Positions 1 to 64,000 of a stretch of DNA of 64,000 nt are shown one piece after another; within the stretch, counting starts at the first letter, position 1, and each line of letters opens with the position of its first letter. The DNA is from Verrucomicrobiales bacterium (GTDB taxonomy: Bacteria; Verrucomicrobiota; Verrucomicrobiia; Limisphaerales; UBA1100), in contig SYLI01000032.1 of NCBI GenBank assembly GCA_005809105.1, forward strand, positions 1-64,000. The letters run 5' to 3'. The notes under the pieces were generated by a model. That model worked only from the letters and a program-made list of their open reading frames with translations. It did not search any database and had not been told where the DNA came from. The position numbers and the translations under genes were made by a program.

Positions 1-510
1 GATGCCTTCGCGCCCGTGGCGCAGGGCTTCTTTAAGTTGCAGCTTGCGGACGTCGCCGAGAATCTCGAGCAGCGTGGTAGCGGTGCCACTCGGGGCGTCC
101 TTCTTCAAACGGTGATGCATCTCGACGACCTCGAGGTCGAAACCGGGCCCGAGAATCTCCGCCGCTTTGCGCGTGAGCCAGAAGAGCGTGTTGACACCGG
201 TGGAATAATTGCTGGCCCACACCATCGGGATGCGGGCGGCATGGCCGCGAACCGCCTGCTTTTCAGCCTCGCTGTGGCCGGTGGTTCCGATGACGAGCGC
301 CTTGCCGTGGCGGGCGCAGAGGCCGGCGATCGCCGCCGTGGCATCGTGAAAGCTAAAATCCACGACCACGTCTCCGGCGTCGATGTGGCGAGAGAGATCG
401 TCGCCTAAGTCCACCTGTCCGGTGACGCGCACCTCGGGAAGACGCGCGGCGCACGCGGCCAGGGTCAGTCCCATCCGCCCCTTGGCGCCGGTGAGAATTA
501 CGCGTGTCAT
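1..510 (-). CDS. dapB: 4-hydroxy-tetrahydrodipicolinate reductase (DapB), 3' end outside window
   Basis: This enzyme reduces the DapA product with NAD(P)H in the diaminopimelate/lysine pathway in the cytosol. About 170 N-terminal residues are visible. They begin MTRVILTGAKGRMG, a nucleotide-binding loop. Near the window edge is the signature EMHHRLKKDAPSGTA, which carries the catalytic His-His and the Lys-Asp-Pro-Ser-Gly-Thr substrate loop. The ATG at 510 puts the glycine-rich loop at the usual distance from the start; an upstream ATG at 521 is out of frame. It is the last gene visible in a minus-strand dapF-dapA-dapB set, about 96 bases after dapA. The C-terminus is cut off by the window edge. 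Confidence 0.93.
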   Translation of the reverse strand, partial: MTRVILTGAKGRMGLTLAACAARLPEVRVTGQVDLGDDLSRHIDAGDVVVDFSFHDATAAIAGLCARHGKALVIGTTGHSEAEKQAVRGHAARIPMVWASNYSTGVNTLFWLTRKAAEILGPGFDLEVVEMHHRLKKDAPSGTATTLLEILGDVRKLQLKEALRHGREGI

Positions 511-606
511 GGTGGTGTCATGTCGCATTGGCTGCGGGGAAGCAAGCCCGGATGAAACGCACTGAGAGAACAGGACGGTATCGCCCGGAACTTCCGCGCC
601 GGCGGG

Positions 607-1485
607 TTACTTCAAAAGGCCGCAGCGCTTGAGCGTAGTCTTGAGCACCGTGCGATGCCGGGCGCTCATGCGCACCAGCGGCAGGCGGTACTCCTCCTCC
701 ATCATCCCCATCATGGCCAGCGCAGCCTTCACGGGGATGGGGTTGGTCTCGATGAACAAGTCCTTGAAGAGCGGGTAGAGGTGCTGGTGCTGCCGCAATG
801 CCAGATCCGCCCGTCCGCGCGCGAACCAGCGCACCATCGTCGCCACTTCCTTGGGTGCGACATTGGACGCCACGCTGATGACGCCTTGCGCACCCACGGC
901 CATGAACGGCAGGGTCAGCGAATCATCGCCGCTGAGAATGGTGAACTTGTCGCCCAGCGATGCGCGCAGCTGGCTGACGCGCTCCGGAGTGCCGCCGGCC
1001 TCCTTGATGCCGATGATGTTCACGCAGTCGTGCGCCAGCCGATGCACCGTGTCCACCGCGATCTCCACGCCGCACCGCCCGGGAATGCTGTAGAGAATGA
1101 TCGGCAGGCGCGTGGCGCGCGCGATGGCGTGGAAATGCTGGAACAATCCCTCCTGTGTGGGCTTGTTGTAATAGGGCGCCACCTGAAGCGAGGCGTCGGC
1201 ACCGGTCTCCTCGGCCGCCCTGGTGAGGTGGATGGCCTCATGGGTGGAATTGCCGCCCGTGCCGGCCATCACCTTCACCTTGCCCCGGGCAAACTTCACG
1301 GCCAGTTCGATGACCCGGATGTGCTCGGCCATGTCCAGCGTCGGCGATTCGCCGGTGGTGCCCACGGGCACGATGCCGTCCACTCCCCCGCGGATCTGCG
1401 CCTTGATGAGGCGCTCCAGTGCGGACTCATCCACCGTTCCATGGCGGAAGGGCGTGACCAAGGCTGTGTGGGTGCCGGTGAACAT
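607..1485 (-). CDS. dapA: 4-hydroxy-tetrahydrodipicolinate synthase (DapA)
   Basis: Condenses pyruvate with aspartate semialdehyde, the first committed step to diaminopimelate and lysine. The 292-residue length equals the usual family length. Visible motifs are GTTGESPTL (pyruvate binding), the tyrosine-bearing APYYNKPTQEG, YSIPGRCGVE, and the Schiff-base lysine in GIKEAGG. The open frame extends upstream of 1485, but homology begins at MFTGTHTALVTPF, so the ATG at 1485 is chosen. It lies between dapF (47 bases upstream) and dapB on the same strand. Confidence 0.96.
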   Translation of the reverse strand: MFTGTHTALVTPFRHGTVDESALERLIKAQIRGGVDGIVPVGTTGESPTLDMAEHIRVIELAVKFARGKVKVMAGTGGNSTHEAIHLTRAAEETGADASLQVAPYYNKPTQEGLFQHFHAIARATRLPIILYSIPGRCGVEIAVDTVHRLAHDCVNIIGIKEAGGTPERVSQLRASLGDKFTILSGDDSLTLPFMAVGAQGVISVASNVAPKEVATMVRWFARGRADLALRQHQHLYPLFKDLFIETNPIPVKAALAMMGMMEEEYRLPLVRMSARHRTVLKTTLKRCGLLK

Positions 1486-1532
1486 ACGCGCGGATAAAAT
1501 CCAGAAACTCCAGCGGCTTGGCCAGCCTGATT

Positions 1533-2342
1533 TTAGAGCGTCATCCTTCCCTCGAATGTAAAGTCGGCCGGGCCCAAGAGCTGCACGGCCTTTACCACGC
1601 CTCCCTCCCCCGAAAAGCTCACCTCCATCTCGTCGCCTCCTTGCACCTGCACCCGCACCGGCGGGGCAAACCCGTGCACCGCGCACGCGATGATGGCCGA
1701 GGCGCTCACGCCCGTTCCGCAGGCGAGCGTCTCGCCTTCCACGCCGCGCTCGTAGGTGCGCACGCGCAGGTGCGAGGGCCCCAGCCGCTGCACGAAATTG
1801 ACGTTGGTGCCGCGGGGCGCGAAGTGGGCGTGCCAGCGAAGCTCGCGGCCCCAGTCCTGGACCATCGCCTCGTCCGCATCCTCCACAAACACCACCGCGT
1901 GCGGCACGCCCGTGTTGAGGGAATGCACCACGCGCGGCCCGGCGGCAGTGGCGACCGATTCGTGCAGCCGCAGGCCCTGCGGGTCGGTGAGGCCGATGCG
2001 CACGCGCTCGCCACAAAACTCCGCGTGAATGACGCCCGCTTGCGTCTCGAAGGAAATCCGGCGCCCCGCGCCCGCCACGCGCTGGACGTAGCGCGCAAAA
2101 CAACGGGCGCCGTTGCCGCACATCTCCGCGGTGGAACCATCACTGTTAAAAAACTCCCAAGCCCAATCTGCGGCCCCCGAGACACAGGGCCGCAGGAGGA
2201 TCAAGCCATCGGCTCCCACGCCGCGCTGCCGGTGGCAGATGCGCGCCACTTCCTCCCGCGAAAGCGCGAACTGGCCCCCGCGGTTGTCCAGGAGCACGAA
2301 GTCGTTGCCTGCGCCGTTCATTTTGGTGAACGCCAGTTCCAC
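1533..2342 (-). CDS. dapF: Diaminopimelate epimerase (DapF)
   Basis: Interconverts LL- and meso-diaminopimelate, which feeds lysine and peptidoglycan synthesis. Both catalytic cysteines are visible, in MCGNGARC and ACGTGVSA. The N-terminus shows the usual FTKMNGAGNDF. The frame stays open well upstream, but the family N-terminus fits a GTG start at 2342 (VELAFTKMNG), giving 269 residues. It is the first gene of the minus-strand dap set and is divergent from squalene-hopene cyclase, with about 100 bases between the two starts. Confidence 0.94.
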   Translation of the reverse strand: MELAFTKMNGAGNDFVLLDNRGGQFALSREEVARICHRQRGVGADGLILLRPCVSGAADWAWEFFNSDGSTAEMCGNGARCFARYVQRVAGAGRRISFETQAGVIHAEFCGERVRIGLTDPQGLRLHESVATAAGPRVVHSLNTGVPHAVVFVEDADEAMVQDWGRELRWHAHFAPRGTNVNFVQRLGPSHLRVRTYERGVEGETLACGTGVSASAIIACAVHGFAPPVRVQVQGGDEMEVSFSGEGGVVKAVQLLGPADFTFEGRMTL

Positions 2343-2442
2343 GCGGGCCAACCTACCGTGATCACCGGCCGGCGGCCACGGAAAATGAAGCCGCCCCCCG
2401 CAAATCACTTTACACGACACGCAGAATTCACAAACTCCCCAT

Positions 2443-4485
2443 GTGTCTCTGAATTCAGCGAGCGCGACACCCCACGCCCATGCGGACACCACCCGTCCCC
2501 GGGTGGCGCCCGAGGGTTTGCAGGCGGCCATCGCCCGGTCGCAGCAATACCTCCGGCAATGCCAGCAACCCGACGGCAGCTGGAGTTTTGAATTGATGGT
2601 CGACGCCACGCTGGTGGCCGACATGGTGGCGTTTCATCACTGGGACGGCAGCGTGGACAAGGCGTGGCAGTGCAAGGCCGTCCAACACCTCTTCCAGACG
2701 CAGCTGGAGGACGGCGGCTGGAACATCTACCTAAACGGCCCCTCGGAAGTGAACGCGACCATCAAGGCGTATCTGGCCTTGAAGCTGGCCGGCGTGCCGC
2801 CCACCGATCCCCGCATGCTCCGTGCCCGCGAGATGGCGAAGAACCTGGGCGGGCCGGCGCGGATGAACACCTTCTCCAAGTTGTACCTGGCGCTCCTGGG
2901 GCTCTATCCGTGGAAGCATCTGCCCACGATTCCGGTGGAGGTCATCCTCATTGGAAAATGGTTCCACGTGAATTTCTGGGAGATGAGCAGTTGGTCGCGC
3001 GCGATGCTGGTGCCGCTGGCCATCATCAATCATTTTAAGCCCACGCGCCCGGTGCTGACGAATCTGGATGAGCTCTACCCCGACGGCTTTCATGAGCGCG
3101 ATCTGGCGCTGGTTCGGGATCCAGAGTGGTTCACTTGGCGGAACTTTTTCCTTTCATTGGACAAGCTGCACAAGACGGCGGAGTGGGTGATGCGGCGAGG
3201 ACTGCATCCCTTCCGCAGGCGCGCGCTGCGCAAGGCCGAGGCGTGGATGCTCGAACGCTTTGAAGGCTCGGATGGGCTCGCCGCGATTTTTCCTGCGATG
3301 CTCAACAGCCTCATTGCGCTTAAGGCGCTGGGATATTCTGCGGACCACCCGCAGGTCGTGCGCGCCGTGCGGGAACTGAAAAAACTGGAGCACGAAACGG
3401 CCGACCGCGTCTGGCTCGAGCCCTGTTTATCTCCGGTCTGGGACACCGCCATCATCCAGATCTGCCTTCACGCTGCCGGGGTTTCCAGCCACGACCCCCG
3501 GATGATCCAGACATCCGACTGGCTGCTCGACCGTGAGATCCGCTTTCGCGGCGACTGGAAGCACAAGAACCCCGCGGATGTCGAGCCCAGCGGCTGGGCG
3601 TTTGAATTTCACAACCAGTGGAATCCCGACATTGACGACACGGCGATGGTGCTGCTGGCGCTTCGGCGCGTGCCCGGCGGCAACCGCGCCCGGCGCGACG
3701 CCGCGATCGAACGCGGCCTTCGCTGGATCCTCACCTTTCAATGCCGCGACGGGGGGTGGGCGGCCTTTGACAAGGACTGCACCAAGGGCATTCTGGAGAA
3801 GGTTCCCTTCGCCGATCACAACGCGATGCTCGATCCGGAATGCGCGGACATCACCGCGCGCGTCCTGGAGCTGCTCGGCCAGGAGGGATACTCGCTGGAC
3901 CACCCGCAGGTGCGCGAGGCCATCGGGTTTCTCCGCGAGCACCAGGAATCGGATGGCTCATGGTACGGACGCTGGGGGGTCAACTACATCTACGGCACGT
4001 GGGCTGTGTTGCGTGGACTCAAGGCCATCGGCATGGACATGGAGCAGCCGTGGCTGCGGCGCGCCCGTGACTGGATCGAATCGGTGCAGCACGCCGACGG
4101 CGGCTGGGGCGAACGCTGCAACACCTACGACGACCCCATTTACAAGGGCTGTGGCCCCAGCACCGCCTCGCAGACGGCTTGGGCGCTCATGGCCCTCCAG
4201 TGCTTCGGCGAAGCGCACCGGCCCAGCCTCCAGCGCGGAATCGACTTCTTGGAGCGCACTCAAAATCCCGACGGCAGCTGGACCGAGGCGGAAACCACCG
4301 GCACCGGGTTCCCCTGCGTCTTCTACCTCAAATACGACAGCTACCGCAACGCATGGCCTCTGCTGGCACTCTCCGAACAGAGCGATCTGGAACGAGGCAA
4401 CCCGCGGGCAGAACACCTCGTCAATGGGGCCCGCCGCCGGCAAGGCGACCATGAAACCCTCGCCGCGCCGCCGGGCCACCGCTAG
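2443..4485 (+). CDS. shc: Squalene-hopene cyclase
   Basis: Cyclises squalene to hopene/hopanol, the committed step of hopanoid synthesis, at the membrane. The 680 residues contain several QW repeats (for example QPDGSW, QLEDGGW, ADGGWGE, NPDGSW). The catalytic acid motif DIDDTAM has its first Asp at residue 396. The start is a GTG at 2443, because the ATG two bases upstream (2441) runs into TGA after three codons. The frame is open throughout. A hopanoid-type nucleosidase follows directly, and presqualene diphosphate synthase lies convergent just beyond, so this is a small hopanoid locus. Confidence 0.95.
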   Translation: MSLNSASATPHAHADTTRPRVAPEGLQAAIARSQQYLRQCQQPDGSWSFELMVDATLVADMVAFHHWDGSVDKAWQCKAVQHLFQTQLEDGGWNIYLNGPSEVNATIKAYLALKLAGVPPTDPRMLRAREMAKNLGGPARMNTFSKLYLALLGLYPWKHLPTIPVEVILIGKWFHVNFWEMSSWSRAMLVPLAIINHFKPTRPVLTNLDELYPDGFHERDLALVRDPEWFTWRNFFLSLDKLHKTAEWVMRRGLHPFRRRALRKAEAWMLERFEGSDGLAAIFPAMLNSLIALKALGYSADHPQVVRAVRELKKLEHETADRVWLEPCLSPVWDTAIIQICLHAAGVSSHDPRMIQTSDWLLDREIRFRGDWKHKNPADVEPSGWAFEFHNQWNPDIDDTAMVLLALRRVPGGNRARRDAAIERGLRWILTFQCRDGGWAAFDKDCTKGILEKVPFADHNAMLDPECADITARVLELLGQEGYSLDHPQVREAIGFLREHQESDGSWYGRWGVNYIYGTWAVLRGLKAIGMDMEQPWLRRARDWIESVQHADGGWGERCNTYDDPIYKGCGPSTASQTAWALMALQCFGEAHRPSLQRGIDFLERTQNPDGSWTEAETTGTGFPCVFYLKYDSYRNAWPLLALSEQSDLERGNPRAEHLVNGARRRQGDHETLAAPPGHR

Positions 4486-4514
4486 CCTTCCCCATCACCC
4501 ACGACCGCCCCATC

Positions 4515-5156
4515 CTGTTTTGTTTCGCCGTTGAGCAGGAGGCGAAGGCATTTCGCAACGCCCTCCGCGGCACCTGCGCGCCATCGCACCGCCGCATCCT
4601 CATCACCGGCATGGGCCATGCCAACGCGCACCGCGCATTGGTGTGCGAGCTGGCGCAATCCGCGCCGGCGATGGTGGTGAGTTCTGGTTTTGCCGGCGGG
4701 CTCGACCCCTCGCTCGCGGTGGGACAGGTGGTGATGGAAGCGCCCGAGCCCTTTCCCCTGTGGGAGTCCTTTCGAAAGGCGGGCGCCATCCCGGGCCGGT
4801 TCCACTGCTCCCCGAGCATCGCCGCCACGCGTCAGACAAAGGCCCACTTGCGAGAGCACACCGGCGCCGACGCAGTGGAAATGGAGTCTGGGATCATTCA
4901 CGAGGCCTGCCGCGCGGGCGGGCTGCCCTGCGCCACGGTGCGTGTCATCAGTGACGACGCGCATGAATCGCTGCCATTGGATTTTGGCGCGCTGATGGAT
5001 CTGGACATGAAGCTAAAGCCCGCCCGGCTGGCGCTCGCACTCTGCCGCCGCCCATGGAGACTCCCCCGGCTCATCGCCTTTCACTGGAGAATCCAGCGGG
5101 CCGCCGGCGAGCTGGCGCGAGTTCTGGCCGCGTCGTGCGGTCAATCCGCCCCGTAA
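4515..5156 (+). CDS. hpnG: HpnG-like phosphorylase-superfamily nucleosidase, start codon unclear
   Basis: Nucleosidase/phosphorylase fold. HpnG removes adenine from adenosylhopane during hopanoid side-chain synthesis; that role is inferred from the family and from the shc neighbour. Visible motifs are ILFCFAVEQEAKAF at the N-terminus, SSGFAGGLDP, DAVEMESG and RVISDDA. The N-terminal homology begins around 4512, but the frame, open from the TGA at 4452-4454, has no ATG, GTG or TTG before 4611. A start at 4611 would delete the first beta strand. CTG 4515 or ATC 4494, coupled to the shc stop at 4485, are possibilities. The 3' end overlaps hpnD, convergent, by 16 bases. Confidence 0.75.
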   Translation: MFCFAVEQEAKAFRNALRGTCAPSHRRILITGMGHANAHRALVCELAQSAPAMVVSSGFAGGLDPSLAVGQVVMEAPEPFPLWESFRKAGAIPGRFHCSPSIAATRQTKAHLREHTGADAVEMESGIIHEACRAGGLPCATVRVISDDAHESLPLDFGALMDLDMKLKPARLALALCRRPWRLPRLIAFHWRIQRAAGELARVLAASCGQSAP

Positions 5157-6010
5157 TTGGGAGCCAACGATCCGGATCGCACCCGCCACCAGGTGCGCAG
5201 AACCAGCCACAGCTTGTGCGCCTTGCCCAGAGAGGCCGGGGCGCCGTCGGGCATGGAGAACCCCCGGCGTTCGAGTGCGAGCAAGAGCCGCCAATAGACA
5301 GCACCCATGCATTCCGCGGCCACCATGGACCTGCGGTCGGCCATGGGAAGAAGTTCCGCTGCGCGTTGATAATGACCGCGGGCCCGCCGGGCCACGGCGC
5401 TCGCGGCGGCGTGAAACCCCGCGCCCAATTCACCGCGCAGGAGGCGCTGCTCATCCACCCCGTGCTGGCGCAGCAGCGCGAGGGGCAGGTAGATCCTCCC
5501 GCGCTGCGCATCGTGGCGCACGTCGCGCAGAATGTTGGTGAGCTGCAACGCCTTTCCAAGATGCACGGCGTAGTCGCGACAGCCGGGGCTGGTGTAACCA
5601 AAAATCCGGATGCTGAGCAGCCCCACAACGGAGGCGACGCGGTAGCAGTAGCGATCGAGCTCATCGAAGCTCTCGTACCGGACCCTTTCCAAATCCATTT
5701 CCACGCCCCGGATGAGTTCGTCGAACAGTTCGAAGGGCAGGCCGTAGCGCCGGGCCACGGGCTCAAGCTCCCGGTTGACCGCCATCACCGCTTCGGCCCC
5801 ATGGCAGGCACGGCGCACGTCCTCGCGCCACTGCGCGAGCCTCTGCCGCCTCTCTGAGAGCGGACAGGCGTCCTCATCGGCCACATCATCCACCTCGCGG
5901 CAGAAGGCGTAGAGCACGGACATGGCCGAGCGCTTTTCGGGATCCAGCGCCACGAACGCCAGCGCCAGGTTGGACGCGCTGCGGCGGGTGATGGCCAGGC
6001 TCTGCTCCAT
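5141..6010 (-). CDS. hpnD: Presqualene diphosphate synthase-like trans-prenyltransferase (HpnD type)
   Basis: Squalene/phytoene synthase family: head-to-head condensation of two farnesyl diphosphates, supplying squalene for the adjacent cyclase. The two aspartate-rich Mg-diphosphate motifs are visible: FCREVDDVADE near residue 40 and NILRDVRHD near residue 165. The substrate-pocket segment GKALQLTNILRD is also present. Length is 289 residues, normal for HpnD. It lies 11 bases after the sigma-54 response regulator on the same strand, so it probably belongs to that transcript. HpnC and HpnE are not in the window, so a plain squalene/phytoene synthase is the alternative. Confidence 0.88.
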   Translation of the reverse strand: MEQSLAITRRSASNLALAFVALDPEKRSAMSVLYAFCREVDDVADEDACPLSERRQRLAQWREDVRRACHGAEAVMAVNRELEPVARRYGLPFELFDELIRGVEMDLERVRYESFDELDRYCYRVASVVGLLSIRIFGYTSPGCRDYAVHLGKALQLTNILRDVRHDAQRGRIYLPLALLRQHGVDEQRLLRGELGAGFHAAASAVARRARGHYQRAAELLPMADRRSMVAAECMGAVYWRLLLALERRGFSMPDGAPASLGKAHKLWLVLRTWWRVRSGSLAPNYGAD

Positions 6011-6021
6011 GGCGCCCGGGG

Positions 6022-7452
6022 TCAGGCGCTCTCGCTGGCAGCCTCGCCCTCGCTGGCGTGCAGCAGGCCCAGGCGCTGCATCCGGTACCGCAGGGCGTGG
6101 CGGGTCATCTTCAGCTGCTCGGCGGCGCGGATGACGTTCTGATGATTCTCCTCCAGAGCCTGGGTGATCAGGCTCTTCTCAAACGAGCTGACGGCTTCCT
6201 CGAACGACTGGTCGGGCCGCGGCTGGGATTTCGTTTCGACCTCCCGCAACCGCCCCTCCACCTCAAAGTCCGGCAGGCTGGTGGTGCGAATCACCGGGCC
6301 CGTTTCAAGAATCACGGCGCGCTCGATGACGGTGCGAAGCTCGCGCACGTTGCCCGGCCAGGGATGGGCCAGAAGCTTACGCTCGGCATCAGGGGCCATT
6401 CCCAGCATCTGCCGGCCCTGTGTGTAGCAGTGCATTTTGAGAAAGTGCTTGGCCAGAATCAGAATGTCGGTGCCCCGGTCGCGCAGTGGGATCGGGCGAA
6501 ACTGCATGACGTTGAGGCGGTGGAAGAGATCCTCCCGGAATTCGTTTTCGCGGATGGCCTTCACGATGTCGCGGTTGGTCGCGGCGATGATGCGCACGTC
6601 CACGCGCAGCTCGTCATTGCCGCCCACGCGGGTGAAAGAGCCGTCCTCAAGGAAGCGCAGCAGCTTGGCCTGCAGCGGGCGGCTCATATCGCCAATCTCG
6701 TCGAGGAAGATGGTCCCGCCCTCGGCGTCCTCCACACGCCCGCGCTTGAGTCGCAACGCACCGGTGAAGGCACCCGTCTCATGGCCGAAGAGCTCGCTCT
6801 CCAGCAACGCCTCGGGGATGGCCGCGCAATTGATGCGGATGTAGTTCCTGCTTTGTCTGCGGCTCAGCAGGTGCAGCGCGCCGGCGATGATCTCCTTGCC
6901 GGTGCCGCTCTCGCCCAGAATCAGCACATTGGCGTCGCTGGGGCCCACCGTGCGAATAAGCTGCCGCAGCTCCTGCATCTTGGGGCTGTCGCCGATAATG
7001 TGCTCCACGTCATACACCTGGCTGGTGCGTGAGCGCAGATCGGTGTTTTCGCGGATGAGCTGATGGCGCTCGTGACAGCGCTCGACCGCGTGCAGCAGCT
7101 CCTCAGGCTGGAAGGGCTTTGAAAGATAGTCCACCGCGCCCGCCTGGATCGCTTCCACAGCCAGCTTGGGGGTGGCGTAGGCGGTAATGAGGATCACCGG
7201 GAGGTTGGGCCAGTCGCGCGAGATGCGCCGCAAGAGGTCGTAACCATTGAGCACGCCTCCCAGCCTGCCGTCGGTGATGACGACGAAGTATTCGCGCTTG
7301 CCCTGATCCAGATAGCCCAGCGCCTGCTCGGCAGACTCGGCCGTCTCCACCTCGTAGTCCTCGTCGCAGAGAATGACGCGCAAGGAGTCCCGCATGTTGG
7401 GCTCGTCATCCACGACGAGGATCGGCGGCAAACTGGATCGTTGGCGAGGCAT
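6022..7452 (-). CDS. Sigma-54-dependent response regulator, NtrC family
   Basis: Two-component transcription activator of 476 residues. The receiver domain (about 8-125) carries the acidic pair D15/D16 and the phospho-acceptor Asp61. The AAA+ domain has a Walker A GESGTGKE near 175, the sigma-54 contact loop GAFTGA, and a Walker B in GGTIFLDEIGDM. A Fis-type helix-turn-helix sits at the C-terminus (ENHQNVIRAAEQLKMTRHAL). It follows the sensor kinase after 3 bases and is 11 bases upstream of hpnD. The regulon is unknown. All key residues are present, so it should be a functional partner of the kinase. Confidence 0.94.
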   Translation of the reverse strand: MPRQRSSLPPILVVDDEPNMRDSLRVILCDEDYEVETAESAEQALGYLDQGKREYFVVITDGRLGGVLNGYDLLRRISRDWPNLPVILITAYATPKLAVEAIQAGAVDYLSKPFQPEELLHAVERCHERHQLIRENTDLRSRTSQVYDVEHIIGDSPKMQELRQLIRTVGPSDANVLILGESGTGKEIIAGALHLLSRRQSRNYIRINCAAIPEALLESELFGHETGAFTGALRLKRGRVEDAEGGTIFLDEIGDMSRPLQAKLLRFLEDGSFTRVGGNDELRVDVRIIAATNRDIVKAIRENEFREDLFHRLNVMQFRPIPLRDRGTDILILAKHFLKMHCYTQGRQMLGMAPDAERKLLAHPWPGNVRELRTVIERAVILETGPVIRTTSLPDFEVEGRLREVETKSQPRPDQSFEEAVSSFEKSLITQALEENHQNVIRAAEQLKMTRHALRYRMQRLGLLHASEGEAASESA

Positions 7453-7455
7453 GGG

Positions 7456-8955
7456 TCAGGTGGCTTGCTGCAGGGATCGCGTGGGCAAGGTTACGACGAA
7501 GGTGGTGCCCTCTCCAAGTCTGGATTCCAGCCGGATGGAGCCGCCATAAAGCTCCACGTTCTGTTTGACGATCGCCAGCCCCAGGCCCGTGCCGCGTTCC
7601 TTGGTGCTGAAGTACGCCTCAAACACCCGCTCCTGCAATTCCGGAGCAATGCCCACGCCTTCATCCTGCACCGTCACCTCGATGGCAAACCCCGACTGGG
7701 TGCGCGCCTTCACCAACACCTCCTGCCCATTGCGGCTGGCCTCGCGCGCGTTCACCACTAGGTTCACGAGGATTTCGCGAAGGTGCCGGCGCTGCATAAA
7801 AAGAGGCGGAAGATACTCATCGAGGCTCAGGCGCGGGTGTACCTCGAACTGGGAACCCGGCGGAAACGCCTCATTCACCGACTGGCGCAACTCCTCGGCG
7901 ATGCTGAGCTTCTCCACCTGCCCCTCCGACAACTGGGCATAGCCCATCAGCTCTGTGAGGATCAGGTCTGAGCGGGCCACTTCGTCGCGGATCATGGCGA
8001 CCTGACGGTGCGCCGTGCCATCGGCCCCCCTGAGCGCGCGGTCCAGCGTGTAGGCGGAGTTGTTGATGATGGCCAGCGGGTTCTTGAGCCGGTGGGCGAT
8101 CTCCGCCGCCAGCCGCCCCGTGGACCGGAGCTGTTCGCGCCGCAGTGCAAACTCGCGGCCCTCCCGCTCGGCCTCGCGGTCGCGGTCGAACAACACCTGC
8201 ACGCCGTGGCACAGCGCCATCCACAGCAAAAGAAAACACACCCGCAGGATGACCAGCGACGTGGAGAGCTTTTCCTCCTCCGTTTGGGTGGAGAGCCTCG
8301 TGCGCGGCCCCGCAGAGGCGTTGCCCCCCGCGGTCTGGTTGGCGCCGGCCGTGCTGTTATGCGCGGGGTATCGGGGCACGTACTGGCGCTGCCAATTCTC
8401 CTCCGACATGGATTCGGCCCGTTCACGCTGGGGCGCGACGTGTTCAAGCCACAGCATCATCGCCAGCGCGTAGCAGGCGACCGTCGCCAGGTTCACGGCG
8501 AACTGCGAAACGGCGACCGGCACGCTGATGGCGTTGCGCACGATGAGCACCAGCAACACCCAGTAGGCCACGCTGTCGATGCCGCCGGTGATGATGACCA
8601 GTCCGGAAATCACCACCGCGTCGAGCAGGCCCATCAGCAGCGTGACCCAGTGGACCACCCGCAGCGGCCAGCGGTTGAAGAGCAGGTAGAATCCAATCGC
8701 GCCCACGTTGACGATGGCGTAGCCGAAAAACAGCTGCTTCACCGGCTCGTGGAACGTCTCCTCCATCTCCAGATAGTTGGGCCAAACCTCTTTCCAGTTG
8801 AGGAGGAACAACGCCAGCAGCACCAGCATCGCGACCTTCACCGGAACACCGATGTCGCGCTCCATCAACTTGAGCCGCTTGTAATGCTGCTCGCGATCAA
8901 CCGACGAGGTCGTGACCAGCTTGGCGAAACGCGCAAGGCTCTGCAGAAGATTCAT
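7456..8955 (-). CDS. Membrane sensor histidine kinase
   Basis: A 499-residue kinase with about five or six membrane segments in the first 270 residues. A hydrophilic loop rich in Asn, Thr and Gly separates the last two. The dimerisation/phosphoacceptor box is AEIAHRLKNPLAIINN, with His288 as the phosphorylation site. The ATPase domain has the N-box LVNLVVNAREAS, DEGVGIAPE and GTGLGLAIV. The start MNLLQSLARF at 8955 is chosen over upstream codons that run into coaC. It lies 13 bases after coaC and 3 bases before the sigma-54 regulator. The signal sensed cannot be inferred. Confidence 0.93.
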   Translation of the reverse strand: MNLLQSLARFAKLVTTSSVDREQHYKRLKLMERDIGVPVKVAMLVLLALFLLNWKEVWPNYLEMEETFHEPVKQLFFGYAIVNVGAIGFYLLFNRWPLRVVHWVTLLMGLLDAVVISGLVIITGGIDSVAYWVLLVLIVRNAISVPVAVSQFAVNLATVACYALAMMLWLEHVAPQRERAESMSEENWQRQYVPRYPAHNSTAGANQTAGGNASAGPRTRLSTQTEEEKLSTSLVILRVCFLLLWMALCHGVQVLFDRDREAEREGREFALRREQLRSTGRLAAEIAHRLKNPLAIINNSAYTLDRALRGADGTAHRQVAMIRDEVARSDLILTELMGYAQLSEGQVEKLSIAEELRQSVNEAFPPGSQFEVHPRLSLDEYLPPLFMQRRHLREILVNLVVNAREASRNGQEVLVKARTQSGFAIEVTVQDEGVGIAPELQERVFEAYFSTKERGTGLGLAIVKQNVELYGGSIRLESRLGEGTTFVVTLPTRSLQQAT

Positions 8956-8968
8956 GGCTGGCGGCGCA

Positions 8969-9526
8969 TCAGGGTTTGAACCCCGCCCGCCGCAAGGCGT
9001 TCGCGGCGATTTCCTCCACGGGCCAGAGCCGCCCCACGCCCTCATAGCCGCAGGAGAGCATCCCTTCGGCGGGCCCCACAAACTCTGCGCCCCGCGACTT
9101 GAGCAACGACACGTTGGCCTGGGTGGCCGGATGCAGCCACATCTTGCCGTTCATTGCCGGTGCAATGACCAGACCCGCACCTGCATTGAGCGCAAGCGCA
9201 ATGCAGCCCAGTGCATCATCGGCCATGCCCTGCGCGAGCCTGGCGATGGCGTTGGCCGTGGCGGGCGCCACCAGAAGCACGGAAGCCGCGTCGGCCACGC
9301 GCACGTGGGCCGGCCGCCAGCCCTCCTCCTCGTCGTAGAGGCCGGTGATCACCGGGTTACGCGAGAGCGTCTTAAATGGCAGCGGCGTCACAAATCGCTG
9401 CGCGTCGGCCGTCATCACCACATGCACGTCGGCACCTGCCTTGCTCAGCAGGCTGCACAAGTCCACCGCCTTGTGCGCGGCGATGGACCCGCACACACCC
9501 AGCACGATCATGTTGCCCTCAGCCAT
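8969..9526 (-). CDS. coaC: Phosphopantothenoylcysteine decarboxylase (CoaC) as a single-domain flavoprotein
   Basis: Decarboxylates phosphopantothenoylcysteine in coenzyme A synthesis using FMN. The 185 residues show the HFCD-fold motifs: LGVCGSIAAHKA with the active-site His, APATANAIARLAQG (a PASANT-like loop), IAPAMNGKMW, and the flexible-loop Cys in LSCGYEGVGRL. Many bacteria fuse this to the CoaB synthetase; here the protein stops after the CoaC domain and no CoaB is visible in the window. It sits 3 bases after gmk on the same strand. Another HFCD-family decarboxylase is possible but less likely in this gene order. Confidence 0.88.
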   Translation of the reverse strand: MAEGNMIVLGVCGSIAAHKAVDLCSLLSKAGADVHVVMTADAQRFVTPLPFKTLSRNPVITGLYDEEEGWRPAHVRVADAASVLLVAPATANAIARLAQGMADDALGCIALALNAGAGLVIAPAMNGKMWLHPATQANVSLLKSRGAEFVGPAEGMLSCGYEGVGRLWPVEEIAANALRRAGFKP

Positions 9527-9529
9527 TTC

Positions 9530-10156
9530 TTAGCCTTCAGCGAACGGGGCACCCCTCGTGATGCGCAACCCTTCCGCCTCGTAAATCGCCTGCACCCGGC
9601 GCCAGTCTTCCTCTGGGGTGCCGCTGCGGACAACGTAATCGAAATGCCGCCACTGCGCCAACTCGCTCCCCGCCTCGGCCAGCCGGCGTTCGATGACGGC
9701 GGCCGAATCCTCGGCGCGCCCCTGCAGCCGGGCACGCAGCACCTCCAGATTCTCAGGCATGACAAACACGCTGGCCAGCGCTCGCCGCAAGGCCGGGTCA
9801 TCCGCGCCCGCGCGCGCCACGGCGGCCGCGCCCTGCACGTCATTGACCAGCAGCGCGTCGCGCCCGCGATTTAGAATCTCCCAAACGGCCGAGCGCAGCG
9901 TGCCGTAGTGGTGGCCGTACACGGCGGCATGCTCCAGAAACTCATTCGCGGCGACGCGACGGAGAAACTCCGCCTCGGAGAGGAAGTGATAGTCCACTCC
10001 ATCCACTTCCGCGCCGCGAGCGCCGCGAGTGGTGCAGGTCACCACACGGGAGAGTCCCAAGTTGGCTGCGAGCAGTCGTTGGGCAATGGTGGTCTTGCCG
10101 CATCCCGACGGGGCCGACAACACCAGCAAGAGCGGACTGGAGGGTGCGCGCGCCAT
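9530..10156 (-). CDS. gmk: Guanylate kinase
   Basis: Phosphorylates GMP to GDP with ATP. It has the P-loop SAPSGCGKTT near the N-terminus, then TCTTRGAR, the GMP-binding YHFLSEAEF, and LLVNDVQGA. About 208 residues, normal length. The ATG at 10156 overlaps the yicC stop by one base (TGATG); a GTG one codon earlier is equally possible. Translational coupling to yicC is likely. The yicC-gmk pair is conserved in many bacteria. Confidence 0.95.
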   Translation of the reverse strand: MARAPSSPLLLVLSAPSGCGKTTIAQRLLAANLGLSRVVTCTTRGARGAEVDGVDYHFLSEAEFLRRVAANEFLEHAAVYGHHYGTLRSAVWEILNRGRDALLVNDVQGAAAVARAGADDPALRRALASVFVMPENLEVLRARLQGRAEDSAAVIERRLAEAGSELAQWRHFDYVVRSGTPEEDWRRVQAIYEAEGLRITRGAPFAEG

Positions 10157-11037
10157 CACTCGACGTTCTGCACCTGCTCGCGGAAACGTTCCAGCTCGCT
10201 CTTCATGTCCACGACCAGCCTCGAGATCTGCGCATCATTGGCCTTGGAGCCGATGGTGTTGATCTCGCGGTTCATCTCCTGGGAGAGAAAATCCAGCGTG
10301 CGCCCCACCGCCGCGGTGGATTGGGTGCAGTCGTCAAATTGTTGAAAGTGGCTCTGCAGGCGGGCCAGCTCCTCGGTGATGTCGGCGCGCTCGGCAAAGA
10401 TCACCACTTCGCGCAGCAGCCGCTCGCGGTCGCCGGGTGTGAGGGCCAGCCCTGCCTCCCGCACGCGTTCGATGAGTTGGCTGCGGTAGCGGCGCGTCAC
10501 GGCAGGCACGCGCGCCTGGATGCGCTGCGCGGCGCGGCGCAGTGTGCGCACCTGCCTGCCCAGTTCGCGCGCCAGATGCTGGCCTTCGCGGGCTCGCATG
10601 GCCACGAGCTGATCCAGCGCGCCTTTCAGGCTCTGATGAACGGCCGGCCAGGAGTCTTCGCCGGTCGCGGGCGGATCGTCGGCTTGTTGCACACCGGGCG
10701 CACGAAGGATGGCATCCAGCCCGAAGTCCGGCGCCAGTTTCAGTTCCGCCGCCAGTTTGCGATATTCGCGGGCCACCTGCCGGGCCAGCTCGCGGTCGAT
10801 TCTTACCCGCCGGGGCGCGCCGCGCGCCGCGCTGGAGAGGACGACGCGCACATTGACACGGCCGCGCGAAATGCGGTGATGGACTTCGTCGCGAATGCGC
10901 GGGTCCAGCGCCTCCAGTTCGCGGGGCAGCGAGAGGGAGATTTCGCCCTGCCGCCGGTTGACCGAGCTCACCTCCACGGTGATCTTGCAGCCGTTGCAGG
11001 CGCATTCACCGCATCCGTAGCCGGTCATGGACTTCAT
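10156..11037 (-). CDS. yicC: YicC/YloC-family endoribonuclease
   Basis: Family members are metal-dependent endoribonucleases acting on RNA; the physiological target here is unknown. The 293 residues begin with the hallmark MTGYG and end with the strongly conserved DUF1732 tail (FLSQEMNREINTIGSKAND, then VDMKSELERFREQVQNVE). Unusually, the N-terminal hairpin carries four cysteines at positions 9, 12, 14 and 17 (CGECACNGC), which I do not recall as typical of the family. It is the first gene of the run yicC-gmk-coaC-kinase-regulator-hpnD. Confidence 0.92.
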   Translation of the reverse strand: MKSMTGYGCGECACNGCKITVEVSSVNRRQGEISLSLPRELEALDPRIRDEVHHRISRGRVNVRVVLSSAARGAPRRVRIDRELARQVAREYRKLAAELKLAPDFGLDAILRAPGVQQADDPPATGEDSWPAVHQSLKGALDQLVAMRAREGQHLARELGRQVRTLRRAAQRIQARVPAVTRRYRSQLIERVREAGLALTPGDRERLLREVVIFAERADITEELARLQSHFQQFDDCTQSTAAVGRTLDFLSQEMNREINTIGSKANDAQISRLVVDMKSELERFREQVQNVE

Positions 11038-11088
11038 GCGCGAGGAGTATTCTCAAAAAACTCCCACGGCGCAAAGCTAGGAATCACC

Positions 11089-11874
11089 TCATGCGGCGAG
11101 GGGCTCGGAAATCCGCCGGATGGACCGGGCGCAACCGCTCTCCGGATCGATCTCGATCAGCGCCCCCTGGAGCAACACGCGGCCCCGGGCCACGTGGAAT
11201 CGCTGCGGCGCACCGGTGAGAAACCGGCGGATGACCGGTTCATAGTCGCGTCCCAGACAACTGTCGTGCGGGCCGGTGAATCCCGCGTCGCAGAGGAATG
11301 CGGTGCCGCCGGGGAGGATTTGTTCGTCGGCCGTCTGTACGTGGGTGTGCGTGCCGATGACCGCGCTCACCTGCCCGTCGAGCATGCGGGCCATGGCAAT
11401 CTTCTCGCTGGTGGCCTCGGCGTGCATGTCCACGAAAATGACGCGCGCCAGCCCGCGCAGCCGCTTCACCTCCGCCCGCGCGGCATGGAAGGGATTTTCC
11501 ATGGGGGGCATGAAGGTCCGGCCCTGCAGATTGAGGATGGCGACGGCGGGCAGCCCGGGATGCTCCCACACGGTGCTGCCCTGGCCGGGCGTTCCGGGCG
11601 GATGATTGAGCGGCCGCACGAAGCGCGTTTCAGAGTCGAGCAGTTCGGCCACCTCGGGCTGATCAAAGAGATGGTCGCCGCAGGTGATGACATCCACCCC
11701 GGCAGCGAAGAGGTCGGCGGCGGTGTCGGGCGTGATGCCGGAGCCGCCGGCGGAATTCTCCCCGTTGGCAACCACCACATCCACGCCGTGCTGTTGCCGC
11801 AAGCCGGGCAGCAGCGACGCCACGGCCTTGCGGCCGGGCGCGCCCACGACGTCTCCGATGAAGAGCAGCCTCAC
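11089..11874 (-). CDS. YmdB-type metallophosphoesterase (TIGR00282 family)
   Basis: A 261-residue calcineurin-like phosphoesterase. The metal and active-site segments of the family are visible: LLFIGDVVGAPGR, ANGENSAGG, TCGDHLFD, DMHAEATSEK and GTHTHVQTADE. Characterised homologues hydrolyse 2',3'-cyclic nucleotides. The GTG at 11874 (VRLLFIGD) gives the usual length; the longer open frame would overlap the divergent DUF3500 gene. It lies about 50 bases downstream of the yicC start region but runs toward yicC on the same strand, so it could precede that operon. Confidence 0.9.
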   Translation of the reverse strand: MRLLFIGDVVGAPGRKAVASLLPGLRQQHGVDVVVANGENSAGGSGITPDTAADLFAAGVDVITCGDHLFDQPEVAELLDSETRFVRPLNHPPGTPGQGSTVWEHPGLPAVAILNLQGRTFMPPMENPFHAARAEVKRLRGLARVIFVDMHAEATSEKIAMARMLDGQVSAVIGTHTHVQTADEQILPGGTAFLCDAGFTGPHDSCLGRDYEPVIRRFLTGAPQRFHVARGRVLLQGALIEIDPESGCARSIRRISEPLAA

Positions 11875-11960
11875 GGCCTTGAGCCTATCCGCCGGCGTCG
11901 CGCAGTGGCAAGCGCGCGCAATGTGCTTGTCCTGCCGCGCCCTTGGGCAATACTGCGCGC

Positions 11961-13028
11961 ATGACAAAGGTTCGTTCATTCTGCCGCATCCTTGGGTTCG
12001 CGCTGTGCGTGCTCGCGTTGCCATTGGTTCGCGCCCACGAAGCCGCCGGCCCCATGGCCGCCGCCGCGGCCGAGCTGGTCGCCAGCCTCCAGCCGGCGCA
12101 GAAGGCCAAGGCGCTGTTTGAACTCCCCAGCGAGGCGCGGACGTATTGGAATTTCATCCCCTCGGAGATGCTCAAGGGTGGCGTGAGGCAGGGGTTGACC
12201 CTCAAGGACATGACGCCAGCCCAGCGGGAGCTTGCGCACAAGCTCTTGCAGACGGGCCTGAGCGAAGCGGGGCACACCAAAGCCACCAGCATCATCTCAC
12301 TGGAGAAAATCCTGCACGAACTGGAAGGTGACAAACGGCGCTTTGTGCGCGACCCGCAGATGTATCACGTGCTGATCTTTGGAAAGCCGGATGCGAAAGG
12401 CACGTGGGGCTGGCGCTTCGAGGGGCACCACCTCTCGCTCAACTTCACGCTGGTGGAAGGCAGGCTCATCTCCGCCACCCCCTCCTTCATGGGGAGCAAC
12501 CCCGCCAAGGTGTTGAGCGGCGACCGGAAGGGATTGTGGTCGCTCAAGAACGAGGAGGTGCTGGCGCGCGAGCTGGCGCAGTCGCTGGACGAAAACCAGC
12601 GCGCGAGTGCCGCCCTCGTGGGCAAGACGCCCGAGGACATTCTGACGGCGTCGCAGCCTGAAGTGAAGGCGATGGCCGACACCGGCATCGCCTACGCGCA
12701 GCTCAAGGCACCCCAGCGCGAACTGCTCATCCGGATCATCCGCGAATATCTCGGGCGCAACCGCGCGGTCATCGCGCAGGACGACTGGGCGAGAATCGAG
12801 AAGGCCGGGCTCGACAAGATCCGGTTCGCGTGGTCTGGCGGCACGGAGCCATTTCAACAGCACTACTATCGCGTCCAGGGCCCCACCTTCCTGCTGGAGT
12901 ACGCCAACGTGCAGAACAACGCCAATCACGTCCACGCATCCTGGCGCGATTTCACGGGCGATTTTGGCCGCGACCTGCTGCGCGAACACCACGGCAAGGC
13001 GCACCGCGCCACCTCCGGCACGCCCTGA
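11961..13028 (+). CDS. DUF3500 domain protein, exported
   Basis: A 355-residue protein with a clear signal peptide (basic MTKVRSF followed by a hydrophobic stretch and a cut near ALPLVRA-HE). The body matches the DUF3500 pattern: TWGWRFEGHHLSLNFTLV, SATPSFMGSNPA, a C-terminal RFAWSGG, and YRVQGPTFLLEYANVQNNANHVH with conserved His. The family is common in Planctomycetota and Verrucomicrobiota, and its biochemical role is not established to my knowledge. The stop codon directly abuts the next gene's ATG, so the two are probably co-transcribed. It faces away from the phosphoesterase gene. Confidence 0.85.
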   Translation: MTKVRSFCRILGFALCVLALPLVRAHEAAGPMAAAAAELVASLQPAQKAKALFELPSEARTYWNFIPSEMLKGGVRQGLTLKDMTPAQRELAHKLLQTGLSEAGHTKATSIISLEKILHELEGDKRRFVRDPQMYHVLIFGKPDAKGTWGWRFEGHHLSLNFTLVEGRLISATPSFMGSNPAKVLSGDRKGLWSLKNEEVLARELAQSLDENQRASAALVGKTPEDILTASQPEVKAMADTGIAYAQLKAPQRELLIRIIREYLGRNRAVIAQDDWARIEKAGLDKIRFAWSGGTEPFQQHYYRVQGPTFLLEYANVQNNANHVHASWRDFTGDFGRDLLREHHGKAHRATSGTP

Positions 13029-14192
13029 ATGGATTCGGCGTCCGAACTCCATGCCGGGCCGAAGGTCGGCGACCGGCTCGACGTGACCATTGTGGACATC
13101 GCCTTCGGCGGCGAGGGTGTCGCCCGCACCGACGGTCTGGTGGTGTTCATCCCGTTTGTGGCACCAGGCGAACAGGTGCGGGTGGAGGTCGTCGAGCGCA
13201 AGCGCGATTTCGCCCGCGCGCGCGTCCTTGAAATCCTGCATCCCTCGCCCGATCGCATCGCGCCGGCGTGCCGCTATTTTGGTGAATGCGGCGGTTGCCA
13301 ATACCAGCATCTGGACTACCCCTCACAACTACGCATCAAGCACGCGCAGGTGGCCGCCCATTTCGAGCGCATCGCCGGGTTGCCCGCCGAGGTCGTCTCG
13401 CCGGTCGTCCCCTGCCCCACGGCCTACGGCTACCGCAACCGCATCATGGTGCGGCGCCAGTGGAACAAGCCCGAGCAGCGCGCGGTGTTGGGTTACCTGC
13501 GGCACGACAGTCGGCTGGTGGTGGATGTGGAGCGCTGCGAAATCGCCGAGCCTGCCTTGAACGAACAGCTGGGCCGACTTCGCGAGAACCCACCCCCGCG
13601 CAACGCGCCCAAGGCCGTCCTTCGCATCATGCCCGATGACTGGAACCTGCACCGCGACTCCTTTTTCCAGACCAACTTCCATCTGCTGCCCGGACTGGTG
13701 GATGCCGTGAGACGCTGCGTCAAAGAGAGCGGCGCGCGCCATGTGGTGGATGCGTACTGTGGCATTGGTTTTTTCGCGCTGCAACTGGCGGACATGGTGG
13801 AGTCGTTTGTGGGTGTGGAAATCGACACGCAGGCCATCCGATGCGCGCGGGCCAACGCCGCGCAGCGCCACGCAACTCAAGGCGAGTTCATCGCCGGGAA
13901 AACCGAAGAGCTGCTGGGAAGCCTGCTTGCGCGGTTTGATGCGGCGAAGACGGCGGTGGTTCTGGATCCACCGCGCGCGGGCTGCCACGCCGCGGGGCTC
14001 GAGGCGCTGATGCACGCGCACCCTGCGCAAATTGTCTACGTGTCCTGCCATCCGGCCACGCTGGCGCGCGACGCAAAGCGGCTGTGTTCAGAGGGGGGCT
14101 ACACGCTTCATCGCGTCACGCCGCTCGACATGTTTCCACAGACGCAGCACATCGAGTGCGTGGCAGACTTGCGCCTTAATCAGGCTGGATAG
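13029..14192 (+). CDS. RumA/TrmA-family rRNA uracil-5 methyltransferase
   Basis: SAM-dependent m5U methyltransferase of 387 residues. A TRAM RNA-binding domain occupies about residues 10-70. Iron-sulfur ligands are Cys81, Cys87 and Cys90 (CRYFGECGGC), with a likely fourth at Cys170. The SAM motif is VVDAYCGIGFFAL, followed by VLDPPRAGC. The catalytic nucleophile is Cys340 in YVSCHPATLARD. The ATG follows the DUF3500 stop with no gap. Target choice between 23S sites (RlmD/RlmCD type) and tRNA cannot be settled from sequence, but the TRAM plus Fe-S layout favours 23S rRNA. Confidence 0.92.
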   Translation: MDSASELHAGPKVGDRLDVTIVDIAFGGEGVARTDGLVVFIPFVAPGEQVRVEVVERKRDFARARVLEILHPSPDRIAPACRYFGECGGCQYQHLDYPSQLRIKHAQVAAHFERIAGLPAEVVSPVVPCPTAYGYRNRIMVRRQWNKPEQRAVLGYLRHDSRLVVDVERCEIAEPALNEQLGRLRENPPPRNAPKAVLRIMPDDWNLHRDSFFQTNFHLLPGLVDAVRRCVKESGARHVVDAYCGIGFFALQLADMVESFVGVEIDTQAIRCARANAAQRHATQGEFIAGKTEELLGSLLARFDAAKTAVVLDPPRAGCHAAGLEALMHAHPAQIVYVSCHPATLARDAKRLCSEGGYTLHRVTPLDMFPQTQHIECVADLRLNQAG

Positions 14193-14214
14193 CCCTCCCC
14201 GAAAAAAGAATCAC

Positions 14215-15165
14215 CTACCAAGTCACCAAGCCGTCTTGGCGCCACTGGAAGATGGTCCACGCCACCTCCTGCAGGAACACCGCCTCGTCGGCGGCGATGG
14301 CCCAGAGCCCGCCCGTGGAAAGGCCGATGGGGCTCTGCCAAGTGAGGTAGGTGTAAAACATGCACGCATTAAGATAGGTGCCGCGGATGGTGGGCGTGTA
14401 GCCGTCACTCTGGCGCAGCGCGATGTCAGGGCGCAGAAACTCGGAGAGTTCCCATGCGCGGCCTGCGGGCACCACGGGCATGCCAAGCTGCTTTCCGATG
14501 AGCGAGTAGGCGCCGTCGGTGCGGTCTAGAATTTCGGCGCTGGTGAAGATGGCATCAGGCCGCGACCAAGTCATGAACAGCATCCCTTGCGAGTTCATGT
14601 TGGTGATGATCTGGTTTAGATTGGCGACGTTGACGCGCATTTGCTGCCAGTCGTAGGCGGCAATGGTCGTGTGCTCCTGCATCACCATGGCATCCCACGG
14701 CAGCGCGTTTCGGAAATCGTTGGGGTCGGGGATGACGTTGGTCATCGCCTCGTAGGTGCGCATGTCGGCGAGGTGCGAGCGCAGCGTGTAACCATCGAAG
14801 GCTCGCTGCGTGGCAGAGACCTTGATCTTGCCCTTGGCTCCCATCTTGGTGAGCACGCCGGCAAAGTCGTTTTCGCCAGTGAGCCGATTGCCGATGAAGA
14901 GCACCCGGATGGTCTCGGGATTCTTGGCGCGATTGGTGGTGGAGTACACCGGGCCGGAGGGTAGATTCTCCTTGCTCCCCGCAGGGAAACTGCCCGTGGC
15001 CTTGCCGCTGCCGCGCAAAGGAATGTTGGATTTGCGCCCCCATTGGCGCAGATCAAAGCGCGTGAGGGGCGTGCTGGCGAGGATGTCCACCGCCACAAAT
15101 CCCAACAACAAGAGCGTCGCGGCAAGAAGCCACTTCGCCGCCTTGGGGCCTTGAAAAACCAGCAT
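14215..15165 (-). CDS. SGNH-hydrolase-like protein lacking the catalytic Ser and His (likely pseudoenzyme)
   Basis: A 316-residue protein with an N-terminal membrane anchor or signal (residues 12-30), then an SGNH/GDSL-like fold. The block I motif, normally GNSxT, reads GNRLT (Arg94 in place of Ser). The C-terminal DGxHPS motif reads DGYTPT (Thr257 in place of His). The scaffold around both is well kept: VLFIGN, WDAMVMQEHTT, MLFMTWSRPD, PAGRAWELSEF, and GTYLNACMFYTYLTWQSPIGL. Hydrolase activity is therefore unlikely, and binding or structural use is inferred. It is convergent with the methyltransferase gene. Confidence 0.72.
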   Translation of the reverse strand: MLVFQGPKAAKWLLAATLLLLGFVAVDILASTPLTRFDLRQWGRKSNIPLRGSGKATGSFPAGSKENLPSGPVYSTTNRAKNPETIRVLFIGNRLTGENDFAGVLTKMGAKGKIKVSATQRAFDGYTLRSHLADMRTYEAMTNVIPDPNDFRNALPWDAMVMQEHTTIAAYDWQQMRVNVANLNQIITNMNSQGMLFMTWSRPDAIFTSAEILDRTDGAYSLIGKQLGMPVVPAGRAWELSEFLRPDIALRQSDGYTPTIRGTYLNACMFYTYLTWQSPIGLSTGGLWAIAADEAVFLQEVAWTIFQWRQDGLVTW

Positions 15166-15301
15166 GACGTGTTCCTAGACTACCTGTGTCCACTAGAGAC
15201 TGGTGCGGCGCAGCGCTGGTTACAACGAAATCCAAGGCAAAGAAGCAGGGAATACAGTTGCCAAGTTGCGCGGCAACAGGACATGATCCCCGCCCTTCGG
15301 T

Positions 15302-15378
15302 CGGGGCGTAGCGTAGTCTGGTAGCGCGCTTGTTTCGGGTACAAGAGGTCGTGAGTTCGAATCTCACCGCCCCGACCA
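15302..15378 (+). tRNA. tRNA-Pro (anticodon CGG), CCA encoded
   Basis: Cloverleaf read by eye. The 7-bp acceptor stem CGGGGCG/CGCCCCG is followed by discriminator A and an encoded CCA at 15376-15378. The D arm contains the GG pair. The anticodon stem CTTGT/ACAAG encloses loop TTCGGGT, giving anticodon CGG, and the T arm is GTGAG-TTCGAAT-CTCAC. The 3' end overlaps the 3' end of the convergent Nudix gene. Confidence 0.95.
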
Positions 15379-15789
15379 TTCTCCCCTCCACCACGCGGCC
15401 TCGACACGAAGGCGATCAAGCAGGTGCTGATCAGCCGGAGGAAATGAGTACTGGGAAAGATCCCCGGGCCCCACCCAGGCAATGGCCTGGCAGCCCACTG
15501 CCCGGGGCACCCCTGAGGGAAGTCTGCAGAGGAAGAACTCTAGGCGCACTGTGCGATCTGGATACGCGTGCTCAACACACTCCACGCGCGGGCCCACATC
15601 CACCTCGATGTCCAGCTCTTCGCGCAGCTCGCGCCGCAGGCATTGCTCACCAGACTCACCTAGCTCGCGCTTGCCGCCGGGAAATTCCCACAGACCGCCT
15701 AGGTGGTCGTTTGGCAGTCGTTGGGAAATCAGCAGGCGGCCTTGTTGAAACACCAACGCTGCCGACACCGCCAACGGGCTAGGGTTCAT
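15364..15789 (-). CDS. Nudix hydrolase, MutT-like
   Basis: A 141-residue Nudix protein, probably hydrolysing oxidised or other nucleoside triphosphates. The Nudix box is GGKRELGESGEQCLRRELREEL, matching Gx5Ex7REUxEE. The QRLPNDHLGGLWEFPGGK region resembles MutT. ATG 15789 (MNPSPLAVSAALVF) is preferred because a start at 15831 would translate through the upstream terminator hairpin. The last codons and the stop lie inside the tRNA-Pro gene on the other strand, a 15-base overlap. Confidence 0.9.
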   Translation of the reverse strand: MNPSPLAVSAALVFQQGRLLISQRLPNDHLGGLWEFPGGKRELGESGEQCLRRELREELDIEVDVGPRVECVEHAYPDRTVRLEFFLCRLPSGVPRAVGCQAIAWVGPGDLSQYSFPPADQHLLDRLRVEAAWWRGEWSGR

Positions 15790-15826
15790 GAAAAGAAAAA
15801 ATCCCGTCGCCGCAACGACGGGATTC
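15790..15826 (-). terminator. Rho-independent terminator of the aquaporin gene
   Basis: Perfect 10-bp inverted repeat (AATCCCGTCG at 15800-15809 and CGACGGGATT at 15816-15825) with a 6-base loop. On the minus strand it is followed by a T-rich tract. It lies directly after the aquaporin stop at 15843 and just before the Nudix start. Confidence 0.88.
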
Positions 15827-15842
15827 CCCATCCCCCCGTCGT

Positions 15843-16733
15843 TTACCGCGCCAACGCTTGGGCCTCGTCAGGCTCGTCCGCGTCGGCCTCGGTGAAGAGC
15901 AATCGGCCGCAAATCAGTCCCGCCAAGGCGCCTCCCACCAGCGGGCCCACCCAGTAAATCCAGTGGTCAATCCAACTTCCCGATACCAGTGCGGGCCCAA
16001 AGGCACGCGCAGGATTGAGCGAGCCTCCTGTTAAAAACGACGCTGCCAGCGAGCCCGACGCCACGATGAATCCCACCACCAGCCCGCCGGATGCCGCGGT
16101 GCGCCGGCTCTGCAACATGCCGTAGATGGCCGCCACCCAGAGAAACGCCATCGCACCCTCCACAAGAACGCCCTGCATGGCGGTCACCCGGGGGGTTTGA
16201 TTGGTCAAGTCGGGCTGGCCTCCCACCGTGCGCAGCGGGATGGTCGGCACGGCTGCTTGCACCGGCGTGGGCGGCGTACCACCTTCCACCTCCACAATCT
16301 CCGTCTTGCCGAACACGCTCTTTAACATCACGCACGCCAGCACCGCCGCCGTCAACTGCGTGCCGATGATGAGCCCGCTGCGCAGCATCGACAGGCGCCC
16401 GCCCACGAGCAGCCCCAGCGTCACGGCGGGGTTGAATTGTCCGCCTGAAATGCCCGCGAACGTCGCCGCCATCGCCGCCACCGCCATGCCGTAAGCCACC
16501 TGGGGTGCCAGCCGCACGCCACCCATGAGGTAGGACGTGGACACCACGATGAAAAGAATGGCAAATGTCCCAATTCCTTCGGCCACGATTTGGCGCACCA
16601 ATGATGGCGCCTCCAAATCCACCATGCCACTCGCGCTTGAATATGTATGAGTCCGGCGAGTCGCCGAAATCCCATCCCGAGTCGCCCCCACTGCCTTGTA
16701 AGCCATGGTATGGCTGGTCATGACATCATCCAT
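15843..16733 (-). CDS. Aquaporin / MIP-family channel
   Basis: A 296-residue membrane channel with both NPA boxes: GGQFNPAVTLG in the first half and GGSLNPARAFGPAL in the second, the latter with the conserved pore Arg. About six membrane helices are visible. A roughly 45-residue Pro/Thr/Val-rich loop separates the halves, longer than in compact AqpZ-type channels. The ATG at 16733 (MDDVMTSH) has a strong ribosome site, AAAGGGGGG, about 9 bases upstream; in-frame starts at 16766 and near residue 48 (MVDLEAPS) are alternatives. Water versus glycerol selectivity cannot be decided here. Confidence 0.92.
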   Translation of the reverse strand: MDDVMTSHTMAYKAVGATRDGISATRRTHTYSSASGMVDLEAPSLVRQIVAEGIGTFAILFIVVSTSYLMGGVRLAPQVAYGMAVAAMAATFAGISGGQFNPAVTLGLLVGGRLSMLRSGLIIGTQLTAAVLACVMLKSVFGKTEIVEVEGGTPPTPVQAAVPTIPLRTVGGQPDLTNQTPRVTAMQGVLVEGAMAFLWVAAIYGMLQSRRTAASGGLVVGFIVASGSLAASFLTGGSLNPARAFGPALVSGSWIDHWIYWVGPLVGGALAGLICGRLLFTEADADEPDEAQALAR

Positions 16734-16937
16734 GATTTTGTGCCCCCCTTTGGTTTGTCCTACCACCCAATGTAGTCCAGAGCATAAAACCGGATGTTCT
16801 TGGGAGTGTCAACTTGGATTTTTTTGACCCACCTCGCCGATGGATTTTCTGAGCTAGAATCTGGTTCTCACCCCAAAAAGGGTAAGTATGATCCCATCAA
16901 GAAGCGCTGAGAATTCCCGGCAAGGGGAAGATGCGGA

Positions 16938-17840
16938 TTAGGGCTTCGCCGTGGCGTTCGCACTTGGCGCCGTCGCATTCCCACGTGGTGCTGTAGCGTT
17001 CCCAACCGGTGCAGTGGCATTCCCACTCGGCCGGGTTGCATTCCCACTCGGCCGGGTTGCATTCCCGCTGGGCGCCGTTGCATTTCCGCCCGGTACGGTC
17101 GCGTTTTGATCGTGTGTGAATGGAAATTTGACTTTGGGCGCGAACACATCGGGGTGCGCGTCCTCGAGCATGCCGGCCAGTTGGCGCGCGGTGCGGCTCA
17201 AGCTGCTCCCGCCAAAAGCGAATGGAAGCTGGCGTTGGAAGAAGTCCGCTTCTTGGCGCCCGATTTCGTCGTAAAGATCCTTGGCCTTGGTCCACTCTTG
17301 GTTGGCTTGGTGCAAGGCGGCAAGGTTGAGACGAGCCAGATTGGCGACGGGCTCCTTGGGGTGGGCCTGAATCAACTGTTGGTAGGCCTCTGCGGCTTCT
17401 TTAGTCTTTCCCAACTCATCCAACGAGCTGGCGCTGCCCAATTGCGCCTGCGCCACCAACGGGCTTTGGGGATGGGATTTGAGGAAGGCATCGAACGCGC
17501 CCAACGCGTCCTCGTACTTGCTCTCCTCGAACAAGGCGATGGCCAGCATCAGTCCCGCGCGCTGGGCGGCTTGGGTTCTTGGATAATCCCTTTGCACACC
17601 ACGAAGGGCGCGCGTGTAACCGCCCGATTCGCCGGGGACATCGGCCTGCCGATTGGTCTGCGCGTTCACCAGCGCTGCAAGGCCTTCCTCCTCGCCCATG
17701 CGCTGATTGAATTTGTAGAAGTAGATGCCAAAGAGGGCGATGAGGAACACCCCCAAATAACAGATCGCCCGGAGGCGGTGGGTTTCCAGCCACGCCACGA
17801 AATCAAACAACGCGTCCGAACTGGTGTCTTGGTCTGCCAC
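16938..17840 (-). CDS. Membrane-anchored TPR protein with a C-terminal NATxPxG heptapeptide repeat
   Basis: About 300 residues from a GTG at 17840 (VADQDTSSDALFDFVAW), assumed because no ATG is available without overlapping nuoA. One membrane helix is present (LGVFLIALFGIYFYKF). The periplasmic part is TPR-like: LFEESKYEDALGAFDAFLKSHP, then GKTKEAAEAYQQLIQAHP. This layout resembles YfgM/YbgF-type TPR proteins. The last ~55 residues are eight units of a 7-residue repeat, NAT(A/R/V)P(S/G/V/R)G. It is divergent from nuoA, with about 100 bases between starts. Function unknown; a scaffold or assembly role is inferred. Confidence 0.75.
   Translation of the reverse strand: MADQDTSSDALFDFVAWLETHRLRAICYLGVFLIALFGIYFYKFNQRMGEEEGLAALVNAQTNRQADVPGESGGYTRALRGVQRDYPRTQAAQRAGLMLAIALFEESKYEDALGAFDAFLKSHPQSPLVAQAQLGSASSLDELGKTKEAAEAYQQLIQAHPKEPVANLARLNLAALHQANQEWTKAKDLYDEIGRQEADFFQRQLPFAFGGSSLSRTARQLAGMLEDAHPDVFAPKVKFPFTHDQNATVPGGNATAPSGNATRPSGNATRPSGNATAPVGNATAPRGNATAPSANATAKP
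16941..17109 (-). repeat. Tandem 21-bp repeat encoding NATxPxG heptads
   Basis: Eight in-frame 21-base units at the 3' end of the TPR gene, two of them identical and adjacent (around 17020-17061). Each unit encodes Asn-Ala-Thr followed by a Pro/Gly linker. Confidence 0.85.
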
Positions 17841-17938
17841 GGCGCGGCATATTTGGAAGCACCCACCGCCGATGGCAAGCTGGAAATGGCGGCAAATGGC
17901 CTTGCCAATGGGCTTCAGGTCGGCCCAAATTGAGGTGG

Positions 17939-18334
17939 ATGGACGAGTTGCAGCAGTACCTGCCGGTGTTGATGCTGGTGTTCGTGGCAGTCGCCTTTGC
18001 CGCGGGGAACCTGGCACTTTCGTGGCTGCTGGGGCGGCGCTTTGGCATGCGCACCGGGCGCATCGCCGCCAGCAAGGACACGCCCTACGAGTGCGGCATG
18101 GCGTCCGAGGGCGGTGCTCCGGGGCGGATGTCGATCAAGTTCTATCTGGTGGCCATGCTCTTCATCCTCTTCGACATCGAAGTCGTGTTCCTCTACCCGT
18201 GGGCCGTGGTCTATCGCGAGATGCTGGCCAGCGACGCCGCCGTCATCTTTGGCGCAATGCTCTCGTTTGTGGGCGTGCTGCTGGTGGGATACATTTACGC
18301 CTTGAAAAATCACGCCTTCGACTGGAAGCGGTAG
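17939..18334 (+). CDS. nuoA: NADH-quinone oxidoreductase subunit A
   Basis: A 131-residue, three-helix membrane subunit of complex I. The conserved loop reads DTPYECGM, followed by RMSIKFYLVAMLFILFDIEVVFLYPWAV. ATG 17939 is preceded by TGAGGTGG; a TTG at 17930 is the alternative start. No other nuo gene is in the window: the next gene, 4 bases on, is a phosphohexomutase. The gene therefore stands apart from the rest of the complex. Confidence 0.93.
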   Translation: MDELQQYLPVLMLVFVAVAFAAGNLALSWLLGRRFGMRTGRIAASKDTPYECGMASEGGAPGRMSIKFYLVAMLFILFDIEVVFLYPWAVVYREMLASDAAVIFGAMLSFVGVLLVGYIYALKNHAFDWKR

Positions 18335-18338
18335 AGGC

Positions 18339-19769
18339 ATGGCCAGCATCACCTTTGGCACCTCGGGATGGCGCGGGCTCATCGCGCGCGATTTCACCTT
18401 TGGCAACGTGCGCTTGGCAACGCAGGGAATTGCCGACTACCTCACGGCCCAGCGCGCCCTCGAGAATTCGCCGCTGGCGGGGCGCAAGCCCGCAGTCATC
18501 CTGAGCCATGACACGCGGTTTCTGGGTCGGGAATTTGCCCTTGCTGCCGCCGAGGTGCTGGAGAAGAACCAGATTGTTCCCCTGCTCTGCAACCGTGACA
18601 CCCCCACGCCCGTCATCGCCCACTGCATCCGCGCACGGCGCGTGCTGGGCGGCATTAACATCACCGCCAGCCACAACCCCGCCGAATATCAGGGGTTGAA
18701 GTTCTCCACTCATCACGGTGCGCCGGCCCCTCCCGAAATCACGCGAGAGGTCGAGGAGCACATCAAGCGCCGCCAGCAAGAGGACTGGCACTTTGATGGG
18801 ATGGCACCCGGGAGCTTCGCCTGCAAATCGTTTGATCCCCAGCCCAGCTACTTCGCCCAAATCCGCAGGCTGATTGACTTTCGCACCCTGCGCCGCGCGC
18901 GCCTTAACGTCGCCGTTGAGTGCCGATACGGCACGGGCCGCGGCTATCTGGACACCTTGCTTCGCGAAGCCGGTGCGCGCGTCACCTCGTTTCATGACCA
19001 CCCCGATCCGCTCTTTGGAGGGCACCGCCCCGAACCCGACGCCGAGGGCATGGCGGAGGTGCGCCAGTTCGTGCGCCATGGAAAGGCGGCACTGGCACTG
19101 GGAACGGACGGCGACGCCGACCGCTTTGGCATCGTGGACAAGGACGGCACATGGCTCACCCCAAATCAGGTGCTCGCCCTGGCCCTCTACCATCTTAAAA
19201 AAAATCGCGGCTGGACCGGCGCGGTGGTCCGCACCGTGCCCACCAGTCATCAGGTGGACGCCGTGGCGGCGATGCTGGGCGTGCGCGTCCACGAAACGCC
19301 CGTAGGCTTCAAATACATCGGCGCACTGATGGAATCCGAACCCATCATTGTGGGCGGCGAGGAAAGCGGTGGCCTCAGCGTGAAAGGACACGTGCCGGAG
19401 AAAGACGGCATTCTTGCCTGCCTGCTGATGGCCGAGCTGGTGGCCACGGAGGGCCAGTCGCTGGGCCGCATCCTTAAAGGTCTGGAAAAGCAAATCGGCG
19501 CGTTCCACACCGACCGCATCAATCTGCACATCGAGCCTTCGCGCAAGGAGACGCTGCTGGCGCTCTTGGCGCGCGGGCTCGATCGTGTCGGCACCGCGAC
19601 CGTGCAGCAATTCATCACCACCGATGGCTACAAGTTTCTGCTGCCACAGGGGGAGTGGGTGGCGTTCCGTGCCAGCGGCACCGAACCGGTCATTCGTTGT
19701 TATCTCGAGGCCAAGAGCCCCGCGCGCCTGAAGCGGCTGGCGGCAGCCTGCAAGCGACTCATGGCCTAG
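18339..19769 (+). CDS. Phosphoglucomutase/phosphomannomutase family protein
   Basis: Alpha-D-phosphohexomutase of 476 residues. It begins FGTSGWRG. The phosphoserine loop is ITASHNP with Ser111, the metal loop is GTDGDADR, the sugar-binding loop is GEESGGLS, and the phosphate-binding C-terminal loop is RASGTEPVIRCY. All four family motifs are present. It interconverts hexose 1- and 6-phosphates, a likely supply step for the nucleotide sugars used elsewhere in the window. It begins 4 bases after nuoA. Specificity for glucose, mannose or glucosamine is not decidable. Confidence 0.93.
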   Translation: MASITFGTSGWRGLIARDFTFGNVRLATQGIADYLTAQRALENSPLAGRKPAVILSHDTRFLGREFALAAAEVLEKNQIVPLLCNRDTPTPVIAHCIRARRVLGGINITASHNPAEYQGLKFSTHHGAPAPPEITREVEEHIKRRQQEDWHFDGMAPGSFACKSFDPQPSYFAQIRRLIDFRTLRRARLNVAVECRYGTGRGYLDTLLREAGARVTSFHDHPDPLFGGHRPEPDAEGMAEVRQFVRHGKAALALGTDGDADRFGIVDKDGTWLTPNQVLALALYHLKKNRGWTGAVVRTVPTSHQVDAVAAMLGVRVHETPVGFKYIGALMESEPIIVGGEESGGLSVKGHVPEKDGILACLLMAELVATEGQSLGRILKGLEKQIGAFHTDRINLHIEPSRKETLLALLARGLDRVGTATVQQFITTDGYKFLLPQGEWVAFRASGTEPVIRCYLEAKSPARLKRLAAACKRLMA

Positions 19770-20253
19770 GCCGCGGAGTCACCACACGCGCCTCGTAGTC
19801 CGCCACTACCCAGCGCTTGCCGCGGCGCAAAACACGGTGGCCTTCGGCCATCAAGAGCCGGCGCTGCTCCGGCACGCCCCCGGGATAGCGCGCGTTGACT
19901 TCACCGCCCAGCTTGAGCGTTCGCCAGTAGGGTGTCACCCGCTTCATCCCCGACTCCTGCGCCTCCGCCGCAGCATGCGCGGCAATCCACGCGAAGATCC
20001 CCGTGGTGATGGGACAGGCCATTTGGGTCTCATGCTGGCGCGCCAGCGCCTCTCGGAGGTGATTGATGGTGGTGAGTCGGCCGCGCGGCACGCGCCTCAT
20101 CAGCGCGTCCACATCGCGCGGCCGGGGAATGACGCACATTCCGCCGCCCCACCGCTTTGAAAGCCCATGCTGCGCCGTGTCGAAAATCTTTGGCAGATCC
20201 TTGTTGTCGGCAAGTTTCTCGCGCCACGACTTCCGTGAATGGCTCCGGCTCAT
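19759..20253 (-). CDS. MGMT-family (alkyltransferase-like) protein
   Basis: A 164-residue protein of the small MGMT-related family with the pattern MSRSHSRKSWREKLADNKDLPK, RVPRGRLTTINHLREAL, ACPITTGIFAWIAAHAA, TPYWRTLK and YPGGV. The classical alkyl-acceptor motif PCHR is absent; the corresponding stretch seems to be ACPIT, which still contains a Cys. DNA-repair alkyl transfer is therefore uncertain, and an alkyltransferase-like binding role is the alternative. The 3' end overlaps the convergent phosphohexomutase by 11 bases. Confidence 0.75.
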   Translation of the reverse strand: MSRSHSRKSWREKLADNKDLPKIFDTAQHGLSKRWGGGMCVIPRPRDVDALMRRVPRGRLTTINHLREALARQHETQMACPITTGIFAWIAAHAAAEAQESGMKRVTPYWRTLKLGGEVNARYPGGVPEQRRLLMAEGHRVLRRGKRWVVADYEARVVTPRPRP

Positions 20254-20312
20254 CTTGTGACAAACGTTACGCCTCCGCTGGTTCGGGGCAAGGGGCGTTT
20301 GCACCCGCCCGT

Positions 20313-20341
20313 TTGACAGGCGCCGGGACTGCCTTGATGAT
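20313..20341 (+). promoter_or_regulatory. Possible sigma-70-type promoter, near-leaderless
   Basis: TTGACA at 20313-20318 and GATGAT at 20336-20341, separated by 17 bases. A start about 7 bases on would fall at the ATG (20350) of the enolase-superfamily gene, giving almost no leader. The -10 box matches in only 4 of 6 positions. Confidence 0.25.
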
Positions 20342-20349
20342 TGGCGCCC

Positions 20350-21789
20350 ATGTCCCTTTGCGTGCGCCACGGCCAGACGCGCCTCATCAACCTGCGCACG
20401 CGCATGCCCTTCAAGTACGGCATCGCGACCATGACCGACGTGCCCTACGCGTTTCTCAAGCTGGAGATCGAGGTGGATGGGTGCGCTCACATCGGCACCG
20501 CCGCGGACAACCTCCCGCCCAAGTGGTTCACGAAGGATCCTGCGCGGGCGCTGGGAGAGGAAATGCGCGAGATGCTGGCGGTGATTGAGCACGCACGCCA
20601 GAGCGCGCAGGACATGAGCGCGTCTTCGCCCTTCGAGTTTTGGCAGGAACTGCACGCGCGCCAGTCGGCTTGGGGCGCCGAGCAGCGCCTGCCGCCGCTG
20701 CTCACGGGCTTTGGCACGTCGATGGTGGAACGCGCCCTCATCGAGGGATTCTGCCGCGCACGCGGCGCGACCTTCGCCGCCCTGCTCGGGCGCAATGCCT
20801 TTGGCATTCGTCTGGATGCCCTGCACCCGGCTCTGGGCGCGTCCACGCCCGCCGACTGGCTTCCCGCGCAGCCCTTGTCGTCCCTCTTTGCCCGGCACAC
20901 CATTGGACTGGCCGACCCGCTTGAGGAAGCTGATATCTCCGCCGCGGAAAGGGTGGACGACGGCCTGCCCCAGTCGCTGGCCGCCTGCATCGCCCGCTAC
21001 CGTCTGCGCCATTTCAAGGTGAAGATTTCCGGCAAGCCCGAAATCGACCACCCGCGCCTGCGGCGAATCGGGGCGCTGCTGGAAGCGGCCGCGCCACCCG
21101 ACTTCGTGATGACGCTCGATGGCAACGAGCAGTTCGGTGACCTTGCTGCCTTTCGCGATCACTGGCTGGCGCTCAATGCCGACCCCGCCCTGCGCGGTCT
21201 CTTCAAGCACCTGTTCTTTGTCGAACAACCCCTGCACCGCCGTTCGGCGCTCGCGCCGGAGACCGCCGAAGGGTTCGCTCGCTGGGCCGACGCGCCGCCG
21301 GTCATCATCGACGAATCCGACGACGCCGTGGAGAGCCTCCCCACCGCCCTGCGGCTGGGCTACGCGGGCACGAGCCACAAGAACTGCAAGGGGGTGTTTA
21401 AGGGCGTCGCCAACCGCTGCCTGGTGGCACAATGCGGGCGCGAGGGTCGGCGCGTGCTGATGAGCGGCGAAGACTTGTGCACGATGGGGCCGGTGTCGCT
21501 CCAGCAGGACTTGTGCGTGATGGCCGCGCTGGGCATTTCCAGCGTCGAGCGCAATGGCCATCACTACCACCGGGGACTCTCGCAATTGCCGCCGGCCTTG
21601 CAGCAGGACTCGCTGGCGCACCATCCCGACCTCTACGAGCGCAGCACGGGGGGCTTTCCAGCGCTGCGCATCGTGGGGGGCATGCTGGCGTTGGACTCGG
21701 TGAACCGTGCGCCCTTCGGCGTCGGGTTCGATCCCGATTTCGAGGCCCTGACTCCGGCTGGGAAGTGGGTTGCGCCTATCGATCCTTGA
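20350..21789 (+). CDS. Enolase-superfamily enzyme (mandelate racemase/muconate lactonizing type)
   Basis: A 479-residue protein. The barrel shows KVK at residues 223-225, the metal-ligand strand LDGNEQF (Asp257), FVEQPL (Glu near 294), IIDESDD, and SHKNCKG near the end of the barrel. These match the superfamily's base and metal positions, so abstraction of a proton alpha to a carboxylate is expected. The substrate is unknown. The N-terminal capping domain is longer than in typical members. Neighbours (MGMT-like on one side, a polyprenol glycosyltransferase on the other) give no clear pathway. Confidence 0.82.
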   Translation: MSLCVRHGQTRLINLRTRMPFKYGIATMTDVPYAFLKLEIEVDGCAHIGTAADNLPPKWFTKDPARALGEEMREMLAVIEHARQSAQDMSASSPFEFWQELHARQSAWGAEQRLPPLLTGFGTSMVERALIEGFCRARGATFAALLGRNAFGIRLDALHPALGASTPADWLPAQPLSSLFARHTIGLADPLEEADISAAERVDDGLPQSLAACIARYRLRHFKVKISGKPEIDHPRLRRIGALLEAAAPPDFVMTLDGNEQFGDLAAFRDHWLALNADPALRGLFKHLFFVEQPLHRRSALAPETAEGFARWADAPPVIIDESDDAVESLPTALRLGYAGTSHKNCKGVFKGVANRCLVAQCGREGRRVLMSGEDLCTMGPVSLQQDLCVMAALGISSVERNGHHYHRGLSQLPPALQQDSLAHHPDLYERSTGGFPALRIVGGMLALDSVNRAPFGVGFDPDFEALTPAGKWVAPIDP

Positions 21790-21859
21790 GGCCCTACTCC
21801 GGCACCTGTGACCAAGAGGCGCTTGCGCCCGCCGTTCCTGCCGCTAACCTCCCGGCAAC

Positions 21860-22609
21860 TTGGATGTGCCTTCAGCCAGGACGCTGGTCATCATTCCCAC
21901 TTACAACGAGCGGGAAAACCTGCCCGCGCTCTCGGCGCGCCTGCTGGCCCTGTCCACCCCGGTGGACTTGCTGGTGGTGGACGACAATTCGCCCGACGGC
22001 ACGGGCCCCCTGGCCGATGATCTCTCCGCCCGGCATCCGCAGATCCATGTGTTGCACCGTCCCGGCAAGGCGGGACTGGGCCGCGCCTACTGCGCCGGAT
22101 TCAAGTGGGCGTTGGAACGTGATTATGAATTTGTCTTCGAGATGGACGGCGATTTCTCGCACGATCCCAACGACATCCCGCGTTTCCTTGCGGCGGCGCA
22201 GGACGCCGACCTTGTCATCGGCTCGCGCTATTCCAACGGGATCCGCGTCATCAACTGGCCCTTGCGCCGACTCCTGCTCAGTCTGGCCGCCGCCCGCTAC
22301 GTGCGCCTCATCACCGGCATGCCCGTGAGCGATCCCACCGGCGGATTCAAGTGCTTCCGGCGGCGGGCGCTGGCCTCCCTGAATCTGGACGCGGTAGAGT
22401 CCAATGGCTACAGCTTTCAAATCGAGCTGACCCACAAGCTCTGGCGTGCGGGCATGAGCATCGCCGAGGTGCCCATCATCTTCACCGACCGTTTTCTGGG
22501 ACAGTCGAAGATGTCCGGCGCCATCGTGCGCGAGGCGGTGTGGATTGTGTGGCGCATGCTTTTCCAGAACGGGCTGCGCAGGCACCCCCGCGTCCCGCAC
22601 CGGCCATGA
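21860..22609 (+). CDS. Polyprenol-phosphate glycosyltransferase, DPM1 type (GT2)
   Basis: A 249-residue GT-A enzyme with the dolichol-phosphate-mannose-synthase pattern: VIIPTYNERENLP, VVDDNSPDGTG, the metal-binding DGDFSHDP, SDPTGGFKCFRR, then NGYSFQIELTHKLWRAG and the exit segment DRFLGQSKM. It would load a sugar from a nucleotide donor onto a polyprenyl phosphate at the inner membrane. There is no C-terminal membrane domain. Start TTG 21860 or GTG 21866. The stop overlaps the next ATG (ATGA), so it is coupled to the oxidoreductase. Confidence 0.9.
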   Translation: MDVPSARTLVIIPTYNERENLPALSARLLALSTPVDLLVVDDNSPDGTGPLADDLSARHPQIHVLHRPGKAGLGRAYCAGFKWALERDYEFVFEMDGDFSHDPNDIPRFLAAAQDADLVIGSRYSNGIRVINWPLRRLLLSLAAARYVRLITGMPVSDPTGGFKCFRRRALASLNLDAVESNGYSFQIELTHKLWRAGMSIAEVPIIFTDRFLGQSKMSGAIVREAVWIVWRMLFQNGLRRHPRVPHRP

Positions 22610-23637
22610 ACCCCGTGCGCGTCGGCATCGTCGGCACGGGCTTCATGGCCGTGGCTCATCTGCGCGCCCTGCGCCAGGTGCCGGCCGTTCGCGTGGCGGC
22701 CCTGTGCAATCCCAGCGGGCGTCATCTGGACGGCGACTTCTCCGGCGTGTCCGGCAATGTCGGCACCACCGACCCCGTGCGGCTGGACATGCGCGAAGTG
22801 AGGGCCTACCGCGACCTCGATGCGATGCTGGGCAATCCGGACATCGATGCGGTGGATATCACCACACCCACCGACTGCCACTACGGACAGTCGCTGGCCG
22901 CGCTTCGCGCCGGCAAGCATGTGCTTGTGGAGAAACCCATGGCGCGCACGGGCGCGCAGGCGCGCGAGCTGGTGACCGAGGCCGAAAGTTCGGGGCGGTT
23001 TCTGATGCCGGCCATGTGCCTGCGGTTCTGGCCGGAGTGGGCGTGGGTCAAGGCGGCCATCGCCGATCAACGCTTCGGGCCTGTGCGCAGCGCGCGATTC
23101 CGCCGGGTGGCGGAGCCACCGGCATGGGGCCGGTCTCATTTCATGGACGCGGGCAAGTCGGGCGGCGCACTGCTCGACCTGCACATTCACGATGCGGACT
23201 TTGTGTCGCACTGCTTCGGGCGCCCGCGCCGCGTGTCCGCCTTGGGGCACCCGTTTGTAAGCGGCGGCATTGACCATGTGGTGACGCAGTACGAAGTGGC
23301 ATGCGGCGCCGTGGTGCACGCGGAGGGCAGCTGGGCCATGGCGCGCGGCTTTGGTTTCAACATGAGTTACACCGTGAACTTTGACCGGGCCACGGCCGAC
23401 TACGATTTGTCGCGTGGAGCGGAGGCGCTCAAACTTTTTGAGCCGGAACGGCCGCCGCAGGTGTTATGCCCCGGCGGGCCCGACGGCTACACGGGCCAGT
23501 GGCTTCACTTTGCCGAGTGCATCCAGAATGGGCTGCCCCCGCGCGTCGTCACGGCGCAGGACGGGGCGGGCGCCGTGGAGCTCTGCGAGGCGGAGCTTAA
23601 ATCCATTGAGTCGGGCGCGCCCGTGGCGCTGGATTAG
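22606..23637 (+). CDS. Gfo/Idh/MocA-family oxidoreductase
   Basis: A 343-residue NAD(P)-dependent sugar or polyol dehydrogenase. N-terminal Rossmann VGIVGTGFMAVAHL; the conserved VDITTPTDCH and EKPMARTGAQA (catalytic Lys of the EKP motif); C-terminal domain with GGALLDLHIHDADFV, giving the family's Asp-x-x-x-His pair. The start overlaps the stop of the upstream glycosyltransferase by 4 bases. The substrate is not readable, but the neighbour suggests sugar metabolism. Confidence 0.9.
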   Translation: MNPVRVGIVGTGFMAVAHLRALRQVPAVRVAALCNPSGRHLDGDFSGVSGNVGTTDPVRLDMREVRAYRDLDAMLGNPDIDAVDITTPTDCHYGQSLAALRAGKHVLVEKPMARTGAQARELVTEAESSGRFLMPAMCLRFWPEWAWVKAAIADQRFGPVRSARFRRVAEPPAWGRSHFMDAGKSGGALLDLHIHDADFVSHCFGRPRRVSALGHPFVSGGIDHVVTQYEVACGAVVHAEGSWAMARGFGFNMSYTVNFDRATADYDLSRGAEALKLFEPERPPQVLCPGGPDGYTGQWLHFAECIQNGLPPRVVTAQDGAGAVELCEAELKSIESGAPVALD

Positions 23638-23644
23638 AGGGCAA

Positions 23645-24769
23645 TCAGCGCTGCACACGCGCGCCAGCGCCCCGCATCAGCTTCTCCACCTCGGCCTTGT
23701 CGGCCATCGAGGTGTCGCCCGGGGTGGTCATCGCCAGGGCGCCATGTGCCGCGCCGCAATCCACCGCCCTCTGCGGGTCGCCCGAGGTCATCAGCCCGTG
23801 GATGAATCCCGACGCGAAACTGTCGCCACCGCCGACGCGATCAAGGATTTCCAGATCGGGATACCGGCGGCTTTCGTAGAAGGCGCCTCCCATCCATGCG
23901 ATGGCAGCCCAGTCGTTCACGGTCGCGGTCTTCGCAGCACGCAGCGTGGTGGCGGTGGCCTTGAAATTTGGGAACGCCTTCACCGCCGCCTCGATCATGC
24001 GCTTAAACGCGGAGACGTCGATGTGCAGAAGCGCTTCGTCGGCACCCTCCACGTGGAATCCCAGGCACGCGGTAAAATCCTCCTCGTTGCCGATCATGAC
24101 ATCCACATGCCGGGCGATCTCGCGGTTCACTTCCTGCGCGCGCTTCTGCCCGCCGATGGACTTCCAGAGACTCGGGCGGTAATTGAGGTCGTAGCTGACG
24201 ATGGCCCCGTGCTGCTTGGCCTTCCGGACGCACTCGATGACGAGCTGCGGGGTGGTGTCCGAAAGCGCGGCAAAGATGCCCCCCGTGTGCAGCCAGCGCA
24301 CACCCGCCTTGCCGAAGATGTGATCCCAGTCGAAGTCGCCGGGCTTGAGCTGGCTGGCTGCCGTGTGGCCGCGGTCGGGGATTCCCACCGCGCCGCGCAC
24401 GCCAAAGCCGCGCTCGGTGAAGTTGAGCCCATTGCGCGTGTCGCGCCCGATGCCATCGTACTTCGCCCACCGGATGTAATCGGTGGCCACGCCGCCTTGC
24501 AGGATGAAATCCTCCAGCAGCCGGCCGACGTCGTTGTCCGCAAACGCCGTCACCACCGCCGTCCGCATACCGAAGCAACGGCGCAGCCCCCGCGCCACAT
24601 TGTATTCGCCTCCGCCCTCCCAAACCTTGAACTCGCGCGCGCTCCGGATGCGCCCCTCGCCTGGATCCAGTCGCAGCATGACCTCGCCCAGCGCGAGCAG
24701 ATCCCACGCACACGTTTCTGCGGCCTTGATGTGGAGTGCGGACATAGGAAACAGCGCGGAATCTTTCAT
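23645..24769 (-). CDS. PfkB-family sugar kinase (KdgK-like)
   Basis: Ribokinase-fold kinase of 374 residues, or 366 from ATG 24745. GEVMLRLDPGEGRI, EGGGEYNVARGLRRCFG and the ATP/anion-hole signature DRVGGGDSFASGFIHG with the catalytic Asp are visible. Overall resemblance is to 2-keto-3-deoxygluconate kinases, but specificity is inferred. It is convergent with the oxidoreductase, 7 bases apart, and divergent from the PQQ-like gene. Confidence 0.87.
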   Translation of the reverse strand: MKDSALFPMSALHIKAAETCAWDLLALGEVMLRLDPGEGRIRSAREFKVWEGGGEYNVARGLRRCFGMRTAVVTAFADNDVGRLLEDFILQGGVATDYIRWAKYDGIGRDTRNGLNFTERGFGVRGAVGIPDRGHTAASQLKPGDFDWDHIFGKAGVRWLHTGGIFAALSDTTPQLVIECVRKAKQHGAIVSYDLNYRPSLWKSIGGQKRAQEVNREIARHVDVMIGNEEDFTACLGFHVEGADEALLHIDVSAFKRMIEAAVKAFPNFKATATTLRAAKTATVNDWAAIAWMGGAFYESRRYPDLEILDRVGGGDSFASGFIHGLMTSGDPQRAVDCGAAHGALAMTTPGDTSMADKAEVEKLMRGAGARVQR

Positions 24770-24866
24770 CCGCCCGGCGGGAGCTTCCGTACTCCATGTC
24801 GGAAATCAACTCCAAACCCATTCCACGCCTTGACGCCGCCACCGGACTCACCCATTTTTCAAGGAG

Positions 24867-26108
24867 ATGCAATCCCTCCCCACCCCCGCTCTGCTCCTTG
24901 GTTTGGCCCTAACCGTGTCCTCGGCCGGCGCGGACTGGACGGAATTTCGAGGCCCCACAGGCCAGGGCAGAGCCGACACGGCGAAACTGCCACTGGAATT
25001 TGGATTGAAAAAAAACCTGTCTTGGCGGCAGGCCATCGCGGGCGCTGGCTGGTCCTCGCCGGTCATCTCAAAAGACCGCATTTATCTGACGGCGGCGGTG
25101 CCAACGGAGCCGGAAGGCCGGCAGTCGCTGCGCGCACTCTGCATGGACGCCGCCACCGGCCGTGAAATCTGGAACACGGAAGTGTTCGCCAAGGCCACCA
25201 GCCGCGTGCATGGCAAGAACAGCCAGGCCAGCCCCACGCCCATCATCGAAGACGGGCGGGTCTACGTCCATTTTGGGCACCAAGGCAGCGCGTGCCTTGA
25301 CCTGGCGGGCAAGGTGCAGTGGCGCAACGACCGCTTCGCCTATCTGCCCAGGCACGGCAATGGCGGCTCGCCGCTCATCGTCGGCGACGCGCTGTGCTTC
25401 AGCTGCGATGGCGAAAATGACCCGTTTGTTCTGGCGCTCAACAAGCACACCGGCGAGCAGCTATGGCGCACGCCCCGGCAGACGGGTGCGACGCGGAAGT
25501 TCTCGTTCAGCACCCCGCTGCTCATCACCGTTGCGGGCAAGCAGCAGATCATCTCGCCGGGCAGCGGCGCCGTGTGCGCGTACGACCCGAAGGATGGCCG
25601 CGAGATTTGGCGCGCGGGCTACGGGGAAGGCTACTCGGTCATTCCTCGCCCGGTGTACGGGCACGGGCTGCTCTTCCTCTCCTCGGGATATGACAAGCCC
25701 GTGCTGTTGGCGATTCGTGCCGACGGCAAGGGCGACGTCACCGACACGCACGTGGCGTGGACGCTCACCAAACAGGCCCCGCACACGCCCTCGGCACTTC
25801 TCGTGGGCAACGAACTCTATGTCGTTTCCGACGGCGGCGTGGCGAGCTGCCTCGATGCCAAGACGGGCCAGGTGCACTGGCAGGAACGCGTGGGAGGAAA
25901 CCACTCGGCCTCTCCCATTCACGCCAACGGCCGCATCTATTTCTTCTCGGAGGAAGGCAACGTGTCGGTGGTCGAGGCGGGCCGCGTGTTCCGCGTGTTG
26001 GCGCAGAACCCGCTGGGCGAACGCACGCTGGCGTCCTGCGCCGTCACAGGCGACGCGCTCATCGTGCGCACCGCAGGCCACCTCTACCGGTTCGAAGCAA
26101 AACCCTAG
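24867..26108 (+). CDS. Exported PQQ-like beta-propeller protein
   Basis: A 413-residue secreted protein: signal peptide (PALLLGLALTVSSAGA) followed by WTEFRGPTGQG, a typical opening of propellers common in PVC bacteria. Repeated blades follow of the type DAATGREIW, NKHTGEQLWRT, DPKDGREIW and DAKTGQVHWQ. No heme or PQQ ligand can be asserted; most such proteins are binding or scaffold domains. The ribosome site AAGGAG abuts the ATG with no spacer, which is unusual, but no better downstream start preserves the signal peptide. Confidence 0.85.
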   Translation: MQSLPTPALLLGLALTVSSAGADWTEFRGPTGQGRADTAKLPLEFGLKKNLSWRQAIAGAGWSSPVISKDRIYLTAAVPTEPEGRQSLRALCMDAATGREIWNTEVFAKATSRVHGKNSQASPTPIIEDGRVYVHFGHQGSACLDLAGKVQWRNDRFAYLPRHGNGGSPLIVGDALCFSCDGENDPFVLALNKHTGEQLWRTPRQTGATRKFSFSTPLLITVAGKQQIISPGSGAVCAYDPKDGREIWRAGYGEGYSVIPRPVYGHGLLFLSSGYDKPVLLAIRADGKGDVTDTHVAWTLTKQAPHTPSALLVGNELYVVSDGGVASCLDAKTGQVHWQERVGGNHSASPIHANGRIYFFSEEGNVSVVEAGRVFRVLAQNPLGERTLASCAVTGDALIVRTAGHLYRFEAKP

Positions 26109-26126
26109 CGCCTCCTCAAGCAGCGG

Positions 26127-27542
26127 TTAGAGATCCATGTTCTGGTAGCACGCCGCGATCTTCTCAATCGCCAGCGCGAAGGCTGCCGTGCGCAGATCGC
26201 CCACGGCGGGCCGGCTGCGCCAGACCTCGCGAATTTGGGAGTACGCCTCGCGCATCGAGTCATCCAGTCCTGAGCGTACCAGTGCGAGCTCATCGGGCCC
26301 CTGCAAGAGCCGGCGGCGGATGTTATCAGACACCGACTTGCCCGTGGTCTCGGAGATTGCATCGAGCAGGGCACTGCCTCGCGCCTCATGGAACCGCCGC
26401 TCCATCCGGCCAAACCGGATGTGGGAGAGGTTTTTGATCCACTCAAAATACGACACCGTGACCCCGCCGGCGTTGAGAAAAATGTCGGGGATGATCACCT
26501 TACCTCGTGCGCGGAGAATCTCGTCGGCGCCAGCACTCACCGGCCCGTTGGCGGCCTCGGCAATGAGCGGCGCACGAATGCGCGCGGCGTTCGCGCGCGT
26601 GATCTGACTTTCCATCGCCGCGGGGAGAAGGATGTCGCAGTCCATCTCAAGCACGCCGGCCCCCTGCTCAATGAAGGTCGCGCCCGGGAACCCTTTCACG
26701 CCGCCGTGCTGCAGCCGGTGCTGCTGCACCGCCTCGATGTCCAATCCGGCGTCACGCACAATCGCGCCGTCGCGCTCAATCACCGCCGTCACCTTCACGC
26801 CGTCCTCCTCGGAGAGAAACTTTGCCGCGTGATAGCCCACGTTGCCCAGTCCCTGCACCACCATGCGCTTGCCCTCCAGTGCGCCGTCCAATCCCGCCGC
26901 GCGCACGTCCTGCGGATGGCGGAAGAACTCGCGCAATCCGAACTGCACGCCGCGGCCCGTCGCCTCGGTCCGCCCGCGCACGCCCCCGCACTGCACGGGC
27001 TTTCCCGTCACGCAGGCGTCGCCATTGATATCGCCGGGAAACAGCCGCTTGTATTCGTCGGCCATCCACGCCATCTCGCGCTCGCCCGTCCCCATGTCCG
27101 GCGCCGGCACGTTCTGGCTCGGATTGAGAAAGGAGCGCTTGGCCAGTTCCTGCGTGAACCGCCGGGTGATGTGCTCAAGCTCCTCCTCGGAATAGTCTTT
27201 GGGGCGCACACAGAGGGCACCCTTCGCACCGCCAAAGGGAACGTCCACCAGCGCGCACTTGTAGCTCATCAAGGCCGCGAGCGCCTCCACCTCGTCCTGC
27301 GCGGCGAAGCTGGCGTAGCGAATGCCGCCCTTGACGGGCAGCCGGTGCTCGCTGTGCACCGCGCGCCAGCCGGTGATGACCTGGTAGCCGCCCCGTAGCT
27401 CCACGCCAAAGCGCACCTGGCACACGGCGTTGCACACCCGGATTTTCTCTGCCAAGCCCGCAGGCAGCGTCAGGGTCGCCACCGCGCGGTTAAACATCAC
27501 ATCCACGCTTTCGCGAAACGAAGGTTCCTGGGTTGCATTCAT
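26127..27542 (-). CDS. gdhA: Glu/Leu/Phe/Val dehydrogenase (glutamate dehydrogenase-like)
   Basis: Oxidative deamination or reductive amination of an amino acid, probably glutamate/2-oxoglutarate. The 471 residues contain LPVKGGIRYA (substrate Lys), VDVPFGGAKGA, VPAPDMGTG with the catalytic Asp, GRTEATGRG, the Rossmann loop VQGLGNVGYHAA, and AEAANGPVSAGAD. The C-terminus is somewhat longer than in minimal enzymes. It is divergent from a TPR protein. Glutamate versus branched-chain specificity is inferred from overall resemblance only. Confidence 0.88.
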   Translation of the reverse strand: MNATQEPSFRESVDVMFNRAVATLTLPAGLAEKIRVCNAVCQVRFGVELRGGYQVITGWRAVHSEHRLPVKGGIRYASFAAQDEVEALAALMSYKCALVDVPFGGAKGALCVRPKDYSEEELEHITRRFTQELAKRSFLNPSQNVPAPDMGTGEREMAWMADEYKRLFPGDINGDACVTGKPVQCGGVRGRTEATGRGVQFGLREFFRHPQDVRAAGLDGALEGKRMVVQGLGNVGYHAAKFLSEEDGVKVTAVIERDGAIVRDAGLDIEAVQQHRLQHGGVKGFPGATFIEQGAGVLEMDCDILLPAAMESQITRANAARIRAPLIAEAANGPVSAGADEILRARGKVIIPDIFLNAGGVTVSYFEWIKNLSHIRFGRMERRFHEARGSALLDAISETTGKSVSDNIRRRLLQGPDELALVRSGLDDSMREAYSQIREVWRSRPAVGDLRTAAFALAIEKIAACYQNMDL

Positions 27543-27657
27543 GCCGGTGTTGGGGTGATTGGGATCACCTTGCCCAAGGGGCCGGGTTCGCGCAACCTCG
27601 CTTCATGTCGCAAGCACAGGGCCCAACCACACCGCCGCGGAGCCGGCAGCTGCCCCT

Positions 27658-28155
27658 ATGAACGCACTCGATGCGCCCGACTCCCACCTACTGCGCGCCG
27701 CAGAGGGCTGGCTGGATTTGGGCAATGGAGTCGAGGCGATGCGCGAGTGGGAGGGCCTTTCCCCATTGGGCCGCAAGCATCCCGATGCCCTTACGATCCT
27801 TTGGTGGATCCAATCCGGACACCAAAATTGGGCCGAGTGCGCGAAGATCGGCGAACACATCGTGCAGGCCGCACCGGATCGCCCCTTCGGTTGGGTCCAC
27901 CGGTCGTACGCACTACATGAGCTCAAGCACACGCGGGATGCTCACGATCAATTGTTGCCCGCACTTGCGCGCTTCCCCGGCGAATGGCTCGTGCCCTACA
28001 ATCTTGCTTGCTACCTCTGCCAGCTTGGCGAATTGGGAGAAGCACGGCGGCTTCTGGCGATTGCCTTCAATCGCGGGGGACACGCCATTCGCGCCACGGC
28101 GCTTGCCGACGCGGACCTAGCCGCCCTGCACGCCGAGTTGGACAAGCTCGCCTGA
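27658..28155 (+). CDS. Small TPR-repeat protein
   Basis: A 165-residue soluble protein built of helical pairs resembling TPRs: SHLLRAAEGWLDLGNGVEAMREWEGL, then VHRSYALHELKHTRDAHDQLLPALARFP, then YNLACYLCQLGELGEARRLLAIAF. There is no signal or membrane segment from ATG 27658. The frame is open further upstream, but that part is low in resemblance. Likely a protein-interaction module; partner unknown. It lies 88 bases upstream of pseB on the same strand. Confidence 0.7.
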   Translation: MNALDAPDSHLLRAAEGWLDLGNGVEAMREWEGLSPLGRKHPDALTILWWIQSGHQNWAECAKIGEHIVQAAPDRPFGWVHRSYALHELKHTRDAHDQLLPALARFPGEWLVPYNLACYLCQLGELGEARRLLAIAFNRGGHAIRATALADADLAALHAELDKLA

Positions 28156-28243
28156 GGGCACCCCCGTTCCCAAATCGCCCTGCCACCGGACGGCGAGGAA
28201 CTTTGAATGGAACCTCCCCGGCGTGTGGTGCTAACCTTGCCGG

Positions 28244-29224
28244 GTGAATTGGCGTGAATCGACAGTCTTGGTGACAGGAGGCACGGGCTCTTTTGGCAGG
28301 AAGTTTGTAGAACTCGTCCTGCGCGAGAAGCAGCCCAAAAAGCTCATCGTCTTTAGCCGCGACGAACTTAAACAGCACGAGATGCAGCAGCAGTTCCCTG
28401 CCACCGGCGACTCACCCATGCGCTATTTTCTGGGCGACATTCGCGACCGCGAGCGGCTCGAGCGCGCCCTCCACGGCGTGGACATCGTGGTGCATGCCGC
28501 CGCGCTCAAGCAGGTGCCCGCCTGCGAGTACAATCCCTTCGAGGCCATCCTGACCAATGTGATGGGCGCCAAGAACATCATCGACGCCGCCATTGACCAG
28601 AAGGTGAAGCGTGTTCTCGCGCTTAGCACGGACAAGGCGGTGAACCCGGCCAATCTCTACGGCGCCACCAAGCTCTGCATGGAGAAGCTCTTCATCCAGG
28701 GTAATTCCTACTCCGGTGATTCGGGCACGCGGCTAAGCTGTGTGCGTTACGGAAACGTGGTTGGCAGCCGCGGCAGCGTCATCCCGCTGTTCCAAAGGCA
28801 GCGTGAAGCCGGCAGGATCACCGTCACCGACCCGCGCATGACCCGCTTTTGGATCACGCTGGAACAGGGGGTGCGCTTTGTCATGGGTTGCATCGAGGAC
28901 ATGCAGGGCGGCGAGACGTTCGTCCCAAAAATCCCCAGCATGAACATCCTGGATCTCGCCGCGGCTGTGGCGCCGGATTGCAAGGTGGACACGGTGGGAA
29001 TCCGGCCGGGTGAGAAATTGCATGAGGTGCTCCTGGGCGAGGATGAGGCACGCCATACGGTGGAGTCCGACACACAGTTTGTCATCCTTCCCGAAGGCCA
29101 CGCACTGCGGGGCGCCAATGGCCAGTGGAAATCCCCTGTCGAGGGATTCCATTACGCCAGTGACAGCAATCCCAAGTGGTTGACCATTCCGGAACTGCAC
29201 GAGCTGATGCGGGATGAGAAGTGA
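28244..29224 (+). CDS. pseB: UDP-N-acetylglucosamine 4,6-dehydratase (inverting), PseB
   Basis: First step of CMP-pseudaminic acid synthesis: 4,6-dehydration with C5 inversion of UDP-GlcNAc. A 326-residue SDR protein with TGGTGSFGRKFVE, VHAAALKQVPACEYNPFE, the catalytic STDKAVNPANLYGATK (Asp/Lys and Tyr-x3-Lys), RYGNVVGSRGSVIPLF and TRFWITLEQGV. GTG start at 28244, chosen because NWRESTVLVTGG matches the family N-terminus. It opens a same-strand run of about 10 kb. Confidence 0.94.
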   Translation: MNWRESTVLVTGGTGSFGRKFVELVLREKQPKKLIVFSRDELKQHEMQQQFPATGDSPMRYFLGDIRDRERLERALHGVDIVVHAAALKQVPACEYNPFEAILTNVMGAKNIIDAAIDQKVKRVLALSTDKAVNPANLYGATKLCMEKLFIQGNSYSGDSGTRLSCVRYGNVVGSRGSVIPLFQRQREAGRITVTDPRMTRFWITLEQGVRFVMGCIEDMQGGETFVPKIPSMNILDLAAAVAPDCKVDTVGIRPGEKLHEVLLGEDEARHTVESDTQFVILPEGHALRGANGQWKSPVEGFHYASDSNPKWLTIPELHELMRDEK

Positions 29225-29297
29225 CTGGACGGTGCCACGAGTGCCGCGCCCGGCTCGATTTGGGCCTTGGGTGCCTTCGCCAAGGGAGACTCTCTAG

Positions 29298-30509
29298 TTG
29301 AACCCGCCCGAAATCACCCCAGTCGCTCACTGGCAATCCGTTGCCGGCCACCTGTTGCCGTACGGACGGCAGCTGCTCGACGAAGCGGACATCCATGCCG
29401 TGGTTTCGGCGCTGCGCTCCGACTGGCTCACACAAGGCCCGACCATCGAACGCTTCGAACGCAGGGTCGCCGACTATTGTGGTGTTAAATACGCCGTGGC
29501 CGTCGCCAACGGCACCGCCGCACTCCACATTGCCGCCGCCGCGCTTGACTTGAAGCCTGGCGACCGCCTCTGGACTTCGCCCAACACCTTTGTAGCCTCC
29601 GCCAATTGCGCCCGCTACTTGGGCGCCGATGTGGACTTCGTGGACATCGACCCGCGCACTTACAACTTAAGCGTCGCACGGCTGGAGGAGAAGTTGTCTG
29701 CCACCGCGAAGTCCGGCCGGCTGCCCAAAGTCCTCGTCCCTGTCCACTTTGCTGGCCAGTCCTGCGAGATGGAAGCCATTGCCACGCTCGCCAAACGCCA
29801 TGGCATCCGGATTCTCGAAGACGCCGCGCACGCCATCGGCGCGGGCTATCTCGGGCGGCCCGTCGGCTCCTGCGCGCACAGCGACCTCGCCATCTTCAGC
29901 TTTCATCCCGTCAAGATCGTCACCACCGCCGAGGGCGGCATGGTCGTGACCAACTGCGCCACACTCCACGAGCGGCTGCTGCTCTTGCGCAACCACGGCA
30001 TTACGCGCGACCCGAAGCTCATGGAAGGCGAAAGCCACGGCCCGTGGTATTATCAGCAGACCGAACTGGGCTGGAACCACCGCCTCACCGACCTTCAGGC
30101 CGCGCTCGGCGAGTGCCAGATGAACAAACTTGATGCCTTCGTCGCCCGCCGCCGCGCCATCGCCCGCCGCTACGATGAACTGCTCCGCGACCTCCCGCTC
30201 ACCACGCCCTGGCAGCACCCGAACACCGCCAACGCCTGGCACCTCTATGTCATCCGACTGCGCCTCGACCGCATCAAGAAGACCCGCCGCCAGGTCGTCG
30301 AGGAACTCCGCGCCGCCGGCATCGGCGTGCAAATCCACTACATCCCCGTCCACACCCAGCCCTATTACCGCCGCCTCGGCTTCAAGGACGGCGACTTCCC
30401 CGAGGCAGAGAAGTATTACGCCGAAACCATCAGCCTGCCGATGTTCGCGGGGTTGACGGATGGGGATCAGGAGCGGGTGGTGGAGACGCTCAAAGGCGTG
30501 TTGAGGTGA
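29298..30509 (+). CDS. pseC: UDP-4-amino-4,6-dideoxy-L-AltNAc transaminase, PseC
   Basis: PLP-dependent DegT/DnrJ/EryC1 aminotransferase that converts the PseB product to the 4-amino sugar using glutamate. The 403 residues carry SDWLTQGPTIERFE, NGTAALHIAA, EDAAHAIGA and the Schiff-base Lys206 in FSFHPVKIVTTAEGG, then GWNHRLTDLQAALG and VQIHYIPVHTQPYYR. The start is a TTG at 29298; no ATG lies upstream in frame before the pseB stop. It ends 3 bases before the pseG-pseH gene. Confidence 0.93.
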   Translation: MNPPEITPVAHWQSVAGHLLPYGRQLLDEADIHAVVSALRSDWLTQGPTIERFERRVADYCGVKYAVAVANGTAALHIAAAALDLKPGDRLWTSPNTFVASANCARYLGADVDFVDIDPRTYNLSVARLEEKLSATAKSGRLPKVLVPVHFAGQSCEMEAIATLAKRHGIRILEDAAHAIGAGYLGRPVGSCAHSDLAIFSFHPVKIVTTAEGGMVVTNCATLHERLLLLRNHGITRDPKLMEGESHGPWYYQQTELGWNHRLTDLQAALGECQMNKLDAFVARRRAIARRYDELLRDLPLTTPWQHPNTANAWHLYVIRLRLDRIKKTRRQVVEELRAAGIGVQIHYIPVHTQPYYRRLGFKDGDFPEAEKYYAETISLPMFAGLTDGDQERVVETLKGVLR

Positions 30510-30512
30510 GCG

Positions 30513-32030
30513 ATGAACCAGCTCCTCCTCCGCGCTGACGCCGGCCCGCAAATCGGCATGGGCCATGTGATGCGCTGCCTCGCGCTGGCAGAGCCGTGGT
30601 TGCAGGCTGACAGCGCTGTGACGTTGCTCGCCGCCGCTCCTTCACCCGCGCTCTGTGCCCATGCCGAATCACTCGGCGTCTCCCTCCACAAACTCTCTAC
30701 CGCCCCCGGTTCTCCTGCTGATGTCGCTGAGACCATCGCCCTCGCGCAATCCCTCCGTGCCGAGTGGCTCGTCCTCGACGGCTACCATTTCGACGCCGCC
30801 TTCCAGCGCGCCGTGAAGGCCGCCGGCCTCCGCCTGCTCGTCTTCGACGACACCGCCCACGCCGCCCACTACTCGGCCGACTTCATCCTAAATCAAAACC
30901 TCGGCGCGGCCGAATCGCTCTACCCGCACCGCGAGCCAACCACACGCCTCCTCCTTGGCCCTCGTTTCGTGCAATTGCGCAGCGAGTTTCTGAAGGACAA
31001 AGCAGCCCGTTCCGACTCCCTCGCCCCCATCGGAGGAGAAGTCCGGGGCGAGAGGGCTTCGCCCACGCCACACCTCCTTGTCACCCTTGGCGGTAGCGAC
31101 CCTGACAACGTCACCGCCCAAGTCCTCTCCATCCTCCAAACCATTCCGAACTTCACCGCCGACATCATCCTCGGCCCCGCAAACCCGCACGCCGACGCTC
31201 TGAGAGCCGCCATCTCCCATCTCCCATCTTCCATCTTCATCCACATCAATCCTCCCAACCTCCCCGACCTCATGTCCCGCGCCGACCTCGCCATCTGCGC
31301 CGGCGGCACGACCGCATGGGAACTCTCCTTCCTCGGTGTCCCGATGCTCGTACTGGCGCTCGCCGAGAACCAGCGCACCAACGCCGAACGACTCGACCAA
31401 GCTGGCGCGGCCATTCACGCCAACATCGCCTCGCTAGCTGACGACCTCCGCACTCTCCTCGCCGATCCCCCGCGCCGCGCGCAGATGTCCGCCCGCGCCC
31501 GCGCGCTTGTGGACGGCCTCGGCACCTTCCGCGTCTGGCTGCGGCTGAACGAGGACTCGCTGCACCTCCGTCCCGCCACCGCCGACGATTGCCGCCGCTT
31601 CTGGGAATGGGCCAACGATCCCGCAGTCCGCGCCAACTCCTTTACCTCCGAGCCGATCCCGTGGGAGCCACACGTCGCGTGGTTCACCCGCAAACTCGCC
31701 GACGCGAACACGCGCCTGTGGATCGCTGAACAAGCCGACGCTCCGCTCGGCCAAGTCCGCTTCGATCTCGACGCCTCCTCCGCCACCATCTCCGTCAGCC
31801 TCGACGCAACGCAACGCGGCAGGAACCTCGGCGCGCTGCTCATCTGGTCCGCGTGTCAAAAGCTATTCCGCGAGTCCCCCGTTGAAACCATTCACGCCCA
31901 CATCAAGCCCGACAACACCGCCTCCATCCGCGCGTTCAAGAAGGCTGGGTTTGAACCAGCGGGCCAAACCGAGGTAAAAGGCTTCGCCGCGTTGCGCTTC
32001 GCCCTAAGTCGCGCTGCGACTGAACCATGA
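30513..32030 (+). CDS. pseG: Fused PseG (UDP-sugar hydrolase) and PseH-like GNAT N-acetyltransferase
   Basis: A 505-residue bifunctional protein. Residues 1-335 are a GT-B-like PseG, which releases UDP from UDP-2,4-diacetamido-trideoxy-altropyranose: RADAGPQIGMGHVMRCLALA, VLDGYHFD, LVTLGGSDPDN, and CAGGTTAWELSFLGVP. Residues 348-500 are a GNAT domain (LHLRPATADDCRRFWEWANDP) matching PseH, which acetylates N4 of the PseC product. Two consecutive chemical steps are thus in one chain, in inverted pathway order. A palindromic insertion adds about 16 residues at 169-184. The stop overlaps the pseI ATG by 4 bases. Confidence 0.9.
   Translation: MNQLLLRADAGPQIGMGHVMRCLALAEPWLQADSAVTLLAAAPSPALCAHAESLGVSLHKLSTAPGSPADVAETIALAQSLRAEWLVLDGYHFDAAFQRAVKAAGLRLLVFDDTAHAAHYSADFILNQNLGAAESLYPHREPTTRLLLGPRFVQLRSEFLKDKAARSDSLAPIGGEVRGERASPTPHLLVTLGGSDPDNVTAQVLSILQTIPNFTADIILGPANPHADALRAAISHLPSSIFIHINPPNLPDLMSRADLAICAGGTTAWELSFLGVPMLVLALAENQRTNAERLDQAGAAIHANIASLADDLRTLLADPPRRAQMSARARALVDGLGTFRVWLRLNEDSLHLRPATADDCRRFWEWANDPAVRANSFTSEPIPWEPHVAWFTRKLADANTRLWIAEQADAPLGQVRFDLDASSATISVSLDATQRGRNLGALLIWSACQKLFRESPVETIHAHIKPDNTASIRAFKKAGFEPAGQTEVKGFAALRFALSRAATEP
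31018..31056. repeat. Palindromic element inserted in-frame in pseG
   Basis: Inverted repeat with arms CCCTCGCCCC (31018-31027) and GGGGCGAGAGGG (31045-31056) around a 17-base loop. It is translated as SLAPIGGEVRGERASP in the linker between the two PseG lobes, where homologues have a short segment. The shape resembles dispersed palindromic repeats of GC-rich bacteria. Confidence 0.6.
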
Positions 32031-33085
32031 CTCCTGAACTCACCATCGGCTCCCGCAAGGTTGGACCCGGCCACCCGGCCTATCTTATCGCCGAGCTGTC
32101 CGCGAACCACGGGCAGGACTTCGATCAGGCCGTGCGCATTGTCCGTGCGATGGCCGCGTCCGGCGCGGACGCCGTGAAGGTCCAGACCTACACCGCCGAC
32201 ACGCTCACCATCCCGTGCGACAACGAGTGCTTCCGCATCGGCGGCGGCACGCTCTGGGACGGGCGCACGCTGCATGACCTCTATCAGGAAGCCTTCATGC
32301 CGTGGGAGTGGCAGCCCAAGCTGCAAGCCGTCGCCACTGAACTCGGCCTCGACTTCTTTTCCACGCCCTTCGATACGAGCGCCGTGGACTTCCTCGAAGC
32401 GATGGACGTGCCCGTGCACAAGGTCGCTTCGTTCGAGCTAGTGGACTTGCCATTGCTCAAGAAGATCGCCGCCACGCGCAAGCCCGTCATCGCCTCCACC
32501 GGCATGGCCACGCAGAAGGAAATCGCCGAGGCCGTAAAGACCTTGCGTGACGGCGGCTGCGAACAACTCGCGCTCCTGAAATGCACGAGCGCCTATCCTG
32601 CGTTGCCCGAGGAGATGCACCTGCGCACCATCGCGGACATGAGTGCGCGGTTCGGAGTGCCGGTGGGCTTGAGCGACCACACGCTGGGCCACACCGTGCC
32701 GGTCGCGGCGGTCGCACTGGGCGCGTGCATTGTGGAGAAGCATTTCACCCTCTCGCGCGCCACGCCCGGCCCGGACAGCGCCTTCTCGCTGGAGCCTGAC
32801 GAGTTCAAAGCGATGGTCACCGCCATCCGCACGACGGAAAAGGCGCTGGGCCGCGTGAACTACGAGGTCAGCGCGAACGAGGCGAAGTGCCGGCAGTTCC
32901 GCCGCTCGCTCTTTGTCGTCGCCGACGTGAAGGCCGGAGAACCGTTCACCGAGCAGAACGTCCGCAGCATCCGCCCCGGCCACGGCCTGCACCCGCGGCA
33001 CTTGGGCGAAGTGATGGGTCGCAGGGCGAAGCGCGACGTGAAGTGCGGCACGCCGCTGAGTTGGGAACTCGTAGAAGACGCGTGA
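32027..33085 (+). CDS. pseI: Pseudaminic acid synthase, PseI
   Basis: Condenses 2,4-diacetamido-trideoxy-altrose with phosphoenolpyruvate to give pseudaminic acid. The 352 residues show the NeuB-type barrel: AELSANHGQDFDQA, ADAVKVQTYT, FSTPFDTSAVDFLE, KVASFELVDLPLL, STGMAT, LLKCTSAYPA, GLSDHTLG and EKHFTLSRATPGPDS. A C-terminal SAF (antifreeze-like) domain begins near FRRSLFVVADVKAGE. Motif spacing matches PseI rather than sialic acid synthase, and the pse neighbours support this. Coupled to pseG-pseH by an ATGA overlap. Confidence 0.94.
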   Translation: MTPELTIGSRKVGPGHPAYLIAELSANHGQDFDQAVRIVRAMAASGADAVKVQTYTADTLTIPCDNECFRIGGGTLWDGRTLHDLYQEAFMPWEWQPKLQAVATELGLDFFSTPFDTSAVDFLEAMDVPVHKVASFELVDLPLLKKIAATRKPVIASTGMATQKEIAEAVKTLRDGGCEQLALLKCTSAYPALPEEMHLRTIADMSARFGVPVGLSDHTLGHTVPVAAVALGACIVEKHFTLSRATPGPDSAFSLEPDEFKAMVTAIRTTEKALGRVNYEVSANEAKCRQFRRSLFVVADVKAGEPFTEQNVRSIRPGHGLHPRHLGEVMGRRAKRDVKCGTPLSWELVEDA

Positions 33086-33086
33086 G

Positions 33087-33812
33087 TTGAAAATCATCGC
33101 CATCATCCAAGCCCGCATGGGTTCGACGCGCCTTCCCGGTAAGGTGCTGAAGCAGCTCGCGGGTAACACCGTGCTCGGCCATGTCGTGCGCCGCGTTCGG
33201 CTAGCGAAGCGACTCGACGGCATCTGTATCGCCACGACGGAGTCACCCGGCGATGAGCCAATCGTCGCCGAGGCCGAGCGGCTGGGCGTGAGTTGCTGGC
33301 GCGGCAGCGAACAAGACGTGCTGGATCGCTACTTCGGCGCGGCCCAAGCCTGCGATGCGGGTGTCATCGTGCGCGTCACCTCGGATTGCCCACTCTTTGA
33401 TGGCCCATTGCTGGACGAGATGATCGCGGTCTTTATGGCCACGCACGGCCTCGATTACTTGAGCAACATTCAGGTGCGCCGTTTCCCGCGCGGGCTGGAT
33501 GCGGAGATTTTCACCTTGGCCGCGCTGAAGCGCGCGTACCGCGAGTCAACTCAACCGCACGAACGCGAGCACGTCACGCCCTACTTCTACCAGCACCCCG
33601 AGCTGTTTCGGCTGCATTCGTTTGAGGGCAAGGAAGACTTGTCTGCGCACCGCTGGACGCTCGACACGCCGGAGGACTGGCAGTTCGTCAAGGTCGTCTA
33701 TGCGACGCTGGGCGCGAACTTCACCACGGCAGATGTGTTGAAATTCTTGAAAGCCCAGCCCGAATTGGCAAAGCTTAACGCCCGTGTCGAACAAAAGAAA
33801 CTCGCCCAGTAA
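33087..33812 (+). CDS. pseF: Cytidylyltransferase, SpsF/PseF type
   Basis: A 241-residue nucleotidyltransferase expected to activate pseudaminic acid as CMP-Pse. The N-terminus IIAIIQARMGSTRLPGKVL is the CTP-binding loop; IVRVTSDCPLFDGPLLDEM and LSAHRWTLDTPEDW are also visible. This is the SpsF-like subgroup rather than classical PseF, a known alternative in pse clusters, so the CMP-Pse role is inferred from context. The start is TTG 33087, one base after the pseI stop. The 3' end overlaps the degraded methylase reading frame. Confidence 0.83.
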   Translation: MKIIAIIQARMGSTRLPGKVLKQLAGNTVLGHVVRRVRLAKRLDGICIATTESPGDEPIVAEAERLGVSCWRGSEQDVLDRYFGAAQACDAGVIVRVTSDCPLFDGPLLDEMIAVFMATHGLDYLSNIQVRRFPRGLDAEIFTLAALKRAYRESTQPHEREHVTPYFYQHPELFRLHSFEGKEDLSAHRWTLDTPEDWQFVKVVYATLGANFTTADVLKFLKAQPELAKLNARVEQKKLAQ

Positions 33813-34199
33813 GGCGGCCAAACCAGCCGTTACCAAAACCCGCTTCGCCACGGAGCAGGAGGCTTTTTGGGCGGGCGAATTCGGCGATGACTACACGCGG
33901 CGCAACGGCGTGGGCGCACTGATTCACCTCAACCCGGACAAGCTACCCAAAGTGTATGGCCTGATACACGCGCCAGCGCGAACTACACCTGCTTGGCCGA
34001 GTATTATTTCCCGTCGCCCGTCGCCATCCCTGATCGCGGCCATGCAGACCGGCTTTTTAAACGCGACTTCGCCGGCGAACTGATGAAGCGTCACACAGAC
34101 GTACGGCTGCTGGACTACGGCTTCGTCTATCATGCCGACGCGAACCACCCGCAGGACGACCTGACCTGGTTCCTACTGGAGAAGCCCGCCCCACGATGA
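33784..34199 (+). pseudogene. Degraded pseudaminic-acid-associated methylase (internal deletion and frameshift)
   Basis: The first part (33784 onward) gives EQEAFWAGEFGDDYTRRN, the N-terminus of Pse-associated methylases. It then jumps directly to ALIHLNPDKLPKVYGLI, a motif that normally comes after the SAM-binding core. Roughly 70 or more residues, including the SAM glycine motif, are missing. Around 33970 the frame shifts by one base, and the conserved end resumes in another frame: AEYYFPSPVAIPDRGH, LFKRDFAGELM, LLDYGFVYH and DDLTWFLLEK, stopping at 34199 over the hisH ATG. No active methyltransferase can be made. Confidence 0.85.
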
Positions 34200-34819
34200 C
34201 CGTCGGCATCATTGACTTCGGGATGGGAAATCTCAATTCCGTGGCAAACGCCTTTGAACGCTTGGAGTGCCCGTCCTTCTTACTGACCGAGCCCGCGCAG
34301 ATGAAGACCGTAGACCGCCTAGTGCTGCCCGGCGTCGGTGCCTTTGGTGATGGCATGGCGAATCTGAATCGTGACGGCTGGGTGCCCGCGCTCGAAGCCG
34401 AAGTGCGCACCGGAGGTAAGCCGTTCCTCGGCCTGTGCCTCGGCATGCAGTTGCTCGCCACCAGAGGCAAGGAGCACGGCGATTGGCAGGGGCTGGGCTG
34501 GATTCCCGGCGTGGTGCGCCGGCTCGAGACTACGGATGCCGCCATCCGCATTCCGCACATGGGCTGGAACGACGTGGAGATCGCCAAGCACGACGGGATT
34601 TACAAGGCGGCCAAGGGCGAGCAGACCTTTTACTTCGTGCACAGCTTTGTCTTCTGCCCGGAAGATACGAGCGTGGTCAGCGCGTGGTGCCATCACGGCG
34701 AACGCTTCGTGGCCAGCGTGGAACGGGGCAACATCTTCGCGACGCAATACCATCCCGAGAAGAGCCAGAAGTGCGGACTGTCCGTGCTGCGAAATTTCCT
34801 CCAAGCCAGCGCATGTTAA
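34196..34819 (+). CDS. hisH: HisH-type glutaminase subunit (glycan-associated paralogue)
   Basis: Class I glutamine amidotransferase, 207 residues, releasing ammonia from glutamine. The triad is visible: Cys81 in GLCLGMQLLA, and the His and Glu in QYHPEKSQ. IDFGMGNLNSVANAFERL and VLPGVGAFGDGMANL match HisH. It sits beside a HisF paralogue with an altered active site and a PseA-like amidotransferase, so it probably feeds ammonia to sugar amidination rather than to histidine synthesis. The stop overlaps the HisF start by 7 bases. Confidence 0.9.
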   Translation: MTVGIIDFGMGNLNSVANAFERLECPSFLLTEPAQMKTVDRLVLPGVGAFGDGMANLNRDGWVPALEAEVRTGGKPFLGLCLGMQLLATRGKEHGDWQGLGWIPGVVRRLETTDAAIRIPHMGWNDVEIAKHDGIYKAAKGEQTFYFVHSFVFCPEDTSVVSAWCHHGERFVASVERGNIFATQYHPEKSQKCGLSVLRNFLQASAC

Positions 34820-35601
34820 AGAACCGGCTCATCCCGGTGCTGCTGCTGCAGAACGGCCTGCTCGTGCGCAGCGAGCTGTTCCAGATCCACCAGATCATCG
34901 GCAACCCCATTCACGAGGTTCAACGCTTCAACGAGTGGAACGTGGATGAACTGATCTACCTCGATATCAGCCGCGACGGCAGCTACGACCTGCGCCGCGA
35001 TGACACGAAGGTGAAGGGTTTGGATCATCCGCTGGGCATCCTCGATGCGGTGAGCAGGACCTGCTTCATGCCGCTGACCTGGGGCGGCCGCATCCGCACG
35101 ACCGAAGATATGCGTGAACGCCTGCGCCGCGGCGCAGACAAGATCACCGTAAACTCCGAGGCCGTGCGCACACCCTCGCTCATCACGGAAGGCGCGAAGT
35201 GTTTTGGGAGCCAGGCCATCGTCGCGAGCATTGACGTGGGCCGCAACGCGCAGGGCAACCGCGAGGTGTTCGTGGACGGCGGCCGCACGGCGACCGGTCT
35301 GGACCCGGTGGCGTGGGCGCGTGAGTGTGAGCGGCTCGGAGCCGGCGAGGTCCTGCTGCAGGTGATCGAACGGGATGGTCGTGGGACCGGCTACGACACG
35401 GAACTGATCCACGCGATGGCCAGCGCGATCACCATCCCGCTGATCGCGTGCAGCGGCGTGGGCCGGTTTGAGGATTACCCGTCCGGCATCCAGGCCGGCG
35501 CGTCCGCTGTGGCGGCTGCCAACCTGTGGCACTTCAAGGAACTTGCGGATCGTCTGGGCAAGAATGCCCTGCTAAAAGCGGGCGTGAACGTGCGCCGCTG
35601 A
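34813..35601 (+). CDS. hisF: HisF-like ammonia-channel subunit with altered active site
   Basis: A 262-residue (beta-alpha)8 barrel partner of HisH. The position of the catalytic Asp11 of HisF is Leu11 here (RLIPVLLLQNG instead of xIIPCLDVxDG). The second Asp is kept (ASIDVGRN, Asp141), as are the channel and phosphate segments GAGEVLLQVIERDG and CSGVGRFED. Loss of Asp11 argues against imidazole glycerol phosphate synthesis and for the HisF2-type proteins of O-antigen clusters that pass ammonia to a WbpG/PseA partner. That partner follows directly at 35615. Confidence 0.9.
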   Translation: MLKNRLIPVLLLQNGLLVRSELFQIHQIIGNPIHEVQRFNEWNVDELIYLDISRDGSYDLRRDDTKVKGLDHPLGILDAVSRTCFMPLTWGGRIRTTEDMRERLRRGADKITVNSEAVRTPSLITEGAKCFGSQAIVASIDVGRNAQGNREVFVDGGRTATGLDPVAWARECERLGAGEVLLQVIERDGRGTGYDTELIHAMASAITIPLIACSGVGRFEDYPSGIQAGASAVAAANLWHFKELADRLGKNALLKAGVNVRR

Positions 35602-35614
35602 CCTGATTCTACCA

Positions 35615-36826
35615 ATGAGATATTGCACCAAATGCGTTTACCCGAGCCTGGCGGCCACGCCGATGACCTTCGACGCGAACGGCGTCTGCTCCGGCTGCCG
35701 CGTGGCGGAGGAGAAGAAGACAATTGACTGGGCGCTGCGCTGGAAGCAGTTCGAGGAGCTGATTGACGAGCACCGCTCGACCAGCAACTACGACATCCTC
35801 ATCCCCGTCAGCGGCGGCAAGGACAGCTACTATCAGACGCATGTGGCGAAGTCCCTCGGCTTGAAGGTGCTGCTCGTGACGTATCACGGCAACAACTACC
35901 TCCCCGAGGGCGAATACAACCTCTACCGGATGCGCGAGGTGTTCGACTGCGACCACATCATCGTCCGGCCGAGCGTGGACGCGCTCATCAAGATGAACCG
36001 CCTCGGCTTCAAGCTACAAGGCGACATGAACTGGCATGGCCACTGTGGCATCTTCACGTCGCCCATCCAGGTGGCCGTGCGCTACAAGGTGCCGCTGATG
36101 CTGTGGGGCGAGCACGGTTTCCTCGACCTCGGCGGCATGTTTTCCCTGAACGACTACGTGGAGTTCACCGCCAAGCACCGCCTCGAACACGCACTGCGCG
36201 GCTATGACTGGGATGACTTCACAGATGCCGGCCTAGCTAGGTTGGGCCGCTCCGATCTGGCCGAGGGCCTGACCGCCAAAGATCTGCTCTGGGCGCAGTA
36301 TCCGACGGATGACGAGATCGCGGACGTCGGCGTGCGCGGCATCTACTTGGGAAACTACGTCCACTGGGAGGCAAACGAACACTCGAAGCTGGTGGTGGAA
36401 AAGTACGACTGGCGGCCCGCCCAGCAGCCCTTCGAGCGCACCTATCGCATGTTCTCCAACCTAGATGACATGCACGAGAACGGCATCCACGACTACCTCA
36501 AGTTTGTGAAGTTCGGCTATGGCCGCGCAAGCGACCACGCGTGCAAGGACATCCGCACGGGCGTGATGGACCGCACCGTGGGCATGGAGATGGTCAAGAA
36601 ATACGACCACATCAAATCCCGCCGCGACCTCGAGCGCTGGCTCAAGTATGTGGACATGACCGAGGCCGAGTTTGACCGTATCTGCGACACCTTCCGCGAC
36701 CGCCGCGTCTGGCGCATCGAGGACGGCCGGTGGGTGAAGGACAACATCTGGGGCGACTCCAGCGCCTATGGACCGGTCCACACGGAGGAGCGCTCGACCA
36801 CCGGACGCAAGCAGAAGGTGGCCTGA
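35615..36826 (+). CDS. pseA: N-acetyl sugar amidotransferase, PseA/WbpG family
   Basis: A 403-residue PP-loop ATPase that converts an N-acetyl group to an acetamidino group using ammonia from HisH/HisF. The N-terminal zinc-ribbon-like cysteines are CTKCVYP and GVCSGC. The ATP PP-loop SGGKDS is at residues 66-71, followed by HGHCGIFTSPIQVAVRY and LMLWGEHGF. In Campylobacter PseA is needed for the acetamidino form of pseudaminic acid; in Pseudomonas WbpG works with HisH2/HisF2. Both contexts fit here, so a Pse5Ac7Am-like product is inferred. Confidence 0.9.
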   Translation: MRYCTKCVYPSLAATPMTFDANGVCSGCRVAEEKKTIDWALRWKQFEELIDEHRSTSNYDILIPVSGGKDSYYQTHVAKSLGLKVLLVTYHGNNYLPEGEYNLYRMREVFDCDHIIVRPSVDALIKMNRLGFKLQGDMNWHGHCGIFTSPIQVAVRYKVPLMLWGEHGFLDLGGMFSLNDYVEFTAKHRLEHALRGYDWDDFTDAGLARLGRSDLAEGLTAKDLLWAQYPTDDEIADVGVRGIYLGNYVHWEANEHSKLVVEKYDWRPAQQPFERTYRMFSNLDDMHENGIHDYLKFVKFGYGRASDHACKDIRTGVMDRTVGMEMVKKYDHIKSRRDLERWLKYVDMTEAEFDRICDTFRDRRVWRIEDGRWVKDNIWGDSSAYGPVHTEERSTTGRKQKVA

Positions 36827-36852
36827 AGGTGGATGGTTTTCCTCCCAGCAAG

Positions 36853-38220
36853 ATGAGCCAACCCCAAACCATCCGCCATGTGGTGATCCTCGTTGATGAC
36901 CGCACGCGCGATCTAATGATCGCGAGCCTACTCGCCCATCACTTGGAGGCACTGAGCATTGTGGCGCACCTCGAGCCACTCGAAGCGTATCAAGGCTGCC
37001 TCGCGGCGTGGCGACCGGATCTGATCCTCTTCAACCACCTCACGGCCAGCCACCTCGCGGCCTACTCACGTCGGCTGCATGAGATGGGCGTACTCACCGC
37101 GGTGCTGCCCAACGAAGGCATCCTCTACGATCAGGAGGAGATGCGGTTCAACTCCGGCCGGCATCACACCGACGCGCACATTGACCTGTTTTTCTGCTGG
37201 AACGAGCAGCACCGCCTAGCCTTGTGCGAAAGCGGCTTTGGCGCGAAATCGCGCATCGAAGTGGTCGGCGTGCCTCGCTTCGACTTTTACATCGAGCCTT
37301 GGTCGCGGCTGTGCCAGCGCCGCCACCTCACACTCCGCCAGCGCCCCAACCTGCTGCTGTGTACCAACTTTAGTACGGCCAAGTTCCTCGAACTCCCGCG
37401 CGAGCACGGCGACCGCTTTTTCGCGCCGTGGAAGGATCGCATCCCTCTCTACAATGATTACTGGGCGGCCATCGAGGCGCACTTCAAGGGACGAACGCGG
37501 GTCTTGGATTTCATCCGGGAGCTGGTCGCGGACGGGCGATATGATCTCACCCTGCGCCCCCACCCACGAGAAGAGGAGGGCTTTTACGAGGCTTTTCTTG
37601 CCGCGCTTCCGGCGGAGCAGCGGGCACTGATTACGTTGGATCACGACAGCAGCATCACAGAGTTGATCCTAGAATGTGATTTACAGCTCTCCATCGAGAC
37701 CTGCACCACCGCGCTGGAGAGCTGGATTGCCGGCAAACCGACGGTGGAAATCGATCTTGACCGGCATCCCCTCTGGTATAGCCAGGAAGCGGCGGCGTGC
37801 GGCTTGGCATGCAGTGATCCAGTGAAACTGGTGCCCATGGTGGATCAGGCCCTCAACTCCCCTCCCCCACCTCAACTTGTGACGAGACGGCGTGCCCACG
37901 TCCAGAAATGGTGCTCGGCCACGGACGGCAAGGCCACAGAACGGATGGCGAGGGTTCTCGCCGATACGCTGGCGAAGAAAGTTCCGACAGACTGGTCCTC
38001 CCTGACGATGGCGGACCAACGGCGTGCGCTAAAGCTGAAGCTGCTTCACAAGCTGGGACTCGCTTACCACTTCGATCCGTTTATGCCTCTCAAGCGCATG
38101 CTCTTTGGCGACCGCCATGCGATGAAGGACTACTCCTACCGAAAATCCATCCGCCCGGCGGACGTGAAGGAATTTCGCCGACAAATCAGACGCCTTGCTG
38201 TGGTATCGCGGACTTCTTGA
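36853..38220 (+). CDS. Surface carbohydrate biosynthesis protein (GT-B-like, TIGR04396 type)
   Basis: A 455-residue protein from ATG 36853; GTG 36829 is an in-frame alternative just after the pseA stop. It lacks membrane helices and has the two-lobed look of capsule or CDP-glycerol transferase-like proteins: DDRTRDLMIASLLAHHLE, ILFNHLTASHL, PNEGILYD, GVPRFDFY, TLRPHPREEEGFY, and ILECDLQLSIETCTTALESWIAGKPTVEID. It may transfer pseudaminic acid or another sugar; this is inferred from its place right after the pse genes. No catalytic residue is assigned. Confidence 0.65.
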   Translation: MSQPQTIRHVVILVDDRTRDLMIASLLAHHLEALSIVAHLEPLEAYQGCLAAWRPDLILFNHLTASHLAAYSRRLHEMGVLTAVLPNEGILYDQEEMRFNSGRHHTDAHIDLFFCWNEQHRLALCESGFGAKSRIEVVGVPRFDFYIEPWSRLCQRRHLTLRQRPNLLLCTNFSTAKFLELPREHGDRFFAPWKDRIPLYNDYWAAIEAHFKGRTRVLDFIRELVADGRYDLTLRPHPREEEGFYEAFLAALPAEQRALITLDHDSSITELILECDLQLSIETCTTALESWIAGKPTVEIDLDRHPLWYSQEAAACGLACSDPVKLVPMVDQALNSPPPPQLVTRRRAHVQKWCSATDGKATERMARVLADTLAKKVPTDWSSLTMADQRRALKLKLLHKLGLAYHFDPFMPLKRMLFGDRHAMKDYSYRKSIRPADVKEFRRQIRRLAVVSRTS

Positions 38221-38254
38221 CGGGGAGAATCACTAGGCACGGCCCGACTGCTGC

Positions 38255-38578
38255 GACGCATGGCAGGCTGAGCGCCTGACCGACGAATTCAGACTCGGTC
38301 GGTTGCACGAGGAGACGGAGTTTCGCCCAAAGCCGATGGTGACGGTGGGTGGGCGGCCCAGCCTCTAGCACATCATGAAGTATTACGCCCACTTCGGGGC
38401 CAAGGAGTTCATCAAGGACTACTTCCGCAACTACCATTGGAACATGAGCGACGTGATCTTCAACCTAGGACGCAATCCCCAAATCCGTTACCACAACACC
38501 CACGACGAGGCAGACTGGACGGTCACCCTGCTGGACACCGGGGCGGAAACACAGACCGGTGACCGGCCAGCCGCGTGA
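38255..38578 (+). pseudogene. Remnant of glucose-1-phosphate cytidylyltransferase (RfbF-like)
   Basis: One frame gives a recognisable RfbF N-terminal third: LGRLHEETEFRPKPMVTVGGRPSL, then an in-frame TAG at 38366-38368, then HIMKYYAHFGAKEF. A jump follows (the expected segment with the nucleotide-binding GYKGE is missing) to IKDYFRNYHWNMSDVIFNL and TVTLLDTGAETQTGDRPAA, where it stops instead of continuing through the remaining two thirds. The extreme N-terminal glycine loop is also eroded. The end overlaps the 3' end of the convergent glycosyltransferase gene at 38523. Confidence 0.8.
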
Positions 38579-39641
38579 ATTCGGCCGTGAGCTTCACCAC
38601 GGTGTACTCCACGAGGAACTTCGCGCGAAGGTTCGCTTGACAGCGCGCCACGTTCGCATCCAGCTCAGCCCAGTTCTCCATCAGCCCCCGCAGCGCTGCC
38701 GCGAGCGCGGTCGGCTGGTGCGGCGGCACGAGCCAGTGAGCCTGTTCCTGCACCTGTTCAAGGATGCCCGTGCGCGTGGCCAGTAGTGGCACGCCCGCCG
38801 CCAGCACCTCGACGGCTGCCATTGCGAAGGTCTCCATGCGCGAAGGATGAATCGCCAAATCGTAGCCCAGCACCAAGTCGCGAAACTGTTCGACGCGCCC
38901 GAGGAACCGGCACTGCGCACGTCGCAGCCGGCCCAACTTCAGGTCGTTTCTCGCAGGGTTGGGCATCGCGCCGGTGAAATCGAACCGCATCTCCGGCAGT
39001 GCGCCGGCCCACTCAAGTTGGAAGAGTGCCTCGGTCAAGTCCGCCCAGCCTTTCGAGTCCAGAAGCGAGCCGAGTACAAGCACGCGCTTCGGAAACACCG
39101 CCGGCTTCGGCTTAGGCGGGCTGAACTCAGACGGCTCGATACCGTCGTGAACTAGTCGGATGGTCTTGGCCGCCTCCCAGCGCTGCGCACGGGCTTGAAT
39201 CTCATCGCCCACAGCCACGATCGAATCGTAGTCCCCGCAGCGATATTTCCTGTAGTCGGCCTCGCGCATACCGGACGAGCGTAGATGCATCACACTGCGG
39301 GCACGCAGCTCGCGTGTAACGGCTAGGCCGATCAGCCCTTCCCAATGATCGTTTGCATGAACGATGACTGGCGTGCCCGGGAGGGCAGTGACACGCGCTG
39401 CTACTCGCCGCGCGAAGGCGGCGTTGCCCCACAGCCGCGCGGTCAGTGCCCGCGAGCTTGGAAACGATTCGATCAGGACGGCCACGCCGAGACGCTCGCA
39501 TTCTGCAGTAAGCCAACCGGATTCGCCGCAGACGAGCACCGGGTTCCATTGCCGCATGCTAGGGTGACGTAGCATCCGGGCAAGACAGGTTTGTGCGCCA
39601 GCGCGATGGGCACGTTTCTGGAGGAATAGGGCACGTTTCAT
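38523..39641 (-). CDS. GT4-family glycosyltransferase
   Basis: A 372-residue GT-B enzyme from ATG 39641 (MKRALFLQKRAHRAGAQTCL). Acceptor-lobe residues VHANDHWEGLIGL and the donor-lobe signature PSRMETFAMAAVEVLAAGVPLLATRTG (the E-x7-E nucleotide-sugar site) are present. It is a paralogue of the adjacent upstream GT4, sharing a HANxHW motif and a Y-R-K-Y-R-like segment. Its ATG overlaps the stop of the upstream GT9 remnant (ATGA). Donor and acceptor sugars are unknown. Confidence 0.85.
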   Translation of the reverse strand: MKRALFLQKRAHRAGAQTCLARMLRHPSMRQWNPVLVCGESGWLTAECERLGVAVLIESFPSSRALTARLWGNAAFARRVAARVTALPGTPVIVHANDHWEGLIGLAVTRELRARSVMHLRSSGMREADYRKYRCGDYDSIVAVGDEIQARAQRWEAAKTIRLVHDGIEPSEFSPPKPKPAVFPKRVLVLGSLLDSKGWADLTEALFQLEWAGALPEMRFDFTGAMPNPARNDLKLGRLRRAQCRFLGRVEQFRDLVLGYDLAIHPSRMETFAMAAVEVLAAGVPLLATRTGILEQVQEQAHWLVPPHQPTALAAALRGLMENWAELDANVARCQANLRAKFLVEYTVVKLTAEFTRLAGHRSVFPPRCPAG

Positions 39642-40127
39642 GGCAGGGTGATTAGTTTGTCCGCAGCGGCTAGGACGGCGTCCACTGTAATCCCCTCCAT
39701 GCACGGATAGGGCTTGGACTTGTCGCAGGCGAAGGCGCGATGGGCTTTACAGAGGCAGTCGCCCAAGACCAGTTCATGCCGGCACTGCCACGGGTGCCAG
39801 CTCCACGGACGACTGCCCGAACAGCGCAACGGTCGGCACCTGCATCGCGGCGGCGAGGTGCATGGTAACGGTATCCACGCCGAGGAAGAGCTGGGCGAGG
39901 CCAAGGAGCCAGCCGAGTTCGTGCAGGCTCAGACGGCCGTCTGTGGTGAAGTGTCGCGCGCGGGAGGATGCGAGGATGCCTCGAATCAGTTCGGTCTCGC
40001 GCGCCGCCGGGCCACAGGAGAAGACCACTCGCAAGCCGCGTGCCGCGAGGCCGTCCGCGACAGTTGCCCAGCGCTCGGGAAGCCATTGCTTGAAGGTCCA
40101 TCGACTCCCAACGGGCCGGATGGGCGG
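39638..40127 (-). pseudogene. C-terminal remnant of a GT9 (heptosyltransferase-like) gene, frameshifted
   Basis: From about 40127 one frame reads PVGSRWTFKQWLPERWATVAD, AARGLRVVFSCGP, LSLHELGWLLGLAQLFLGVDTVTMHLAAAMQVPTVALFGQSS, the C-terminal donor domain of GT9 enzymes. Near 39790 the frame shifts, and the tail resumes as WHPWQCRHELVLGDCLCKAHRAF, ending at 39638. The N-terminal half is absent. The first part lies out of frame inside the end of the preceding GT4 reading frame. No complete enzyme can be made. Confidence 0.8.
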
Positions 40128-41133
40128 CCAAGTCGCGCAGAGCCTGCCCAAAGGGATTGGTCGCGTCATCAAAACTTAGGACGCGGCCCACCTCCCCTGT
40201 CACCACTTCGCTCATGCCCGGTGTGTCCGAGACCTGCACGGGCCGCCCTGCAAACATCGCCTCCTTGACCACTCGGGGGATGCCCTCCACAGTAGAATAC
40301 GCCACCAGTGCGTCCGCCGCACACAGCAGGCGCGGCACATCCTCCCGGCTTCCCAGAAACAGTGCTTGACGTTGCAATCCCTGCTCCGCCACCACCCGCC
40401 TCATGCCTTCGACATAGCCCGGATTCTTAAGTGTGCCGCCGATGAAAAGCAGAAAGTGCCGCCGGCTCTCCTTCAGCCAGGGGAGGGTCCGATCGAGGAT
40501 GATCGCCTGGCCCTTCACGTCGTAGATCGCGCCGACATTGACGATGACCCGCGTCCTGCGGGCACCGCGGGAACTCGGTTCCTCCGGCGATGGCTCGACG
40601 CCGTCACGCACCACCTCAATGCGCGAGGCATCCGGCATCCTCGGGGCCAGCGCGTCGCGTAGCACCTCGGCCACCACCAGCACGCGGTCGAATTCAGCAT
40701 AGCGGTATTTGCGGATGCGCGGCGGGGTCAGGTCAGCTAAGCCGGTGCGGAAATGGCAGATGGCCGGTAGACCCTCCGACCGGGCGGCCCGCAGGCTTTG
40801 TGGGCCGACCCAGTGTTCGTTGGCATGAACAAGCCGAATGCGATGCCGCCGTATGTAATTCCTCAGCTTGCGCACGAGGAACCAATTGGCCGGCAACGCG
40901 CCGAGGGTGGTCGCATGGCCAAACTTTGCGAGCGCCCATGGCACGCTGAGGGCGTCGAGCTGGCCGGTGAGCCAGCCGGTGTTAGAAACTACCACGTGCG
41001 GGGCAAAGCGCGAACGGTCCAAGAGCCGGAGCGTATGGATGAGGCTGACTTGCGAGCCGCCCAAAGACGCAAACTTCTGGGTGATCAGCACCGGCACGGG
41101 GCCAGTAGTGGTGGATGAGTAGCGATCGGGCAC
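39670..41133 (-). CDS. GT4-family glycosyltransferase with replaced C-terminus
   Basis: GT-B enzyme whose recognisable part runs from about 41097 (VPVLITQKFASLGGSQVSL) to about 40120 (FGQALRDLAAHPAR). It includes HANEHWVGPQSL, GLADLTPPRIRKYRYAEFD and the donor-site segment STVEGIPRVVKEAMFAGRPVQVSDTPGMSEV. Beyond 40120 the same frame continues to 39670, but the sequence is the out-of-frame shadow of a GT9 fragment. The last helix of the normal GT4 is therefore replaced by about 150 Arg/Pro-rich nonsense residues. The start is uncertain (GTG 41133 or 41097). Function is doubtful. Confidence 0.65.
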   Translation of the reverse strand: MPDRYSSTTTGPVPVLITQKFASLGGSQVSLIHTLRLLDRSRFAPHVVVSNTGWLTGQLDALSVPWALAKFGHATTLGALPANWFLVRKLRNYIRRHRIRLVHANEHWVGPQSLRAARSEGLPAICHFRTGLADLTPPRIRKYRYAEFDRVLVVAEVLRDALAPRMPDASRIEVVRDGVEPSPEEPSSRGARRTRVIVNVGAIYDVKGQAIILDRTLPWLKESRRHFLLFIGGTLKNPGYVEGMRRVVAEQGLQRQALFLGSREDVPRLLCAADALVAYSTVEGIPRVVKEAMFAGRPVQVSDTPGMSEVVTGEVGRVLSFDDATNPFGQALRDLAAHPARWESMDLQAMASRALGNCRGRPRGTRLASGLLLWPGGARDRTDSRHPRILPRATLHHRRPSEPARTRLAPWPRPALPRRGYRYHAPRRRDAGADRCAVRAVVRGAGTRGSAGMNWSWATASVKPIAPSPATSPSPIRAWRGLQWTPS

Positions 41134-41155
41134 TGGTTCGAAATGGACAGCTCCG

Positions 41156-41276
41156 TTATGTTTTTCGCGTTCTCTGATCCCTAGCCACCGCGTCGGCGGA
41201 GCCTTTTCGCACGAGCAGCTCCTCGTAGCGGCCATCCTCCACCAGCCGCACCGGCATCATTGAGCAGTTGATTACT
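41156..41276 (-). pseudogene. Possible tail fragment of an ABC transporter ATPase
   Basis: A 40-codon open stretch reads MMPVRLVEDGRYEELLVRKGSADAVAR, which looks like the conserved ending of lipid-A/MsbA-type exporters (...GRIVEEGRHEELL...). Nothing else of the gene is present. It is too short to be sure. Confidence 0.3.
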
Positions 41277-41595
41277 CAGCTGAAAATTAGTTTGCCCCAA
41301 ACGATTCACAGTATCTGGCAAGAGTGCTCTTGGCGCTCATTCAGAACTCGGACCAGATTGCAGTCGATACCACCACTTCGCAACAAAACATCAGGAACAA
41401 GTTTCTCATCGACCAAGCTGCTATGAAACTCGCTGCGGAGAATTCACAGATGGCGTAGCGCTGATTCATCCCACACGTGGCGCGGGGCAAGCTCCCCTTC
41501 GCATCACCAAGGCACAAATCGGAAATTCGATTGGAATGCAATCCCGATTGGGGTAAGCAACCCTGGACAAGGAAGGTGAAGGACACATCGCATCC
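41277..41595. other. Intergenic stretch without a recognisable gene
   Basis: About 320 bases at the junction between the minus-strand glycosyltransferase block and the plus-strand block. It is less GC-rich than its surroundings. Short open frames exist on both strands but none resembles a family I know. It lies between two gene remnants, so it may be debris from rearrangement. Confidence 0.5.
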
Positions 41596-41768
41596 GTGAG
41601 CGACCGCACACGAAATCACTACTGCTGGCGCATCGTTCATTCCGAAGCATCCCGCGGGTGGCAAGCTAGGAGCACCGGGCGCTGGCAGAGCTGAAAGGGT
41701 CGCGGCTCTCTGCGCCACGGACTCTGCTGGATCGCACCACCGTGGCAAGTGTGGCACAGGCGAAGTAG
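41596..41768 (+). pseudogene. N-terminal remnant of a GT4 glycosyltransferase
   Basis: From 41596 the plus strand reads HYCWRIVHSEASRGW, and after a one-base frameshift near 41665 it reads EHRALAELKGSRLSAP, stopping at 41768. Together these mirror the first ~45 residues of the intact GT4 gene 750 bases downstream (PWRIVHSECSLGWGGQEHRVLAELEG). The remaining ~320 residues are missing. Confidence 0.75.
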
Positions 41769-41817
41769 CACACGCCGTTTGCCTTGCACGCCCGCGACCG
41801 CTACAACTTGCGCGCCG

Positions 41818-42507
41818 ATGCAAGATTCCTCCAAGGCCGCCGTCAGCGAGTTCCTGCGCGGCCAGTGCTTTCGCGCGGTGCTAGACGCCCCAAGCGGCAA
41901 CGGCTGGCTTTCGAGCGCGCTCGGTCCGACGGTTACCGTGGATGGCGTGGACCTGTTCGCGGACACCGCTCCCGGCTACCGGCGCTTCTGGAAGCACGAC
42001 CTTGACGATGGCCTGCCCGCGGATTGCAATGGCTACGACCTCGCGTGCTGCTGCGAAGGCATCGAACACCTCGGCAACCCGCTCGGCCTGCTGCGCGCTT
42101 TTCATCGCGTGCTCAACCCTCGCGGACTCCTGATCGTTACGACGCCGAACATCTGGTATCCGCAGTCTCGGTTGCAGTTCTTGCTTCGCGGGTTCTTCCC
42201 GTCCTTTCCGCCGCTCGTCGGCAAGGTCGTCCGCGGCACACACATGCACATCACGCCGTGGTCGTTCCCTCAGCTCCACGTTTATTTCAAGCTGGCGGGC
42301 TTCGACTCTCCACAGATTCTTCGCGAACCACTTTCGCGAGCGAAGCATTTCCACGAACGTCTGCTCGCCATTCCTGCGCGGATGCACTGCCGAAACCGCC
42401 TACGCAAGTGCGCAACAGACGAGGAACGCGAGTTTTGGAAATGCGCCGCGTCGGATGAATCGCTCCTGAGCCGACACCTGATCGTGTTTGCCCGAAAGAC
42501 GGAGTAG
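41818..42507 (+). CDS. Class I SAM-dependent methyltransferase
   Basis: A 229-residue Rossmann methyltransferase. The SAM loop is VLDAPSGNGWLSS (variant of the usual DxGxG) and VDGVDLF follows. The post-motif CCCEGIEHLGNPLGLLRAFHRVLNPRGLLIVTTPN is typical of the Methyltransf_11/23 group. The target is unknown; the context among glycosyltransferases suggests glycan or lipid-carrier modification. ATG 41818 is chosen, though the frame is open to 41749 from a GTG. It ends 6 bases before the GT4 gene. Confidence 0.82.
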   Translation: MQDSSKAAVSEFLRGQCFRAVLDAPSGNGWLSSALGPTVTVDGVDLFADTAPGYRRFWKHDLDDGLPADCNGYDLACCCEGIEHLGNPLGLLRAFHRVLNPRGLLIVTTPNIWYPQSRLQFLLRGFFPSFPPLVGKVVRGTHMHITPWSFPQLHVYFKLAGFDSPQILREPLSRAKHFHERLLAIPARMHCRNRLRKCATDEEREFWKCAASDESLLSRHLIVFARKTE

Positions 42508-42513
42508 CCACGA

Positions 42514-43629
42514 ATGAATACGACTTACCGCCCGTGGCGCATCGTCCACTCCGAGTGCTCGCTCGGATGGGGCGGGCAGGAGCATCGAGTGCTCGCGGAG
42601 TTGGAAGGCTTCAAGCGGCGTGGTTGCGCCGTGTGGCTCTTGGCGCCGCAGGAGGCCGAGGTGTTCAAGCGCGCAAGGGCCGCGGGAATTCCGACGCAGC
42701 CCCTGAATGTCGCGCGTCTCTTGTATCCATTAAACGCGCTCAAGCTCGCAAGCTGGCTGCGCAGGAATCGCGTCCAGATCGTCAACACCCACAGTTCGCG
42801 CGATGGCTGGCTCGTGGGTGTTGCCGCCCGGCTGGCGCGCCTGCCGCTCGTCATCCGCACGCGGCACATTGACGTGGATTACCCCAATCGCTGGCTTAGT
42901 CGGCATGCGTTCACGACACTCGCCGACCACGTGTTGACGACTAGCGCGCGCATCACGGCGCACTTGCAGGAGATGTTCGCCCTGCCCGATGAGCGCATCA
43001 GCACCGTGCCCACCGGAATTGATCTCGGGTGCTTCCAACCCGATGGGCCTTGCGCCGAACTCGTGCCCCGACTCGCGCAAAAATCCACGCCACTCATCGG
43101 AATGATCTCCGTGCTTCGCTCGTGGAAGGGGCATCCGGTCTTCCTCAACGCTGCAAAGCAGCTCGTGGACGCGGGTTTGAAGGCGCACTTCGTCATCGTC
43201 GGGGCAGGCCCGATACGCCAGCGCATCGAACAACAGATCGCAGCGCTCGGCCTTGGGGAAGTCGTCACACTCACCGGACACCGGGAGGACGTGCCGGAAG
43301 CCTTGCGGGCGCTGAGTGTGCTGGTGGCCCCCTCGACGGCGCACGAGGGCGTTCCGCAAATCGGCCTGCAAGCGCTGGCGTGCAAGACGCCGGTGGTCGG
43401 CAGCGACGTGGGCGGGATTCCTGAGATCATCCGGCACGGCGAGACTGGGCGCATCTTCCCCTCGGGTGACGCGGGCAAGCTGGCCGCTTGCATCCGTGAT
43501 GCCATGACCCAGACTGAGGCAACGGCGGCCATGACGGTGCGAGGGCGCGAGCTGGTGGAGGCCAATCACAGCCTCGATGGGATGGTCCAAACACTCGACA
43601 CCCTCTATCGCCGGAAACTCGGAGCGTGA
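42514..43629 (+). CDS. GT4-family glycosyltransferase
   Basis: A 371-residue intact GT-B enzyme. N-lobe: WRIVHSECSLGWGGQEHRVLAELEGF, with the GG acceptor-lobe loop and VNTHSSRDGWL. C-lobe: NGxD-like VPTGIDLGCFQPDG, GHREDVPEALRALSVLVAPSTAHEGVPQIGLQALACKTPVVGSDVGGIPEI (donor E-x7-E region replaced by HEG...Q). It is a probable LPS or exopolysaccharide transferase. The stop overlaps the next start (GTGA). A frameshifted relative of its N-terminus lies upstream at 41596. Confidence 0.88.
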   Translation: MNTTYRPWRIVHSECSLGWGGQEHRVLAELEGFKRRGCAVWLLAPQEAEVFKRARAAGIPTQPLNVARLLYPLNALKLASWLRRNRVQIVNTHSSRDGWLVGVAARLARLPLVIRTRHIDVDYPNRWLSRHAFTTLADHVLTTSARITAHLQEMFALPDERISTVPTGIDLGCFQPDGPCAELVPRLAQKSTPLIGMISVLRSWKGHPVFLNAAKQLVDAGLKAHFVIVGAGPIRQRIEQQIAALGLGEVVTLTGHREDVPEALRALSVLVAPSTAHEGVPQIGLQALACKTPVVGSDVGGIPEIIRHGETGRIFPSGDAGKLAACIRDAMTQTEATAAMTVRGRELVEANHSLDGMVQTLDTLYRRKLGA

Positions 43630-44723
43630 AACTCGCCCTCATCCGCCGACAGTTTTCCTCCAAGGGGGGGGCTGAACTGTATTTGCAGCGCCTGATGCGT
43701 GAACTCTCGGTCCGGGGAGTCCATTTGAGTCTCATTGCTCAGGACATGGGCGATGCGCCGGCGGGCGTTACCTTCCACCGCACCGCGGCCGGCGGCTCTC
43801 GCGGTCGATCCGCTTTGCGATTCGATTCGGAGACGCAAAGCATCCTCGCAGCGCATGACTTTGATTGCGTGTTCAGTCTGGAACGCACGAGCTCCCAAGA
43901 GGTCTACCGTGCCGGCGACGGCGTGCACCGCGTCTGGCTCGAGCAACGCCGCAAGTACTCGCCCTGGTGGCGCAGGCCCTTCATCGGGCGCGGCACCTTT
44001 CATCGGAACATGCTGGGGCTTGAGTCTGCCACATTCGATCCCGCCAACACCCGCCGGGTGATTGTCAACTCACTCATGGTGAAACGGGAAATCCTGCGGT
44101 GCTTCGCCTTTCCAGAGAATCGAATTCACCTTGTCCGAAACGGTGTGGATGTGACGCGCATGCGTTCGGGTGATCGCGCCGGCACGCGTACGCGCTTGGG
44201 GGTTGGGGATGAAGAGTTCCTGCTCCTCTTCGCCGGTTCGGGCTGGGAACGCAAGGGGCTGGGTTATGTGTTGGCTGCGTTGCGCAAGCTGCGGGATCCG
44301 CGCGTAAAACTGCTTGTGGCCGGCAAAGGGAGGCGTTCGTGGTTCACGCCGGCCAACGCGATTTTTGCCGGGCCCATGGCTGATGTGGAGAACGCCTATG
44401 CCGCGGCCGATCTTCTGGTCTTCCCGCCCATCTATGAGCCCTCGGCCAACGTCTGCTTCGAGGCACTGGCGGCGGGGTTGCCGGTGGTGACCAGCGCGTG
44501 CAATGGCGCGGCGGAGATTCTCGACGAGGGAGTCAACGGCACGGTGCTAGCAGAGCCATCAGATGTGGACGCGATCGTCAACGCCATCCGCTATTGGCAG
44601 GCTAGGCCCCACTTGCGGCCGATCCCGGTGAACTATGACTTGAGCATCGAGCGCAACGTGCGCGAAACCCTCTCGGTGCTGGAAGGGGCCGCCGCCGAAC
44701 GCGCGGCGGCAAAGGGGCGATGA
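43626..44723 (+). CDS. GT4-family glycosyltransferase, WaaG-like
   Basis: A 365-residue GT-B enzyme starting at GTG 43626. The N-terminus LALIRRQFSSKGGAELYLQRLM, then VFSLERTSSQEVYRAGDGVHRVWLEQR, resembles LPS core glucosyltransferase I. The donor lobe shows FAGSGWERKGLGYVLAAL, VFPPIYEPSANVCFEALAAGLPVVTSACNGAAEI. The resemblance to WaaG suggests an LPS-core role, which is inferred. Overlaps of 4 bases at both ends couple it to its neighbours. Confidence 0.88.
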   Translation: MKLALIRRQFSSKGGAELYLQRLMRELSVRGVHLSLIAQDMGDAPAGVTFHRTAAGGSRGRSALRFDSETQSILAAHDFDCVFSLERTSSQEVYRAGDGVHRVWLEQRRKYSPWWRRPFIGRGTFHRNMLGLESATFDPANTRRVIVNSLMVKREILRCFAFPENRIHLVRNGVDVTRMRSGDRAGTRTRLGVGDEEFLLLFAGSGWERKGLGYVLAALRKLRDPRVKLLVAGKGRRSWFTPANAIFAGPMADVENAYAAADLLVFPPIYEPSANVCFEALAAGLPVVTSACNGAAEILDEGVNGTVLAEPSDVDAIVNAIRYWQARPHLRPIPVNYDLSIERNVRETLSVLEGAAAERAAAKGR

Positions 44724-45475
44724 AGATTTCCTTCTGCATCATCACCCTCAATGAAGAGGAGAATCTGGGCCGCTGCCTTGAAAGCGCACGCGGGCTTGCC
44801 GACGAGCTGGTCGTGGTCGATTCGGGAAGCACCGATGGCACCGAGCGCATTGCGCGCGACGCCGGTGCCCGCTGGATTGAGCAGCCTTGGCTGGGCTTTG
44901 TGGGGCAGAAGAACCGCGCGCTGGAACTCGCGGCGCATGATTGGGTGTTCAGCATCGACGCCGACGAGGCGCTCTCGGCGCGCCTGCGCGACGAAGTGTG
45001 GCGCCTGCGCGAAGGCGGCGGTGCGGACCACATCGCCGGCTACTCCATGCCGCGCTGTGTCTATTACGAGGGGCGCTGGATCCGCCACGGCGATTGGTAT
45101 CCCGACCGGCTCACGCGGCTCTTCCGCCGCGGCCGCGGCGCATTTGCCGGCGGCAAGGTTCATGAACGGCTCGTGCTCGACGGGCCGGTGGCGCCGCTGC
45201 GGGGCGACCTGCTTCATTACTCATTTAAGGACGCAGCCGATCACGAGGCGCGCTCGCAGCGGTACGCACGGCTGTGGGCCGAGACCCGGCACGAAGCCGG
45301 GCGCACCTGCGGGCCGGTCGCCCCGTGCGCGCACGCGCTCTTCCGCTGGTTGCGCGGCTATCTGCTGCGGGGCGGCTTCCGCGACGGCCGCCAGGGCTGG
45401 CGCATCGCGCGCATGAACTCGCGCGAAGTGCGCTTGAAGTACCGGCTCTTGCGCCAGTTGGGCCGGGGCAAATAA
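44720..45475 (+). CDS. GT2 glycosyltransferase, WaaE/KdtX-like
   Basis: A 251-residue GT-A enzyme: ISFCIITLNEEENLGRCLESARG, VVVDSGSTDGTERIA, the metal/nucleotide-binding FSIDADEALS, then the family's DRLTRLFRRGRGAFAGGKVHERL and LLHYSFKDAADH. It matches LPS-core beta-glucosyltransferases of the WaaE/KdtX group. It ends the plus-strand glycan run; the start overlaps the WaaG-like stop by 4 bases. Confidence 0.9.
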   Translation: MKISFCIITLNEEENLGRCLESARGLADELVVVDSGSTDGTERIARDAGARWIEQPWLGFVGQKNRALELAAHDWVFSIDADEALSARLRDEVWRLREGGGADHIAGYSMPRCVYYEGRWIRHGDWYPDRLTRLFRRGRGAFAGGKVHERLVLDGPVAPLRGDLLHYSFKDAADHEARSQRYARLWAETRHEAGRTCGPVAPCAHALFRWLRGYLLRGGFRDGRQGWRIARMNSREVRLKYRLLRQLGRGK

Positions 45476-45486
45476 AACTTGTGACC

Positions 45487-46221
45487 TCAACGGCCGCCGC
45501 CGGGGGCCAAACCCCCTTGGAGGATCCACTCTTCGATGGCCTTGATTTCGTCGGACGTGAGCGGCATTGCTTCCTCCGCCGGAGGCATCGGATCCTGCTT
45601 GTCTGTAATGCGGCGGTAGAGGGGGCTTTGGGCGGGGTTTCCCATCACGACCACCGGCCCGCTCTTGCCGCCGGCGATGATGGTGGCTTCGGTGCTTAAA
45701 TCCAGCTTGCCCTTCTTGGTTTCAGGGCCGTGGCACTTGCCGCACTTGGCGTCGAGGACTGGCTTAATCTCGCGGTAAAAATCCATGTCGCGTCGCGTCG
45801 CATTGTGATTGGCGGCCGATTTCTTTGCCGCGATGCCCGCCTTGGGGAGTGTGGGACCGGTCTCATCCCCAAGATCCCTGAGGAAGGCGAAGCCCACACC
45901 CATGACAAGGCCCCCGGCAACGGCACCGGCGATGATCCATTTCATCTTCGGCCCTTGCGCTCGGAGGATGGGCACCGCAGGACGGGCCGCGGGCGTTTCC
46001 GATGCCATCGCCGCCAGTTCCTGCATCAGGGCCTTCTGGTCGGCCAAGGCATGGCCGGGAATCTCAACCCCGTCTAGTTGTTGCAAGGCCACCCATGAGG
46101 GGAGCCCTTCGTGCCACGCCAAGTCGGAAGCTTCCAGGAAACCTGCGGAGAGGCCGGTGTTGACCTGTTCCAAGGTGTAAGGGCCGTACTGCTCTCCGGC
46201 GCGATTAATGAGAATCTGCAT
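45487..46221 (-). CDS. GYF-domain membrane protein with C-terminal planctomycete-type cytochrome c
   Basis: A 244-residue protein. Residues 1-50 form a GYF_2 domain (MQILINRAGEQYGPYTLEQVNTGL, SDLAWHEGLPSWVALQ). A single membrane helix follows (WIIAGAVAGGLVMGVGFAF). The extracytoplasmic part has a mono-heme c-type domain with CGKCH near residue 156 and a distal-Met candidate in DPMPPAEEAMPLTSDEIKAIEEWI. The Planctomycete Cytochrome C pattern is clear. It may link electron transfer or heme sensing to an intracellular GYF contact; the function is unknown. It is convergent with the GT2 gene. Confidence 0.85.
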   Translation of the reverse strand: MQILINRAGEQYGPYTLEQVNTGLSAGFLEASDLAWHEGLPSWVALQQLDGVEIPGHALADQKALMQELAAMASETPAARPAVPILRAQGPKMKWIIAGAVAGGLVMGVGFAFLRDLGDETGPTLPKAGIAAKKSAANHNATRRDMDFYREIKPVLDAKCGKCHGPETKKGKLDLSTEATIIAGGKSGPVVVMGNPAQSPLYRRITDKQDPMPPAEEAMPLTSDEIKAIEEWILQGGLAPGGGR

Positions 46222-46279
46222 TCGGTCGTGTCGGCAGGACGATGAACGGAGAAACCAATCAAGCGCTGACCGAAAGTTT

Positions 46280-46354
<75 letters not shown>

Positions 46355-46465
46355 GAACCGATGACGAATCTTGTCACGTGGGCAGTGGGCTCCTAATCTC
46401 AAACGCATCCTGAATCAGGCGCCCCGCTCCCCAGTGAGGGGGCAAACCTTAGCCCGGACCACCGG

Positions 46466-48754
46466 ATGAGCAAGCAAAAAACTGCCATGCACCGGGCCTT
46501 CCCCGCCCTCTCCTCGTCTGGCAGTCTGGGCGTGCTGCTTCTCATGCTGGCGGCATGTCACAGCGAATCACCGCCGCAACCTCCCCCATCGCCCTCCCGC
46601 GACTCCGGTGGGCGCGCCGGGTTGTCCAATGCCCCGCCGACACTTCCGCCGGAAGCCCGCCCCCCTTCGCCTCCAAGGCAGATGAATCCGGTTCTTGCGG
46701 CGGGCATCGCTCACACGGTGGTCATTCGACAAGACGGGACGCTGTGGGGAACAGGCGGCAATGAACGCGGGCAGCTCGGTGAGGGCACGCAGGAACTGCG
46801 CGATCAGTTCGTCCGTATTGGAACCGACAACGACTGGCTGCGCCTTGCCGCCGGGGACGCGCACACTCTTGCCCTCAAGACCGACGGCTCGCTGTGGGGA
46901 TGGGGCCAGAATCAAGCCGGGCAGCTGGGATTGCAGCCTCGCATCCCGCAGTTGCTGCCCACGCGCGTTGGCTTTGACACCAACTGGACGCTTCTGGCCG
47001 CCGGGGGCAGTCACTCGTTGGCACTGAAGACCGATGGCACGCTCTGGTCCTGGGGCAGCCGCTCCCGTGAAGCGCCTGCTCCGCCGGCGCCGCGTCGTTT
47101 CACAGCAGGCACCAATTGGATCGCCCTGGCTGCCGGCGATCATCACGCGCTGGCACTGCAATCTGACGGCAGCCTTTGGGCATGGGGAGACAATCACCAG
47201 GGTCAGTTGGGGCTTGGGGATCTCGTGCCGCGCAACGATGCCACCCGGGTGGGCACCGCGCAGGATTGGACCGACATTTCAGCCGGGGGCGGCTTTTCCT
47301 TGGCGCGCAAAAGCGATGGGACGCTTTGGGCATGGGGCGACAATTACCACGGCCAACTGGGCATCTTGGGCGCGCCACGCCAGCTTGCCCCCACGCGGGT
47401 TCCGGGCCTTCAGAAATGGCGTGCTGTGAGGGCTGGCTTCAGCCATGTCATCGCCCTTGATGACAACCGGACCCTGTGGGGTTGGGGCGAAAACACCGAC
47501 GGCCAGAGGGGCGACGCGTCGCCTGAGTCCAGCGCCAGCCCCATTCCCATCGCCGGATTTGACGGATGGGAAACCCTCTGCGCCGGGGCGAGGCACTCCC
47601 TGGCATTGCGCGGTGATCACGGGTTGTGGGCCTGGGGCGCCAACGAAAGCGGCCAGCTTGGCGACGGCACTTCCCATCGGCTGCTAAAGCCTGTGCCCCT
47701 GGGCATGGGGCGGTGGAAACGAGTGGCTGCCGGGGGATTCCATTCCCTGGCCATCCGCGAGGACGACAGCCTCTGGGCTTGGGGGCAGAATCGGGTGGGC
47801 CAGTCTGGCGGCGAAGGCAACGCGCCACGGCCGGTGCCCGTGCAGATTGGCACTTCGGGAATCTGGGCGGAGATTGCCGCAGGCAGCTGGCACTCTCTGG
47901 CCTTGCAACACAACGGCGCGCTCTTCAGCTGGGGATACAACAGTGTGGGCCAGTTGGGCGACGCAACGCGCACCGCCCGAACCCGGCCGGCGCGACTGGG
48001 ATCCAACGCGCCTTGGAAACGCATTGCCGCCGGCGACCAGCACTCACTGGCGTTGCGCGCCGATGGCAGCTTGTGGGCTTGGGGTCTGGACAACCTGCAT
48101 CAGGTGGCTGGAACGCCGGCAGGGGTTCAGCCCGCTCCCGTGCGCATCGGTGTGGAGACCAACTGGACTCACATTGCTGCGGGCAGCTCGCACAATCTGG
48201 CGCTCCAGGCCGACGGAAGCTTGTGGGCCTGGGGCGACAATCGCACGCAAGCCTGTGGCAATACCACCGCGGTGATGGTCTCGCAGCCATCTCGCGCCGC
48301 CGCCGACAAACGCTGCCTTTGGGCCGGCGCTGGCGCCGGTTTCAGCCTCGCCATCCGCTCCAACCACTCGCTCCTGGGCTGGGGCGCCCATCAGTTCGCA
48401 AGGCCCGATGAGGGGACTGCCGGGTCGCGCAACCCCGCCCCATTGAACCCATCCGAGTGGGGTTGGCTCTCACTGGCTGTGGGCGCCGATCATGTGCTCG
48501 CGCTGCGCGACGATCACACGCTCTGGGCTTGGGGAAGCAACGAACACGGACAGCTGGGAGATGGCACCACGCGCTCCACCTCGCAGGCCGTGCAGGTTGG
48601 CGGTGATTTCGATTGGATGGCTGCCGCCGCAGGCTTGCAGCACTCGCTGGCCATCCGCAGCGATGGCTCGCTCTGGGCCTGGGGAAGCAACCAGTTTGGG
48701 CAGGTGGGGAACGGAAGAAAAACCTCAGGCCCGCGGCCCATCCAGTTCCACTAA
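46466..48754 (+). CDS. RCC1-repeat lipoprotein (14 repeats)
   Basis: A 762-residue exported protein with a lipobox (LLMLAAC, Cys near residue 31) and then a Pro/Ser-rich linker. Fourteen RCC1-type units can be counted by the motif G(S/T)LWAWGxNxxGQLG, each about 50 residues. They alternate with WxxIAAGxxHSLAL strands. Fourteen units would suit two seven-bladed propellers. RCC1-like repeats in bacteria are usually binding scaffolds; no enzymatic residue is seen. Start at 46466, or at the internal Met8. It is convergent with the giant PA14-like gene, 10 bases apart. Confidence 0.88.
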   Translation: MSKQKTAMHRAFPALSSSGSLGVLLLMLAACHSESPPQPPPSPSRDSGGRAGLSNAPPTLPPEARPPSPPRQMNPVLAAGIAHTVVIRQDGTLWGTGGNERGQLGEGTQELRDQFVRIGTDNDWLRLAAGDAHTLALKTDGSLWGWGQNQAGQLGLQPRIPQLLPTRVGFDTNWTLLAAGGSHSLALKTDGTLWSWGSRSREAPAPPAPRRFTAGTNWIALAAGDHHALALQSDGSLWAWGDNHQGQLGLGDLVPRNDATRVGTAQDWTDISAGGGFSLARKSDGTLWAWGDNYHGQLGILGAPRQLAPTRVPGLQKWRAVRAGFSHVIALDDNRTLWGWGENTDGQRGDASPESSASPIPIAGFDGWETLCAGARHSLALRGDHGLWAWGANESGQLGDGTSHRLLKPVPLGMGRWKRVAAGGFHSLAIREDDSLWAWGQNRVGQSGGEGNAPRPVPVQIGTSGIWAEIAAGSWHSLALQHNGALFSWGYNSVGQLGDATRTARTRPARLGSNAPWKRIAAGDQHSLALRADGSLWAWGLDNLHQVAGTPAGVQPAPVRIGVETNWTHIAAGSSHNLALQADGSLWAWGDNRTQACGNTTAVMVSQPSRAAADKRCLWAGAGAGFSLAIRSNHSLLGWGAHQFARPDEGTAGSRNPAPLNPSEWGWLSLAVGADHVLALRDDHTLWAWGSNEHGQLGDGTTRSTSQAVQVGGDFDWMAAAAGLQHSLAIRSDGSLWAWGSNQFGQVGNGRKTSGPRPIQFH

Positions 48755-48764
48755 AGGAAGGCTT

Positions 48765-51700
48765 TTAGCGCAGTTGCAACACCGCGCGGTGGGCAAGCAG
48801 GAACAACTCCAGCTCACGCGCCGCTGCGTCGCGCTGTTGCAAAGCCAGATCCGCCGCGGCTGCTGCCGCATGTCCCTCGCGCGCGCACTGCGCCGCCGTC
48901 GAAAGCGCGGCCGCGTGAGCCTGCTGCCGTGCCAGACTGGCAGCCTGCGCGGCCTTGACTGCATCGTCGGCTTGCTGATGGAGCTTTTGCGCATCCAAGC
49001 GCGCGCCTTCGGCCGCCTTGGTGGAAGCCATCGCTTTCTCGTGCGCCGCCATCGCATCGGCCGCCTCTTTGGCAAACGCCGCCTTGGTTTGTTGCTGGCG
49101 GTCGGTTTCCGCCTGAGTCTCCTCCGCAGACTTGGCCTTGCGCAGAGCCAGTTGCTGGGCGATATCCAGCGCCTGAGTTCGCGCCAGTGTCGCCGCCTTG
49201 ATTTGCTGCGCCTCGGCTGCACTCGCCTGATCGGTGGCCATCTTCGCGGCCGCCAGTGCCGCGCCTGCCTGCGTCAGTGCCGCCATCGCCGCCTGCGATT
49301 CCCGGCGCCGCGCCGCCGCAGCAGCTTCGGCCGCCGCGAGCTGCGCCTTCGTGACCGTGTCCATCTCCTGAACCGTGTGCAGCGTGTCGGCGTGTTTCTT
49401 TAATTCCTGCTCCCCCTTGATGCCGGCCTGTCGCGCGGCCTCAACCTCGCCGTTGACGGCCGGCAGTGCCGCCGTGGAAGCCGTGAGTTCCACCTGTGCC
49501 TTGGCCAGTTCCCCAGCGAAGCTGGCGACGCGGTCCTTCGCCGGCTGCAGGCGCTGGGCCTGAAGTTGGTCAAGCGCGGCCTTGGCGTCACTGGCCTGCT
49601 GCTTCTTCACGGCCGCCAGCTTGGAGGCAAAATCAAAGTCAGCCTGCGCATCCATCCATGCCTGGCGCGCGCGAAGCTCCTTCTGCGCCGAGTCCAGACG
49701 GGCTTGTTCTGCCTGCACAAACGCAAGGGTCGCCGCGCTGACAGCCAGGTTGGTGGCATCGAGGTTTTTCTTTGCGAGGGCGAAGGCGTTTTCCGCCTGC
49801 ACCACGGCCGGTGCGGCGGCGGCAACCCTTTGAGTTGCGCCCGGCAGCTGCACGGCGACGAGCTTGTCCCTCGCAGCCTTCGCCACAGCGGCCGCATCGA
49901 GCTTGGCCTTCGCACCCGCACGCGCCTTTTCCTTGGCGGGCTTGGGCTCTTTGGGATCGGCCTCGATGGCCTTGGCCTCCTTGTCTGCGGCTTGGGCAGC
50001 CGTTTCCAGCACCGCCAGTTGCTGCATGACCTGGGTCAACGTCGCCTGAACCTCCGCGAGGGACGTCTCTGCGGCTTTGCGCGCGGCGAGGGCAATCGCA
50101 AGCGAGTTGGTTGCGGCGGCGTAGGTCGCTGCGTCGGGTTGGTGGCGCGTGCTGACCAGGTTGAACATGGCTTCGCGCGTGGCCTTGGCCTGCTGGGATT
50201 TGGGCTGAAGATTAAGCGCAATGGGATCCAAGGCCACCCTTGCCTGATCGGCCACGGGTCTGAGCCTCATCACGGCAGCCTCGGTTGCAGCCGCATGGGT
50301 TTGAGCTGCCGTGTGCTGGCGGGCGGCTGCCGGCATTAGTTGATTGGCGACCGCGAGCTCCTCATCCGCCACGTCGCGGGCTTTGGCGGCGCCCATCACG
50401 GCTTGCTGCGCTCGTTGCTGCCGTGCGATGGCTGGCTTGAGTTTGCCCGTCACCGCGTCCTCAAACACCTTGCGCGCGTTGAGGGCCGCCGTGAGCGCAG
50501 TCGCGTGCGCCGACTTGGCCTGCGAAAGAGTGTTGGCGCCCGTGGTGTGGACTTGCCTGGCTTGCGTCAGCGTGGCGTCGGCCTTTGTAATGGCTCCTTC
50601 GGCGGCGCTGAGTGCGAGCTTTGCCGCGTTCAAGCTTTGTTCGCAAAGAGCCAGCGCCGCCAGCGATTCGACACGGGCCATCGTGGCCTTTGTGAAGGTC
50701 TGCGACGCCGTCTCCGCGTCCTTCAGTGATTTTTGGTGGCGTTCCTGCAGTTCCTTCACGGCCTTTTCGCCAGCGGCCACCACTGAAACCAAGGCCGCCG
50801 CGGCTTTCTGATTTTCATCGGCCTCGCGTTTCTTAGCGGCGGCCAGCGCCGTGGCGGACGACTGCGCAGCCTGAAGCGCGGCCGTTTCCTGTTGCACGGC
50901 CTTGTCCAGGACAGCGCGGGCCAGATCCATTTCCTGAACCCGGAGGCCAAAGGCAAGCGAGCTTTCGGCCATCGCCTTCTGGGCGGGCTCGACAGCACGC
51001 TTGAGTTCCCTTTCCCGGGCCTCCATGCCGGTGGCATTGCCCTGCGCATCGCGCAAGCGCCCCGTGGCCTCCTGTTCGCGCAATTCCAACTGAAGCCGCT
51101 GCTGGGCCGCCGAGGCATGGGATTGAGCGGCTTGATCAATGGCGCTCTCGCGAATTTCCCAGAGGCGGCGGGCGGCCTCGCTGGCGCCGTCCCATCGCTC
51201 CCATGAGGCCTGCAGAAGGTTCGCGCGCCGGCCATGGTGGATCTCAAGCAATTCCACCCGCGCCACGCGCAGCTGGCGAAAGGGCGCGCCCTCAAGCACG
51301 ACGGCGTCGTTCTCAAAAGTGAGATCCTGCACCACGGCCTCCATGCCGCTCCGCGTGCGAAGCGTGTAACGATCGGCGGGTTTGGCGAAGGGTTGCAGGA
51401 CGGCCGCCATGGCATCAGCGCCCAAGGTCAGCGTGCGCTTTCCCAAAAGCGGGGATTGCAGTGTCAGTTTCCCGTCGGCGATGGATTGGACCTTCGCCTC
51501 GATAAATTCGCCACTGCGTTGCAGCACGCCCGGCCGCAAGGCGCGCAGCGCGCGCGCGCGCGTGCTGGTGAGCGGGGTGAAGATGAGGACCGCCGCCTGC
51601 GTGGTGGTGAGTTGCACGCCCGCGGGCGCACCCTGCAGGGTGAGGTGCGAATCGTCCATCGCCCGGACGGGAAACGGCAGGAAGGATCCGTTCCAAGCGA

Positions 51701-52388
51701 AGGCACCCGGCACGGGCACCGCGAGGGCGTCGGCAAATTGCGGCAGTGTGGCCGGCGCCACCAAGGGCTCGGGCGCGGGCCCGCTGAGGCGACTGGCTGG
51801 CACCGACGGACCCGTCCATTCCAGTTCCAGAAAGGGAGTGGCGCTTTGGTTGAAGTAGGCGAGGCGGAAGTCGTGCAGACCGGGCTTCAAATCCACCTGC
51901 CCCTGGCGGACGCGCGGGCCATGAAGGCCGTCGTTGTCCACGACTATTTTGCCGTCAATGGAAAGGCGCGCGCCATCAGCCGATCCAAGCTGAAACGAAT
52001 GCGCGCCGGCGGCGGGAACCATGAGTTTGCCATCGAACACCAAGCCCAGTTGTTCGGGGCTGCCCGCGGGCAGCACGATGCGATTGCGGGGGGCGCTCGC
52101 GGCGGAGAGAGGTTTTAAGGCCTCAAAGTCCGGCAACGCCAGCCACGTGCCGCGGTACTCCCGGTACTGGAGGTCGTACAAGCCCGCCGCAGCAGGCACC
52201 TCGGCCGAAAGCCACGCGTGGGAGAGCTGCTCAAGGGGCACCTCCTGGCCGGCAACACGCAGCGTGCGCGGGGCATGCAGGGTGATGGTGCCTTCGCGAG
52301 TCTGGCGGTCACGCAGCCGGAGAAGATCGGCCTTGGCGGGCAGCGCCACACCCAGCACAGCCGCAGCGATGAAGGCGGACCATCTCAT
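48765..52388 (-). CDS. Exported 1207-residue protein: PA14-like domain plus very long Ala-rich coiled coil
   Basis: A signal peptide (FIAAAVLGVALPAKA) starts at ATG 52388. Residues ~20-90 resemble small beta-rich modules. Residues ~100-215 look like a PA14 domain (GLVFDGKLMVPAAGAHSFQLGSADGARLSIDGKIVVDNDG, then PGLHDFRLAYFNQSATPFLELEW). Beta-rich repeats follow to about 400. From ~410 to the end it is almost entirely Ala/Gln/Lys/Glu coiled coil, about 800 residues. It is the last gene of the minus-strand envelope operon, 14 bases after the terpene-cyclase-repeat gene. Probably a surface or periplasmic fibre; function unknown. Confidence 0.8.
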   Translation of the reverse strand: MRWSAFIAAAVLGVALPAKADLLRLRDRQTREGTITLHAPRTLRVAGQEVPLEQLSHAWLSAEVPAAAGLYDLQYREYRGTWLALPDFEALKPLSAASAPRNRIVLPAGSPEQLGLVFDGKLMVPAAGAHSFQLGSADGARLSIDGKIVVDNDGLHGPRVRQGQVDLKPGLHDFRLAYFNQSATPFLELEWTGPSVPASRLSGPAPEPLVAPATLPQFADALAVPVPGAFAWNGSFLPFPVRAMDDSHLTLQGAPAGVQLTTTQAAVLIFTPLTSTRARALRALRPGVLQRSGEFIEAKVQSIADGKLTLQSPLLGKRTLTLGADAMAAVLQPFAKPADRYTLRTRSGMEAVVQDLTFENDAVVLEGAPFRQLRVARVELLEIHHGRRANLLQASWERWDGASEAARRLWEIRESAIDQAAQSHASAAQQRLQLELREQEATGRLRDAQGNATGMEARERELKRAVEPAQKAMAESSLAFGLRVQEMDLARAVLDKAVQQETAALQAAQSSATALAAAKKREADENQKAAAALVSVVAAGEKAVKELQERHQKSLKDAETASQTFTKATMARVESLAALALCEQSLNAAKLALSAAEGAITKADATLTQARQVHTTGANTLSQAKSAHATALTAALNARKVFEDAVTGKLKPAIARQQRAQQAVMGAAKARDVADEELAVANQLMPAAARQHTAAQTHAAATEAAVMRLRPVADQARVALDPIALNLQPKSQQAKATREAMFNLVSTRHQPDAATYAAATNSLAIALAARKAAETSLAEVQATLTQVMQQLAVLETAAQAADKEAKAIEADPKEPKPAKEKARAGAKAKLDAAAVAKAARDKLVAVQLPGATQRVAAAAPAVVQAENAFALAKKNLDATNLAVSAATLAFVQAEQARLDSAQKELRARQAWMDAQADFDFASKLAAVKKQQASDAKAALDQLQAQRLQPAKDRVASFAGELAKAQVELTASTAALPAVNGEVEAARQAGIKGEQELKKHADTLHTVQEMDTVTKAQLAAAEAAAAARRRESQAAMAALTQAGAALAAAKMATDQASAAEAQQIKAATLARTQALDIAQQLALRKAKSAEETQAETDRQQQTKAAFAKEAADAMAAHEKAMASTKAAEGARLDAQKLHQQADDAVKAAQAASLARQQAHAAALSTAAQCAREGHAAAAAADLALQQRDAAARELELFLLAHRAVLQLR

Positions 52389-52402
52389 CCAAAAAAACCA
52401 AA

Positions 52403-53437
52403 TCACCGCTGATAGAGCGGGATGTAATGGTAGGGCATCGCCAGAATCATGGTAAAGACGGCCGTCGTAAACACCGTGCCCACGCCGTCCCTTCCAGAGG
52501 GATCCCACCGGTAAGTGTCGTTCTTATCAGCGCGCACGCGCTTGTGAATCGTGTCGCGCAGCAGGGCATACCAACGCTCCCACGTCTCGCCTCCCACCAT
52601 ATACTGCGCGGGTGCGGCGTAGAAATTGCCGTAGACGAACCACTCCTGACCGTCGCGGAAATTGGCGACGAGGTAGCGCGAGCCGTCCTTCACCCACTTG
52701 TCGTCGTACAGACCGCACACCTGCAGCGAGTAGATGGCCGCCGCCGTGCGAGCAAATCCCGGCGAGGAGCCCGGCTGGTAGCAAAAGCCGCCGCTGCCCG
52801 GATGGTAGCACGCCTTCACATACTTCACGGCGTCGTCAATCGTGCGCTGGGGCACGTCCAGCCCGGAATTCTTCGCCGCGCGCAAGGCCACCACCTGCAG
52901 CACCGTGACGGAAATGTCCGCGTCCATCTTCACCGGCCGATAACGCCAGCCGCCCTGATTGTTCTGGCTGGCCACGATGCGCTCCACCACCGCCTGCAGC
53001 TTCTTTCGCATGCGCTCGTCGCGCGTCTGCCCGTAAAGCTCCGCCAGCGCAATGGTGGCCACGCCATGCCCGTACATGTACTGCCCGTGCGCGCTGTCGC
53101 CATAAATGCCGGTGGATTCGTTGATGCTGTTTAAGAGGAACTGCATCCCACGCGCCACTTCCTTGCCGTGCGGCCCCTCGCCCGGAAGATTGCCCGCACT
53201 CATGTAGGCCATCAGCGTGTAGCCCGTCATCGCGTTGGGATAGCGCCGCTCCTCCGCACTCACACCCCACGAACCGTCGGCGTGCTGTTGCGTGGCCAGA
53301 AACTTGAGCGCCCCCTGGATGATTTGCTCCGACTTGGGATCGACGCGCACCTTGTCCACGCGCGCCGGGCCTGCGCCCGTCGCCGCCCAGAGGGCCGCGC
53401 ATGAGCAAATCCAAGCCGCCAGAATCCAGTGAGCCAT
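52403..53437 (-). CDS. Exported prenyltransferase/squalene-oxidase repeat protein
   Basis: A 344-residue protein with a signal peptide (AHWILAAWICSCAALWAATG) and alpha-toroid repeats of the squalene-cyclase type: ALKFLATQQHADGSWGV, VVERIVASQNNQGGWRY, VKYVKACYHPGSGGFCYQPG. The cyclase DxDD acid is not intact (DADISVT at the equivalent place). With its secretion signal, a terpene cyclase role is unlikely. ATG 53437 has GAGG 9 bases upstream; GTG 53452 is the alternative. It is common next to DUF58/vWA clusters in PVC bacteria, by my recollection. Likely a binding toroid. Confidence 0.8.
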   Translation of the reverse strand: MAHWILAAWICSCAALWAATGAGPARVDKVRVDPKSEQIIQGALKFLATQQHADGSWGVSAEERRYPNAMTGYTLMAYMSAGNLPGEGPHGKEVARGMQFLLNSINESTGIYGDSAHGQYMYGHGVATIALAELYGQTRDERMRKKLQAVVERIVASQNNQGGWRYRPVKMDADISVTVLQVVALRAAKNSGLDVPQRTIDDAVKYVKACYHPGSGGFCYQPGSSPGFARTAAAIYSLQVCGLYDDKWVKDGSRYLVANFRDGQEWFVYGNFYAAPAQYMVGGETWERWYALLRDTIHKRVRADKNDTYRWDPSGRDGVGTVFTTAVFTMILAMPYHYIPLYQR

Positions 53438-53456
53438 TGCTTGCACCCTCACGACC

Positions 53457-56400
53457 CTACTTGCGGCGGGCGCCCTCGGAAATGTTCTGAAGGAATTGCC
53501 GGATCATCGGGCCGTACTCCTCCGGATAACGATCCATGTAGGACTGCAGAATGCGGGCGCGCTCCCGCTCCGGCAATGCCATGAAGCGGCTTCGATTGCG
53601 CAGGATCGCATCCAAGGACCCGTTGCCACCGCCGTTGCTCCAGTTGCCCTTGTCACCGTTGCTCTGCTGATTGGGCTGCTGGCCGGGTTGTTGCCCCGGT
53701 TGGCCTTGCTGACCCTGCTGACCTTGCATGCCAGCCTGAGCCAATTGCACGGCGGCCGCTGCCTGCGCCAGCGACTGCTGCGCGGCCGCTGCATTGGCTT
53801 GTGCGGGCTGCCCCTGATTGGCGGCCGCCTGCGCTGTCGCGTCGGTAAGCGCGCTTTGAGCCTGTTGCAACGCCTGCGCGGCCTGATTGGGAAGCTGACC
53901 TGCCTGCATATTGGTGAGCGGCTGAATCATCTCGCCGGCGTTTTGGAAGGCCTGCGCAGCCTGCGCCAGATCCTGCATTGCCATCGCCTGCGCCTGCGCC
54001 AATAACTGCGCCTGCTGTTGACCTAATTGTGGAATCGAAGCCGGCGGCTGTCCGGGCTGTCCGGGCTGTCCGGGCTCACCAGGTTGGCCCGGTTCACCGG
54101 GCTTGCCAGCTTCACCCTTCTGCGCTTGGGCGATGGCTTGCTCGGCTTTCTGCATTTCGCCGATGGCCTTCTGAAGGTCGCCCTTGGCCAGTTGTTGTGC
54201 CGCCTCCTGCGCAGCCGCTTGTCCCTGTTTCAAGGGCGCCTGATTTTGAGCGTTCTGCGGTGCCTGCGCCTGTTGCTGCAACGCCTTGGCAATCTGCTCT
54301 TGTTTTTGCTGTAGTTGTTGCATGGCGTTTGCCGGATCCGCCTGCCCCATCCCCTTGTCAATTTCCTGCTGGGCTTTCGCAATGGCTTCGGCGGCTTGAG
54401 CGAGCGCCTCCTGATTGTCCATCTGCTGGCCCAGCTGCTGGGCGAGCTGGTTGAGCTGCTGGTCGATGGCCTGCTTGGCTTGCTGGAGGTTCTTGATGGC
54501 TTCACCCTGAGGGTTCCGCGCTTCCTGGGCTTTGCCCTGCTGAAGCTGTTTCTGCGCCGCGGCCATTTCCTGCTCGGCATTGCCCAACGCCTGCTGGGCT
54601 TGCTCTGGTGCTTTGGCCGCGCCGGCTTCCACCTGGGCCTGGGCGGTTTGTTCGCCAAGCTTGGCCTGCTGTTGGGCTCGTGGTGCGTCGCCCTTGTCGG
54701 GGGCGTTGGCAGCCTGCGGATCGGCGTTGGCTTTCTCGGCGGCCTTGGCCGTGTCGAGCTTCAAGTCCTGCTGTTTCTCGATGAGCTGGCCCACCTTCTT
54801 GCTCAGGTCTGCCAGGGCGGCCATGTTTTGCTTCATGGCTTCGGCAGCGGCGATCTGTTGATCAATCTGCTGCTCAGCCTTGGCCAGCGCGTCGATGGCG
54901 GCCTGCTGCGCGTCAGGAGAGTTCTTTCCCTTCTCCAATGCGTCCTGAGCCTTTTTCATTTGCTGCGCGGCCTGCGCAAGCGACTCGGCTGCGTCGGGCG
55001 CCATTTTTTCCGCGGCTTTCTGGGCGTCCTGTGTCCCCGCCTTGTTGTTCTCCTGTTTGGGAGCCTGATCCTTGAGCGCCGCCTCCTTCGCGGGCTCGGC
55101 TTTCTTTGCCGCGGCCTGCATTTCCTTGGCGGCGGCTTCGAATGCCTTCGCGGCTGCTTCCGCTTCCTTTGCATCGGGTGCGTTTGGGCTCTCCGCAGCC
55201 TTCTTGGCGTGGTCGGCAGCCGCTTTAAGCGACTCGGCAGCCTTCTGAGTCTCGGCTTTGGAGTCCGCCTTGGCCGCCTCGGCCATTTTTTGGGCTTCGG
55301 CTACGGCTTCCTTGGCAGCTTGCGCAGCCTTCTCGGCGGCCTCCTTGGCAGCCTGCTTCTCATTCGCAGGAGCTTGCACGGCTTCCTGGGCTTTCTCGGC
55401 CGCCTTCTTGATTTCCTCCACGGCCTTTTCGGCAGCTTCCTGGGCCTTTTGGGCCGCCTGTTTTTCCGCGGGCGCAGCCTCCGGCTTGGCCTCGGCAGCA
55501 GCGCTGTCTTTCTTGATCTGCTCCTCCTGCTTCTTAAGCTCGGCAACTTTCTTCTTCAGCTCCTCAAGCGACTTGGGAAGGTTGTCCTGCGGTTTTTTCT
55601 CGTTGGCCGCGAGCTGGTTGAGTTCGTTCTGGATGTCCTTCTTGGCGGCTTCCATCTTGGCAATCGCCTGCTCCTGCTGATTCGCGGCGGCCTTGGCGCG
55701 GTCGTCGGGAGCCGTGTTGGTCTCCGTTAGCGACTGCCGGGCCTGTTGTTGATTATCGATGGCGCCCTGGAGTTTCTCAGCAGCCGGGGGCACCAGATTC
55801 TGGATGTCTTCGCGCACGGTGTCCGTGTCGAGCACGATGTCGGCCTGATCACGCGCGAGGGGTTTCGTGTCGGCCTTGGCACCATTGACTTCCTGCGTCT
55901 GTTTCTTGGTCTGCTGCTGCTGCTTGATGGCGCGGTTGAGTTCGGCCAGCGCCTGTTCGAGTTTCTGTCGTTCGTTGCGCGGATCAAGCAGGCGGGAAAT
56001 CTCCAACATCACCTTGCGGCCTTGATCCTGAAGGCCGGTGGAACTGTCCAGGCGGCGCTGCTCCAAGGCCAGCAGGGACTGGCCGACGACGCCGTCCATG
56101 CCCGTCTTTGGCGCGAGGGCTTCCGCAGAGATGAGCCCCTCGCGCGAGGAGTGGACTTCCCAGATCACCGCGGACTTTGTGAAGGCGGCGTTTTGCTGGA
56201 TGAATCCCCGTGCCTCGGAAAGGCCGCCGGCGCTGTGGGGAAAATACTCGGCAACGGGAATGGTGGCCTCGGCCGCGGCAGCCTCATTGGCGGGGCGCAC
56301 CGTGACGGCATAGAACGCCGTGAGCGGCTGTTCGCCTGCAACGGCCAGATCCAGCGCCGCCTGGATGTTTTTCTGCCCCTTGAGATCGGGATGGGCTCTC

Positions 56401-57011
56401 AGGTGGGCCAGCAGCAGATCCGAATAGCGCTGCGCCTTTTCCTGCACGCTGCGCTGGCGCAGGGTGCGCGACTGCGTGGCAAATTCCAGCTCGTCATAGC
56501 GCCGCGCCGTGCCGAGATTGACGGCCAGATCGCGTGTCTGCCGCATGTTTTCGTCCTGTTCCTTCGCCAGTTCACGGAAGGCAACGGCGAGGTTGAGCAG
56601 CGCGTTGCGCCGCTTCCACTCAAGGGAAATGGCCTCGAGCTTGCGCAAGGTGGCGGCTTGCGCACCGATCGCCTTGAGGGCGGCGGGAGACTTTCCAGGT
56701 TCCGCCTGCGACTCCATGGTTTGCAAGCTGGCAAGGATCTGGCGGATTTCATTCTCGCTCAGTCCGCTCAGGATCGTGTGGAACCCACGCAGCGCACCGA
56801 CATCGTCGCGGACGATGCGGTTGCGCTCGAACTCGGCGATCAGGCGCTGCAGGCGCTCGTCCACCTTTTTCAGGTCATTGCGCACACCCTCCTGCCGGGT
56901 GCCCTGCTCAGGCAGGCCGGGCGTCGAAGGCGCTGCGAAGGCCACCGACAAGGTTGTGCACACTGCCGCCAGCAGGGCTGGCATCCACCGACTTGCTCTC
57001 ATGGTGTTCAT
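53457..57011 (-). CDS. Exported 1184-residue coiled-coil protein with Gln/Ala-rich and collagen-like segments
   Basis: A signal peptide (MPALLAAVCTTLSVAFA) follows ATG 57011, which has GGAG just upstream; ATGs at 57026 and 57002 are alternatives. Residues ~30-400 are mixed helical (DLKKVDERLQRLIAEFERNRI). From ~400 to ~1100 the chain is Ala/Gln/Lys/Glu coiled coil. Residues 966-989 are eight perfect Gly-x-y triplets (GEA GKP GEP GQP GEP GQP GQP GQP). A Gly/Gln/Asn-rich stretch precedes a compact C-terminus (LPERERARILQSYMDRYPEEYGPMIRQFL). It probably forms a long periplasmic or surface filament. Confidence 0.8.
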   Translation of the reverse strand: MNTMRASRWMPALLAAVCTTLSVAFAAPSTPGLPEQGTRQEGVRNDLKKVDERLQRLIAEFERNRIVRDDVGALRGFHTILSGLSENEIRQILASLQTMESQAEPGKSPAALKAIGAQAATLRKLEAISLEWKRRNALLNLAVAFRELAKEQDENMRQTRDLAVNLGTARRYDELEFATQSRTLRQRSVQEKAQRYSDLLLAHLRAHPDLKGQKNIQAALDLAVAGEQPLTAFYAVTVRPANEAAAAEATIPVAEYFPHSAGGLSEARGFIQQNAAFTKSAVIWEVHSSREGLISAEALAPKTGMDGVVGQSLLALEQRRLDSSTGLQDQGRKVMLEISRLLDPRNERQKLEQALAELNRAIKQQQQTKKQTQEVNGAKADTKPLARDQADIVLDTDTVREDIQNLVPPAAEKLQGAIDNQQQARQSLTETNTAPDDRAKAAANQQEQAIAKMEAAKKDIQNELNQLAANEKKPQDNLPKSLEELKKKVAELKKQEEQIKKDSAAAEAKPEAAPAEKQAAQKAQEAAEKAVEEIKKAAEKAQEAVQAPANEKQAAKEAAEKAAQAAKEAVAEAQKMAEAAKADSKAETQKAAESLKAAADHAKKAAESPNAPDAKEAEAAAKAFEAAAKEMQAAAKKAEPAKEAALKDQAPKQENNKAGTQDAQKAAEKMAPDAAESLAQAAQQMKKAQDALEKGKNSPDAQQAAIDALAKAEQQIDQQIAAAEAMKQNMAALADLSKKVGQLIEKQQDLKLDTAKAAEKANADPQAANAPDKGDAPRAQQQAKLGEQTAQAQVEAGAAKAPEQAQQALGNAEQEMAAAQKQLQQGKAQEARNPQGEAIKNLQQAKQAIDQQLNQLAQQLGQQMDNQEALAQAAEAIAKAQQEIDKGMGQADPANAMQQLQQKQEQIAKALQQQAQAPQNAQNQAPLKQGQAAAQEAAQQLAKGDLQKAIGEMQKAEQAIAQAQKGEAGKPGEPGQPGEPGQPGQPGQPPASIPQLGQQQAQLLAQAQAMAMQDLAQAAQAFQNAGEMIQPLTNMQAGQLPNQAAQALQQAQSALTDATAQAAANQGQPAQANAAAAQQSLAQAAAAVQLAQAGMQGQQGQQGQPGQQPGQQPNQQSNGDKGNWSNGGGNGSLDAILRNRSRFMALPERERARILQSYMDRYPEEYGPMIRQFLQNISEGARRK
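54042..54119 (-). repeat. Collagen-like Gly-x-y coding repeat
   Basis: Tandem 9-base units within the 1184-residue gene, encoding eight Gly-x-Pro/Ala triplets at residues 966-989. Three units of GGACAGCCC type are identical. Confidence 0.8.
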
Positions 57012-57071
57012 TGGCTCCTTTGACATCGTGATCCACGACAACTTCTTGTAGTCCTTTACCCACGTAAAGCG

Positions 57072-57093
57072 TGCCTTTCTGACAAAAAAGGCA
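57072..57093. other. Small intercistronic hairpin
   Basis: Inverted repeat TGCCTTT (57072-57078) and AAAGGCA (57087-57093) with an 8-base loop, in the ~90-base gap between the DUF4175-like and coiled-coil genes. No T-tract follows on the minus strand. It could be an RNA-processing or attenuation element rather than a terminator. Confidence 0.3.
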
Positions 57094-57100
57094 AGCCGCG

Positions 57101-58858
57101 CTAATTGTTCTTATTGACGCCCCCGGGGGGCTTTTGTTCAGCCTTTTGTCGGAGGTAAAGCTCCAGTAGGCGCCGCAGCTCATCCTGGGTGAGCCGCGAC
57201 TTATCCACGCCCTCGATGGCTTTCTCGGCATCCCGGCGCAAGGCCGCCAGCTTTTCCTCAACGCTGACGATTTCAAAGTGCCGCTCGTTGCTTCGCCCCA
57301 CACCGGGACCAGTCACCACGTTATTGTCGGTGGCCTCCAGCCAGTAAGTGACAATGGTGCGGGCGTTGTCGACCGGGCTGACCGACGCCACTGAAAGGAT
57401 GGCTCGCTTCAAGTCCGCCATCTGCGTTTCAAAATCCCACTCGTACTGGGATTTGCGGGGATCCAACTTGATCTGGCCTGTGGTTTGTCCGGGTTCACCC
57501 ACGAGATTCTCCACGCGGTAATGGAGCGTCAATCCGGTGATGCCGTACAAATCCTCCGCCGTGAAAACCAGATTGGGCCGCGCATGGCGCGTGACCTCGT
57601 CGTCATCGGCGGGTGCGAGAATGACCACCACCGGCGGCGCGTCGGCGTGGACTTGCAGGGCGTAGCGCGTCTCATCGCGCGAAAATTTTCCATCCGTGTC
57701 CCGAAGCTGGATGCTAAATGCACTCACCAGCGGCTCGGCCAGTGTGGCGTTAAATTCTGCCACCAGCTGCCGCCCACTGATGGAGGTGGCACGCAGGCTC
57801 GTCATGTTGCCGTCGGCCAGATGCAATTGCAGCCGGGCCTCGGCGATGGGCTTGGTGGCGTTGATGTCCAGCACCAGCCGGCTGCCCGCCAGCACGCCGC
57901 CCACCTGGGCATTGCGCAAGTCGCGCGACTCGGGCGCTTCGCCCGTGTAGGCGGGGTACACCACGCGGCACGCAATGGCTTCCACGGTGGGCCGCGGCAC
58001 GACACTCACGCGGCCGCGCGCGCGCCCGTCATTGATCCGCACGGTGTATTGGAAAGACTGATGGACATTGGCCTCCACGTGCCGGTACTCGGCCACCGAC
58101 GCGTTTAAGTCACCCTCGCTCTTGCTCAACTGGCGCCGCACGTCATCGCTCGCCTGTTCATAGCGGATGATCAACCGGCCGGAAGCCGGCTGGCGGCCCG
58201 TCACGCGCGCCACGATCTCCGCGTCCTCGCCGCGAACAATCACGAGCTCAGGCTGCTCAATCGTCACCTGGGTCTGCCGGGGCACCGGCACGTCCATCAG
58301 CAGCACGCGCTGCAAGAGCGGCACACTGGCCTCCCGGAAATGCCACACGAGCGTCGCACCCATCGCCAGCAGGATGAGCGCGAAGGCCGCGGCGGAGGCA
58401 AGCCTGTCCACCGCCACCACATCGCCCATACGGCGCGGGGCGGCCATCGCCTCCGTCTGCCGAACCAGCTCGTCCACCCACACGGCCGACTCGCCCGGTT
58501 GCACCGCCGACGCGCGCGAGAGTTGCAGGCTGGCGATGAGCCGGCCGCGAAAATCGGGCATGCCCCGCTCCACGAGCAGCGCCACCTCATCCTCGCCCGG
58601 TTGCCTTAAAAGAGGCCGGAGGGCACGCGTCCACAACACGCGCCCACCCCATATTAAATACGCCAACAACAGCAGGCCACGCGCCTCACGCGGCAGCTCG
58701 AAGAGCCAGTCGCCCGCCATGGCGGCGCCCAGAACCAGCACCGCGCCAATCACCAGCCAGGACACGCCGCCCGCCGCCGCGACCAGCACCAGCCGCGAGC
58801 GCACCGAGGCGACGCGCGCCCTCAGGCGTTCTAGTAGTGAATTTGCCTCCGCGCTCAT
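57101..58858 (-). CDS. DUF4175-like membrane protein
   Basis: A 585-residue protein with two N-terminal helices (residues ~22-50 and 60-80) and a third near 155-175 (AFALILLAMGATLVWHF). A large extracytoplasmic part of beta-sandwich character follows (VEANVHQSFQYTVRINDGRARG, RPTVEAIACRVVYPAYTGEAPE, RYALQVHADAPPVVVILAPADDDEV). The layout matches DUF4175-type proteins found beside DUF58/vWA genes. It begins one base after the vWA gene's stop. Biochemical role unknown. Confidence 0.72.
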   Translation of the reverse strand: MSAEANSLLERLRARVASVRSRLVLVAAAGGVSWLVIGAVLVLGAAMAGDWLFELPREARGLLLLAYLIWGGRVLWTRALRPLLRQPGEDEVALLVERGMPDFRGRLIASLQLSRASAVQPGESAVWVDELVRQTEAMAAPRRMGDVVAVDRLASAAAFALILLAMGATLVWHFREASVPLLQRVLLMDVPVPRQTQVTIEQPELVIVRGEDAEIVARVTGRQPASGRLIIRYEQASDDVRRQLSKSEGDLNASVAEYRHVEANVHQSFQYTVRINDGRARGRVSVVPRPTVEAIACRVVYPAYTGEAPESRDLRNAQVGGVLAGSRLVLDINATKPIAEARLQLHLADGNMTSLRATSISGRQLVAEFNATLAEPLVSAFSIQLRDTDGKFSRDETRYALQVHADAPPVVVILAPADDDEVTRHARPNLVFTAEDLYGITGLTLHYRVENLVGEPGQTTGQIKLDPRKSQYEWDFETQMADLKRAILSVASVSPVDNARTIVTYWLEATDNNVVTGPGVGRSNERHFEIVSVEEKLAALRRDAEKAIEGVDKSRLTQDELRRLLELYLRQKAEQKPPGGVNKNN

Positions 58859-58859
58859 G

Positions 58860-61331
58860 TCACTTGAGATAGGAGAGCTTGCGAACGATCCATTCGGCCG
58901 ACACGACCACGAGCAGCAGCAGGAAATACGGCAGCGAGGACCAGAGTTCGCGCTCGCTGCGCGTCAGGACGGTGCGCGTGAGCGCGGGGATGCGGTCGGG
59001 CAGCAGCGCCAGGTCTTCCTCGCGGAAGAACGCGCCGCCCGACTGGGCCGCGAGCGTGCGCAGCAGCGCCTCGTTCATGGCGGTGCGCGTGCGCTCCAGA
59101 TTGTGATCGCGCACGGCGAAGTGGCGGACGCCGTTGGTGTGATCCTCCAGAAACAGGCGGTATTGCCCCGGTGCCGACGCCACAAACTCGCCGGCGTAGG
59201 TCCGGTTGTCATCGGGCGAGAGTTTGAGTTCCATCCGGCTCTCCTCGCCGCCCACGGGCTGGAATCGCACCGCCACCGCAGCCGCCTGTGAGGTCGTCTC
59301 GCCGAACATCCGCGCGGACACCCGCACGCGGTCGCCGCTGCTGTAGAGCTTGCGATTGACGGAGAGCTGATAGTCGCGCGTGAAGTCCGTGAGTCGCGGC
59401 AGCGCCAGCCGCTGGACCAGCTGCACCCAGAAGGTGGTGTGATGCGCGTCGCCGGCGGCCTTGCGCCAGCGCCAGAAATTATCCGTGCCCATGTACATCA
59501 CCAGCCCCGCGCCAAAGCGGTGGTGGGCCAGCACCGGCCGCTGATCGAGCCTCGCAGACTTTTCCGCGCCCGCCTCCACGAGCAGCACCTGGGCCGAGGG
59601 CTTGGCGCGCTCCACCTTGGACACCCAGTAGAGCGCGGGCAGTTCGGCCCAGATTTTTTCGTTCTCCTCATCCGACACCGCCAGGCGCAGCTCGGGGCTC
59701 TCACGGCCCAGCGCCGTGCGCGCCAGACGCACCGGGGCCTGCCCGTAGTCTTCCGGGCCTGCGGTTGCGGGCGGCGCGGCGGAGAGAATTACCGGCAGCA
59801 TCTGGTCGAGCTCGCGCCCGCGGTAGGCCGCCGGGCAGTACCGTTTGCCCGCCACCACCAGCAGGCTGCCTCCAAAGTCGGCGACAAAGCGGCCCAGCGA
59901 CTCCTGCGTGTCGGCCCGCCCCAGTTTCGCAGGGTCGACATCGCCCAGAATCACGACGTCGTACGCGCGCAATCCCTCAAGATCGGGCATCTCCTTGAGA
60001 AAGGGCGAGTCGGCGTTGGCGTTGTCATCGCGCGCAATGGTCTTGTCGCCTTCGAGCAGCAGCACGCGCAGGGAGACGTTGCGGTCGCGCAGCAGAAGCG
60101 CCACGAGATACCGGTACTCCCAGCGCGGCGCCTGCTCCACCAAGAGCACGTTGATTTTTTGGGAGACGACGCGCAGACGCTGGCTCATGTGGTTGTTGTC
60201 CTTCTCCGTCTCGTCGGCACGCACGGGCACGCGCACCTCCAGGTGGAACTCGCCCGCGGCATCCGGCGCGTAGTGCAGCGAGATCGTCTGCTCGCCGTCC
60301 CCGCCAAAGGTGACGGGCTGGGTGTCCACCTTGCGCGCCGGCGCGCCCTCCTCCTGAACCCAAAGCTCCACTTCGGCCGTCTCGCCCTGCAGCCCCTGCG
60401 ACTGGACGCGGGCATGCACCGTCACCTCGTCGTCCTTGAACACCACGTCGGGGGCGGCCAGCCCTGCCAGCAGGATGTCGCGCGGCGAGGTCACACCCAC
60501 GCCGTAAATGTAGAGGGGCACGCGCTCGCGTTGCAGGCGCGGAATCAATTCCTCCGGATCCAGCCCAGCGTTGTTGGCGCCGTCGGTCAGGATCACGATG
60601 CCGGCGATGGCCCCCGTGGCGTTGAGTTCGGCCATGCCGCCGCCGCGCTGCCGCAGCTGCTCGCGGCTCAGCGCCGCCGCCATGCCCTCGCCCATCGCGG
60701 TGACGGGGCTCTGGGCGCGCAACTGGCCGATCCACGCGCCGTCGCCGCCGGTGCCGTTGGCGTCGCCCACCTCCTGCAACCCCTTGCCAAAGGCGTAGGC
60801 GTGGACGTCAAACTTCTCACGGAGGCGCGAGAGCAGGTTGAGGTTGGTGTTTAACAGCGCTCCCTTGGCGAGGTCGATCCGGGGCACGCGCGAAAACTCA
60901 GCCAGCCGCGCCCGGGGAAGGTCGAAGCCCAGCCCCAAACGCGCGTCGGCCGCGCCCTGAACCATCGCGGCGCGCTTGATGTCGTTGGTGTCCAGCCGCG
61001 GCTCGGCGATGGCCATGCTTTCGCTGACATCGGCCATCACCGCCAGAAGCGCGCGCCGCTGGTGTTTAAGATCAAAGCGAATCACCGGCTGCAGCAACAA
61101 TCCCAGCAGCAGCGCAAAGAAAAGTAGCCGCAGGCTCACCAGCACGGCGCGCCGGGTGCGCGTCATTTCCTCGGGCGCCCAGCGGTAGGAGAAAAGCGTC
61201 AGCGCAATCGCCGCCACCGCAAGCGCCGCCCACCAGCCGGGCGAGAAGCCGCCCTGCAGGGAGAGGCCCATGCCGGCCACTTCGGCGCCGGGTTGCGCGT
61301 CGCCGAACAGGTTGTAGAGCCATTGCTTCAT
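58860..61331 (-). CDS. Membrane protein with vWA and glutamine-amidotransferase-like domains
   Basis: An 823-residue protein. Two N-terminal helices (about 30-50 and 68-88) are followed by a vWA domain whose MIDAS-like start is ADVSESM, with later ILTDGANNAGL. Beta-rich CARDB-like segments lie around 300-400. A class I amidotransferase-like fold without a catalytic Cys motif follows (VLLVEQAPRWEYRYLVALL, YDVVILGDVDP, LLVVAGKRYCPAAYRG, GAGLVMYMGTDNFWRWR). A final helix is near 800. It resembles the long BatB-like proteins of PVC bacteria. It lies 10 bases after the BatA-like gene. Confidence 0.8.
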   Translation of the reverse strand: MKQWLYNLFGDAQPGAEVAGMGLSLQGGFSPGWWAALAVAAIALTLFSYRWAPEEMTRTRRAVLVSLRLLFFALLLGLLLQPVIRFDLKHQRRALLAVMADVSESMAIAEPRLDTNDIKRAAMVQGAADARLGLGFDLPRARLAEFSRVPRIDLAKGALLNTNLNLLSRLREKFDVHAYAFGKGLQEVGDANGTGGDGAWIGQLRAQSPVTAMGEGMAAALSREQLRQRGGGMAELNATGAIAGIVILTDGANNAGLDPEELIPRLQRERVPLYIYGVGVTSPRDILLAGLAAPDVVFKDDEVTVHARVQSQGLQGETAEVELWVQEEGAPARKVDTQPVTFGGDGEQTISLHYAPDAAGEFHLEVRVPVRADETEKDNNHMSQRLRVVSQKINVLLVEQAPRWEYRYLVALLLRDRNVSLRVLLLEGDKTIARDDNANADSPFLKEMPDLEGLRAYDVVILGDVDPAKLGRADTQESLGRFVADFGGSLLVVAGKRYCPAAYRGRELDQMLPVILSAAPPATAGPEDYGQAPVRLARTALGRESPELRLAVSDEENEKIWAELPALYWVSKVERAKPSAQVLLVEAGAEKSARLDQRPVLAHHRFGAGLVMYMGTDNFWRWRKAAGDAHHTTFWVQLVQRLALPRLTDFTRDYQLSVNRKLYSSGDRVRVSARMFGETTSQAAAVAVRFQPVGGEESRMELKLSPDDNRTYAGEFVASAPGQYRLFLEDHTNGVRHFAVRDHNLERTRTAMNEALLRTLAAQSGGAFFREEDLALLPDRIPALTRTVLTRSERELWSSLPYFLLLLVVVSAEWIVRKLSYLK

Positions 61332-61341
61332 CCGTTGCGGG

Positions 61342-63840
61342 TCATTTGGGCCGGCTGAACCGCTGGGCCAGATAAATCTCCAACGCCGCCAAGAGCAGCG
61401 TCAGCAGGACGAGCGGCAGCCAGAATTCCGCGCCCACACGGCCTCGGCGCAGGTCTTCCACCAGCGAGGCGCTTGGCCAGTCATGGACGGCGGCATGGGC
61501 GGCGATCTGCTGGCGCGTCTCGTCGGTCATGGGAGTCAGGTCGGATTCGTGCGTGTCCGCCTGGGCGGCAAACCGCAGCGACGCGGGAGGCTGGCCTTCG
61601 ACCGCCGTGCCGGCCTGATACTCGAAGAGGACTTGATACAGCCCGGCACGGTCGGTGCGGTCGTACCGGAAGGCGGTCATCCCGGCTTCGCGCGAGAGCA
61701 TTCCTGGTTCGGTGGGAGTGCTCTGGGGGCGCTCCACCTTGGCCAGCAGCCCGGCGCCGGCGGTGCGCCCCATTTGCCGGCCCAACGGCGCGCCAACCAC
61801 CACGTTTAATTCGCGGCCCTGATCGCGCAGCATCGAGCCAAGGATGCGCTGGAAGAGCGGCACCGACTGCGGGCTTGCAGGCAGGCTGCACCAGTCCACA
61901 TCGGCGGTGCTGCCAAACTGGTACACGCGCCCCAGTCCCCACGAGCTTTCCACCACCGCAGGCTGGCCGGGGGGCAGGCGCAGGCGTTTGGGAGGGGCGA
62001 GCCGGGCCCAGTCCAGCCCGGGATTGGCCTCGCGCAAGGCCGCCTCGGTCACCTGATAGAGCTGGGAGAGCGACGCAAGGGAATCTCCGACGCTGGCCTG
62101 GTGCTGACCTTCGCCGTAGCGCAGCACGACGCGCGGCATTCCCGCGCGAAGACCGGCGCGGGCCGCGCCATCCTGCGCGATGCGTCCGGCGAGGTAACGG
62201 ACTTCGCCCGATGCGGCGCCCGCCGTGTCCTTGTCGACGGCCCAGCCAGTGAAGGGCGTCGTTTCGCCACGGACGCGGCTGGTGCCATCGGCTGATTTCT
62301 CCAATTCCGCCAGGGCGACGATGCGCGGCAGGTGCAGCGGCAACCGGCGATAGGTGCGCTCGCCGGCGAAGAGGCCGCCTCCCAGCTCATTCCAGATCCG
62401 CACGACGTCGTGTTCGAAATTGCCCGATTGCAGGGTGACAAACACCTCGTCCTGTTCCGCGTCGCCCACCGCAGGCGCGAAGGTGGCGGGCAGCAGCGCA
62501 AGCCGGGTGTGCAGCGCGTCGTTGTGGTACTTGAGATCGGTGTTCCTGCCGGGAAAGAGCAGCAGCCCCCCGCCGCGGGCGACGAAGTTAGTGAGCGTCT
62601 GCTCAAAGGCGGCAGGCAGCGCCGCCACGTTGGCCAGCGCCACGGCGTTGTAAGTGTCCAGGTTCACCAGATCCAGCCGGTTGGCGCGCACCTCATCGGT
62701 CATCACGTGGAAAGGCTGGTTGGCGGCGGCCGGGCGCAGGGAGTGCTGCAGGAAAAACGTCTCGTCCTGCCAGGGCTCCTCGCCGGGGGCGCCATTGACC
62801 AGCAGCACGCGCACCTCCTCGACGGCGTTGACCACCAGCGTGCGCAGATCGTCCGCGGGCAAACGGTCGCCCCGCTCTCCCTGCACGAGCCGCGCCGTGA
62901 CGGGCTGCGAGCCGCCCTCGGCGAAACTGGCGAAGAGCTGGACGGACTTCTCCTCGCCGGAGCGAAGCAGCGGGATCGTCAGCTCGTCGCGGGCGCCCGC
63001 GCCGCCGCCGGTGGTGAGCCGGACGAGCGCATTCTTGTGATCCTGTTTGGAAAAGTTGGTGACGCGAACATTAAAGCGCACACGGCGGCCGCGCGGCACG
63101 ATGCCCTCGGCGGGCTCCAAACCGGTGATGGCGAGGTTGGAAAGGGGGTCGCCTCCCACGAAGATGAAATGGGTCTGAACCGACTGCTCATTCCCGGCAA
63201 GAAACGCCTTCAATCCCTCGCTCTGCTCCCAGCCGCCTGCGGGATTGTCGGTGATGACGAACACCTCCTTGCGCAGCTGCGAGCGGCCCTGCAAGGCCTC
63301 GACGGCCTGGCGCACGGCCGGAACCATGGCGGTGGCATGGTCGGAGAGCGGCGCCTGCGCGAGCGTCTGCCGCACCATCTCGACGTCAAACACCGGCTCC
63401 TCGATCAGCGGGCGCACCACATCGGAGGCCAGGTACAACGCCACGGCCGAGCCCTTGGGAAGCGAGAGCAGCACCTGCGCCGCGGCGTCCTTGGCGTGGT
63501 CAAAGCGGGTCTTGTCGCCATCCTGAACGCCCATGCTGTAGGAGTTGTCGAGCACGATGACGCTGGTGACCCCGGCGTCGCCCGCCGACGAGCCCGAGTC
63601 GCTTGTCACGGCCGGCCGCGCCAGCGCAAAAGCCAGCAGGGCGAGCATCGCGCAGCGCACCAAGAGCAGGATCAAATCCTCCAGCTGCATGCGCCGCTGA
63701 TTCTGGTCGATGCTCAGCTGCACAAACCGCATCGCCGCCCAGATGACCTTGCGGAATTTGCGGCGGTTGATGAGATGGATGATGATGGGGACCGAGACCG
63801 CCGCCAGGCCGAAGAGAAGCAATGGGTTGAGGAACTGCAT
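61342..63840 (-). CDS. BatA-like membrane protein: vWA, amidotransferase-like fold with embedded LysM
   Basis: An 832-residue protein. The N-terminus MQFLNPLLLFGLAAVSVPIIIHLINRR with a second helix (LLVRCAMLALLAFALARP) is the BatA/aerotolerance signature. The vWA MIDAS is DNSYSMG near residue 98. CARDB-like segments precede an amidotransferase-like domain (VRVLLVNGAPGEEPWQDE, FVARGGGLLLFPG, ESSWGLGRVYQFGSTADVDW). Residues ~581-623 interrupt this domain with a LysM module (VGDSLASLSQLYQVTEAALREANPGLDW...KRLRLP). A last helix lies near 805-825. Its ATG overlaps nothing; the DUF58 stop is 2 bases upstream. Confidence 0.82.
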   Translation of the reverse strand: MQFLNPLLLFGLAAVSVPIIIHLINRRKFRKVIWAAMRFVQLSIDQNQRRMQLEDLILLLVRCAMLALLAFALARPAVTSDSGSSAGDAGVTSVIVLDNSYSMGVQDGDKTRFDHAKDAAAQVLLSLPKGSAVALYLASDVVRPLIEEPVFDVEMVRQTLAQAPLSDHATAMVPAVRQAVEALQGRSQLRKEVFVITDNPAGGWEQSEGLKAFLAGNEQSVQTHFIFVGGDPLSNLAITGLEPAEGIVPRGRRVRFNVRVTNFSKQDHKNALVRLTTGGGAGARDELTIPLLRSGEEKSVQLFASFAEGGSQPVTARLVQGERGDRLPADDLRTLVVNAVEEVRVLLVNGAPGEEPWQDETFFLQHSLRPAAANQPFHVMTDEVRANRLDLVNLDTYNAVALANVAALPAAFEQTLTNFVARGGGLLLFPGRNTDLKYHNDALHTRLALLPATFAPAVGDAEQDEVFVTLQSGNFEHDVVRIWNELGGGLFAGERTYRRLPLHLPRIVALAELEKSADGTSRVRGETTPFTGWAVDKDTAGAASGEVRYLAGRIAQDGAARAGLRAGMPRVVLRYGEGQHQASVGDSLASLSQLYQVTEAALREANPGLDWARLAPPKRLRLPPGQPAVVESSWGLGRVYQFGSTADVDWCSLPASPQSVPLFQRILGSMLRDQGRELNVVVGAPLGRQMGRTAGAGLLAKVERPQSTPTEPGMLSREAGMTAFRYDRTDRAGLYQVLFEYQAGTAVEGQPPASLRFAAQADTHESDLTPMTDETRQQIAAHAAVHDWPSASLVEDLRRGRVGAEFWLPLVLLTLLLAALEIYLAQRFSRPK

Positions 63841-63841
63841 C

Positions 63842-64000
63842 TCAGTATTTGCTCTTGGCCGTGCGCAGCCGGAAGGTGAGGTAGCTGCTCAACACCTGCG
63901 AGAGCGGCTGGCGCGTGTTGATCTGGACGTAGTGGACGTGGTTGCGCTCGCAGCCGCGCCGCAGCCGCGTGCAGAACTCGCCGAAAACCTTCTGGTAGGT
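63842..64000 (-). CDS. DUF58 domain protein, C-terminal end only
   Basis: The last 52 residues are visible (TYQKVFGEFCTRLRRGCERN, then VHYVQINTRQPLSQVLSSYLTFRLR). They match the end of DUF58 proteins, which normally precede BatA-like vWA genes and follow a MoxR ATPase. The rest lies beyond the window edge. Confidence 0.75.
   Translation of the reverse strand, partial: TYQKVFGEFCTRLRRGCERNHVHYVQINTRQPLSQVLSSYLTFRLRTAKSKY

Follow-up and report, generated by a model that had tools for sequence, protein, structure and literature searches.

The window, by which we mean the whole stretch of 64,000 nucleotides analysed, carries a pseudaminic acid (Pse) gene cluster on the forward strand in the order pseB, pseC, a pseG-pseH-like fusion, pseI, pseF, a methylase remnant, hisH, hisF and a WbuX amidotransferase gene. 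The products of pseB (28244-29224; TIGR03589, 484 bits), pseC (29298-30509; TIGR03588, 551 bits) and pseI (32027-33085; TIGR03586, 490 bits) all score above the cut-offs of their families. PseG and a PseH-like acetyltransferase are joined in a single ORF of 505 amino acids (30513-32030), which scores 225 bits with TIGR03590, above the cut-off, and 55 bits with TIGR03585, below the cut-off of 93.1. The pseF-like cytidylyltransferase gene (33087-33812, TTG start) encodes a CTP_transf_3 protein (PF02348, 101 bits) with a weak TIGR03584 match (23.6 bits) and was named pseF by its place. Downstream of the remnant lie the genes of a hisH-like glutamine amidotransferase (34196-34819; PF00117), of a hisF-like subunit (34813-35601), which in a tblastn search with the window protein was 80% identical to the available part in G031 (such labels denote genomes of the same order), and of a WbuX-type N-acetyl sugar amidotransferase (35615-36826; TIGR03573, 297.5 bits, above the cut-off). 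Since the other Pse pathway genes and hisH-hisF-wbuX are all open, the cell can probably go on producing a Pse-type sugar, lacking the TIGR03587 methylation, and this sugar perhaps carries an acetamidino group.

The segment between pseF and hisH (33784-34199) is very probably a young pseudogene of the Pse-associated methylase TIGR03587. Its 5′ ORF (33784-34083, 99 amino acids from a GTG) consists of an unmatched N-terminal extension, profile positions 3-21, profile positions 112-130 and out-of-frame residues up to the stop. A six-frame search with TIGR03587 placed the surviving N-terminal motif (profile 3-21) at 33850-33906 and the C-terminal part (profile 132-203) in another frame at 33969-34199, where the match spans 33969-34184 with 94.5 bits. 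A middle piece (profile 112-130; 33910-33966), in frame with the N-terminal one, reaches an E value of only 0.63 alone and can be aligned to the relatives. At the ORF level the N-terminal piece (residues 23-41 of the 33784 ORF) scores 36.4 bits and the C-terminal one 92.2 bits; all pieces, including the best one with 94.5 bits, thus fall short of the 112.05 bits set as the curated cut-off. The remnant is 75% identical to the homologue of locus L117 over 76 retained columns and 67% to that of L116 over 118 columns. The motifs specific for the family at both ends (profile 3-21 and 132-203), together with the position behind pseB, pseC, pseGH, pseI and pseF, mark the remnant as a descendant of TIGR03587, while the split over two frames and the unmatched profile positions 22-111, which comprise the SAM-binding E-G-N-G-N motif and the following strands, set it apart from a working member. 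The earlier note had described the N-terminal motif and the C-terminal third as recognisable. Both ends do match the profile, but the C-terminal survivor amounts to nearly half of it (112-203 of 204 positions).

Two lesions separate the remnant from its intact relatives. Between the N-terminal motif and the G of the (K)GVLIH motif, the window has 66 bp where G121 has 330 bp and, counted one codon later, 63 bp where G031 has 327 bp. A net 264 bp, a multiple of three, is consequently missing in frame relative to both genomes; the junction lies at 33904-33915, near 33906-33913, with an ambiguous exact breakpoint. The distance from the G of (K)GVLIH to the next surviving piece is 56 bp in the window against 57 bp in G031, G030 and G090, which places a net loss of one base near 33967, within a frame break at 33960-33975. 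An internal deletion combined with a one-base loss was what the earlier note had proposed, with breaks at 33905 and 33970, and the ends of the six-frame pieces (33906 and 33969) agree with these positions. The stops present in 11 of the methylase matches sit at the natural ends, at residues 203-210. The gene is still wedged between its neighbours with overlaps, as had been noted before: the start at 33784 lies within pseF, at a position where G121 has an ATG, and at the other end the old methylase stop (34199) and the hisH ATG (34196) share bases. A deletion between direct repeats was considered and rejected, as the only repeat reported in a search of 33700-34300 (seed 8, minimum 9) was a pair of 14-mers (93%) at 33712 and 33976, off the junction. 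In a relative, which may differ here from the ancestor, a GGCG is possibly shared by both deletion ends.

A draft of 106 contigs may contain consensus errors, and in principle both lesions might be of this kind, with a strain-variable stretch collapsed into a gap and a frame break, the gene being intact in the organism. We consider this explanation improbable. The length of the gap is exactly divisible by three, the flanks are continuous and in the order usual for the family, and the 14-mer repeat lies away from the junction. A substitute copy was sought as well: a profile search at E ≤ 1 of the source genome (2.99 Mb, with the window as bases 1-64000 of its contig 14; 95.93% complete, so that a second copy could lie in the missing part) returned solely the three pieces in the window. 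At this threshold TIGR03587 also gives weak matches in 11 of 14 control genomes, and only strong matches are therefore meaningful.

The nature of the lost part was assessed with an AlphaFold2 model of the intact G031 protein (mean pLDDT 90.6, pTM 0.89), based on an alignment of 41 of the 80 methylase loci collected from other genomes. The missing stretch corresponds approximately to residues 25-114 of this protein, which in the model form a helix (27-41) and four strands (49-53, 72-76, 92-95 and 108-114). Residues E52, G54, N56, G58 and N60 of the E-G-N-G-N motif as well as E77 and I78 are invariant in the 41 aligned sequences, and all of them fall in the missing part. The best solved matches of the model in Foldseek were SAM methyltransferases, many with bound SAM or SAH, and included the sugar N,N-dimethyltransferase TylM1; by sequence, the profile of the 41 relatives found one weak match among solved structures, a lysine methyltransferase (E 0.0084). 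On the strength of the model, the whole gene is assigned as a class I SAM methyltransferase of Pse loci and the lost piece as its SAM-binding half, in accordance with the earlier suggestion that the SAM-binding core is gone. Judging from the fold, the remnant should be unable to bind SAM in the manner of its family. On this reading, with the SAM-binding half removed by the net 264-bp deletion and the C-terminal part shifted out of frame by the net one-base loss, a methylase can no longer be produced.

The age of the damage can be estimated from the surviving codons. Their pN/pS was 0.18 against G121 (70 codons) and, over 109 codons in each case, 0.30, 0.22 and 0.21 against G031, G030 and G090, respectively, compared with 0.32, 0.39, 0.36 and 0.39 for pseF against G121, G030, G031 and G090, respectively, 0.20 (G121) and 0.35 (G031) for pseI and 0.29 (G031) for hisH. 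Silent sites are near saturation in these comparisons, and the values of the individual remnant pieces, which are short, scatter from 0.09 to 0.45. Because pN/pS of the remnant is low, the lesions look young relative to the split of the compared lineages and the surviving codons still look selected, in line with the recent loss assumed in the earlier note. The same low pN/pS would also be expected if a healthy gene had been misassembled. A slight sign of relaxed constraint came from the conserved columns. The remnant is altered at 3 of the 44 retained columns conserved to at least 95%, a level reached by one of 84 other non-identical sequences (drawn from 86 rows, of which one is truncated at a contig end). 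At 90% conservation, 4 of 53 columns are altered (reached by 4 of the 84), and at 98% one of 35 (reached or exceeded by 5 of the 84). This small excess weakly hints at relaxed constraint.

A low pN/pS and a well conserved C-terminal part (94.5 bits), together with the retained overlaps with pseF and hisH, would also fit a remnant that is still of use, be it as a short protein from 33784, as a C-terminal part starting at the TTG at 33993, by recoding, or as a carrier of translation from pseF to hisH. We regard this as very unlikely. Even if the frames were joined, the product would lack the SAM-binding half and no methylase would result; the stop of the 5′ ORF at 34083 falls 112 nt short of the hisH ATG; G165 and G167 have pseF followed by hisH without such a gene; and the conservation is explained by the youth of the pseudogene.

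Comparison with intact loci of relatives, which the earlier note had recommended, bore out the reading as a broken gene. G031 has an intact methylase gene at the same place (pseF-methylase-hisH), and G121, with the order pseG-pseI-pseF-methylase followed by the contig end, matches the upstream side of the window. At E ≤ 1e-12, TIGR03587 was found in 7 of the 320 genomes of the order, six of them above the cut-off, the seventh being the window genome itself. PseI above the cut-off was present in 19 of the 320 genomes; four of these have an intact methylase (G030, G031, G090 and G121, the last being cut by the contig end), one, the window genome, has a broken one, and 14 have no match at E ≤ 1e-12, a class with completeness from 59 to 98% and several incomplete members. 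With no TIGR03587 match in 14 of 19 PseI genomes, lack of the methylase appears to be common in the order, and the methylation step is, by these gene counts, optional. G296 and G127 have the methylase and no PseI above the cut-off. In the same-genus genome G001 (90% complete), no PseI was found at E ≤ 1e-60, and G017, from the same family as the window genome, has a PseI above the cut-off that is 45% identical to that of the window. Within one order, the intact, broken and absent states of an optional Pse decoration gene can thus be compared, and the sugars of such strains, if compared, would reveal the action of the methylase.

The family name suggests that the TIGR03587 enzyme methylates a Pse product. 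In the literature searched, there was no paper with a reaction for TIGR03587 or on methylated pseudaminic acid. Among the 80 methylase loci of other genomes, 67 match at least one of pseB, pseC, pseG and pseI on the available stretch and 13 do not. The methylase gene adjoins hisH-hisF-wbuX in the window, in G030 and G090, and in G031 (hisH and hisF, then the contig end). An obligatory tie between the methylase and the amidotransferase, as in the idea of amidine N-methylation, was nevertheless rejected: WbuX was matched in only 22 of the 80 loci, and in 19 of those 57 that measure at least 12 kb, counted on the stretch available per locus (L030-L109), and the methylase does not, therefore, require the acetamidino genes. 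Amidine N-methylation as the role of the methylase is neither shown nor excluded by these counts. In Burkholderiales, WbuX is often encoded directly downstream of the methylase.

The remnant lies where two similarities meet. A block from pseC to pseF (29358-33804) is 84-88% identical in DNA (94% in one short piece) to contig C28 of G167, the closest Pse core to that of the window, and this high similarity stops at 33804, leaving out the last 8 bases of pseF; beyond pseF, G167 gives only short matches or matches of 68-72% in DNA. G165, represented by a contig of 4.2 kb, resembles G167, and its PseI, PseF and HisH are 91, 76 and 41% identical to those of the window, respectively. Neither G165 nor G167 has a methylase match between pseF and hisH, where there is a short gap. 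Among the 320 genomes, the HisH of the window has a single further match at E ≤ 1e-60, in G031, with 66% identity. Because pseC-pseF resembles G167 and HisH resembles G031, the remnant is seen, on these similarities, to sit on a seam between modules of different history. The pseC-pseF block was likely transferred or exchanged as a unit, since it is 84-88% identical to a genome of another family and the same-genus G001 yielded no PseI. A tentative scenario, possible though on balance doubtful, is that the Pse core, pseC to pseF, came from a lineage whose own clusters have no methylase and was placed next to a module of methylase, hisH, hisF and wbuX, so that the methylase became unneeded on the seam and is now dying. 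If this is true, the broken, intact and absent states constitute a natural experiment in rewiring the decoration of a sialic-acid-like sugar. More generally, we infer that the gene became dispensable on a module exchange or a change of the coat.

Pseudogenes are expected in surface-glycan loci, and the methylase is not the only damaged gene here. A fragment of a glucose-1-phosphate cytidylyltransferase gene (rfbF; 38300-38566, forward strand; TIGR02623 profile 13-109) lacks both ends and contains one stop and a gap of 10 residues; it shares 68% identity with the undamaged copy that its own genome carries on contig 44, and 70% with an intact homologue in G001. An ORF on the reverse strand (39670-41235) encodes a GT4 glycosyltransferase, and joined to it in a different frame is the latter half of a GT9 heptosyltransferase (39774-40172; PF01075 profile 113-215 of 247). 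The end of this heptosyltransferase shows up as a weak match (TIGR02201 profile 292-343, E 0.015) in an additional ORF in another frame (39638-39904). This points to one more small break of the frame near 39800, damage of the same style as in the methylase; a heptosyltransferase III above the cut-off is encoded on contig 39 of the same genome. By sequence, two more genes of the locus (38300-38566 and approximately 39640-41235) look broken and the neighbourhood looks eroding and reshuffled. A different SAM methyltransferase (Methyltransf_23; 41749-42507, forward strand) is encoded in the same locus. That three damaged genes cluster within a variable glycan locus could again be taken as a sign of poor assembly. 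However, the stop, the gap and the two missing ends of the rfbF remnant exceed a single slip, and farther downstream, at 46.7-63.8 kb, the window matches seven long proteins encoded on G001 contig 20, each in one frame (for one of the seven, the match covers just residues 27-987 of 1215), which argues against a general frame problem. Synteny with that G001 contig starts at about 46.68 kb, at the end of the latter. A tRNA-Lys gene (46280-46354, reverse strand) stands between the glycan locus and this downstream region, possibly at the edge of a variable island.

The earlier reading of a methylase destroyed recently by an internal deletion and a frame break is thus supported by the sequence comparisons. 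The remnant itself is an ordinary dead gene of a known family; its setting, with the seam, the other broken genes and the patchy presence of the methylase, is the informative part. With TIGR03587 (NCBIfam, pseudaminic acid biosynthesis-associated methylase, hypoth_equivalog) it shares the end motifs, the place in the pse operon and the overlap with pseF, whereas about 90 of the 204 profile positions are missing, the frame is broken and the pieces stay below the cut-off. The closest intact arrangement is that of the uncultured Verrucomicrobia bacterium Loclat_bin-16082 (CAIYYI010000122.1, our locus L030), which has the same genes as contig C122 of G031. It has the order pseC-pseG-pseI-pseF-methylase-hisH-hisF, with HisH 66% and PseI 69% identical to those of the window, but its methylase is intact, an extra SAM methyltransferase gene lies between its pseG and pseI, and its contig ends in hisF. 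G167, from another family of the same order, is similar in PseC (88%), PseGH (75%), PseI (93%) and PseF (85%) but has no methylase match and differs in PseB (53%), HisH (42%), HisF (45%) and WbuX (54%). The methyltransferase of the Shewanella flagellin glycan was set aside as evidence for TIGR03587, since that report places the O-methylation on the residue beyond the Pse-like one, and the enzyme is of another size (PMC3765264). An analogy by effect is offered by Legionella pneumophila. Its orf8 N-methyltransferase mutants reportedly carry legionaminic acid with an acetimidoyl group devoid of the N-methyl (PMC13306086). That case concerns another sugar and a laboratory mutant, but it may serve as a precedent for the loss of one methylation step of a nonulosonic acid leading to an altered cell surface (PMC13306086).
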